DNA from: Opitutus sp.
GTDB taxonomy: Bacteria > Verrucomicrobiota > Verrucomicrobiia > Opitutales > Opitutaceae
Direction of reading: 5' to 3'
Assembly: GCA_025361365.1 (NCBI GenBank)
Contig: JANYAM010000094.1
Span: forward strand, 1-39,333
DNA length: 39,333 nucleotides
Shown piece after piece: positions 1 to 39,333 of the stretch. Position numbers and translations under genes: made by a program. Numbering within the stretch: position 1 is the first letter of the stretch; each line of letters starts with the position of its first letter. A model generated the notes under the pieces. The model did no database searches. It had not been told where the DNA came from and was given only the letters and a program-made list of their open reading frames with translations.

Positions 1-110
1 ATTATATCGAGACGTTTTATAACCCGACGAGGCGCCACAGCTCGCTCGGTCAAATCTCCCCTGTGGCCTTCGAAAACCAACAAAAACTAAACGACATCAA
101 AGCCGCCTAA
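1..110 (+). CDS. IS3-family transposase OrfB, C-terminal end (partial)
   Basis: The frame beginning at base 3 reads YIETFYNPTRRHSSLG, then about 20 further residues, and stops at TAA 108-110. The pattern I-E-x-F-Y-N-x-x-R-x-H-S-x-L-G followed by S-P-x-x-F-E is the typical C-terminus of the DDE integrase-core protein (OrfB) of IS3-family elements. Only about 35 residues are inside the window, so the catalytic residues and OrfA lie to the left. The terminal inverted repeat follows directly. Family assignment is secure from the motif. The exact IS subgroup cannot be given. Confidence 0.85.
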   Translation, partial: YIETFYNPTRRHSSLGQISPVAFENQQKLNDIKAA

Positions 111-113
111 ATT

Positions 114-140
114 GGTGTCCATTTTTTCGAGGCAAGCCCA
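114..140 (+). mobile_element. Right terminal inverted repeat of the IS3-family element
   Basis: Three bases after the transposase stop, the sequence begins GGTGTCCATTTTTTCGAGGC and ends with CCCA. IS3-family ends commonly carry GTGTCCA-T-rich-CGGGG-type right repeats that finish in CA. I place the element boundary at the CA of 139-140. The left end and the target duplication are outside the window, so the boundary is inferred. Confidence 0.65.
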
Positions 141-236
141 GGCGGCGCTGCAATCTGATCTGCGAAGTCGGCGCACAATTAATCCGCTTCGTCGCTCCGG
201 GTTTGCCAAGCGGCGGCCGGGGCTTATGACACGGGC

Positions 237-2039
237 ATGATTCGCGTTACATCCCCCCTCCGCGGTGCCGCTGTTGCGGTGCTGCTGGCCGCGACGTCCG
301 TCTTCGCTGCCGATGCCAATCCCACGCAGGAACGCGCCGACCGCTTCCTCGCCCTCACCAACTCGACCTACCAGGCCTTGAGCAAGATCGGCGGCAACGC
401 GCAGTGGGACGCCCTCACCGACGTCTCGCCGCTCCACGACGCCGTGGCCGAGACCGCCGGCCAGGCCTATGCCGCCTTCAACGGCAATCCCGACCTCATC
501 AACGAAGCCAAGGCCCTGCTCCTCCATCGCGCCGAGTTGAACACCGTCACCATCCGCGAACTCGAGCAGCTCCTGCTCAACGCCGCCGAGGGCCCGATGA
601 CCAATCCCAAGCTCGTCACCGACCGCATCGCCGCCGAGGTCGCGCAGGCCTCCACGCTCAACGGCTTCGACTTCAAGCTCGACGGCAAGCCGGCCACGGT
701 GAACGAAATCGACAATCTCCTCCAGTCGAACGACACGCCCTTGGACAAGCGTCTCGCCGTCTGGCTGGCGTCCAAGGAATCCGGCAAAGCGCTCAAGGAC
801 GGCCTGATCAAGCTCCGCAGCCTGCGCAACGGCGTCGCGCAGGAACTCGATTACCACGACTATTTCGCGCTGCAGGTGGCCGGCTACGGCATGACGACCG
901 ACGAGATGGTGAAGCTGAACGACAACTTCATGCGCGACCTGCGCCCGCTCTATCTGCAGCTCCACACTTGGGCAAAATACAAGCTCGCCGAGAAGTTCCA
1001 CCAACCCGTGCCGAATCGCATCCCGGCGCACTGGCTCAACAACCGCTGGGCGCAGGAGTGGGACGGCATGGCCGAGGGCGCCGACCTCACGCCCTTCTTC
1101 AAGGACCGTTCGCCACAGTGGATCGCGCAGAGCGCCGAGAAATTCTACGTCGGCCTCGGCTTCCCCGCGCTGCCGAAATCGTTCTGGGAAAAATCCGACC
1201 TCTACCCGGTGCCCGCCGGCGACAAGCGCAAGAAGAACACCCACGCCTCCGCGTGGCACGTGGACCTCATCAAGGATCTGCGCTCGCTGCAGAGCATCGA
1301 GAACACGCCGTGGTGGTTCATGACGGCGCACCATGAGTTCGGCCACATCTACTATTTCATGGGCTACACCCGCGACGAAGTGCCGATGCTGCTGCGCACC
1401 GGCGCCAACCCGGCCTTCCACGAGGGCTTCGGCGAACTGACCGCCCTCGCGGCCAGCATGGCGCCCTACCTGAAATCGGTCGGCGTGCTGCCCGCCGACT
1501 ACAAGGTGGACCCGACCGCCTTCCTCCTCGCCAACGCCGTCAACTCCGGCGGCGTGCCGTTCATCTTCTGGTCCTCGGGCGTCATGACGCACTGGGAGGC
1601 CGACGTCTACGCGAAGAACCTGCCCGCCGGCGAATGGAACAAGCGCTGGTGGCAGTATGTGCGCGACTTCCAGGGCGTCGAGCCGCCGGCCGAGCGTGGC
1701 GAGGAGTGGTGCGATGCGGCGACGAAGACGCACATCAACGACACGCCCTGCTATTATTACAGCTACGCCATCGCGCAGGTCTTCAAATACCAGTTGAACG
1801 ACTACATCGCCAAAAACATCCTCCACCAGCCGCCGCAGGCCTGCAATTACGCCGGCAACAAGCAGGTCGGCGACTTCCTCCGCAGCATCATGGAAAAGGG
1901 CAAGACCGAGGACTGGCGCAAGGTCCTCAAGGACGCCACCGGCGAAGAGCTGAGCACGCGCGCCATGGTGGAATACTATGCCCCTCTGATGAAGTGGCTG
2001 CAGGAGCAGAACAAGGGCCGCAAGATCGGCTGGGAGTGA
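237..2039 (+). CDS. Peptidase family M2 (angiotensin-converting-enzyme-like dipeptidyl carboxypeptidase), secreted
   Basis: This 600-residue protein has an N-terminal signal peptide (arginine near the start, then AAVAVLLAATSVFAADA), so it is probably periplasmic or outside the cell. The zinc site is H366-E367-F-G-H370. The third ligand is E396 in GANPAFHEGFGE, which matches the HEMGH...GANPGFHE arrangement of ACE. A two-residue insertion separates the two halves compared with ACE. Members remove dipeptides from peptide C-termini; the substrate here is unknown. The length fits a single-domain bacterial M2 enzyme. The start was chosen because it begins the signal peptide; there is no Shine-Dalgarno site. 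The gene begins 96 bases after an IS end and is followed by a REP-like pair, so it appears to be transcribed alone. Confidence 0.93.
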   Translation: MIRVTSPLRGAAVAVLLAATSVFAADANPTQERADRFLALTNSTYQALSKIGGNAQWDALTDVSPLHDAVAETAGQAYAAFNGNPDLINEAKALLLHRAELNTVTIRELEQLLLNAAEGPMTNPKLVTDRIAAEVAQASTLNGFDFKLDGKPATVNEIDNLLQSNDTPLDKRLAVWLASKESGKALKDGLIKLRSLRNGVAQELDYHDYFALQVAGYGMTTDEMVKLNDNFMRDLRPLYLQLHTWAKYKLAEKFHQPVPNRIPAHWLNNRWAQEWDGMAEGADLTPFFKDRSPQWIAQSAEKFYVGLGFPALPKSFWEKSDLYPVPAGDKRKKNTHASAWHVDLIKDLRSLQSIENTPWWFMTAHHEFGHIYYFMGYTRDEVPMLLRTGANPAFHEGFGELTALAASMAPYLKSVGVLPADYKVDPTAFLLANAVNSGGVPFIFWSSGVMTHWEADVYAKNLPAGEWNKRWWQYVRDFQGVEPPAERGEEWCDAATKTHINDTPCYYYSYAIAQVFKYQLNDYIAKNILHQPPQACNYAGNKQVGDFLRSIMEKGKTEDWRKVLKDATGEELSTRAMVEYYAPLMKWLQEQNKGRKIGWE

Positions 2040-2051
2040 GGCCAATTTCTG

Positions 2052-2129
2052 GAATGTGGGAGCGACTTTACGTCGCGACTGACTGACGACCGATAAGGCA
2101 GTCGGGGCCTAAAGCCCCTCCCACACTCG
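2052..2129. repeat. REP-like inverted pair, family B, copy 1
   Basis: The left arm, GTGGGAGCGACTTTACGTCG (2056-2075), contains its own small palindrome (GCGAC...GTCGC). The right arm at 2101-2129 contains GGGGCCTAAAGCCCC and ends CTCCCAC, the complement of the left GTGGGAG. The unit lies 12 bases after the M2 peptidase stop codon. A second copy is at 6275-6330. Confidence 0.8.
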
Positions 2130-2134
2130 AAAGT

Positions 2135-2178
2135 GCCGTCGGCGCGGTTCGTCGGGACGACTCGCCCTACCACCCCAT
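2135..2178. repeat. Possible further REP-like palindrome
   Basis: On the minus strand this reads GGTAGGGCGAGTCGTCCCGA followed by CGAACCGCGCCGAC. The centre, GTCGTCCCGACGAAC, is close to self-complementary. It resembles the repeat style of the neighbouring family B unit, but no second copy occurs in this window, so repeat status is tentative. Bases 2179-2321 after it hold nothing else I can support. Confidence 0.4.
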
Positions 2179-2321
2179 TAGCCCGTCAAATTCAGCGCCG
2201 GCGCAGGTCGGGTCATTTCTAATGCTAGGCCCGGGCCTTAGCTCGCAGGCACCGCAAGAAATGCGCGCTTTTGGCCAAGCCCAGCCTTTACCAATCCGCC
2301 GGCATGAGGCATACTTGGGGC

Positions 2322-4187
2322 ATGGTTAGCCCCAATACCCCCGGGCCCCAGGACGCAGCGCGTTCCTCGGCCGACACCCCTTCCGTTCCCGATGTGGTCA
2401 TCCGACTCGCGGGTAACTCCCAAGACGGCATCCAGGCTGTCGGCGGCTTTCTCGCCCGCCTCGCCGGCCGATCAGACCAGGAGGTCATGACCTACATGAC
2501 CATCCCGTCCACCATCTCGGGCGGCCCGTCGATCTTTCAAGTCCGAATGGGCTCCGGCGAGATTCTCTCGTCCGGCGACCGCGCCGACGTGCTCGTGGCC
2601 TTCTACCAGCACAGCTACGAGAGCCACCGCAGCTCGCTCCGGCCGGGCGGCGTGCTCCTCTACGATAGCGACCACGTCAAACCCGACCCCGACGACAAGA
2701 CCGTCACCGCCGTCGGCGTGCCGATGACCAGCGCCACGGTCGAGGCCGTGGGCGGTTCTTCCAAGGAGAAGGGCAAGAACATCTACGTGCTGGGCCTCAT
2801 CGCGCGGATGTTCGACCTCGACATCCCGAAACTCACTCAGCTCATCAAGGAGCGCTTCGGCGGCAAGAACGAGGACATCGTCCGCAACGCCCTCCTCGCC
2901 TTCGACGCCGGCTATGCCTACCCGGCGGAGAACCTGCGCTATCGCCTGGAAAAAGCCGCCCCCCCCGCGCCCGGTGCGCGCCCGCAGGTCACGACTGACG
3001 GCAACTCCGCCCTCGCCTACGGCCTCCTCGCCGGCGGCGTCCGTTACGGCGCCGCCTACCCGATCACGCCCTGGTCCTCCATCATGGAGACCCTCCGCAC
3101 CGAGCTGCCGAAATACGGTGGCATCTTCGTGCAATGCGAGGACGAGATCGCCGCCATTTCCACCGCGCTGGGTTTCTCCTACGGCGGCAACCTGGCCATC
3201 ACTGGCAGCTCCGGTCCCGGCCTGTCCTTGAAAATGGAAGCCCTCGGCTGGGCCACCATGGCCGAGATGCCCCTGATCGTCGTCAACATCCAGCGCGGCG
3301 GCCCGTCCACCGGCATGCCGACCAATATCGAGCAGAGCGACCTGATGCAGGCCATCTACGGCAGCCACGGCGACGCCCCGCGCGTCGTGCTCGCCCCGCA
3401 GGACGTTGAGGACTGCTTCTACATCGCGATCGAGGCCTGCCGCATCGCCCGCCAGTTCAGCACGCCCGTCATCATCCTCTCCGACCAGGCACTCGCGACC
3501 CGCATCGAGGCCTTTGCCGAGCCCGACCTGCCCAAGCTCATGATCGAGGCCAAGCCCGACCTCAGCCCGCGCGAAGCCACCTTCAAGCCCTACCCGCTCG
3601 ACCAGCTCCAGCGCCACGCGCCTCCCGGCTCCGTGATGGGCTCGGGCAAATACCCGACCGTCACCGGCCTCGAGCACGACGAACTCGGCCACCCGACCGC
3701 CAGCCCCGCGCTGCACATGAAGATGACCGCCAAGCGCCGCGACAAGATCAAGGCCGTGGCGGACAACTACACCGCCCCCGAGGTGTTCGGTGACGAAGCC
3801 GGCGACGCACTGCTCATCGGTTGGGGCTGCACCTACGGGCCGATCCGCGAAGCGGTGGGCCGCCTGCGCGGCGCCGGCGTCAAGGTCGGGCAACTCCAGA
3901 TCCGCCATGTCCACCCGCTCGATCACGGCCTCGAACAGATCTTCGCCCGCTACAAGAAAATCATCGTGGTCGAGATCAATGACGAGGGCCTCTACGGCTA
4001 CGGCCAGCTCGCCACCCTGTTGCGCGCGCGCTACGCCAATCCCGCCATCACCAGCATCACCAAGACCGATGGCCTGACCTACAAGGTCAGCGAGATCTTC
4101 GAGCGCGTCGCCCAGCAACTCGAGCTGGCCGACACGACCTTCGGCATGCGCAAGCAAAGCATCCTCGCGATGCCGGCCCGCGGCTGA
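2322..4187 (+). CDS. korA: 2-oxoacid:ferredoxin oxidoreductase, fused gamma-alpha subunit (2-oxoglutarate type, KorA)
   Basis: With KorB this oxidatively decarboxylates a 2-oxoacid to an acyl-CoA and passes electrons to ferredoxin. The N-terminal part (about residues 24-200, from VVIRLAGNSQDG) is the gamma domain. It is followed by the alpha pyrimidine-binding domain with YPITP at 246-250 and SSGPGLSLKMEALGWA. The fused gamma-alpha form with a separate beta subunit is typical of two-subunit KorAB enzymes. 2-Oxoglutarate is the likely substrate, but pyruvate or branched oxoacids cannot be excluded by reading. In-frame starts are ATG 2304, ATG 2322 and TTG 2271; none has a good ribosome site. 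I use 2322 because the conserved domain starts soon after. korB follows 28 bases downstream. Confidence 0.93.
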   Translation: MVSPNTPGPQDAARSSADTPSVPDVVIRLAGNSQDGIQAVGGFLARLAGRSDQEVMTYMTIPSTISGGPSIFQVRMGSGEILSSGDRADVLVAFYQHSYESHRSSLRPGGVLLYDSDHVKPDPDDKTVTAVGVPMTSATVEAVGGSSKEKGKNIYVLGLIARMFDLDIPKLTQLIKERFGGKNEDIVRNALLAFDAGYAYPAENLRYRLEKAAPPAPGARPQVTTDGNSALAYGLLAGGVRYGAAYPITPWSSIMETLRTELPKYGGIFVQCEDEIAAISTALGFSYGGNLAITGSSGPGLSLKMEALGWATMAEMPLIVVNIQRGGPSTGMPTNIEQSDLMQAIYGSHGDAPRVVLAPQDVEDCFYIAIEACRIARQFSTPVIILSDQALATRIEAFAEPDLPKLMIEAKPDLSPREATFKPYPLDQLQRHAPPGSVMGSGKYPTVTGLEHDELGHPTASPALHMKMTAKRRDKIKAVADNYTAPEVFGDEAGDALLIGWGCTYGPIREAVGRLRGAGVKVGQLQIRHVHPLDHGLEQIFARYKKIIVVEINDEGLYGYGQLATLLRARYANPAITSITKTDGLTYKVSEIFERVAQQLELADTTFGMRKQSILAMPARG

Positions 4188-4215
4188 GCCCCGCAATCCT
4201 CTTACCCCTGATTCC

Positions 4216-5160
4216 ATGTCCACTCCCACCCTCGCCACCCCGCCCCCCGCGCCGGGCGCACCGCTCACCAAGAAGGCCCTCACGGCCGACCACCCGACGT
4301 GGTGTCCGGGCTGCGGTGACTTTGCCGTGCTGGCCTCGTTCTACAAGGTCCTCGAGAAACTCAACTACCCGCAGGAGAAGATCGTCACCTTCGCGGGCAT
4401 CGGCTGCTCCTCGCGCTTCCCGTATTTCGTCAACACCCACGGCGGCCACTACATCCACGGCCGGTCCCTGCCCTTCGCCGCCGGCATCAGCCTCGGCCGC
4501 GACGACCTGCATGTGTTCGTCTTCGGCGGCGACGGGGACGGCTTCTCCATCGGCGGCAACCATCTCGTCCACACCGCCCGCAAGAACCCGCGGATGACCT
4601 ACGTCATCATGGACAACTCGGTCTACGGCCTGACGAAGAAGCAGACCTCGCCCACTTCGCCGATTGGCTTCAAGTCCAAGACCGATCCCTGGGGCGCCTA
4701 CGACCAGCCCATCAACCCGATGCGCACGCTCATCAACAGCGGCGCCACCTTCGTCGCCCGCTCGCACGCCACCCAGGTCAACCACATGGTCGACATGATG
4801 CTCCGCGCGGCCAACCACGACGGCTTCTCCGTCGTCGAGATCCTCTCTGAGTGTGTCGAATTCTTCGAGGGTGCCTTCGACGGCGCCGTGCCCCGCAAGG
4901 GCGGCGCGTGGCAGACGATCGAACTCAAGAAGAACGACGGCTCTCCGGAGGACGCTGCGCGCCACGACCCGACCGACGAGGTCGCGGCCTTCAAGCTCGC
5001 CTCCGAGCCCTGGCCCGGGAAGTTCGGCGTCTTCTACGAGAACAAGGCTCGCCCGACGAAGAACGCCCTCGAGCAGAAGCTCATCGCCAACACCCGCGAG
5101 AAGACCAAGAACGCGTCGGATCTCGAGCTGCTGTCGAAGACCTTCGCGCGGATGCGCTGA
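4216..5160 (+). CDS. korB: 2-oxoacid:ferredoxin oxidoreductase, beta subunit (KorB)
   Basis: This 314-residue subunit binds thiamine diphosphate and one 4Fe-4S cluster. Residues 29-34 (WCPGCG) give C30 and C33, C64 lies in GIGCSS, and C213 lies in SECVEF, the four expected cluster ligands. The thiamine-diphosphate motif is G105-D-G-D-G109 followed by FSIGGNH. The substrate-side stretch VYGLTKKQTSPTS is typical of 2-oxoglutarate and related beta subunits. It forms an operon with korA. No delta (ferredoxin-like) subunit is encoded nearby, so a separate ferredoxin must be the electron acceptor. A terminator candidate follows. Confidence 0.94.
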   Translation: MSTPTLATPPPAPGAPLTKKALTADHPTWCPGCGDFAVLASFYKVLEKLNYPQEKIVTFAGIGCSSRFPYFVNTHGGHYIHGRSLPFAAGISLGRDDLHVFVFGGDGDGFSIGGNHLVHTARKNPRMTYVIMDNSVYGLTKKQTSPTSPIGFKSKTDPWGAYDQPINPMRTLINSGATFVARSHATQVNHMVDMMLRAANHDGFSVVEILSECVEFFEGAFDGAVPRKGGAWQTIELKKNDGSPEDAARHDPTDEVAAFKLASEPWPGKFGVFYENKARPTKNALEQKLIANTREKTKNASDLELLSKTFARMR

Positions 5161-5191
5161 GATCGGGACGCGCGCTTTCTATCGCGGCTTG

Positions 5192-5226
5192 CCAGCCGTA
5201 GGCTTGGCGAGGGCTGGGGCTTTTTA
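5192..5226 (+). terminator. Rho-independent terminator candidate after korB, possibly also a repeat
   Basis: CCAGCC (5192-5197) pairs with GGCTGG (5212-5217), followed by GGCTTTTTATTT. The loop itself holds the complementary bases GCTTGGC. The unit resembles dispersed CCAGCC-type repeats, so it may be both repeat and terminator. Bases 5227-5359 hold nothing else that I can identify. Confidence 0.55.
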
Positions 5227-5359
5227 TTTGGCACCCGATGCCGCAACAACGGCGTTGCTTTCGGGCCGGCCGGGTTATCAGCTGGTCTCAGCCGGAATTG
5301 TCCGGGTCACCTCAAATAACAATCCGTCAGCTCTCCATTTCTCCTTCGGGAGATGGGCC

Positions 5360-5572
5360 ATGGAGAAAAACATCATCCTGTGTCCGCAGTGCGGACAGCA
5401 GCTTGCCCAGCTTTTGGGCGAGATCGGGCAGCGTCGGCGGCTTAAAGCCCTCGGCGGGGCACGGGTGTCGATCGGTGAGAACGCCCTCGGCGAGGAACTG
5501 GGCTGGATTAAGTGCCCCAAGTGCAAGGCGGACAAAACCATCAACCCCGCCACCTGGCTCGGCGATCGCTGA
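5360..5572 (+). CDS. Small zinc-ribbon protein (70 residues), function unknown
   Basis: The reading frame starts at ATG 5360, preceded by GGGAG seven bases upstream, one of the few clear Shine-Dalgarno sites in the window. The protein has two CPxC knuckles, C8/C11 (CPQC) and C52/C55 (CPKC), which should bind one zinc ion. Between them lies a 40-residue basic and polar segment. The order, a CPxCGxxL near the N-terminus and an IKCPKC near the C-terminus, recalls Com-type zinc ribbons of Mu-like phages, but that is only a resemblance. No phage gene is nearby. It is flanked by terminator-like structures on both sides, so it is probably a single-gene transcript. Confidence 0.65.
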
Positions 5573-5583
5573 TTTCTGTTTCC

Positions 5584-5617
5584 CTGTAGGGTCGCCGCTT
5601 GTCGGCGGACCGTCGCG
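5584..5617. repeat. REP-like palindrome (single copy in the window)
   Basis: GTAGGGTCGCCGCTTGTCGG continues into CGGACCGTCGCG. The core GTCGCCGCTTGTCGGCGGAC is an imperfect palindrome with the same GTAGGG start seen in other REP-like units here. It lies 12 bases after the stop codon of the zinc-ribbon gene. Confidence 0.5.
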
Positions 5618-5618
5618 G

Positions 5619-5645
5619 GCTCCGCGCTATCTGCGGGGCTTTTTG
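5619..5645 (+). terminator. Rho-independent terminator
   Basis: GCTCCGC (5619-5625) pairs with GCGGGGC (5633-5639), with one T-G wobble and a seven-base loop, followed by five T residues (5640-5644). It would end the zinc-ribbon transcript before the thymidine kinase gene. Confidence 0.7.
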
Positions 5646-5684
5646 TTGGCCTCATCGGCAGCCGTCCGCTTAGCTCGAAACTGC

Positions 5685-6260
5685 ATGTCGAAGGTCTACT
5701 TCTATTACTCGGCGATGAACGCCGGCAAATCGACCGTTCTGCTCCAGTCGAGCTACAACTACCACGAGCGGGGGATGCGCACCCTCCTCTTCACCCCGGC
5801 GATCGACACCCGCGCCGGCCCCGGCAAGGTCAAGTCCCGCATCGGGCTCGAGGCCGAGGCGCTCGCGCTCCAGGCCGACGAGGATGTCTTCGCCCACGTG
5901 AAGGCCGCCCACGCCGCCCAGCCCGTCGCCTGCGTGCTGGTGGACGAGGCGCAGTTTCTGACGCGCAAGCAGGTCGAGCAGCTGACCGAGATCGCCGACC
6001 AGTTGCGGATCCCCGTGCTCTGCTACGGTCTGCGAACGGACTTTCAGGCCCAGCTGTTTCCCGGCAGCGCCGCGCTGCTGGCGCTGGCCGACAACCTGAT
6101 CGAGTTGAAAACCATCTGTCACTGCGGCCGCAAGGCCACGATGAACCTCCGCGTCGGCCCCGACGGCCGCGGCGTGAAGGAAGGCGCGCAGGTCGAGATC
6201 GGCGGCAACGACCGCTACGTCGCGATGTGCCGACGGCACTACAAGGAAGCGCTGGCCTGA
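5685..6260 (+). CDS. tdk: Thymidine kinase, type II
   Basis: This cytoplasmic enzyme of 191 residues phosphorylates thymidine to dTMP for salvage. The P-loop is S9-A-M-N-A-G-K15-S-T17, the Walker B/active-site motif is D87-E-A-Q-F91, and the structural zinc site is C145, C147, C182 and H185 (CHCGRK...MCRRHY). The length and motif order match the bacterial TK1-like family. The ATG at 5685 puts the conserved [15 protein letters not shown] at the N-terminus; longer in-frame starts upstream run through a terminator and repeat and are not credible. A family B REP pair lies 14 bases after the stop codon. Confidence 0.95.
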
Positions 6261-6274
6261 TGGTGCCATGCCTT

Positions 6275-6330
6275 GAATGTGGGAGCGGGTTTACCCCGCG
6301 ACCAGTCGGGGCATAAAGCCCCTCCCACGC
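6275..6330. repeat. REP-like inverted pair, family B, copy 2
   Basis: The left arm contains TGTGGGAGCGGGTTTACC followed by CCGCGAC. The right arm contains GGGGCATAAAGCCCC and ends CTCCCAC. Same architecture as 2052-2129, but more compact. The left arm is almost the same as published Pseudomonas REP cores of the GTAGGAGCGGGTTTACCCGC type. The spacer between tdk and the lactonase gene consists almost entirely of this element. Confidence 0.85.
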
Positions 6331-6346
6331 AGGAAAATCTACCCCG

Positions 6347-7480
6347 ATGAGACTTCTTACCCTCTTCACCCTCACCCTCACTTTCACTTCCGCCATGTCC
6401 GCCGCCAGCCAGCTCATCTTCCTCGGCACCTACACCAAGGACGGCAGCAAGGGTATCTATACCGTGCGGCTCGACTCCGCCACCGGCGCCCTCAGCGCGC
6501 CGGTCGTCGCCGCCGAGACGCCCAACCCGACTTTCCTCGCGTGGCGGGCCGACCACCGCGTGCTCTACGCCGGTGGCGAGGGCGCGGATGCTGACGGCAA
6601 GGTCACCGGTGGCGCGGCGGCCTTCACCTTCGACCCGGCCACCGGCCAGCTCGCTCCACTCAACACACGCGGCGGCGGTGGTGGCAGCACCACGATGCTC
6701 TCGCCAGACGCCACCGGCAAAATGCTCGTCACCGTCAGCTACGGCGCAGGCTACGTCGCCTCCTTCCCGCTCGGCGCCGACGGGCGGATCGGACCGCGCG
6801 CCTCGCTGATCGCCCACGCCGGCCCGCTCGGGCCGAACCAGATTCGCCAGGACAAGCCGCACCCGCATTCCGTCACGTTCTCCCCCGATAACCGCTTCGC
6901 CTTCGTCGCCGACCTCGGGCTCGACCGGGTGTTCGCCTACCGATTCGACCCCGTCACCGGCACGCTGACGCCCCACGATCCGGCCTCCATCGCCGTCACA
7001 CCCGGCAGCGGGCCGCGCCACACCAAGTTTTCCCGCGACGGCCGCTTCTTCTATATCCTCGGCGAGATTGACGGCTCCGTGACGACCTGCGCCTACGACG
7101 CCGCGCGCGGCACCGGCACGCCGCTCCAGCATATCTCCACCTTGCCCGCCGGTTTCCCGGTCACCGACCCGGACCGCGCCGCCGAGATCCGGATCCATCC
7201 CAACGGCAAGTTCGTCTATGCCTCCAACCGCGGCCACGAGAGCATCGCGGTTTTCTCGGTCAACGCCGACGGCACCCTGAAGCTCGTCGAGATTACGCCG
7301 TGCGGCGGCCAGCATCCGCGCAACTTCGAATTGTCCCCCGACGGCAGCTGGCTCGTTTGCGCCCACATGAACAGCAACAACCTCGTCTCCTTCCAGGTGG
7401 ACGCCGCCACGGGTCGGCTGACGCCCACCGGGAGCGTCGTCACCGTGCCCCAGCCCGTCTGCGTCCTGTTCGCGCCCTGA
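6347..7480 (+). CDS. Lactonase family beta-propeller protein (6-phosphogluconolactonase/YbhE-like), probably exported
   Basis: This 377-residue protein starts with a signal-peptide-like segment (MRLLTLFTLTLTFTSAMSAAS), then FLGTYTKDGSKGIYTVRLDSATG, the first blade signature of the lactonase/Pgl seven-bladed propeller family (PF10282). Repeated F-S-P-D-N/G and D-P-x-T-G-x-L patterns recur along the protein (for example HPHSVTFSPDNRFAFVADLG). E. coli Pgl hydrolyses 6-phosphogluconolactone in the cytoplasm. An exported homologue more likely acts on another sugar lactone, so the exact reaction is uncertain. AGGA sits 12 bases before the ATG, at the edge of the preceding repeat. A GC-rich hairpin follows the stop. 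Confidence 0.85.
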   Translation: MRLLTLFTLTLTFTSAMSAASQLIFLGTYTKDGSKGIYTVRLDSATGALSAPVVAAETPNPTFLAWRADHRVLYAGGEGADADGKVTGGAAAFTFDPATGQLAPLNTRGGGGGSTTMLSPDATGKMLVTVSYGAGYVASFPLGADGRIGPRASLIAHAGPLGPNQIRQDKPHPHSVTFSPDNRFAFVADLGLDRVFAYRFDPVTGTLTPHDPASIAVTPGSGPRHTKFSRDGRFFYILGEIDGSVTTCAYDAARGTGTPLQHISTLPAGFPVTDPDRAAEIRIHPNGKFVYASNRGHESIAVFSVNADGTLKLVEITPCGGQHPRNFELSPDGSWLVCAHMNSNNLVSFQVDAATGRLTPTGSVVTVPQPVCVLFAP

Positions 7481-7486
7481 GCCGGC

Positions 7487-7509
7487 GGCGGCAAAAGACG
7501 CCGCCCTTT
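7487..7509 (+). terminator. Rho-independent terminator candidate after the lactonase gene
   Basis: GGCGGC (7487-7492) pairs with GCCGCC (7500-7505) across the loop AAAAGAC, followed by CTTTT. The stem is GC-only and the T-run is short, so moderate confidence. Confidence 0.55.
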
Positions 7510-7561
7510 TGGCAGAAGATGCGCAGTTTCGGTTCTTTTCCCCGGCACCAAATCGGCGAAA

Positions 7562-8881
7562 ATGATCCCTGCAACTCCTCCACGCATGAGCCACAAATGG
7601 ATTGAACGCGCCACTTCTCCCGCCCAAGCCGTCGCCGGCATCAAGAGCGGCCACCGGATTTTCATCCACGGAGCCTGCGCCACGCCGACGCCGCTGACCG
7701 ACGCGCTCGCCGCCCGGAAGGACGTGGAAAATGTCCGCGTCTACCACGTCCACACCGCCGGGCCCGCCGCCTGGATCGGGCCGGGCCAGCAGGGTCACTA
7801 CCGCGCCGTGTCGCTGTTCACCGGCGCGCCGCTACGCGCGGCGGTTAACGAGGGGCTGGCCGACCATGTGCCCATTTTTCTCTCGGACATTCCCAACCTC
7901 TTCCGCACCCAGGTGCCGCTCGACATCGCCTTTGTCCAGGTCTCGCCCCCCGACCGCCACGGGCTGTGCTCACTCGGCACGTCGATCGACTGCGCCCGCG
8001 CCGCGGTCGACACCGCCAAGTTCGTCGTCGCGGAGATCAACGAGCAGATGCCGCGCACGCTTGGCGACAGCACGCTGCCCCTCAAGCGGATCAGCGCCTA
8101 CATCCACACCAACCGCCCGCTGCACGAGCACCACCCCGAGCCCGAGTCGGCCGTCGAGGCGCGCATCGGCGAGCTCATCGCCCCGCTGATCGAGAACGGC
8201 TCCACCCTGCAGATGGGTATCGGCGGCATCCCCGACGCCGTGCTGGCCCGCCTCCACGACAAGCGCGACTTGGGCATCCACAGCGAGATGTTCTCCGACC
8301 GCGTGGTCGAGCTGGTCGAGTCGGGCGCCGTCACCAACAAGCTCAAGGCCGTCGGCCGGGGGCGCATCATCACCAGCTTCATCAACGGCACCCGCCGGCT
8401 CTTCGATTTCGTCAACGACAACCCCGGCGTCGCCTTCTATCCCTGCGACTGGACCAACGACACGTCGGTCATCCGCCGGAACCCCAAGGTGGTCGCGATC
8501 AACTCGGCCATCGAGGTGGACCTGACCGGCCAGGTGTGCGCGGACTCGATCGGCCACAAGATCTTCTCGGGCATCGGCGGCCAGATGGACTTCATCCGCG
8601 GCGCGGCGCTGTCGCCCGGCGGCAAACCCATCATCGCCCTGCCCGCCACCGCGGCCAAGGGCCGGGTCTCCCGCATCGTCAACCAGTTGAACGCCGGCGC
8701 CGGGGTCGTGACCACCCGCGGACACGTGCACTGGGTGGTGACGGAATACGGCGCGGTCAACCTGCACGGGATGAGCCTGCGCGAACGGGCCGAGGCGCTG
8801 ATCTCGATCGCCCACCCGGATTTCCGCGGTGAGCTGCGCCGGTCCGCCGTGCACCTGCGGCATTCGACTCCGGGCGTCTGA
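7562..8881 (+). CDS. Acetyl-CoA hydrolase/CoA-transferase family protein (4-hydroxybutyrate CoA-transferase-like)
   Basis: The protein has about 431-439 residues and both class I CoA-transferase domains (AcetylCoA_hydro and AcetylCoA_hyd_C). The catalytic glutamate is expected in LGIHSEMFSD (E242 counted from ATG 7562), which forms the glutamyl-CoA thioester. MGIGGIPDAVL and FSGIGGQMDFIRGA are the nucleotide/CoA-side motifs. It either hydrolyses acyl-CoA or moves CoA between acids, giving acetate or butyrate-type end products. An alternative ATG at 7586 (MSHKWIERATSP) fits the family N-terminus equally well. The gene converges on lnt with only 19 bases between them. Confidence 0.88.
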   Translation: MIPATPPRMSHKWIERATSPAQAVAGIKSGHRIFIHGACATPTPLTDALAARKDVENVRVYHVHTAGPAAWIGPGQQGHYRAVSLFTGAPLRAAVNEGLADHVPIFLSDIPNLFRTQVPLDIAFVQVSPPDRHGLCSLGTSIDCARAAVDTAKFVVAEINEQMPRTLGDSTLPLKRISAYIHTNRPLHEHHPEPESAVEARIGELIAPLIENGSTLQMGIGGIPDAVLARLHDKRDLGIHSEMFSDRVVELVESGAVTNKLKAVGRGRIITSFINGTRRLFDFVNDNPGVAFYPCDWTNDTSVIRRNPKVVAINSAIEVDLTGQVCADSIGHKIFSGIGGQMDFIRGAALSPGGKPIIALPATAAKGRVSRIVNQLNAGAGVVTTRGHVHWVVTEYGAVNLHGMSLRERAEALISIAHPDFRGELRRSAVHLRHSTPGV

Positions 8882-8900
8882 CGAGGTCGTCAGCCGGCGG

Positions 8901-10559
8901 TCAGAACTTGGATTCGTTGCCCGGTTCCGGCGGCGGCGGGCGCATCATCAGCACCAGGTAGTAGACCGCAGCGGCGAGGCCGACGCACACCAGCAGAAAC
9001 CAGTCGCCGTGCTGCGTGTAGTAGCTCTGCTTGCCCGTCCAGCGCACGTCGCGCGTCACGTCGAGGGTCTGCGCGCCGCGGAAATAGACGCTGCCGTTGT
9101 CATCCTGCAGGTTGGCGCGGATGCTGCCGTATTCGTCGATCCAGCCGCTCCAGCCGCCGTTCCCACAGCGAATGACCGGCCGGCGGGTCTCGATCGCCCG
9201 CAGCACTGAGTGGGTGGCGTGCTGGTAGGCCGCCCCGCCCTCGCCGAACCAGCCGTTGTTGGTCAGCACGGCCAGCACCTCGGCGCCCGCCAGCGCGCTC
9301 TCGCGCGCCAGGCCCGGGAAAATATCCTCAAAGCAGATCAGCACGCCGACCGGAACGTGGCGCGAACCCACCGGCAGTGACAGCGGCGTGGCGTCGGTGC
9401 CGCGCTGGAAATCGCCGCCGATGGGCGCAAACTTCTCGATCCAGCCGAACACCGGTCGCAGCGGGATGAACTCGCCGAACGGCACGAGCTTGCGCTTGGC
9501 GTAGCCGGCTGGGTCGAGACCCTTCGCCGGATCGACCACGAACGCCCCGTTATACCAAAGCTCGTCGGGCTGGCCGGACCGCTGGGTGTAAACACTGCCC
9601 AGCAGCAGCGGCTTCTTGGTGCGCTTGGCCATCGACTCCAGCCACTCCTGTACATTCGGATCGCGATACAGCGCCCAGGGCGTGACGGCCTCGGGCCAGA
9701 TGATGACCTGCGGCGCGCCGCGGCGGGCGGCGTCCAAGGTGACGTTCTCGATCGTGTGCAACACCTCGGTGGCGCGGGCGCCATCCCATTTCTCATTCTG
9801 GGGAATGTAAGGCTGCACTAGGGCGACGCGCGCCAGCGGGCGACGCTGTTGGTTGAAGGTGTCAGCGAGAAACGGAAACGAGCCACCCATCAGCACGAGC
9901 AGCGCGACGGAAAATTCCGGCGTGCGCTTCTTAAAGCCGGTCACGCCCTCAAAGAACGCCCGATGCACGTAAGCGCCTGCGCCGAGGTTGAAGACGATTA
10001 GGATGAACGACGTCGCTCCGGAGCCGGCATAGGCCGCCACCTGCAGGATGAGCGGGCGCTGCCACTGGCTGGCCGCGAGCGGCAGCCACGGGAAGCCGCC
10101 AAAGAGAACGCTGCGGAACCACTCGATCACGACCCACAGCCCGGCGAGCCCCAGCATCGCGAAGATGCGCACCAACGCCCGGTGGCCCGCCAGCCGCGGA
10201 ATGGCCCACCACACCGCGATGAACCACGCGCCCACGCACAGCCCGACGAAGGGCCCGAGCAGGAACAGCCCGACCCAGGTGACATTATGCAGCCAGCCAA
10301 GCAGCGCGGTCCACGCCACCACCTGCGCGCCGAGGACAGTCCAGGCGAACATCCGGAACGACGGCTTGCGGTAGGCCCACAGGATCGCGGGCAACGCCAG
10401 CACGTAGGCCGCCTCGCCGGTGCTGACCGGCGGGAAGGAAATGTAGGTCAGGAAAACCGTGAAGCCGAACACCGCGAGAATCCACGCCAGGTGCGGGTGG
10501 CGCTGCCACAGCGTGGGTCGCGGCTCATAGGGATCAAAGGCTGCAGTGGTTTCGGTCAT
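8901..10559 (-). CDS. lnt: Apolipoprotein N-acyltransferase
   Basis: This inner-membrane enzyme adds the third acyl chain to the N-terminal cysteine of lipoproteins. An N-terminal half with several hydrophobic segments (WILAVFGFTVFLTYISF, WTVLGAQVVAWTALLGW and others) leads to a periplasmic nitrilase domain, followed by a last membrane helix (FLLVCVGLAAAVYYLVL). The nitrilase triad is E290 (WPEAVTP), K357 (RKLVPFGEF) and C409 (LICFEDIFP). I start at 10559 (MTETTAAFDPYEP) because the 14-codon extension to 10601 runs into REP-like sequence. No Shine-Dalgarno site. The length of 552 residues is normal to slightly long for Lnt. A REP element and a REPIN separate it from the upstream HAD gene. Confidence 0.93.
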   Translation of the reverse strand: MTETTAAFDPYEPRPTLWQRHPHLAWILAVFGFTVFLTYISFPPVSTGEAAYVLALPAILWAYRKPSFRMFAWTVLGAQVVAWTALLGWLHNVTWVGLFLLGPFVGLCVGAWFIAVWWAIPRLAGHRALVRIFAMLGLAGLWVVIEWFRSVLFGGFPWLPLAASQWQRPLILQVAAYAGSGATSFILIVFNLGAGAYVHRAFFEGVTGFKKRTPEFSVALLVLMGGSFPFLADTFNQQRRPLARVALVQPYIPQNEKWDGARATEVLHTIENVTLDAARRGAPQVIIWPEAVTPWALYRDPNVQEWLESMAKRTKKPLLLGSVYTQRSGQPDELWYNGAFVVDPAKGLDPAGYAKRKLVPFGEFIPLRPVFGWIEKFAPIGGDFQRGTDATPLSLPVGSRHVPVGVLICFEDIFPGLARESALAGAEVLAVLTNNGWFGEGGAAYQHATHSVLRAIETRRPVIRCGNGGWSGWIDEYGSIRANLQDDNGSVYFRGAQTLDVTRDVRWTGKQSYYTQHGDWFLLVCVGLAAAVYYLVLMMRPPPPEPGNESKF

Positions 10560-10560
10560 T

Positions 10561-10585
10561 TGTAGGAGCCTGTTTACAGGCGACC
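10561..10585. repeat. REP-like palindrome, variant of family B
   Basis: TGTAGGAGCCTGTTTACAGG followed by CGACC. The head TGTAGGAGC and the inner palindrome CCTGTTTACAGG match the plan of the family B left arm (TGTGGGAGC plus palindrome). It lies directly upstream of the lnt start codon. Confidence 0.6.
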
Positions 10586-10619
10586 CGGGCAGCGCTTGCA
10601 AGCGTTGAGGGAAATCGAA

Positions 10620-10699
10620 AGGTGGAGCGCCTTGCCCTCAAGGCGCTTTGTTTGCCGGCGCACATCATTCAGCGCGTTGAGGGCAACGCGCCCCACCTC
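10620..10699. repeat. REPIN, family A, copy 1
   Basis: The left unit is AGGTGGAGCGCCTTGCCCTC followed by AAGGCGCTT (10620-10648). The right unit is the inverted copy, CAGCGCGTTGAGGGCAACGC followed by GCCCCACCTC (10670-10699). Each unit has its own stem (GCGC.TTG...CAA.GCGC), and the two units pair with each other. The right unit touches the stop codon of the HAD gene (TCA at 10698-10700, minus strand). Confidence 0.85.
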
Positions 10700-11390
10700 A
10701 GAGCCCCGGCAACAGCAGCGGCAGCTCGGTCAGGCGGTCTACTTTGCGGAAGCGCGGTTGGTTGGGCGGCACCTCTACCCCCAGCTCATGCTGCCACGTG
10801 ATGTGATAGGGCACATGCACGCCGGCACCGCCGAGCTCGAGCACGGGCACGATGTCGGACTTGACCGAGTTGCCGACCATCACGAACTCCTCGATCGCCA
10901 CGCCGTGCCGGCGCAACAAGCGCGAGTAGGCCGGGCCGTCCTTCTCGCTCAGGATCTCGATGGCATGAAAATGCGGCGCGAGGCCCGAGGCGGCGATCTT
11001 GCGCTCCTGGTGGTGCAGGTCGCCCTTGGTGATGAGCAGCAGCCGGTAGTCGCGCGCTAACGCCGGCACGATCTCCGCCACGCCGGGCAGCAGCTCGACG
11101 GGATGTGCGAGCATCTCCTGGCCGAGGGCGATGATCTCGCGGATTTCCCCGGCGCTGATGGCGCCCCCGGTCAGCTCGATGGCGGTTTCCACCGTGCTGA
11201 GCATGAAACCGCGCACGCCGTAGCCGTAGAGCGGCAGGTTGCGCATTTCGGTCTGGAACAGGACGCGGTCCACCTCGGCGGCCGGATGGTATTTGGCCAG
11301 CAGGGCGCGGTAGCGCTGCTGGGCGCGGTCGAAGATGCTCTCATTGTGCCAGAGCGTGTCGTCGGCATCAAAACCGATGGTATGGATCAT
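10698..11390 (-). CDS. HAD-superfamily hydrolase
   Basis: This 230-residue protein begins MIHTIGFDADDTLWHNE. D8 and D10 are the catalytic aspartates of HAD motif I (DxDxT). Motif II/III candidates are LLLITKGDLHHQERKI and the lysine in SEKDGPAYSRLLRR, and motif IV is VGNSVKSDIVPVLELG. The alpha-helical cap lies between motifs I and II, as in C1-type phosphatases such as phosphoglycolate phosphatase or YjjG-like nucleotidases. The physiological substrate cannot be read from sequence. The start codon places motif I at the N-terminus. The stop codon overlaps the end of a REPIN. A heptamer-rich inverted repeat separates it from secA. Confidence 0.85.
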   Translation of the reverse strand: MIHTIGFDADDTLWHNESIFDRAQQRYRALLAKYHPAAEVDRVLFQTEMRNLPLYGYGVRGFMLSTVETAIELTGGAISAGEIREIIALGQEMLAHPVELLPGVAEIVPALARDYRLLLITKGDLHHQERKIAASGLAPHFHAIEILSEKDGPAYSRLLRRHGVAIEEFVMVGNSVKSDIVPVLELGGAGVHVPYHITWQHELGVEVPPNQPRFRKVDRLTELPLLLPGL

Positions 11391-11399
11391 GGAATGATC

Positions 11400-11523
11400 C
11401 AGTTGAGGGTTGAGAGCTGAGAGTTGAGAGAACGGACCGCGCGATACCCGGCCGCGATATGAGTGAAGGTTTTCATGTCTTGGTTAAACCGACTCTCAAC
11501 TCTCAGCACTCAACTCTCAACTG
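11400..11523. repeat. Imperfect 31-base inverted repeat built from GTTGAGA-type heptamers
   Basis: The left arm at 11400-11430 (CAGTTGAGGGTTGAGAGC...) and right arm at 11493-11523 (...CAGCACTCAACTCTCAACTG) are reverse complements with two mismatches and a 62-base spacer. Inside each arm the unit GTTGAGA/TCTCAAC recurs about every seven bases. It occupies most of the gap between HAD (start 11390) and secA (stop 11536) and could act as a terminator for secA on the minus strand. Confidence 0.8.
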
Positions 11524-11535
11524 CGTGAGCGCAGC

Positions 11536-14511
11536 TCACGTCGCCCCGTGGCAGTTCTTGTATTTCTTGCCGGAGCCGCAAGGGCACGGGTCGTTGCGGC
11601 CGACCTTCGGCGTCTCGCGACGGATGGTGACCGACGGGAGGGTGACTTCCGGCTCGGCCGGGGCCGCCGATTCGGGCGCGGCCGACTGCGTGGCGGCGGC
11701 CAGCGCGGTGGGCGCGGCAGCCGGGCCCTGCAGGCGGGCGGAGCGAGAGAGAATGGCGAAGAGGTTCTCGAAGGCGTCGCGGTTCGTCGCCGAGCGGAAG
11801 AGGCTCGTGCAGATCTGGAGGCGGACGTTGTTCATCAGCTCCTCAAAGAAACGGAAGGCCTCGCCCTTGTATTCGGAGAGCGGATCCTTCTGGCCGTAGG
11901 AGCGCAGGCCGATGGAGCGGCGCAGCTCCTCCATTTCTGTCAGGTGCTCCTGCCAGTGGTGGTCGATGGCGTTGATGACGATGTAGCGCTCGAGGCCGCC
12001 CAGCGCGGCCGGGTCCTCGACGGACTCCTTCAGCGCGTAGGCCTGCTTGATGCGGTCCACGACGTCCTTGAGCAGGGCCTCAAAGTCGCTGTTGCGGGCG
12101 AACTCGTCGACCTTGGCACTGACGGGGAAATGGGCGTTGAGCCAACCGACGAGGCTCTCGACGCTCGCGGACTCGACGGCGAGCTTCCCGCCGAAGCCGG
12201 CGGACTCGAGGCGGGTGGCGATCTCCTCCTCGATCATCTCGAAGATGATATCCTTCGGGCGCTCGCTGTGCAGGGCGCCGTTGCGGATGCCATAGATGAC
12301 CTCGCGCTGCTTGTTGAGCACGTCGTCGTATTGGAGCAGGCGCTTGCGGATGGCGAAATTCTGCTGCTCGACCTTTTTCTGGGCGGACTCGATGGAGCGG
12401 TTGAGCCACGGGTGCTCGAGTTCCTCGCCCTCCTTCATCGCGCCTTCCATGATCTTCGAGGCCAGGTTGCCCTGGAGGAAGAGGCGCATCAGGTCGTCCT
12501 CGAGCGAGAGGAAGAACTTGGTCATGCCCGGGTCGCCCTGGCGGGAGCAACGGCCGCGCAGCTGGCGGTCGATGCGGCGGGACTCGTGGCGCTCGGTGCC
12601 GACGACCAGCAGGCCCCCGAGCTCGCGGACGCCCTCGCCCAACTTGATGTCGGTGCCGCGGCCGGCCATGTTGGTGGCGATGGTGACAGAGCCGCGGTGG
12701 CCGGCACGCATGACGATCTCGGCCTCCTGCTGGTGGAACTTGGCGTTGAGGACGGTGTGGATGACGCCGGCGCGCTTGAGCATGCGGCTGAGCACCTCGG
12801 ATTGCTCGACGGTGACGGTGCCGACGAGCACGGGCTGGCCGCGCCCCTGCGCCTCCTGGATCTGCTTCACGACGGCGCCGTATTTGTCGCGGCGGGTCTT
12901 GAAGATGGAATCGTTCCTGTCGACGCGGATGCAGGGCTGGTTCGTCGGGATCTGCGTGACAGCGAGCCGGTAGATCTCGTGGAACTCGGTGGCCTCGGTC
13001 TCGGCGGTGCCGGTCATGCCCGCGAGCTTCTCATACATGCGGAAGTAATTCTGGATCGTGACCGTCGCGTAGGTGCGCGTCTCGCGCTCGATGGTGACAT
13101 TTTCCTTGGCCTCGACCGCCTGGTGCAGGCCGTCGGACCAGCGGCGGCCGGACATGATGCGGCCGGTGTTCTCGTCGACGATGACGACCTTGCCGTCCTG
13201 CACGACGTATTCGACGTCGCGCTCGTAGATGGAGTAGGCGCGGAGGAGCTGCGAGAGGGCGTGGATGTCCTCGGACACGACCTCGTATTTCTGCTGGGCC
13301 TCGCGCTTGGCGGCTTCCTTCTCCTCGGGGGTCTTGGTCGCGTCCTTCTCGATGTCGATGAAGGCGGTCGCGAGGTCGGGCAGCACGAAGGCGTCGGGCT
13401 CGTCGGGGCGGAGGTGTTTGCGGCCCACCTCGGTGAGGTCGGCCTGGTGGTTCTTCTCGTCGATAACGAAGTGGAGCTCCTCCTTCCACTTGTAGAGCTC
13501 CTCCTTGTTGAAGTCGGAGTGCATCTCGACGTCGGTCTTGTCGAGGAGCTTGCGCCACTCCGGGTTTTCCTGGAGGCGGAGCAGCTGCTTGTTCTTCGGC
13601 ATGCCCAGCTTGACCTGGAGCATCTTCATCGCGGCGGTCTGACGCTCGTCGGCGGTGACGTCCTTCTTCTCGAGGAGATCGGAGGCGTCCTTGACGAGCC
13701 GGTTGATGAAGCGGAGCTGGGCGCTGACCAGCGACTCGACGCCGGGCTTGAGGCGGGTGAAGGGCTGCTCGCGCTCGATCGGCGCCGGGCCGGAGATGAT
13801 CAGCGGCGTGCGCGCCTCGTCGACGAGAATGGAGTCGATCTCGTCCACGATGCAGTAGAAGTGGTCGCGCTGGACCTGGTCCTCCTTGCGGGTAGCCATG
13901 CCGTTGTCGCGGAGGTAGTCGAAGCCGAACTCGGAGGCGGTGCCGTAGGTGATGTCACGGCCATACATGTCGCGGCGCTGCTCGGAGTGCATGGACTGCT
14001 GGATGCAGCCGACGGTAAGGCCGAGGAAATTGTAGAGGTGGCCCATCCACTCGGAGTCGCGGCGGGCAAGGTAGTCGTTGACGGTGACGAGCTGGGCGTT
14101 CTTGGCGGTGAGGGCGTTGAGGTAGAGCGGCAGCGTGGCGACGAGGGTCTTGCCCTCGCCGGTCGCCATCTCGGCGATGCGGCCCTCGTGGAGGCAGATG
14201 CCGCCGATCAACTGGACGTCGAAATGCACCATGTCCCACTTCAGCTGGTGGTCGCACACCGTGACCTCGCGGCCCACGAGCCGGCGGGCGGCGTTTTTGA
14301 CCGCGGCAAAGGCCTCGGGCAGGATTGCGTCGAGCGTCTCGCCCTTCTGCACGCGGGCGCGGAATTCAACAGTCTTAGCGCGCAGCTGGTCGTCGGTGAG
14401 CGCTTGATAGGATTGCTCGAATTCGTTGATGCGCGCCACGATGGGGCGGCATTTCTCGACGTATTTGCGATGGTGCCGGCCGGCGAATTTCTGAAGGAAG
14501 AAGCTGAACAT
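11536..14511 (-). CDS. secA: Preprotein translocase ATPase SecA
   Basis: This 991-residue motor drives preproteins through SecYEG. Walker A is G118-E-G-K121-T122, followed by the DEAD-type [21 protein letters not shown] segment. The cross-linking domain carries an expansion of charged helices with about 90 extra residues relative to E. coli, starting near [29 protein letters not shown] and the second RecA motif follow. The latter reads [11 protein letters not shown] with C655, where most bacteria have RGRSGRQGD; Chlamydia has a similar cysteine variant. The C-terminus is a zinc finger with C976, C978, C987 and H988. The start at 14511 ([16 protein letters not shown]) matches the family; the longer frame to 14763 overlaps the divergent gene. 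Confidence 0.98.
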
Positions 14512-14539
14512 TGAAGGGGTGGAATGAAAACTACGCCCC

Positions 14540-14630
14540 GGGTGTTGGCAAATGGCAAAATTCGCCCCGGGATTCCCGTGCAAACCACTGGGCCGCAAGG
14601 CGCCGCCGCAGATAATTTCGTGGTTTGCAT
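14540..14630. promoter_or_regulatory. Divergent secA / ATP-grasp intergenic region with inverted and direct repeats
   Basis: TGCAAACCAC (14579-14588) is a perfect inverted match to GTGGTTTGCA (14620-14629), spaced by 31 bases that include GGCGCCGCCGC. Upstream, CGCCCCGGG occurs twice as a direct repeat (about 14535 and 14563). This is the only intergenic region for two divergent transcripts and may hold operator or attenuator structures. No sigma-70 boxes are convincing. Confidence 0.35.
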
Positions 14631-14662
14631 GCGGCCTGCTATCCGTAGGGTCTCCCAGCCCC

Positions 14663-16144
14663 ATGGCCACCTCCCGTCCCTCCCCTGCCGCCGCCCTCCC
14701 TGAAGCCTTCCGGCAGTATGATACCGGGAAGTTCTTTGACGAGATGATGGCGCCCGGCGGCACGGTGCGGCCGCACTACCAGCATTTCCTGAAACACTTC
14801 GGCGCGGTCAGCCCGGCGGACTTCGAGGCCAAGCGCCGCGCAGTCGACCTGGCGTTCCTGCGCCAGGGCGTGACCTTCAATGTCTACGGCGACTCGCAGG
14901 GCGCGGAGCGCATCTTCCCGTTCGACCTCGTGCCGCGCATCATCCCCGCCAACGAGTGGGAGAAACTGGAGGCCGGCCTCGTGCAGCGCATCACCGCGCT
15001 CAATCTCTTCCTCCACGACATCTACCACGAGCAGCACATCCTCAACGACGGCACGATCCCGCCGCACTATGTGATGTCGGCGAAACATTTCCGCCGCGAG
15101 TTCGTGAACGTGAAGGTGCCGGGCGACATCTACATCCACATCTGCGGCACCGACATCATCCGCGACGACAAGGGCAACTACCTCGTGCTCGAGGACAACG
15201 CCCGCTGCCCGTCCGGCGTCAGCTACGTGCTCGAGAACCGCCGCGCACTGAAGCGCACCTTCCCCGAGATCTTCGAGGCCGGCGGCGTGCGCCCGGTCGA
15301 GAACTACGCGGCCGAGCTGCTCAAGGTCCTCAATTTCTCCGCGCCCGCCGGCGTGGCCGAGCCGACCGTCGTGCTGCTCACGCCCGGCGCCTACAACTCC
15401 GCCTACTTCGAGCACACCTACCTCGCCCGGCAGATGGGCATCGAGATCGTCGAGGGCCGCGACCTGCTCGTCCGCGACCAGCACGTCTACATGCGCACGA
15501 CCAAGGGCCTGCAGCCGGTGCACGTCATCTACCGGCGCATCGACGACGATTTCCTCGACCCGACCGTCTTCCGCAAGGACTCAGCCCTCGGTGTCCCCGG
15601 CCTCGTCAACGCCTACCGCGCCGGCAACGTCTCCCTCGCCAACTCCATCGGCACCGGCGTGGCGGACGACAAGGTCATGTATTATTTCGTCCCGCGCATC
15701 ATCAAATACTACCTCGACCAGGAGCCGCTCCTGCCGAACGTCGAGACCTACCTGGCCAGCGAGGAGAAGGACAAGCAATACATGGTCGAGAACCTCGACA
15801 AACTCGTGGTCAAGGCCGCCAACGAGGCCGGCGGCTACGGCATGCTGATGGGCCCGCACGCCACGCAGGCCGAGCGCGATGAGTTCCGCACCCGCATCCT
15901 CGCCGACCCGCGCAATTACATCGGCCAGCCGATGATCTCGCTCTCCCGCCACCCGACGCACTGCGAGGGCGAGGGCTTCGCCGGCCGGCACATCGACCTG
16001 CGCCCGTTCATCCTCTACGGCGAGAAGACCACCATCATCCCCGGCGGCCTCACGCGTGTCGCCCTCCGCAAGGGTTCGCTCGTCGTCAACTCCTCCCAAG
16101 GCGGCGGCAGCAAGGAGACCTGGGTGCTGTATGGGAACCACTGA
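14663..16144 (+). CDS. Circularly permuted ATP-grasp type 2 protein
   Basis: The 493-residue protein belongs to the circularly permuted ATP-grasp family (DUF404/DUF407, CP_ATPgrasp). Diagnostic stretches are VTFNVYGD near residue 75, [18 protein letters not shown], the ATP-loop [13 protein letters not shown] and [11 protein letters not shown] with [12 protein letters not shown] near the C-terminus. Such enzymes are predicted to join a carboxylate to an amine using ATP. The start at 14663 ([14 protein letters not shown]) follows CCAGCCCC, without a Shine-Dalgarno site; the frame open to 14552 overlaps regulatory DNA. It is followed by alpha-E and transglutaminase genes, the classic partners. 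The product of this pathway has not been established. Confidence 0.92.
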
Positions 16145-16149
16145 CGACC

Positions 16150-16282
16150 GCTGTCGCGGCAAATCCCAAATGCCAATTTTCAAACTCCAAATAAATCCAA
16201 TGCCTCCAACCAGCCCCAAAAATCAAACCAGTCCTTCAGCATTTCTGGCCTGTTTGGCGTTTGGCGTTTGGCGTTTGGACTT
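16150..16282. repeat. Repeat-rich spacer with TTTGG/CCAAA inverted arms and a GTTTGGC heptamer tandem array
   Basis: The left part contains CAAATCCCAAATGCC and CAAACTCCAAATAAATCC. The right part holds GTTTGGC three times plus GTTTGGA in tandem (16252-16279). The arms are partly complementary (CCAAA against TTTGG). The array ends nine bases before the alpha-E start codon. Confidence 0.75.
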
Positions 16283-16288
16283 TTCCGC

Positions 16289-17338
16289 ATGCTGAGTCGC
16301 GTCGCCAATTCCCTCTACTGGATGAGCCGCTACATCGAGCGCGCCGAGAGCATCGCGCGCCTGGTGGACGTGAACCTGCAGCTCCTGCTCGATTTCCGCA
16401 GCCTCGACGATGCCGCGCTCGACGCCCACTGGCTGCCGATCGTGCAGAGCTCGGGCGACGAGGACCTCTTCCGCAAACAGCAGCCCCGCACCACCGGCCA
16501 GTCGGTGACCGAGTTCCTCGTCTTCGCGGCGGAGAACCCCAACTCCATCGTCTCCTCCGTCGGCCAGGCCCGCGAAAACGCCCGCATGGTGCGCGACCAG
16601 GTCACCGCCGAGCTCTGGGAGGAGATCAACCGGCTCTACCTCTTCCTGCATTCGCCCCGCGCCCGCGAGCTCTGGCGCGAGAACCCCTCCGATTTTTTCC
16701 GCACCATCCGCAACGGCTCGCTGCTCATCCAGGGCCTGACTGACGCCACCGTGGTGCGCAACGAGGGCTGGTCTTTCAACATGGCCGGTCGCTACCTCGA
16801 GCGCGCCGACAAGACCTCCCGCATCCTGGACGTGCGCCACGCCTCCCTGCCTGCCCGCGGCCTGCCGACCGCCGCTCCGAGCCAGGCCGACGCGCTGGGC
16901 TGGTCGGCGGTGCTCCGCTCCTGCAGCGCGTGGGACGCCTACAAGGCCCTGCACGGCGCCGAGGTGCAGCCCGCGTTGGTCGCCGAGTTCCTGCTGCTCT
17001 CCGACGAGTTCCCCCGCTCCGTCCGCTTCTGCGTCCGCCGGCTCGACGGCGCGCTGCGCAGCATCTCGGGCGTGGCCGAGGGGCGCTTTTGCAACGACGC
17101 CGAAAAACTCGCCGGCCGCCTCCTCGCCGAGCTGCAGTTCAGCACGGCCGATGATATTTTTGACATCGGCCTCCACAACTACATCGATGTGGCGCAAGCG
17201 AAGCTGAACGCCATCGGCGACGCCCTCTTCCAAGCCTACATTTTCCAACCCTTCCAGACCCCCGAGGAACACGAGCTCCGCCAGCAAGAGGAACAACAAC
17301 AGCAAGTGCGCTTCCCTGTTCGGCCGCCGTCCGCATGA
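16289..17338 (+). CDS. Alpha-E domain protein (DUF403)
   Basis: This 349-residue, largely helical protein begins MLSRVANSLYWMSRYIERAE, the hallmark N-terminus of the alpha-E family. A second helical repeat contains NMAGRYLERADKTSRILDVRH. The family is nearly always encoded with circularly permuted ATP-grasp and transglutaminase-like proteins, as here, and is thought to be an accessory or substrate-handling component. The biochemical role is unproven. A TTG at 16268 lies inside the heptamer array and is rejected as the start because ATG 16289 gives the conserved N-terminus exactly. The C-terminus is glutamine-rich (QQEEQQQQ). The stop overlaps the transglutaminase start as ATGA. Confidence 0.93.
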   Translation: MLSRVANSLYWMSRYIERAESIARLVDVNLQLLLDFRSLDDAALDAHWLPIVQSSGDEDLFRKQQPRTTGQSVTEFLVFAAENPNSIVSSVGQARENARMVRDQVTAELWEEINRLYLFLHSPRARELWRENPSDFFRTIRNGSLLIQGLTDATVVRNEGWSFNMAGRYLERADKTSRILDVRHASLPARGLPTAAPSQADALGWSAVLRSCSAWDAYKALHGAEVQPALVAEFLLLSDEFPRSVRFCVRRLDGALRSISGVAEGRFCNDAEKLAGRLLAELQFSTADDIFDIGLHNYIDVAQAKLNAIGDALFQAYIFQPFQTPEEHELRQQEEQQQQVRFPVRPPSA

Positions 17339-18234
17339 AACTCCATATTTTCCACCGCACCCGCTTTAAGTATGCAGCGAGTGTGCGGGAAAGCTTCAAC
17401 GAGGCCCGCCTGCAACCCGTTACCACCGACGGCCAGACCTGCCACAGCTTCCTCCTCAAGGTTCTGCCGACCTCGAAGCTGTCGCACTACCTCGATTTCT
17501 ACCTGAACTACGTGCACCTGTTCGAGATCACCCAGGCGCACACCGAGTTGACCGTCGAGGCCAACTCGACCGTGACCACGCCCGATGTGCCGGCCTTGGC
17601 CGCGGCCGCCACGCCCTCCCCGCTCGACCAGATTGGCGCGTGCGCCCGGCTCGACCGCTGCTACGATTTCCTCCAGTCCAGCACCTACGTCGAGGTCGGC
17701 GCCGACCTGTGGCGGCTCGCGCTCGACGCCACCGACGGGCAGACGGACGCCTGGCAGGCCGCGCAGGCCATCATGCGCTACATCCACCGCGAATTCCGCT
17801 ACCAGCCTGCATCGACCCACGTGCACACGCACATGCGCGATGTGCTGAAGGCGCGCGCCGGCGTCTGCCAGGATTTTGCCCACGTCATGCTCGGGCTCTG
17901 CCGCGCGCTGAAGATGCCCGCCCGCTACGTCAGCGGCTACCTCTACAACGGCCCCGCCGACCAGCTGAAAGGCGCGCAGGCCAGCCACGCCTGGGTCGAG
18001 GTCTACGTGCCCGGCCACGGCTGGTGGGGTCTCGACCCGACGAACAACCGGCAGCCCGACGGCCATTATGTGAAGGTCGCCGTGGGCCGCGACTACGCTG
18101 ACGTCTCCCCGCTCAAGGGCACCTACCGCGGCACCGCCAAGCGGCAGCTGACGGTCGAGGTGCTGGTCACGCGGCTGGAGGAACTCGAGCCGGCCCACGC
18201 CGCCGCGCCGGGCGCGGCACGTAGCGATGGCTAA
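17335..18234 (+). CDS. Transglutaminase-like family protein (cysteine peptidase or amidase fold)
   Basis: The 299-residue protein has an N-terminal beta-rich domain (MKLHIFHRTRFKYAASVRES) typical of bacterial transglutaminase-like proteins paired with ATP-grasp genes. A papain-like core follows, with triad C178 (GVCQDFAH), H218 (ASHAWVEV) and D234 (WGLDPTNN). It has no signal peptide, so it acts in the cytoplasm. In this gene context it may hydrolyse or transfer the amide bonds made by the ATP-grasp enzyme. Start and upstream stop overlap by four bases, so the two genes are translationally coupled. A family A REP begins three bases after its TAA stop. Confidence 0.92.
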   Translation: MKLHIFHRTRFKYAASVRESFNEARLQPVTTDGQTCHSFLLKVLPTSKLSHYLDFYLNYVHLFEITQAHTELTVEANSTVTTPDVPALAAAATPSPLDQIGACARLDRCYDFLQSSTYVEVGADLWRLALDATDGQTDAWQAAQAIMRYIHREFRYQPASTHVHTHMRDVLKARAGVCQDFAHVMLGLCRALKMPARYVSGYLYNGPADQLKGAQASHAWVEVYVPGHGWWGLDPTNNRQPDGHYVKVAVGRDYADVSPLKGTYRGTAKRQLTVEVLVTRLEELEPAHAAAPGAARSDG

Positions 18235-18237
18235 GCC

Positions 18238-18267
18238 AGGTGGAGCGCCTTGCCCTCAAGGCGCTTC
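18238..18267. repeat. REP unit, family A, single copy between transglutaminase and RAYT genes
   Basis: AGGTGGAGCGCCTTGCCCTC followed by AAGGCGCTTC. It sits between two convergent genes. The last codons and TGA stop of the RAYT gene (TCA 18256-18258, minus strand) are inside this repeat. Confidence 0.85.
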
Positions 18268-18708
18268 CGCATCTACCGCCCACCAGTAAGGCCAGTCGTC
18301 CTCTCTCGCGCACAATTTTTTCACGACCGGATTGCGCCGGATATAGAGCCATTTCTCCTGCGCCTCAGCCTGCGAGCGGATCCGGTGATCAAAGAAATTA
18401 TCCTGCCAGTGCACCCCCTGGATCCTCGCTGCCCCACGCTTCCAGTTTCGGATCACGACTGACATGCCAGTCTCACCTGGAAAGGCCAAGAGCGCGTGCA
18501 CATGATCCGGCATCAGCAGGAACAGCTCACACCACCAGTGACTGGAAACATGATAGTCGGTCGCTGCTTTCAAGAGAGCCGAAGCCAAAGCCGGTTCAAC
18601 CAGATTGGTCTGCTGAGTTGATGCTACCCGGATGCGAACGTGAAACTGCGCGCCATCCTTCACCCACCCTGGCGTATTGTGATGCAACCTCTGGGGATAC
18701 TCTGCCAC
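18256..18708 (-). CDS. REP-associated tyrosine transposase (RAYT, TnpA_REP family, Y1 HUH nuclease)
   Basis: This 150-residue protein has the HUH metal-binding motif H69-V-H71 in LLMPDHVHALLAF. The catalytic tyrosine is expected at Y122 in KWLYIRRNPV, and the RAYT-typical WQDNFFDHRIRS lies between them. RAYTs are single-copy, domesticated relatives of IS200/IS605 transposases that process REP/REPIN hairpins. A family A REP lies at its 3' end (containing the stop codon) and a full REPIN lies 66 bases before its start. This is the usual arrangement for a RAYT and its cognate repeats. The N-terminus (MAEYPQRLHHNTPGWVKDGA) also looks intact. It appears functional: all catalytic residues are present and there is no frameshift. 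Confidence 0.92.
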   Translation of the reverse strand: MAEYPQRLHHNTPGWVKDGAQFHVRIRVASTQQTNLVEPALASALLKAATDYHVSSHWWCELFLLMPDHVHALLAFPGETGMSVVIRNWKRGAARIQGVHWQDNFFDHRIRSQAEAQEKWLYIRRNPVVKKLCAREDDWPYWWAVDAEAP

Positions 18709-18773
18709 ATGACGAAACTATCATACCCGAGGTTCGCGTGAGGAGTAGCCTGACCACCTGAATTACGGGCAGC

Positions 18774-18847
18774 AGGTGGAGCGCGTTGCCCTCAACGCGC
18801 TTCGAGCACTCCCCAAACAAGCGCCTTGGGGGCAAGGCGCTCCACCC
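18774..18847. repeat. REPIN, family A, copy 2 (upstream of RAYT)
   Basis: The left unit is AGGTGGAGCGCGTTGCCCTC followed by AACGCGCTTCG (18774-18804). The inverted right unit is AAGCGCCTTGGGGGCAAGGC followed by GCTCCACCC (18819-18847), with a 14-base spacer. It lies between the RAYT start and the stop codon of the purine permease-like gene (17 bases from it). Confidence 0.88.
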
Positions 18848-18864
18848 AAGGCATCGGATCATTA

Positions 18865-19896
18865 TCACTCTGGCGTCTTTACCAAATATTTCGCCCAGTC
18901 CTTGACGAGGGCGTGCACGACCGGGCTGCCGACGCGGTAGGCGGCCTCGAGCGACGGGACCATCCCGGCGTATTCCGCCACCATGCTCGCGGCGGCGGTC
19001 TGGCCGGCGGGCGGCATCGAGAAATTGCTGCCGGTGCGCAGGAACAGCACGCGCGAGAAATCCACCTTCTTCAGCGCGGCAAGCCGCGTGAGGGCGTTGG
19101 CGATGCCGTGATCCTCCATGTTCGTCATCGCGCAGCTACCCTCGCCCTTCGTGTAGAGTTTCGTCCAATCATCGGCCCACTGCTGCATCCGCGCCCCGTG
19201 CCAGTAGCGGCAGGACGCGAAGCTGTCGCCGATGAAGACCTTGGGCGGCGCCAGCGCGGCGGGAAAGCCGGTGTATTGCGCGCGATGCGCCTGGGCGGCC
19301 GCGTCGTCGTAGAGCTCGACATTTTTGGTGAGATTGAAGGCCCAGGCAACCAGCGCCGGATTGAGGGTCCAGGCCATCGGCTTCGGCGCCCAATCGGGAA
19401 TGACCGGCGGCGTCAGCGGTGTCTTGTTGCCGAGCGCCATGATGCCATAGGGCCAGTCCTTCGGCGCCTCGCCGGTGTCGATCTCGTAGGCAATGTCTCC
19501 GTCGATCACATGCTTCGCCCAGGCCGCGCTGCCCTCGGTGCCGACGTGCGGGCTGACGCCGGCGATGCCATTGACGAGCCAGTAGGTCTGCGACAGGTCG
19601 AAGCGCGGGTCGAGGCATAGCGCCATGATCTGCAGGCCGCTGCGCACGGTGGTGCCGGACACGACGCCGTAGACGCCCTGGTCGTTGAAGCGGACGGGAT
19701 GGTCGAGACCGGGCACGGTGATCGTGCCGGTGAGTTTCTCGCGCTCGACCCAGTATTGGAATTCCCCGGGCTTGTCGCCCGTGTCGGCGCCGACCTCGAA
19801 GGTCGCGACGATGATCACCTTCGGGCGGATCAGCTCGGCCGCGGGCAACGCAACGGTGACCAGAGCGAGAAACAGCAGGCAGCGGGAGAACTTCAT
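18865..19896 (-). CDS. Purine nucleoside permease family protein (NUP), exported
   Basis: The 343-residue protein has a signal peptide (MKFSRCLLFLALVTVALPAA) followed by IRPKVIIVATFEVGADTGDKPGE, the N-terminal signature of the NUP family (PF06516). Other family stretches are YWLVNGIAGVSPHVGTEGSAAWAKHVIDGD, IGDSFASCRYWHG and MTNMEDHGIANAL. The family was named from fungal purine nucleoside permease, but the fold resembles nucleoside phosphorylases and the protein has no membrane spans besides the signal. A periplasmic nucleoside-binding or cleaving role is therefore plausible. Substrate uncertain. Flanked by REPINs on both sides, so probably a single-gene unit. Confidence 0.85.
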   Translation of the reverse strand: MKFSRCLLFLALVTVALPAAELIRPKVIIVATFEVGADTGDKPGEFQYWVEREKLTGTITVPGLDHPVRFNDQGVYGVVSGTTVRSGLQIMALCLDPRFDLSQTYWLVNGIAGVSPHVGTEGSAAWAKHVIDGDIAYEIDTGEAPKDWPYGIMALGNKTPLTPPVIPDWAPKPMAWTLNPALVAWAFNLTKNVELYDDAAAQAHRAQYTGFPAALAPPKVFIGDSFASCRYWHGARMQQWADDWTKLYTKGEGSCAMTNMEDHGIANALTRLAALKKVDFSRVLFLRTGSNFSMPPAGQTAAASMVAEYAGMVPSLEAAYRVGSPVVHALVKDWAKYLVKTPE

Positions 19897-19922
19897 AAGA
19901 GGTATTGAGCAACCGTTGTGCC

Positions 19923-20002
19923 AAGGTGGAGCGCGTTGCCCTCAACGCGCTGAAGAATTCACGCCAGCCAAGCCAACGCGTTGAAGGCGACGCGTTCCAC
20001 CT

Positions 20003-20003
<1 letters not shown>
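19923..20003. repeat. REPIN, family A, copy 3
   Basis: The left unit is AAGGTGGAGCGCGTTGCCCT followed by CAACGCGCTG (19923-19952). The inverted right unit is CAACGCGTTGAAGGCGACGC followed by GTTCCACCTT (19974-20003). The right unit touches the stop codon of the UDP-glucuronate decarboxylase gene (TCA 20003-20005, minus strand). Confidence 0.85.
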
Positions 20004-20929
<926 letters not shown>

Positions 20930-20961
20930 GACGGAGGCGTAATTAGGGCAAGGCGCAGGGC

Positions 20962-22122
20962 CTAGCCAGCAAAACTTGCGGTGGGATCGGCGCGCTCGCC
21001 CGCCTCGTAGCGGGCGATCCAGGCCTGGCTCCACGCGGAAAAGTCGCCGGCCTCGATGTGCGCCCGGGCCTGGGCCACGAGGTCGAGGTAGAAATGGACG
21101 TTGTGCAGCGAGATCAGGGTGCTGGAAAGGATTTCGCCCGCCATCGTCAGGTGCCGCAGGTAGGCGCGGGAGAAGTTGCGGCAGGTATAGTTGTCCAGCC
21201 CCTCGACCAGCGGCTTGGGGTCGGTGCGGTAGCGCTCGTTGCGGAGGTTGATGAGGCCGTCGGGTGTGAAGGCCGCGCCGTTGCGCGCCACGCGCGTCGG
21301 ATGCACGCAGTCGAACATGTCCACGCCGAGCGCGATCATCTTCAAAATCTGCGGCGGCGTGCCGAGACCCATCGTATAGCGCGGCTTGTTGGCCGGCAGG
21401 AAGGGCGTCGTCGCCGCCACCTGCTTGATCATCTCCGGCTCGGGCTCGCCCACGCTCACGCCGCCGACGGCGTAGCCCGGGAAGTCCAGCGCGGCGAGCG
21501 ACTCCGCCGCCTCGCGCCGCAGGTCGTCGAAGGTTGAGCCCTGCGCGATGGCGAACACATGGTGGCCGGAGCCGAGGAAACCGTTATCGGTGGCGATCTG
21601 CTTGCACTGGGTCGCCCAGCGCAGGCTTCGATCGACGGCGCGCTGGCACTCTTCACGCGTGCAGGGCCAGGGCGGGCACTCGTCGATGACCATCGCGATG
21701 TCCGAGCCGAGGTTGGCCTGGATCGTCATCACCTCGCGCGGCCCGAGAAAAACCTTGGCGCCATCGAGGTGCGACGCGAACGCGATGCCATCCTCCCGGA
21801 TGTCGCGGAGCTTCGCGAGGCTGAAGGCCTGGAAGCCACCGCTGTCGGTCAGGATCGGGCCGGCCCAGCCCATGAACTTGTGCAAGCCGCCCAACTCGCG
21901 GATGAGCTCCGAACCGGGGCGAAGGTTGAGATGGTAGGTGTTGCCGAGGATGATCTGCGCGCCCGTCTCCTTGATCTGGGCCGGCGTCAGCGCCTTGACC
22001 GTGCCTTGGGTTCCGACCGGCATGAAGATGGGCGTCTCGATGGCGCCATGCAGCGTCTGCAGCCGGCCGCGCCGGGCGGCGGTCGCGGTATCGGTCTTCA
22101 GAAGTTGGAAATGGTCGGGCAT
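20962..22122 (-). CDS. tgt: tRNA-guanine transglycosylase, with an altered zinc site
   Basis: This 386-residue enzyme exchanges guanine-34 for preQ1 in tRNAs with GUN anticodons. [10 protein letters not shown] carries the general-base region, and [17 protein letters not shown] carries the nucleophile aspartate. Bacterial Tgt normally binds zinc through C-x-C-x-x-C plus a distant histidine (C302, C304, C307, H333 in E. coli). Here the corresponding stretch reads [10 protein letters not shown]: the positions are L309, N311, C314 and H340, so two cysteines are missing, although the C314-H340 spacing of 26 residues is kept. Start ATG 22122 ([11 protein letters not shown]) fits; the TTG at 22146 only adds eight codons. 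Confidence 0.95.
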
Positions 22123-22150
22123 GTGGCGGTCTATCAACCTGCCCAAGAAC

Positions 22151-22188
22151 TTGACCCCCTGTCAATTACCAGCTATGGTATCCGAAAG
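22151..22188 (+). promoter_or_regulatory. Sigma-70-type promoter for pabA-nrdR
   Basis: TTGACC (22151-22156) and TATGGT (22174-22179) are separated by exactly 17 bases. Transcription would begin about 22186-22188, which is the GTG start codon of pabA itself, so the mRNA may be leaderless. The region lies in the 65-base gap between divergent tgt and pabA. Confidence 0.6.
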
Positions 22189-22754
22189 TGCTCCTAGTCA
22201 TCGACAACTACGATTCGTTCACCTTCAATCTGGTCCAATACTTCGGCCAGCTGGGCGTGAGCATGCGAATCTTCCGCAATGACGAGATCACTCCCGCCGA
22301 AGCCGTGAAGCTAAACCCGGACCGGGTGCTCATTTCGCCCGGACCCTGCACCCCCTCTGACGCTGGCGTAAGTATCGACATCATAAAGACTTTCGCCGGT
22401 AAGAAGCCCGTGCTGGGCGTCTGCCTCGGCCACCAGGCCATGGGCCAGCACTTCGGTGGCAAGGTCATCCGCGCCCCGCGCCAGATGCATGGCAAGCTGT
22501 CGCCGATCCAGCACCGCAACACCGACATCTTCGCCGGTCTCCCCTCGCCTTTCACGGCCACTCGCTACCACTCGCTGCTGGTCGAGCGCTCGAGCTTCCC
22601 AGATTGCCTCGAAATCACGGCTGAGACCGCCGAGGGCGAAATTATGGGCCTCCGGCACAAACAATTCCCGGTCTTCGGTGTCCAGTTCCATCCCGAATCC
22701 ATCGCCACCGAAGGCGGCATGAGGATTCTCCAAAACTTCCTCGCCCTGAACTGA
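22188..22754 (+). CDS. pabA: Glutamine amidotransferase of anthranilate/aminodeoxychorismate synthase
   Basis: This 188-residue class I glutaminase supplies ammonia to chorismate amination, for folate (PabA) or tryptophan (TrpG); one protein often serves both. The nucleophile is C79 ([10 protein letters not shown]), and H168/E170 (QFHPESI) complete the triad. The N-terminus [17 protein letters not shown] is fully conserved. It forces the GTG at 22188 as the start, because the next internal methionine (residue 25) would remove conserved sequence. No synthase large subunit or trp gene is adjacent, which favours a shared or folate role, although this cannot be settled here. Three bases separate its stop from nrdR. 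Confidence 0.92.
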
Positions 22755-22757
22755 CCC

Positions 22758-23240
22758 ATGCGCTGTCCCAAGTGCACTTCCATTGAAGACAAGGTGATCG
22801 ACTCGCGCATCGCGCGCGACGGCAACAACACCCGCCGCCGCCGCGAGTGCCTCGAGTGCGGCCACCGCTTCACCACCGCCGAAACCCTCGTCCGCGACAG
22901 CATGGTCGTGGTCAAGCGCGACGGCCGCCAGGAGCCGTTCGACCGCGAGAAGCTCCTCCGCGCCGTCCGCGCCGCCTGCCACAAGCGTCCCGTCGACAAC
23001 GAGCAGATCACGATGCTCATCGAGGACGTGATCGACGCCGTCGAGGCCCTCTATGAGAGCCAGGTGCCCACCAGCGCCGTCGGCGAGCACGTCATGCAGC
23101 GCCTCCGCAAGATGGACCAGGTTGCCTACGTCCGCTTCGCCTCCGTCTACAAGGAATTCCGGGACGTCTCCGAGTTCGTCAGCGAAATCAGCAGTCTTGC
23201 ACCCTTCCCGCCGAATGTTACGGGTAAGCCCAAGAAATGA
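22758..23240 (+). CDS. nrdR: Transcriptional repressor NrdR
   Basis: The 160-residue regulator of ribonucleotide reductase genes has an N-terminal zinc ribbon with C3, C6, C31 and C34 (MRCPKC...CLECGHRF), followed by a DNA-contacting basic stretch (NNTRRRRE). An ATP-cone domain runs from about residue 49 to 139 (VVKRDGRQEPFDREKLLRAV). It represses nrd genes when dATP is bound. Its targets, NrdR boxes and the nrd genes themselves, are not in the window. It is in an operon with pabA upstream and overlaps the following unknown gene by ATGA. Confidence 0.97.
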   Translation: MRCPKCTSIEDKVIDSRIARDGNNTRRRRECLECGHRFTTAETLVRDSMVVVKRDGRQEPFDREKLLRAVRAACHKRPVDNEQITMLIEDVIDAVEALYESQVPTSAVGEHVMQRLRKMDQVAYVRFASVYKEFRDVSEFVSEISSLAPFPPNVTGKPKK

Positions 23241-23713
23241 CGCGATCCCCCCAGCTGCGCCGGCTTCACTTTCTCAACGCGCTGTTCGCCCCGCTCACGG
23301 GGCACGACCTCTACTTGGCCCAGCAGATTGACGCGGCCATCACCAGCAGCCTCCCCGAAGCGGAGGAACGCGCGCCGAGCGACCCGGCTTTCGTCAACGC
23401 TGCTGCCACGCTTTTCGCCCGCCTCTGCTCGGCGCGCCCCGCCCACGGTTTCTTTCACTGGGACGCCGCCGCGGATGACGCCGGCGCCGCGCCGCTCTTC
23501 GCCCGCGCGGGCGTGATGCAGGGCCTGAAGCAACTCTCCGCTTTCCCCGAGTCTACGCTGCTCGTCACCAACCTTCGCGCCGCCCACTGCCCGCCCGCCA
23601 AACGCTGGACCGAGCGCCGCCGTCGTGACTACGACGACGCATTGAGCTTCATCCGCGAACTCGCCGCCGCCCGCTCCCGCCGTGACGCGAACCTGAATTT
23701 GTTATTTCTATGA
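23237..23713 (+). CDS. Unknown protein translationally coupled to nrdR (158 residues)
   Basis: I do not recognise this protein. It starts at ATG 23237, overlapping the nrdR stop as ATGA, which supports it as a real gene. The sequence is alanine- and arginine-rich with predicted helices: LRRLHFLNALFAPLTGHDLYLAQQIDAAI at the N-terminus, a middle section FFHWDAAADDAGAAPLFARAGVMQGLKQL and a basic C-terminus (RRRRDYDDALSFIRELAAARSRRDAN). It has no signal peptide, no membrane span and no obvious catalytic motif. The stop codon lies four bases before a dispersed inverted repeat. A role linked to NrdR or to nucleotide supply is only a guess from position. Confidence 0.7.
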   Translation: MTRSPQLRRLHFLNALFAPLTGHDLYLAQQIDAAITSSLPEAEERAPSDPAFVNAAATLFARLCSARPAHGFFHWDAAADDAGAAPLFARAGVMQGLKQLSAFPESTLLVTNLRAAHCPPAKRWTERRRRDYDDALSFIRELAAARSRRDANLNLLFL

Positions 23714-23716
23714 TTT

Positions 23717-23784
23717 CCCGCGGATAACGCGGATACACGCAGATACGAGCCAACTCATCCGCGATCATCAGCGTAATCCGCGGA
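23717..23784. repeat. Inverted repeat of the CCGCGGATAACGCGGAT type
   Basis: The left arm CCCGCGGATAACGCGGATAC (23717-23736) and onward is imperfectly complementary to the right arm CATCAGCGTAATCCGCGGA (ending 23784). The unit GCGGATAA/C recurs in both arms. It occupies the gap between the unknown gene and the HIT gene, and its right arm supplies the GGAG upstream of the HIT start. Confidence 0.75.
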
Positions 23785-23795
23785 GAATTTGTCTT

Positions 23796-24140
23796 ATGTC
23801 CAAGACCCTTTTCCAGAAAATCATCGACCGCGAGATTCCGGCGAAGCTCGTGCACGAGGACGAGCTATGCATCGCCATCCACGACATCGACCCCAAGGCG
23901 CCGGTGCACGTGCTGATCATCCCCAAGAAACTCATCCCACGCGTCGGCGCCGCCACCGCGGACGACCAGGCCACCCTCGGCCACCTCCTGCTGACCGCCG
24001 CGGCACTGGCAAAGAAACTCGGCATCGCCGAGTCCGGCTACCGCATCGTGATCAACAACGGCCGCGATGGCGGTGAAACCGTGCCGCACCTGCACGTGCA
24101 CCTGCTTGGCCAGCGACCCCTCGCCTGGCCACCGGGCTGA
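23796..24140 (+). CDS. HIT family protein (HINT/PKCI subgroup)
   Basis: This 114-residue nucleotide-binding hydrolase carries the histidine triad H98-L-H100-V-H102-L-L near its C-terminus and the N-terminal TLFQKIIDREIPAKLVHEDE typical of HINT proteins (E. coli HinT-like purine-nucleoside phosphoramidases). GYRIVINNGRDGGETVPHLHVH is nearly invariant in the subgroup. GGAG lies 10 bases before the ATG. The protein is cytoplasmic and its physiological substrate is generally unclear. A strong terminator follows, so this ends the pabA-side transcripts. Confidence 0.95.
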   Translation: MSKTLFQKIIDREIPAKLVHEDELCIAIHDIDPKAPVHVLIIPKKLIPRVGAATADDQATLGHLLLTAAALAKKLGIAESGYRIVINNGRDGGETVPHLHVHLLGQRPLAWPPG

Positions 24141-24147
24141 TCCAGCA

Positions 24148-24184
24148 AAGAAAAAGCCCGCGAACTTCGCGGGCTTTGTTTTTG
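24148..24184. terminator. Bidirectional rho-independent terminator
   Basis: AAAGCCCGCGAA (24153-24164) is perfectly complementary to TTCGCGGGCTTT (24166-24177). GTTTTT follows on the plus side and AAAGAAA precedes, which gives a T-rich tail on the minus strand. It serves the convergent HIT and S9 peptidase genes. Confidence 0.92.
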
Positions 24185-24198
24185 GACCGTCGAGTGAC

Positions 24199-26295
24199 TT
24201 ACTTCAGGTATTTCGCGAGCCAGCCGTGGACTTCGCCGAACCAGTAGCGGCTGTCCTCGCCGCGCAGGATCCAGTGGCCGGCCTCGGGGAAGACGAGCAG
24301 CTTGCTCGGCACCTGCAGGCGCTGGTTCAGCGTGAACCACATATAGGCGTTGTTCATCGGCACGCGGAAATCGAGCTCGCCGACCGAGATGAGGATGGGC
24401 GACTTGAAGCCGGTGCCCTTTGCCTGGTTGCCGGCCTGCAGCACCGGGCTCTGCGCGCGCCACACGGGACTGTCGCCCCAGATCGGGCCGCCGGAATTCA
24501 CTTCGCGGCCGAAGATGCCGTCGCTGGTGCCCCACTGCATCGCGAGGTCGGCCTCGCCGGCGTGGGAGATGATGCACTTGTAGCGCGTGGTGGTCGCTTG
24601 CAGCCAGTTGGCCAGGTGGCCGCCGTAGCTGGCGCCGCCGGCCGCGAGGCGCGTGCCGTCGATGAAGGAATATTTCTTGATGGCCTCGTCCACGGCCTGG
24701 TTGATCTCGTCGCCGGGCGTCTTGAGCGGGTCGAGCTGGATGTTGCGGGCGAATTCCTCACCGTAACCGGTCGAGCCGGTGTAGTCGGTCAGGATGAGCA
24801 CGTAGCCCGGCTTGGCCAGCAGGTCGTAGTTCCAGCGGAGCACAAAGGCATCGTGCCACATGTTCGCAGCGCCGCCGTGAATGACAGCGAAGAGCGGATA
24901 TTTTTTCGCCGGGTCAAAGCCGGCAGGCTTCACGATCATGCTGTGGATGTCGCGGCCCTTGGCGCTCTTGAACCAGAAGTGCTCGACCGGGAGCCAGTCA
25001 ATCGTCGCGGCCTTCTCGCGATTGATGGCGGTCAGGCGCTTCGGCGCGCCGTTGAAGGCATAGATCTCCTGCGGGCTGGTCGTGGCCTCCCACGTGCCGG
25101 TGAGGGCGTGACCGCCGGCGTTCAGGCCGCTGATCGTGCCGGTGGCCGGCGAGGCCTCGTCGCGCACATCGTTGCCGGCATAGGAGACCGAGTGGAGCTG
25201 CTCGAGGCCGGCGTGCTCAAAGGTGAAATAGATGCGGTCCGAGCCCTCGGGCATCGCGAAGCGCGACACCGAGCGGTCGAGGTTCGCGGTGAGGATCTTC
25301 GCCTCGCCCTTGAGCGGCCACGGGAAGCTCGCGAGTTTGCTGAGGTCGTAGACCTTGCCGGCCTGCTCAGCCGCATAGGTGCACAACAGCGTCTTGCCGT
25401 CGGGCGAGAATGCGAGCGAGCCATAGCTGTGCGAGTCGCTGGTCAGGCGCGACGGTTCGCCGCCGGCCGCGGGCACGGAGAAGATCTGGGTGTTCACGTT
25501 GGCGAAGGCGCCGTCGTTGCGGTTCAGCACCGCGGTGAACAGAACAGCCGAGCCGTCCGGTGCCCACTCCGATTCCAGGCTTTCGCCGCTGGCACCGAAT
25601 GGGCCCCCGAAGCCGGGGGTCGCGGCGAGCTTGGTGCCGGCCAGCAAGTCGCGCGCGACCGCGCCGGCCTTGGCGTCCTGCACGAAGAGATGGGCATGCT
25701 TGTCATCGAGCCACGACATCCAGAAGCGCGGCGGGAAAGTCTCGTAGGCGCGGACGTTGTATTTGCGGTCCTTGTGCTCCTTGGCGGTTTTCTTGTTGGC
25801 CTCGTCATCCGTGGCCCCGGCATAGACCGAGCTCACAAACAGCAGCTTGCTGCCGTCGGGGCTCCACTTCGGTGAGCCGGCTCCGGTGGACAGCGAGGTG
25901 ACGCGCTCCGCCTCGCCGCCCCCGGCGAGATCGAGAACGTAAACCTGCCCCACCTCATCGCCATCGCGCTTGGCGGCGAAGGCCAGCTTGCGGCTGTCCG
26001 GCGACCAAGCCACGCCGCTCTCGGCGGACTTGCTGAATGTAATGCGGCGCGCCGGCGTGTCATCCGTCAGCGACTTGAGCCAGAGGTCGGAGACCGACTC
26101 CTTGGCGTCATAGGCCGGCTCAGTGACCCCGAACACGACCCACTTGCCGTCGGGGCTGGGCACGGGCACGTCGAGGCGTTTCATGAGCCACACATCCTCG
26201 TGGGTGATGGCGTGTTTGGCGGGCGCGTCAGCGGCGCGGAGAAGGCCAGCCGTGCAGGCCAGCAGAGACAATACGGCAATCAATCGGATCTTCAT
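24199..26295 (-). CDS. S9 family prolyl oligopeptidase-like peptidase, secreted
   Basis: The protein of 698 residues has a signal peptide (MKIRLIAVLSLLACTAGLLRAADA), an N-terminal beta-propeller with repeated W-S-P-D-G/S units (VAWSPDSRKLAF, PKWSPDGSKLLF, EWAPDGSAVLF) and a C-terminal alpha/beta-hydrolase domain. The catalytic triad is S556 (GGASYGGH), D642 (ELDFRVP) and H674 (EAGHWIL). It resembles acylaminoacyl-peptidase/DPP-like S9C enzymes, which cleave short peptides. ATG 26295 is chosen because it starts the signal peptide; upstream codons to 26340 are without support. Its leader is C-rich (CATCCCCC) with no Shine-Dalgarno site. It is the last gene of the minus-strand run that begins at pdxJ. 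Confidence 0.93.
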   Translation of the reverse strand: MKIRLIAVLSLLACTAGLLRAADAPAKHAITHEDVWLMKRLDVPVPSPDGKWVVFGVTEPAYDAKESVSDLWLKSLTDDTPARRITFSKSAESGVAWSPDSRKLAFAAKRDGDEVGQVYVLDLAGGGEAERVTSLSTGAGSPKWSPDGSKLLFVSSVYAGATDDEANKKTAKEHKDRKYNVRAYETFPPRFWMSWLDDKHAHLFVQDAKAGAVARDLLAGTKLAATPGFGGPFGASGESLESEWAPDGSAVLFTAVLNRNDGAFANVNTQIFSVPAAGGEPSRLTSDSHSYGSLAFSPDGKTLLCTYAAEQAGKVYDLSKLASFPWPLKGEAKILTANLDRSVSRFAMPEGSDRIYFTFEHAGLEQLHSVSYAGNDVRDEASPATGTISGLNAGGHALTGTWEATTSPQEIYAFNGAPKRLTAINREKAATIDWLPVEHFWFKSAKGRDIHSMIVKPAGFDPAKKYPLFAVIHGGAANMWHDAFVLRWNYDLLAKPGYVLILTDYTGSTGYGEEFARNIQLDPLKTPGDEINQAVDEAIKKYSFIDGTRLAAGGASYGGHLANWLQATTTRYKCIISHAGEADLAMQWGTSDGIFGREVNSGGPIWGDSPVWRAQSPVLQAGNQAKGTGFKSPILISVGELDFRVPMNNAYMWFTLNQRLQVPSKLLVFPEAGHWILRGEDSRYWFGEVHGWLAKYLK

Positions 26296-26314
26296 GGGGG
26301 ATGAGGATGAAGGG

Positions 26315-27445
26315 CTAAGAACGGGCCTCAAACGTGCCATCCGCGCGTTTCAGCACCAGCTTTTTCAACTCCAGGCCCATGAGCGCCGCCGACACCGCGG
26401 GCGGGCCCAGGCCGGTGGCGGCGGTGAGGGCATCCACGCCCAGTAGGCCGCCTCCGCTGAAAGCCGCGATGACCCGCTGTTCCGTCGCGTCGAGCTGCGG
26501 CATGAGCTGTTCAAGCAGTCCCGGCTGGCCTTCGGTGGTGATGGCCCGTGGGCGCAGGCCGTCGAGGTAATTCAATTCGTTGAGAATGTCGTCGATGCCG
26601 GTGAACAGCGTCGCCCCGTCGCGGATGAGCTGGTGGCAGCCGGCACTGCTCGGCTGGTCGATGCGTCCCGGCACGGCGTAGATGAGGCGGCCCTGCTCGC
26701 CGGCAAAACGCGCGGTGATCATCGCCCCGCCGGCCACGTCGCTCTCCACGACCACGATGGCCTCGCACATGCCCGAGACGACGCGATTGCGCATCGGAAA
26801 GGTCTGCTTGTCCGCCTTGCGGCCGAAGGGGAACTCCGAGAGCACGGCGCCGGTCTCGGCGATCTGGCGGTAAAGTCCGAGATTTTCGGGCGGATAGACG
26901 ATGTCGATGCCACAGCCCAGCACGGCGGCAGTCTTGCCGCCCACCGACAGGGCTCCCTCGTGCGCCGCGGTGTCGATGCCGCGCGCCAGCCCGCTCACCA
27001 CGCAGAAGCCCAGCCGGGCGAGATCGGCGCCCAGCTTCTTCGCCACGGACTGACCGTAGAGCGTCGTCCGCCGGCTGCCCACGACCGCGATGCACGGCTG
27101 CTCGAACAGGTAGCCGCCTTTGCGGTAGAGCCCGATCGGTGGGTCGTGGATTTCCTTGAGCAATTTCGGATAGCCCGCATCGCGCGTGGTGATGAAGGTC
27201 GCGCCGGCCTTGGCCAGCCGCTCCTCTTCTTTCGCGAGGTCGAAATGCTGCCGCCAGTTGACGAGGGCGTCACTCGTCTCGGGGCCGACGCCGCGCACCG
27301 ATTCCAGCCGGCGCTTGTGGGCCGCGAGAATGTCGCGCGGATCGCTGCCGAACTCCTCCAGCAGGCGGTGGAGCGTGACGGGCCCGATGTTGGGCAGGTC
27401 GTTCAAGACCATGAAGGCCTGCCGCTCGGTCAAAGTATCTGGCAT
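26315..27445 (-). CDS. dprA: DNA-processing protein DprA
   Basis: This 376-residue protein loads RecA on incoming single-stranded DNA during natural transformation. The order is an N-terminal helix-hairpin-helix/SAM-like part (LPNIGPVTLHRLLEEFG), then the Rossmann core with VVGSRRTTLYG, VSGLARGIDTAAHEGAL, LGCGIDIVYPPEN, EFPFGRKADKQTFPMRNRVVSGM and AGEQGRLIYAVPGRI, and a C-terminal winged-helix domain (residues about 310-376). All the hallmark motifs are present. The long open frame to 28933 is a shadow of nnr; the real start is ATG 27445, two bases after the nnr stop, so the two genes are coupled. No com genes are nearby. Confidence 0.96.
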   Translation of the reverse strand: MPDTLTERQAFMVLNDLPNIGPVTLHRLLEEFGSDPRDILAAHKRRLESVRGVGPETSDALVNWRQHFDLAKEEERLAKAGATFITTRDAGYPKLLKEIHDPPIGLYRKGGYLFEQPCIAVVGSRRTTLYGQSVAKKLGADLARLGFCVVSGLARGIDTAAHEGALSVGGKTAAVLGCGIDIVYPPENLGLYRQIAETGAVLSEFPFGRKADKQTFPMRNRVVSGMCEAIVVVESDVAGGAMITARFAGEQGRLIYAVPGRIDQPSSAGCHQLIRDGATLFTGIDDILNELNYLDGLRPRAITTEGQPGLLEQLMPQLDATEQRVIAAFSGGGLLGVDALTAATGLGPPAVSAALMGLELKKLVLKRADGTFEARS

Positions 27446-27447
27446 TT

Positions 27448-28965
27448 TCAGGAAGTGAGCGCCGGCCCGAGCTGCTCGAGAATTTCCGAAGTCTCTACGG
27501 CGACCTGCCCGTGACTGCGAGCCAACAAATCGGCGGCCCGGCCATGCCAGACCACGCCCCGGCAGGCCGCCAGCCCGGGATCTTTCGGCCCCTGCGCGAG
27601 CAGCCCGCCGATCAGGCCGGCCAGAATGTCGCCGCTGCCCCCGCGGGCCAGCACCGGCCCGCCAAAGGGACTGTGATAGATCTTCTTGCCGTCCGTCACG
27701 CGGGTCAGCGGCCCCTTCAAGACCAGCACGCCCTGCGGCGCGGTGAAATTGCCGTCGGTGAAAAGCGCCGGCGCGATGCGCTCGAACTCGCCGGCGTGCG
27801 GCGTGCCGATGAAAGGCTTGCTGCGCACGCACGCCACCACCTCGGGGCGCAACGCGTCCGCATCCAGCACCAGCGGCACCGCGGCCTCGCCCACCAGGTG
27901 CGCGGCCAGACCGAGGGTCTCGGCCTCCGCGCCCATGCCCGGGCCAACCAGCATCGCGGTGGCTTTGGTCGAGCGCGTTCGCACCAAGTCCGCCGTGCCC
28001 GCGGCGAGGCCGCCTTGGGGCGTCACCGGACACCCCACCCACATCACCTCGGGGTGACGCGCCGCGTAATCCGCGGCCAGTTCCTCCGGCACGAAGGCCG
28101 TGACCAGTCCCGCGCCACTCCGCAGCGCCGCCCGCGCCGCCATCACCACGGCGCCGGGATAACTGTGCGAACCGCCCACGATGAGCAGGTGCCCGAAGGT
28201 GCGCTTGTCGGACTGCGCGGCCCGCAGTTCCCCCAGTGGCTTCAACAAGGACGCAAGCAGGATGCGCTCTGTTGCATCGGGCGCCGAGTCTTCCTGCAAC
28301 AAACCGATGTCCACGTAGCGCAGCCGGCCGACCACCACCGCATGGCGCGGCAAAAGCACCGGATACTTTACGCTGCCCGTCGCGTAAGTGAAATCCGCGT
28401 GGAACGCGGTCGGCACGCTGGTCTCGCCAATCCCGCTCGGCAGATCGACGGCGGCGCGAAACCGGATGCCCTTGTGCGCGTTGACCCGCACAATCAACTG
28501 GGCGCTGGCCGGGTCCATCGGCGCCCGGAACTGGAAACCGTAGATGCCGTCGAGGCAGAGTGCATACTCCTGGCCGGCTGCCAGCGCCAGTTCCTGCGGG
28601 ACAATCTTCACGCGGTCCGGGGCTTGCTCCCGGAGCCAGTCCAACGCCCGGCCGGCCAGCGGTCGCAGGTCGCCGGCGCCAAAGGCCAGCACGACGACGG
28701 CCGAGGTGCCGAGCCGTTCGGTGAGAATCGTCCGCGCGGCGAGCAGGGCATCGCCGCCGTTGTGCCCCTTGCCCGCCAGCACGAGAATGCGTCCGCCGGC
28801 CGGCAGCCCGCCGATCTCCTTGAAATCCTCGAGAATGGAAAGGGCGACCTTGGCGCCGGCCGTCTGCATCGCCGCCCACTCCTGCGTCTCGTCCGTAAGC
28901 CGGGCCTGCTCCCACGCCCGGGCCTCGACGCACGTGAGGACCGGGTGGGACGGATGCAAGGACAT
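27448..28965 (-). CDS. nnr: Bifunctional NAD(P)HX epimerase / ADP-dependent NAD(P)HX dehydratase
   Basis: This 505-residue protein repairs hydrated NAD(P)H. The N-terminal YjeF_N epimerase domain (about 1-215) contains LVLAGKGHNGGDALLAAR and AVDLPSGIGE. The C-terminal ribokinase-like dehydratase (about 235-505) contains LLIVGGSHSYPGAVVMAARAALRSGAGLVT, LVGPGMG, LVLDADAL, GTPHAGEFERI, VLKGPLT and ARGGSGDILAGLIGGLLAQG. It is cytoplasmic. nnr next to acpS is a widespread arrangement; here an unknown gene lies between them. It is followed directly by dprA. Confidence 0.95.
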   Translation of the reverse strand: MSLHPSHPVLTCVEARAWEQARLTDETQEWAAMQTAGAKVALSILEDFKEIGGLPAGGRILVLAGKGHNGGDALLAARTILTERLGTSAVVVLAFGAGDLRPLAGRALDWLREQAPDRVKIVPQELALAAGQEYALCLDGIYGFQFRAPMDPASAQLIVRVNAHKGIRFRAAVDLPSGIGETSVPTAFHADFTYATGSVKYPVLLPRHAVVVGRLRYVDIGLLQEDSAPDATERILLASLLKPLGELRAAQSDKRTFGHLLIVGGSHSYPGAVVMAARAALRSGAGLVTAFVPEELAADYAARHPEVMWVGCPVTPQGGLAAGTADLVRTRSTKATAMLVGPGMGAEAETLGLAAHLVGEAAVPLVLDADALRPEVVACVRSKPFIGTPHAGEFERIAPALFTDGNFTAPQGVLVLKGPLTRVTDGKKIYHSPFGGPVLARGGSGDILAGLIGGLLAQGPKDPGLAACRGVVWHGRAADLLARSHGQVAVETSEILEQLGPALTS

Positions 28966-29009
28966 GGCGACAGGTTACGTCGAGAGCGACGTTGGAAAAA
29001 GCCTATTCC

Positions 29010-29633
29010 TCAACGACCACCCGAAACGCCGGTCTTCCCTGATGGTTTCGGCAAGTCCACAGACGGAGATCCAATATCGATCTTAATTACTGGTTTGGTT
29101 GTGCCAGTGTTACCCGGTGCGTCTGGAATCGCGCTCCGTCTTACACTCCATTGAACCGGCACGGGCTTGAAGAAGATAAACGGGTGCTCCGGTGACTCGG
29201 TCTTCAGGTCTTGGTCCGCCACCATGCATATCCCGGGCTCGCCCGCATAGATCAGCGCATAGGATGAACCACTGTCCTTGATAAAATCCGGTTCAGACAT
29301 GGCCCGAAATCGCACCTTTCCGTTCACACGGGTCGCTTCAAAGAAGTAGGAGTAGGAGCGATCGTTCCGGTCCCAATAAGCGAATTGGGCCTTGTCGTCC
29401 TTCCATCCCGCGTGCTCAGACCACACCGCAAACAATTCCGGCATTCCCTCCCAATCCACATTATCCGCCAAGCCGACCGCCTGCAGTTTGGATTCAACCG
29501 GAATCGGTGCAGCCGCGAGCTTTGGCGCCAGCCGATCCGGCCAAAGGGCAAACGCCAGCCACCCCAGGAGCAACAGTCCGCCAATCAGGCCAACCTTATT
29601 GGCCGGAATGGTGCGACTGCCGGCAGTGCTCAT
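29010..29633 (-). CDS. Unknown membrane-anchored protein (207 residues)
   Basis: I do not recognise this protein. It has a short N-terminal tail, one membrane helix at about residues 14-31 (GLIGGLLLLGWLAFALW) and then a soluble part, probably periplasmic, with VGLADNVDWEGMPELFAVWSEHAGW, WDRNDRSYSYFFEATRVNG and a proline/glycine-rich C-terminus. Base composition looks lower in GC than the neighbouring genes, with runs such as TCTTAATTACTGGTTTGGTT, which may mean later acquisition. The start (ATG 29633) lies three bases after the acpS stop, and it sits inside the pdxJ-acpS-nnr-dprA gene run, so it is likely to be co-transcribed. It does not interrupt any recognisable gene. Confidence 0.7.
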   Translation of the reverse strand: MSTAGSRTIPANKVGLIGGLLLLGWLAFALWPDRLAPKLAAAPIPVESKLQAVGLADNVDWEGMPELFAVWSEHAGWKDDKAQFAYWDRNDRSYSYFFEATRVNGKVRFRAMSEPDFIKDSGSSYALIYAGEPGICMVADQDLKTESPEHPFIFFKPVPVQWSVRRSAIPDAPGNTGTTKPVIKIDIGSPSVDLPKPSGKTGVSGGR

Positions 29634-29636
29634 GGC

Positions 29637-30047
29637 CTAGACATGTTTCACCAGCGCCGCGACCGCCATCGCGTGCGAGTCGATGTGCGACAATGACAGC
29701 CAGACGTGCGTGGCGCCAACCTCGGCGAGCAGCGCCGTGGCCTTGGCGTCGAGCCGCACGAGCGGCTCCTTGCGCGAACCGTGATAAACCGAGACCGAGG
29801 TCCAATCCAAATGCTCGCCGATCCCGGTGGTAAAGCATTTCGAGACGGCCTCCTTCGCGGCCCAGCGGGCGGCGTAATGCTTGTGCGAATACTTCAGGCT
29901 GTCGCAGTAGGCCCGTTCCTCGTCGGTGAACACGCGCTTCAGGAAGCGCTCTCCGTGCTTCTCCAGCACCTTCTTGATGCGCTCGGTCTCGATGAGGTCG
30001 CAGCCAAGGCCGATCAGGACGCCGCCGGGGGGAAGAATGATACTCAT
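29637..30047 (-). CDS. acpS: Holo-[acyl-carrier-protein] synthase
   Basis: This 136-residue enzyme transfers phosphopantetheine from CoA to a serine of acyl carrier protein. The magnesium-binding aspartate is in GLGCDLIETERI and the second motif is WAAKEAVSKCF (W-x-x-K-E-A). HLDWTSVSVYHG and WLSLSHIDSHAMAVA complete the family pattern. I chose ATG 30047 (MSIILPPGG) over the upstream ATG at 30086, which lies in repeat sequence. A nested inverted repeat separates it from pdxJ. pdxJ-acpS adjacency is widely conserved. Confidence 0.95.
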   Translation of the reverse strand: MSIILPPGGVLIGLGCDLIETERIKKVLEKHGERFLKRVFTDEERAYCDSLKYSHKHYAARWAAKEAVSKCFTTGIGEHLDWTSVSVYHGSRKEPLVRLDAKATALLAEVGATHVWLSLSHIDSHAMAVAALVKHV

Positions 30048-30060
30048 GCGAAAAAGATAT

Positions 30061-30235
30061 TGCCCACCAAACACACGAAAGGACACGAAAAGATGAGGAA
30101 TCCAAGCCCAGTCATTCTGAGTGCAGGGAAGAATCCAGCAGCACGCTCACTCGCGTCAATCTTTCTGGATCCTTCGCTGCGCTCAGGATGACATGTCATT
30201 TTCATTTCGTGTGCTTTAGTGTGTTTCGTGGGCCA
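30061..30235. repeat. Nested inverted repeats between pdxJ and acpS
   Basis: The outer pair is 30061-30097 (CCCACCAAACACACGAAAGG...) against 30197-30235 (...GTGTGTTTCGTGGGCCA). The inner pair is 30111-30141 (GTCATTCTGAGTGCAGGGAA...) against 30165-30192 (...TCGCTGCGCTCAGGATGAC). Each pair is imperfect but clear, and one hairpin lies within the other. The GTCATTCTGAG-type inner element is a widely dispersed kind of bacterial repeat. The unit begins 13 bases upstream of the acpS start codon and ends four bases from the pdxJ stop. Confidence 0.85.
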
Positions 30236-30239
30236 ATCT

Positions 30240-30983
30240 TCAAGGATTCATGAGCGCCTTCATCGTGCGCACAGCCTCGTCGATGCCGCCGGTCAACGCA
30301 CGGCTAATGATGCTGTGGCCAATGTTGAGTTCGTGCAGGTGCGGGATGGTGCGGACCTCGGTGATGCTGGTGTAATTGATGCCGTGGCCGGCATTGACGA
30401 CCAGCCCGGCGACATGAGCCAGGCGGGCTCCAGCCACGAGGCGGGCGAACTCGGTGGCGCGACCCCCACCATAATAGGCATTGGCATAGGCGCCGGTGTG
30501 CAACTCGACCCACGGGGCCGTCAGCTTGGCCGACATCTCGATCTGCGCCGGATCCGGGTCGATGAAGAGGCTGGTCTTGATGCCGGCGGCGTTCATCGCG
30601 TCGGTCACCCGGGCGACCTTGTCGCGGTGCTTCACGACATCCAACCCGCCCTCGGTGGTGATTTCCTCGCGGCTCTCGGGCACGAGGCAAACGGAGTGCG
30701 GTTTCAATTTGAGGGCAAACTCGGTCATCGCCGGCGTGCAGGCCATCTCGAGGTTGAGCCGCGTGGTTTTAGACCGGCCGAGGCGGAGGACGTCCTCGTC
30801 CTGGATGTGGCGGCGGTCCTCGCGGAGGTGGACAGTGATGCCGTCGGCACCGGCCTTTTCGCAGCGGAAGGCCAGTTCGACCGGATCGGGCTCGATGGCG
30901 CCGCCGTGGGTGGCCCCGGCCGACCGGTAGCGGGCCTGGCGCAGCGTGGCTGCGTGGTCGATGTTGACGCCGAGGAGGATCAT
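30240..30983 (-). CDS. pdxJ: Pyridoxine 5'-phosphate synthase
   Basis: This 247-residue TIM-barrel enzyme condenses 1-deoxyxylulose 5-phosphate with 3-amino-2-oxopropyl phosphate to form pyridoxine phosphate (DXP-dependent vitamin B6 route). Conserved stretches are LGVNIDHAATLRQAR at the N-terminus, GADGITVHLREDRRHIQD, LNLEMACTPAM, CLVPESREEITTEGGLDV, VELHTGAYANAYY and VNAGHGINYTS. The start is ATG 30983 (MILLGVNIDH); the open frame continuing to 31160 overlaps the divergent gene. It is the first gene of the minus-strand run to S9 peptidase. Confidence 0.96.
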   Translation of the reverse strand: MILLGVNIDHAATLRQARYRSAGATHGGAIEPDPVELAFRCEKAGADGITVHLREDRRHIQDEDVLRLGRSKTTRLNLEMACTPAMTEFALKLKPHSVCLVPESREEITTEGGLDVVKHRDKVARVTDAMNAAGIKTSLFIDPDPAQIEMSAKLTAPWVELHTGAYANAYYGGGRATEFARLVAGARLAHVAGLVVNAGHGINYTSITEVRTIPHLHELNIGHSIISRALTGGIDEAVRTMKALMNP

Positions 30984-31035
30984 GAGGTGGAGGTTGACCA
31001 TTAATGACCGCGCACTTCTCCTTGGCAAAAGCGAA

Positions 31036-31809
31036 ATGACCACCTCCCCCGCCGTGCCCAAGACAAAGCCCGAGAATCTTTTTCTCAATCTGATCCTCAA
31101 TATCGCGGTGCCGACGGCGATCCAGACCTGGGGCAGTGGCGACCGCTGGTTCGGGCCCAACTGGGGTCTGGTAATGTCGCTGCTCTTCCCGCTCGGCTAT
31201 GGACTATACGACTTCGCGACCCGGCGGCGGTTCAACTTCATTTCGGCGGTCGGCTTCGGCAGCATCCTGATCACCGGTGGACTCGGGCTGATGAGCCTCG
31301 ACAGCTTTTGGTTCGCGGTAAAGGACGGCGCCATCCCCGCCCTGATCGCCGTGGCGGTGCTGGCTTCGATGCGCAGCAAGGCGCCGCTGGTCGAGGAAAT
31401 GCTCTACAACCCACAGGTGATCGACACCGGGCGCGTGGAAGCGGCGCTGGCGGAGCGGGGCAATCGCGACGAATTCACCCGGCTGATGCACGGCTCCAGC
31501 TACCTGCTGGCGACGGCGTTCGCCATCAGCGCGGTGCTGAACTTCGTCCTGGCCCGATGGATCATCACCGCGCCGCCCAACACCACGGAGCGGGTCCAGC
31601 AAATCGCAAAAATGCACTGGGTCAGCCTGGGCGGGGCCGTTGTGCCCGCCATGGCGATCATGATGTATGCGCTGTGGCGGCTCTTCCAAGGCATCGGACG
31701 GCTGACCGGCCTGACGATCGACGAGATCCTGCACCAACCGGCTGGACAGAAAAATGCCGCGCCGGCGGAACCGGGCGCGGCGGACAAGCCAACGGACGGG
31801 ACGCCCTAG
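31036..31809 (+). CDS. VC0807-like membrane protein (about 257 residues)
   Basis: It appears to have several membrane segments: [90 protein letters not shown] and [22 protein letters not shown]. This pattern and the early P-T-A-I-Q-T-W segment recall the VC0807 family (DUF3159-like, membrane proteins of unknown role), and the assignment is tentative. The start is ATG 31036, after the weak leader GCAAAAGCGAA. It is divergent from pdxJ (52 bases apart). Its TAG stop overlaps the gltA stop on the opposite strand in the palindrome CTAG (31806-31809). Confidence 0.75.
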
Positions 31810-33101
31810 CCGCGCTTCGCGGCCGGGACGTAGTCGCGCTTGGCGGGGCCCACGTAGATCTGGCGCGGGCGGTAGATGCGGCCTTTCGGGTTCGAGGCGA
31901 CCTCGCGCCAGTTGGCGATCCAGCCCGGCGACCGACCGATGGCGAACATGACCGTGAACATGTTCGTCGGGATGCCGAGCGCGCGGAAGATGATGCCCGA
32001 GTAGAAATCGACGTTCGGGTAGAGCTTGCGCGAGATGAAGTAGTCGTCCTTGAGGGCGGCCTGCTCGAGGTTGTGCGCGATGTCGAGGAGCGGGTCGGAC
32101 TTGCCAAGCTTCTTCAGCACGACGCCGCAGGCCTCGCCGATGACCCGGGCACGCGGGTCGAAATTGCGATAGACCGCGTGGCCAAAGCCCATCAGCCGGT
32201 TGCTCTTCGAGCCACCCTTGGCGGCGGCGATGAAGCGGGTGCCGTCGTCGCCCTCGTCGTGGATGGACTGGAGCATCTGCATGACGGCGACGTTGGCGCC
32301 GCCGTGGAGCGGGCCGGAGAGGGCGTTGACGCCGGCGGCGAGCGAGGTGAAGAGGTTCGCGCCGCTGGAGCCGACCATGCGCACGGTCGAAGTGCTGCAG
32401 TTCTGCTCGTGGTCGGCGTGCATCAGGAGGATGAGGTTCAGCGCCTTGGTGACCTCGGGGATCTCGACGTATTCCTTGTAGGGCTCCGAGAACATCATGT
32501 GCAGGAAGTTCTCGCAGAACGGGAGATCCTTCGGGTGCATGAACGGCAGGCCGCGCGAGTGGCGGTAGATCAGCGTGCCGAGCGTGCGGATCTTCGAAAT
32601 GGCCAGCGCGGCCGCGAGGTCGAAGTTCTGCAGGTCCTTATCAAAGTTGTTTGTGGCGAGGTTCGGGTAATAGGCCGCGAGGGCGCCGACCAGCGACGAC
32701 AGCATGCCCATCGGCGGGGCGTCCTTGGGGAAGCCCTCGAAGAGGCGCTGCATCTGCGGCTCGATGTGAGCGTTGTCCCGCAGCAGGTCGCCGAACTTCT
32801 GGCGCTGCGCGGCGTTCGGCAGCTCGCCGTAGATGACGAGGTAGGCGGTCTCGACGAACTCCGACTGGGCGGCCAGCTGCTCGATCGGGTAGCCGCGGTA
32901 ACGCAGGATGCCGTTGTCGCCGTCCAGAAAGGTCACCTGGCTCTCGCAAGAGCCGGTGTTGCCGTAACCCTGATCGTAGAAGATGTAGCCGGTGTCCTTC
33001 CGGAGGTTGCGGGCGTCGATCGCCTGCTCGCCTTCGGACCCGGTCATGACCGGGTAGGTCACTTCCTTATCGTCGATCTTGATGAGGGCGTTCTTGGCCA
33101 T
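31806..33101 (-). CDS. gltA: Citrate synthase (type II, hexameric)
   Basis: This 431-residue enzyme condenses acetyl-CoA and oxaloacetate to citrate. The catalytic residues are H266 ([12 protein letters not shown]), H308 ([14 protein letters not shown]) and D365 (NVDFYSGII), two or three positions after H264, H305 and D362 of E. coli GltA, so it belongs to the Gram-negative, NADH-sensitive type. The N-terminal domain ([19 protein letters not shown]) and [12 protein letters not shown] are typical. No Shine-Dalgarno site; the leader is CTACTCCCCACC. It overlaps the convergent membrane-protein gene by four bases at its stop codon. Confidence 0.97.
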
Positions 33102-33199
33102 GGTGGGGAGTAGAAAAAAGAGCAGAAATCAGGCCCGTTGCAAAGCAAAGCCTCGGGATATTTGGGGGGCTCGGGCAGGCATTAGGGAGCGTATCAAGC

Positions 33200-33298
33200 C
33201 CATGAAGCAAGCCGCTCGGTTTCATGGTGGAACCCCGACCTCCGGCGGGTTGGTTCGACGCACGTCCTGGAAATCCGCCCGGAGGCGGGTTCCACCTT
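33200..33298. repeat. Inverted repeat, family F (GGTGGAACCCCGACCTCCGG type)
   Basis: The left arm at 33224-33253 (ATGGTGGAACCCCGACCTCC...) and right arm at 33271-33298 (...CCCGGAGGCGGGTTCCACC) are imperfect reverse complements. A smaller palindrome, CCATGAA/TTCATGG (33200-33206 and 33221-33227), flanks the left arm. The right arm ends seven bases from the stop codon of the LolA-like gene. Bases 33102-33199, upstream of gltA, hold nothing recognisable. Confidence 0.75.
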
Positions 33299-33305
33299 CC
33301 CAGGC

Positions 33306-34031
33306 TCAGTTCGCCTGCAGGGGCGGCACGGCGAACGCGCTGGCGGGGAAAGTCTCGTTCAGAATCACTTTCTCAAAGCTGAGGGTGACGGTCCGGCCAC
33401 TCTTCTCGCGGTTGCTGACCTTGCGCGCAAAGCGGATGCCGTTGACGAACATCTCGCCCTCCTCGCGGATCTCGACGCCGGCCTCGGTCTCCGTCTTGAC
33501 CAGCCGGGCGGTGGCCTTGTCGTAGTAACGGGTGAGCACGATGTTGTCGCTGTAACTGAACACCAGCTTCACACAGGCGAGGCCGTCCACGGTGGCGTCG
33601 CCGCCCACCTTCACGGAACCGCGCAGTTTTTCGATGCCGCGGAGGAAATTGAGGTTGTCCCAGGCCTGCGCCCGCAAGCGCTTGATCTGGTTCGCATCGA
33701 GCAGGGTGAGCTGCCACTGGGTGAGGTTCTTCGGGTTGGTACGCTTCTGCCAGGCGTCGTATTCATCGAGCGCCAGCACCTCAATGAGCTCGGGGCTGGT
33801 GAAGGTGAAGCGCTGCTGCATGGGCTTCTGGAAGATGATGTCCATGGCCCGCGGGTTAGCGCCATCGACCTCGATCGTCCCGACAAAGTGGACGCTCGTC
33901 ACTCCCTGCAGGGCGCTCTCACTCCCCAGGCGGGCGCGGGCGCGGGCGATCCATTGTTCGGCGGTCTGGGCGGTGGCGGGCAGCGCGACGACTAACAAGG
34001 CCGCAACGGCCAAGGCAAAACGGGCTTTCAT
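33306..34031 (-). CDS. LolA-like outer-membrane lipoprotein-sorting family protein
   Basis: The 241-residue protein has a signal peptide (MKARFALAVAALLVVALPATAQT) followed by a soluble beta-rich domain. ARLGSESALQGVTSVHFVGTIEV and MQQRFTFTSPELIEVLALDEYDAWQ, followed by later strands YYDKATARLVKTETEAGVEIREEG, resemble LolA/LolB-type half-barrels. True LolA carries lipoproteins across the periplasm, but many relatives have unknown partners, so the specific role is not certain. No lipobox cysteine is visible, so the protein itself is soluble. Located between gltA and guaA, same strand. Confidence 0.7.
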   Translation of the reverse strand: MKARFALAVAALLVVALPATAQTAEQWIARARARLGSESALQGVTSVHFVGTIEVDGANPRAMDIIFQKPMQQRFTFTSPELIEVLALDEYDAWQKRTNPKNLTQWQLTLLDANQIKRLRAQAWDNLNFLRGIEKLRGSVKVGGDATVDGLACVKLVFSYSDNIVLTRYYDKATARLVKTETEAGVEIREEGEMFVNGIRFARKVSNREKSGRTVTLSFEKVILNETFPASAFAVPPLQAN

Positions 34032-34085
34032 GGGGTGGTTCAGACAGGAGAATTGGCGCCGGGTGCCCTCCGGAGCAATGGGAAA

Positions 34086-35624
34086 CTACTCCCATTCGAT
34101 GGTCGCCGGGGGCTTGGAGCTGATATCGAGCACCACGCGGCTGACGCCCCGCACCTCGTTGGTGATGCGGCTGGAAATTTTCTGCAAGAGGTCGTGCGGC
34201 AGCTTCGCCCAGTCGGCGGTCATGGCGTCGATGCTCTCCACGATGCGCAGCGCGATGACGTAGTCGTAGGTGCGCTCGTCGCCGAAGACACCCACGGTCT
34301 TGACGGGCAGGAAGACGGCGAAAGACTGCCAGACTTTCCAGTAATAACCGGACTTCATCATCTCCTCCTGCAGCACGGCGTCGGCGTTGCGGAGGATTTC
34401 CAATTTATCGGCCGTGATGTCACCCATCACGCGCACACCCAAGCCCGGGCCCGGGAACGGCTGGCGCCAGACGACTTCCTTGGGGAGGCCGAGGGCGGCG
34501 CCGACCTGGCGGACCTCGTCCTTGAAGAGCTCGCGCAACGGCTCGATGAGCTTGAGTTTCATCCGCGCGGGCAGGCCGCCGACGTTGTGGTGCGTCTTGA
34601 TCAGCGAGGCGGGGTTGCCGGCGATGGAGACAGACTCGATGACGTCCGGATAGAGCGTCCCCTGCCCCAGGAACTGGGCGCCACCGATGGACTTTAAGGA
34701 TTTCTCAAAGACCTCCACGAAAGTGCGGCCGATAATCTTGCGCTTGGTCTCCGGCTCGCTGACGCCCTTGAGGCGCTTGAGGAAGAGCGGGGTCGCGTCC
34801 ACGACGCGCAGGTCGATCTTGAAATTCCGCTGGTAGAGCGCCTCGACGTAGGCGCGCTCGTCCTTGCGGAGGAGGCCGTTGTCCACGAAGACGCAGGTGA
34901 GCTGCTTGCCGATGGCCTTGTGCAGCAGCGCGGCGGCGACGGAGGAATCGACGCCGCCCGAGAGGCCGAGCAACACGCGGGACTTGCCGACCTTGGCGCG
35001 GATGTCGGCCACGGCGTGGGCGATGAAGTCCTTCGTCGTCCAGTCCTGCCTGGCGCCGCACACGCGGACGAGGAAGTTGCGGATCATGTCCACGCCGCGC
35101 TCGGTGTGGAAAACCTCCGGGTGAAACTGGATGCCGTAGAAGCGGCGCTTGGGATCCTCGATGCCGGCGAACGGCGAGTTGTCCGAGACCGCGGTCGCCA
35201 CGAAGCCCGGCGGGAGCTTCGTGAGTTTGTCGCCGTGGGAATTCCAGATGCGGAGTTTTTTGGGCAGGCCGGCGAAGAGCTTGCCCGGCTTCTTGATGGT
35301 GAGGTGGCCGTGGCCGTATTCGCGGGCCTTGCTCAGGGCGACCGTGCCGCCGAGGAAATGGCCCATCAGCTGGACGCCATAGCAGATGCCCAGCACGGGC
35401 ACGCCCAGTTTGAAGATCTCGGGGTCGGGATGCGGGGCGGTCTTGGCGTAGACGCTCTGCGGGCCGCCGGAGAGGATGATGCCCACGACGCCTTCCTCGC
35501 GGAGCTTCGCCGCCGGCGTGCTGAAGTGGTAGATCTTCGAGTAGACCTGGGACTCGCGGATGCGACGTGCAATGACCTGGGTGAGCTGGGAACCAAAATC
35601 GAGAACAGCAATTGTCTGCGCCAT
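34086..35624 (-). CDS. guaA: GMP synthase (glutamine-hydrolysing)
   Basis: This 512-residue enzyme converts XMP to GMP. The N-terminal glutamine amidotransferase domain has nucleophile C81 ([10 protein letters not shown]) with H168 and E170 (QFHPEVF). The ATP pyrophosphatase domain carries the PP-loop S222-G-G-V-D-S-S228. The C-terminal dimerisation domain ends in PPATIEWE, the expected XMP-binding terminus. All parts are full length and intact. The ATG at 35624 ([16 protein letters not shown]) is the conserved start, preceded by CCCCAGTTTCCCGC and no Shine-Dalgarno site. Confidence 0.98.
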
Positions 35625-35671
35625 GCGGGAAACTGGGGTGGTTTTTGACCGAAAGAAACCAAAAAATTACC

Positions 35672-36910
35672 TCACCCCGCCAGCAGGTCCAGCGCCCCTG
35701 CCAGCACGCGCACCCCCTGGGCGATTTCGTCCGGGGCCGTGTATTCGTCCGGCCGGTGGCTGATCCCGTCCTTCGAGGGCACGAAGATCATCGCCGTGGG
35801 GCAGACCTGGGCCATGAACAGCGAGTCGTGGTAGGCCCGGCTGATCATCCGCTGGCACGGCAGGCCGACGGCCGCCGACGCCTGCTCCACCGCCGTGACA
35901 ATATGCGGCGCACAAGTGGCGGGCGGATCGGCGTTGATCAACTGTTCCTTGAAGCCGCAGCCCCGGCGCTCCGCCGACGCCTTGGCGGCCGCGCGGATGG
36001 CCACCAGCACGCCATCGCGCCGGGCGCCGTCGATGTCGCGCACATCGATCTCAAGCCGCACCTCGCGCGGAATGCTGTTCACCGCACCGGGCAACACCTG
36101 CACCAGGCCGCAGGTAGCGACCGTATCTCGGCTCTGCGTAGCGAGCGCCGCCCGTTCGACCGCCTGCATGATCTCGGCGGCCGCCAGCGACGGATCGTGC
36201 CGGTCCGGCATGAGCACGGTGCCGGCGTGGCCACCCGGGCCGGACAGGTCGATGCGCAGCGCCGCGGGTGCGGCGATGGCCGTGACAACCCCGATGGGCA
36301 TCTGCTTCAGCTCGAGCAAAGGACCCTGCTCGATGTGCAGCTCGACAAAGGAATCGTAACAACCTGGCGTCAGCCGCGTGCTTTCCAGCGTGCCGTGCAT
36401 GTAGGCCTGGGCGCAGACGTCGTCCACGGACAGACCCTGCGGGTCGCGCAGGCTCGCGATCTTCTGCCGGTTAAGCGTGCCGGCCATCAACCGGCTGCCA
36501 AGGCAGCCCAAGCCGAAGCGCGTGGGCTCCTCTGCCGTGAACATCACCAACTCGATCGAGCGCCGCGGCCGGCGGCCGGCGCGCGGCAGGGCGCGGATGG
36601 CCTCCAGCCCGCCGAGGACGCCGACCACGCCGTCGAAGCGCCCGGCATTGGGAATGGCGTCAATATGCGAACCGGTGGCGACCGGCGCCGCGGCGGGATC
36701 GGTGCCCGGCCAGCGGGCGAAAGTGTTGCTGACCGCATCCTCGCGCACCACCAGGCCGGCGTCGGCGTAAAGCAGCTTCAACCATTCGCGGGCCCGCAGG
36801 TCCACTGAACTGAAGAGCACCCGCGTCACCGACGGATAGGGCGTGTCGGAGATATGCGCGAGATATTCGATCTCGTCGGTCAGCCGCTTGGTGTCGATCG
36901 ACAGGCTCAT
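35672..36910 (-). CDS. M20 family amidohydrolase (allantoate / N-carbamoyl-L-amino acid hydrolase type)
   Basis: This 412-residue cytoplasmic metalloenzyme belongs to the AllC/HyuC/UraC-type branch of M20. Metal-ligand candidates are H82 (TGSHIDAIPNAG), D93 (RFDG), E127/E128 (TAEEPTRFG), H192 (ELHIEQGP) and H385 (ISHRPDE), with H361 in AYHDSLFMA. The spacing is that of allantoate amidohydrolase. A role in purine or hydantoin degradation or in carbamoyl-amino-acid hydrolysis is likely, but the substrate cannot be told from the sequence, and no other uric-acid or hydantoin genes are adjacent. Start ATG 36910, C-rich leader. Confidence 0.88.
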   Translation of the reverse strand: MSLSIDTKRLTDEIEYLAHISDTPYPSVTRVLFSSVDLRAREWLKLLYADAGLVVREDAVSNTFARWPGTDPAAAPVATGSHIDAIPNAGRFDGVVGVLGGLEAIRALPRAGRRPRRSIELVMFTAEEPTRFGLGCLGSRLMAGTLNRQKIASLRDPQGLSVDDVCAQAYMHGTLESTRLTPGCYDSFVELHIEQGPLLELKQMPIGVVTAIAAPAALRIDLSGPGGHAGTVLMPDRHDPSLAAAEIMQAVERAALATQSRDTVATCGLVQVLPGAVNSIPREVRLEIDVRDIDGARRDGVLVAIRAAAKASAERRGCGFKEQLINADPPATCAPHIVTAVEQASAAVGLPCQRMISRAYHDSLFMAQVCPTAMIFVPSKDGISHRPDEYTAPDEIAQGVRVLAGALDLLAG

Positions 36911-36976
36911 GAGGAAGGGGATAGCGTGACAGCCACCCCTTCCCTAGCAGGTGCAATGCCGATCAGGGTCCGTCTT

Positions 36977-37032
36977 GAGGTGAAGGCGTTGCCCCAACGC
37001 GCTCAAGCGGCTTGAGGGCAAGCCGCTCCACC
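36977..37032. repeat. REPIN, family A, copy 4 (degenerate)
   Basis: The left unit is GAGGTGAAGGCGTTGCCCCA followed by ACGCGCTC (36977-37004). The inverted right unit is AAGCGGCTTGAGGGCAAGCC followed by GCTCCACC (37005-37032). The units abut with no spacer, and the left one has drifted (GTGAAGG instead of GTGGAGC). It ends 11 bases before the DUF885 stop codon. Confidence 0.75.
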
Positions 37033-37043
37033 CTGTCGGTATC

Positions 37044-38804
37044 TTATTTCGAACCGACCCAGGCCTTGAGCCGGGCCTCGAGCACCGCCAGCGGCAGTGC
37101 GCCCTCCATCAGGATCTGGTCGTGGAATTCCTTGATGTCGAACTTCGGGCCGAGCTGCTTCTCCGCCAGGGTGCGGAGTTCTCGGATCTTCAACTGGCCC
37201 ATCTTGTAACCCAGCGCCTGGCCCGGCCAAGCCATGTAGCGCTCAATCTCGGCGATCTGCACCTCCGGCTTGCCGCCCTCGGCGTCCGCGCCGTATTGCA
37301 GGGCCTGCTCGCGCGTCCAGCCCTTGGCGTGCAGGCCGGTGTCAACCACCAGGCGAACCGCCCGGTGCATGTCGCCGAACAGCATGCCGAGGTATTGATA
37401 GGGGTCGGTATACATGCCGAGCTCCTTGCCGATGCTCTCCGTGTAGAGGGCCCAGCCCTCGACGTAGGCGTTGTTGCCGTCGTAGCGGCGGAACTTCGGC
37501 AGCGACGTGTTTTCGGTCGTGAGGGAGATTTGGAAGTGGTGGCCCGGGATCGCCTCGTGCAGGAAAAGATCCTCCATGCGCGGCGTGCGGAACTTCAACG
37601 GGTCGACAATGGGCACATAGAAGATGCCGGAGCGCGAGCCGTCCGGCGTGCCGGAGTTGTATTCGGCCGAAGCGGTGGCCGCGCGGAATTTCTCCGTGGC
37701 GCGGATCTCGAACTTGGTGCGGGGCACATGGGCGAAGAACCGCGGCACCGCGGCCATCACGCGCGCCTCGATGGCCCGGTAGCCGTTGAGCACCTCCTCA
37801 TCGGTCTTGTAGGGCGCGAACTTGGCGTCGGTGGCGACGTAGTTGAGAAATTCCGGCAGCGTGCCCTTAAAGCCCACCTGGGCCCGCACCTTTTCCATCT
37901 CGCCCTTGATGCGGGCGACTTCCTTCAGGCCGATCTCGTGGATTTGCTCCGGGGTGAAATCGGTGGTGGTCTGCCAGCGCACGGCGCTGGCGTAGGCTTC
38001 CTTGCCGCCGGGCAGGGCACCAATGCCCGCGGTGTCCCGGCAATGCGGGAGATACTCGTCCTTGATATAGGCATGCAGCCGGGCGTAGGTCGGCAGAATG
38101 ACCTCATGAATGGTGGCGCGGTAATCCATCTCGAGTTTTTGACGGGCAGCGGGTGACAGGTCGGCCGGCAGCATCTGCAGCGGACCGAAGAACACGTTGT
38201 TCACGGGGTCGTCCGCCATCAGCGGCTCGAGTTGCGGCAGCACCCTTGCCATGAGGATTTTTGGCTGCACGATTCCGCGGCTCACGCCTTCCTTCATGTT
38301 GGCGATGGCGGTGTTCACCCAGATCTGGAAATCATGCGCGCGGCTCATAAAATTCCGAAAGTCACGGGCGGTCTTGAACGGCTGCACACTCTTGCCCGAA
38401 CCCATCTGCGCGAAGGTCAAGTGCGGCGCGGAAAACTGGTTGAGCGGCGTGAGATTAAAGAAATGCGTGCCGAGCTCCCGGCGAGCCGTGAGACTCCATT
38501 TCAGGGTGTCGTAGCTGAGCTGGTCGGTCGCGGAGAGTTTGGCGCGATCAAACTTGGCCAGCTCGCCGAGATATTTGCCGCACATGGCAGCGACCTTGGC
38601 CCGGTGCTCGGCGCCGATGTCATTGGGCCAGACGGCCTCGTAGCGGGGATCACTATCGCCGCTGACGGCGGCATCGACGGGGAACAGGGCGAGATAATCC
38701 TCGTAGTAATCGTTGAGCACCGTCTGGAACGGCGAAAGGGTGGTGGCCGCATGGGCGACACCGGCCGCAAACAAGCACAGGGACAGGAGGAGACGTTTGA
38801 GCAT
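37044..38804 (-). CDS. DUF885 family metallopeptidase, secreted
   Basis: The 586-residue protein has a signal peptide (MLKRLLLSLCLFAAGVAHAATT). The zinc motif characteristic of DUF885 is H416-E417-A-I-P-G-H422-H423, with a third ligand candidate E449 in EGWALYTES. The spacing inside the motif (HExxxGH) differs from the usual HExxH but is normal for this family. The N-terminal helical half (FQTVLNDYYEDYLALFPVDAAVSGDSDPRYEA) is also typical. Members are poorly characterised peptidases. The third secreted peptidase of the window, after M2 and S9. ATG 38804 has leader CTTCATCCCC. Confidence 0.92.
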   Translation of the reverse strand: MLKRLLLSLCLFAAGVAHAATTLSPFQTVLNDYYEDYLALFPVDAAVSGDSDPRYEAVWPNDIGAEHRAKVAAMCGKYLGELAKFDRAKLSATDQLSYDTLKWSLTARRELGTHFFNLTPLNQFSAPHLTFAQMGSGKSVQPFKTARDFRNFMSRAHDFQIWVNTAIANMKEGVSRGIVQPKILMARVLPQLEPLMADDPVNNVFFGPLQMLPADLSPAARQKLEMDYRATIHEVILPTYARLHAYIKDEYLPHCRDTAGIGALPGGKEAYASAVRWQTTTDFTPEQIHEIGLKEVARIKGEMEKVRAQVGFKGTLPEFLNYVATDAKFAPYKTDEEVLNGYRAIEARVMAAVPRFFAHVPRTKFEIRATEKFRAATASAEYNSGTPDGSRSGIFYVPIVDPLKFRTPRMEDLFLHEAIPGHHFQISLTTENTSLPKFRRYDGNNAYVEGWALYTESIGKELGMYTDPYQYLGMLFGDMHRAVRLVVDTGLHAKGWTREQALQYGADAEGGKPEVQIAEIERYMAWPGQALGYKMGQLKIRELRTLAEKQLGPKFDIKEFHDQILMEGALPLAVLEARLKAWVGSK

Positions 38805-38823
38805 GGGGATGAAGTGAGGAGAT

Positions 38824-38910
38824 CCGACAGAATTAACAGAATGACCAGAATGTCAGACTACGAATCCACGAGCCGAGTCAGCCCTTCTGTTAATTTTGTT
38901 CATTCTGTCT
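38824..38910. repeat. Inverted repeat of the GACAGAATTAACAGAATG type
   Basis: The left arm at 38824-38854 (CCGACAGAATTAACAGAATG...) is imperfectly complementary to the right arm at 38884-38910 (...TTAATTTTGTTCATTCTGTC). AT-richer than surrounding DNA. The right arm reaches into the stop codon of the small zinc-ribbon gene (CTA 38909-38911, minus strand). Confidence 0.8.
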
Positions 38911-39145
38911 AAAATTTGAGCCGGGCGTTGGGGTGGCCGCACTTCGGGCACGGCGCCGTGCCCGTGCCGCTCTTCTCCGTGTAGAGGTGGTCGCAGCGGA
39001 TGCAGTGAAAGGTAATCTTGCGGCGCTGATCGTCGTAGAGCGCCCGGTCGCGCCGGTCGTAGTAGATCCAGAGCCCCCCGAACACACCCAGCACCAGCAG
39101 CCCGTAGAGGACGACAGGGAGGGTGATGTCAGGCGGCGTGACCAC
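38909..39145 (-). CDS. Small membrane-anchored zinc-ribbon protein (78 residues)
   Basis: The start is GTG 39145, preceded by GAGG eight bases upstream, which is the best supported start; the frame also opens at TTG 39202 without a ribosome site. The protein has one membrane helix (about residues 9-28, LPVVLYGLLVLGVFGGLWIY), a charged linker (YDRRDRALYDDQRRK) and a C-terminal zinc ribbon with C48/C51 (CIRC) and C66/C69 (CPKC). The topology suggests a cytoplasmic ribbon tethered to the membrane, although orientation is not certain. Function unknown. It precedes DUF885 on the same strand. Confidence 0.7.
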   Translation of the reverse strand: MVTPPDITLPVVLYGLLVLGVFGGLWIYYDRRDRALYDDQRRKITFHCIRCDHLYTEKSGTGTAPCPKCGHPNARLKF

Positions 39146-39222
39146 GGCAGGAACCTCACACGAAGCCGCCCCGCCGCCAAGGGGAAAGACGGCTAATACC
39201 AACGTCCCTTAGGTTATAGACT

Positions 39223-39333
39223 TTAGATTGGAACGCCAGAGTTTACCTGATCGGCGAGCCAGCCGTGGATGAGTCCCGCGACTTTGGCGGGCTGGGTCCA
39301 TTCGCGGGAGGCGGCGAAGAGGTGGTCTTCCAG
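39223..39333 (-). CDS. C-terminal 36 residues of an unidentified gene (partial)
   Basis: On the minus strand the frame open to the window end reads LEDHLFAASREWTQPAKVAG, then 16 more residues, and stops at TAA (39223-39225). The amphipathic, tryptophan-containing sequence looks like real coding sequence and the frame has a clean stop, but I do not recognise the family. About 77 bases separate it from the small zinc-ribbon gene. Confidence 0.5.
   Translation of the reverse strand: MEDHLFAASREWTQPAKVAGLIHGWLADQVNSGVPI

Follow-up and report, generated by a model that had tools for sequence, protein, structure and literature searches.

The 39,333-nt stretch of Opitutus sp. DNA analysed here (the window) very probably carries a REPtron, that is, a RAYT gene set between outward-tagged REPs, with REPINs as its non-autonomous elements (Table 1). 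REPs in Verrucomicrobiota, the GTGG tag and the overlap of a REP with the 3' end of a RAYT gene have all been published before, and the unit in the window is itself ordinary; the new point of this analysis is that, among RAYT relatives, the tag of the flanking REPs and the residues of strand beta1 go together.

Table 1. Features of the RAYT gene and of the family A repeats in the window
Feature	Position	Strand	Remarks
RAYT gene, 150 aa	18256–18708	−	GTG start; stop TGA at 18258–18256
HUH residue H69, codon	18504–18502	−	in the RAYT gene
HUH residue H71, codon	18498–18496	−	in the RAYT gene
Candidate catalytic tyrosine Y122, codon	18345–18343	−	in the RAYT gene
Strand beta1 of the RAYT			H23-x-R25-x-R27
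Single family A REP	18239–18265	+	GGTGG tag outward; overlaps the RAYT 3' end and supplies the stop codon
REPIN upstream of the RAYT, first arm	18775–18801	+	loop CCCT
REPIN upstream of the RAYT, second arm	18820–18846	−	loop CCCC; 1 mismatch
Family A REPIN	19925–20001	.	between NUP-like and epimerase genes; second arm with 4 mismatches
Family A REPIN	10621–10697	.	between two minus-strand ORFs (8901–10601 and 10698–11390); adjoins the stop codon of the second ORF
Family A REPIN	36979–37032	.	first arm 36979–37003 decayed (GGTGAAGGCGTTGCCCC...); second arm 37006–37032 intact

The minus-strand open reading frame was recovered as the initial annotation had described it, and H69, H71 and Y122 are invariant in an alignment of 16 sequences that includes the window protein, giving it a HUH motif and a single candidate catalytic tyrosine. 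NF047646 (REP_Tyr_transpos) was its sole NCBIfam match at 1e-3 (E = 2.9e-18; score 66 bits, cut-off 80), and no Pfam family was matched at the same threshold. The AlphaFold2 model built from the 16-sequence alignment (pLDDT 89, pTM 0.83) has the predicted fold of a TnpAREP: its top structural match is 4er8, the E. coli TnpAREP bound to REP (Z 14.6 over 140 residues), and the IS608 and ISDra2 transposases score lower (Z 10.7 and less). The E. coli TnpAREP/RayT REPtron, a group 2 system, resembles the window unit in its HUH-Y1 fold, in a tyrosine carried by the last long helix and in a substrate of REP type, tag plus hairpin, although the two proteins share 19% identity in the structural alignment. 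It differs in its GTAG tag, in stems that are bulged and in a C-terminal tail whose residues contact the tag, as described in PMC8266576, whereas the window has GTGG, mostly perfect 9-bp stems and a shorter protein.

Family A repeats consist of a GGTGG tag, a 9-bp stem (AGCGCSTTG/CAASGCGCT) and a loop that is mostly CCCT or CCCC; seven matches with ≤ 3 mismatches lie in the window, compared with none in 100 shuffles. On both flanks of the RAYT, GTGG immediately precedes a 9-bp stem with a 4-nt loop, and the gene is therefore REP-flanked under the definition given in PMC6006769 (a GTAG or GTGG tag 0–2 nt from a 7–20 bp stem with a 2–5 nt loop). Read in the coding direction the order is REP> <REP, RAYT, <REP, so that the proposed placement between a single REP and a REPIN held. 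Three further REPINs had been listed, and all are present, but in the one at 36979 the first arm is decayed; that at 10621 is also overlapped by a shorter, mechanically called plus-strand ORF (10596–11060). Predicted folding of single-stranded DNA gave −11.4 kcal/mol for one REP and a single long hairpin of −29 kcal/mol for the REPIN at 18775.

The genome-wide count first proposed as a check on the unit yielded 63 family A copies (≤ 3 mismatches) in the host genome (G000; 3.56 Mb in 297 contigs), against 0 for the reversed pattern, and 88 copies with a wider pattern. Pairing was analysed on 75 REPs, comprising the 63 and 12 weaker ones. Among 33 neighbour pairs with starts < 300 nt apart, 28 are inverted, all with tags outward and none with tags inward, and they take up 56 of the 75 REPs; family A is thus organised as genome-dispersed REPINs, two close inverted REPs each. 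The other five pairs are same-direction and come from one tandem array on contig C275, where ∼134-bp tandem units with family A-like REPs depart from the usual inverted arrangement (L126, C275:16036–19541, about 835–2612). Stem positions covary, with 95% Watson–Crick cells where 500 column shuffles reached 88% at most, related copies not being independent. REPIN spacers in the host genome cluster at ∼1–4, 10–16 and 18–27 nt, with one of 74 nt, and are more spread in the related genome G009. Flank composition showed A at position −1 in 41 of 68 REPs, and no clear CC/CT signal was seen there by inspection.

The two arms of a REPIN tend to differ in the host genome: identical stems occur in 0 of 27 pairs (4.4 expected on re-pairing, P = 0.003), or in 1 of 28 once the pair with the 74-nt spacer is included (P = 0.017). 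Among relatives the counts were 0/22 in G004 (P = 0.06) and 0/4 in G003 and, among the matches listed, 3/31 in G009, 3/11 in G018 and 0/3 in G020; the comparison used mainly paired rows and left out, for example, the pairs on G009 C155 and C176 and on G004 C494. A rule that arms always differ is not adopted and is kept as a lead only.

The initial reading of the locus as a RAYT with its REPINs is well supported by the predicted fold, the REP flanks, the dispersal of family A, the tags-outward pairs and the stem covariation. By analogy with work on TnpAREP of E. coli, Stenotrophomonas and Marinomonas, we infer how the window protein may bind, cut and mobilise. As a predicted single-domain HUH-tyrosine nuclease related to IS200/IS605 transposases, it would most likely recognise a single-stranded REP through the GGTGG tag, the 9-bp stem and the CC-containing loop, would cut next to the REP with Y122 through a 5'-phosphotyrosine, and would move or copy the two-REP unit elsewhere.

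The 3' REP reaches into the gene, as had been noted from the start: its loop supplies the TGA, the last two RAYT codons lie within it and a third is touched. The same offset between REP and stop is found in the relatives from G020, G016 and G018, and also with RAYTs of G023 and G052 that are GTAG-tagged. Across the 91 RAYT loci with supported flanking REPs, the stop lies inside a REP at 20, in three geometries only (inverted REP at offset −7, n = 8; the TAG of the tag at offset −2, n = 8; forward REP at offset −12, n = 4, one of them, L042, being the broken G009 gene in a shifted frame), which makes the overlap recurrent; in 35 more loci a REP begins ≤ 40 nt away. Di Nocera et al. 2013 (PMC3733652) had depicted such overlaps as “3'ov”, and describe GTAG REPs as often supplying TAG stops to ORFs. 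We considered whether a stop codon within the REP is selected for and do not conclude so, since the pattern may be no more than a consequence of the places at which stops occur in REPs. Given what is known in general of REPs that lie at the ends of genes, a hairpin across the stop codon may limit RAYT expression.

The RAYT is verrucomicrobial, as supposed: the best 80 of at least 472 confirmed relatives come, where named, chiefly from Opitutaceae, Opitutia and Verrucomicrobia MAGs; a few are from Lentisphaerae and Pontiellaceae, one is from Acidobacteria, and some are from bins. The family alignment matched 113 of 288 Verrucomicrobiota genomes searched at 1e-12, and 31 of 57 relative genomes contain some RAYT match; G000 alone carries 10 RAYT-like matches, several of which have hairpin types of their own.

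We compared family A copy number across 21 genomes of the genus, counting as carriers those with a RAYT of ≥ 60% identity, intact or broken; this line was chosen after the data had been seen, several genomes are drafts and the relatives are not phylogenetically independent. The five carriers hold 63 (G000), 82 (G018), 78 (G009), 54 (G020) and 8 (G016) copies (median 63), and the 16 non-carriers 50, 32, 27, 8, 7, 5, 5, 3, 2, 1, 1 and five zeros (median 2.5). Carriers exceed non-carriers (exact P = 0.0006, uncorrected for kinship), also among the 15 genomes with ≥ 90% completeness (P = 0.024, likewise uncorrected). The claim that RAYT and family A form a complete cognate unit is nevertheless only partly supported, since the family also occurs without a ≥ 60% RAYT in G003 (closed, 27 copies), G012 (closed, 32, or 62 with the wider pattern), G004 (draft, 50) and G019 (8), and G016 has such a RAYT yet few copies. 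Equal abundance in genomes lacking the RAYT, or confinement to this locus, had been named at the outset as grounds for giving up the cognate relationship, and the 27, 32, 50 and 8 copies go half of the way. The simplest reading of family A in these genomes is RAYT loss with the REPs left behind; RAYT loss is reported for E. coli strains in PMC3733652, citing others.

The same facts feed the strongest rival, a doubtful but still tenable one, in which REPs and RAYT share an ancient history, family A is now vertically inherited, perhaps with a host use at mRNA ends or in stopping transcription, and the RAYT no longer mobilises it. Family A persists where the RAYT is absent or broken: the G009 gene is interrupted just after the tyrosine codon and has N in place of D in MPDH, the G018 gene survives as two fragments on two contigs, and these two genomes hold the most copies of the 21, so that copy number is no proof of present activity. 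The 19925 REPIN sits at the same junction in both, and a second G000 RAYT of the same lineage, a paralogue on C148 (L097; 61%), keeps an open frame while lacking the catalytic tyrosine (WHS for WHY) and other residues. Against such a relic, the window RAYT retains the residues that are invariant among its relatives, and loops starting with C, as in the REPs flanking it, are the majority in G000 (61 of 88 REPs) versus 8 of 62 in the closely related closed genome G012, which lacks this RAYT. This match of majority loop to RAYT flanks is a hint, and G018 speaks against it, its flank being C-first but only 18 of 50 REPs among the matches listed (of 130) being so by eye. As a separate observation, the ∼100 bp that interrupt the G009 gene (L042, C201, about 1860–1980) seem by eye to contain a GTAG-type palindrome, the hairpin of another REP type.

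It is improbable that another G000 RAYT mobilises family A and that its nearness to the window RAYT is incidental. Ten RAYT-like matches offer candidates, and in some genomes family A coexists with distant RAYTs only; however, wherever hairpins were detected at the other G000 RAYT loci inspected, they are of different types (e.g. GGTGGGCG, GGTAGGGCGG and TGTAGCCGGG; at some loci no hairpin was detected), the exception being the tyrosine-less C148 paralogue with one GGTGG REP with a AACGCGCTG arm, and related RAYTs of G020, G016 and G018 likewise lie next to family A REPs. That the hairpins are merely bidirectional terminators or mRNA-stability elements is very improbable: they are strong, and the window's other three REPINs lie between likely genes (shorter mechanical ORFs overlap some), but near-identical sequence at dozens of loci, a constant tag, tags-outward geometry and a link to one transposase lineage are more than a terminator needs.

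Returning to the REPtron reading, REPIN and RAYT content differs at the same junctions across related species. Between the transglutaminase and NUP genes we found the RAYT and a REPIN in G000. At this site G018 has a REPIN and a remnant of the 5' part of the RAYT, G009 has just a REPIN, situated next to the NUP gene, and G003 has one family A REP together with unrelated sequence; G012 has a GTAG-family REPIN with flanks 93–94% identical, and in G016 no REP was seen by inspection. The NUP–epimerase junction has a family A REPIN in G000, G009 and G018, other REP families in G012 and G003 and, again by inspection, no REP in G016. From the contents of these two junctions in six genomes, the RAYT was probably in place at the transglutaminase–NUP junction before G000 and G018 split, and one junction can serve REPINs of more than one family; neither junction yielded an exact empty site at strain level or an insertion with an exact target site in this comparison. 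The species-specific occupation of shared intergenic junctions by different REP families can be seen at window positions 18234–18860 and 19890–20005 and in loci L135–L140.

RAYT/REPIN systems were introduced as best studied in gammaproteobacteria, which is fair, but a description of Opitutus terrae REPs from 2013 already includes some with GTGG (PMC3733652). These GTAG-17/19/20 repeats, compared here by description only, are likewise verrucomicrobial; in that account GTAG-20 is mostly GTGG, and GTAG-17 and GTAG-19 form dimers with 1–2 bp spacers. Group 3 TnpAREP of Stenotrophomonas and Marinomonas share perfect palindromic REPs with the window, loop bases being important there, but those tested have GTAG (PMC8266576). 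GTGG beside RAYTs and REPIN organisation are also described for fluorescent pseudomonads and stenotrophomonads (PMC2817692, PMC3686654).

To relate tag to protein we collected 170 distinct RAYTs, 91 with supported REPs and 79 without a supported REP and hence uninformative, using a hairpin detector that takes GTNG tags only. RAYTs with an HxR beta1 account for 37 of the 91 loci, among them the broken G009 gene; all have GTGG, and GTAG is absent from every one. At the FxT loci the tags are mainly GTAG in 50 (two with a minority GTGG hairpin) and mixed in 4. Neither an HxR locus with GTAG nor an FxT locus with mainly GTGG occurs among the 91. In a tree of 67 RAYTs the GTGG-flanked proteins group together (n = 39, SH-aLRT 99), and the tag label needs 3 changes where shuffled labels need ∼21; two GTGG rows, L234 and L261, fall outside the group, and both have mixed flanks. 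Three alternating beta1 residues of the GTGG group are H23 (39/39), R25 (38/39) and R27 (35/39), and the second group has F, T and N/C/K at the same positions (25/25 each; 25 of its 28 rows cover the strand). Other columns, such as 129, likewise separate the two groups, which is what two clades would be expected to show.

When beta1 is masked, the tree of 170 rows requires three changes in the class of beta1, of which one is L326 (H but no R), and two of tag. An AU test on 99 rows did not reject a single HxR clade (p = 0.645), and a tree constrained to it fits even better. The association may therefore count as one event, which makes it a sharp hypothesis and not proof; a strict beta1–tag code is held back as a causal claim, and a second origin of HxR with GTGG, suggested by loci L287 and L305 of G184, is not established given the same result.

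We offer, tentatively and as rather unlikely, the reading that beta1 is the protein half of a tag code, in which F-x-T-x-[N/C] would serve GTAG and H-x-R-x-R GTGG, the arginines reading the third base G; a mainly verrucomicrobial lineage would have switched both and should cut at CC (or CA) and not at CT. The regions described in PMC8266576 as contacting the tag comprise beta1, the surroundings of beta4 and the C-terminal tail, and GTGG mutants of a Marinomonas REP are reported there to be cut at CA or CC. In E. coli TnpAREP, motif alignment gives beta1 as F15-F-T17-V-N19, in a register that is not certain because the phmmer alignment has a gap of one residue at this point. According to PMC3686654, single RAYT orthogroups of pseudomonads and stenotrophomonads contain both tags, and there the tag may therefore change without a change of protein, whereas in our mainly verrucomicrobial set it follows one protein group. 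On plasmids, 26 records match the E. coli RAYT query and none the window protein; one of six examined, from P. aeruginosa, qualified on both RAYT and tag, as FxT with GTAG. Among the titles listed by a literature search with most subscription papers outside its scope, none concerned the relation of beta1 to the tag or the RAYT lineage of the window.

The recognition of REPs by RAYTs is understood only in part, and according to PMC8266576 group 3 TnpAREP lack structural data, so that their contacts are a matter of guesswork. Since it has many RAYTs of either tag state, with matching residues on one strand, the phylum lends itself to a clean swap experiment, and REP families that outlast their transposase bear on how such repeats persist.
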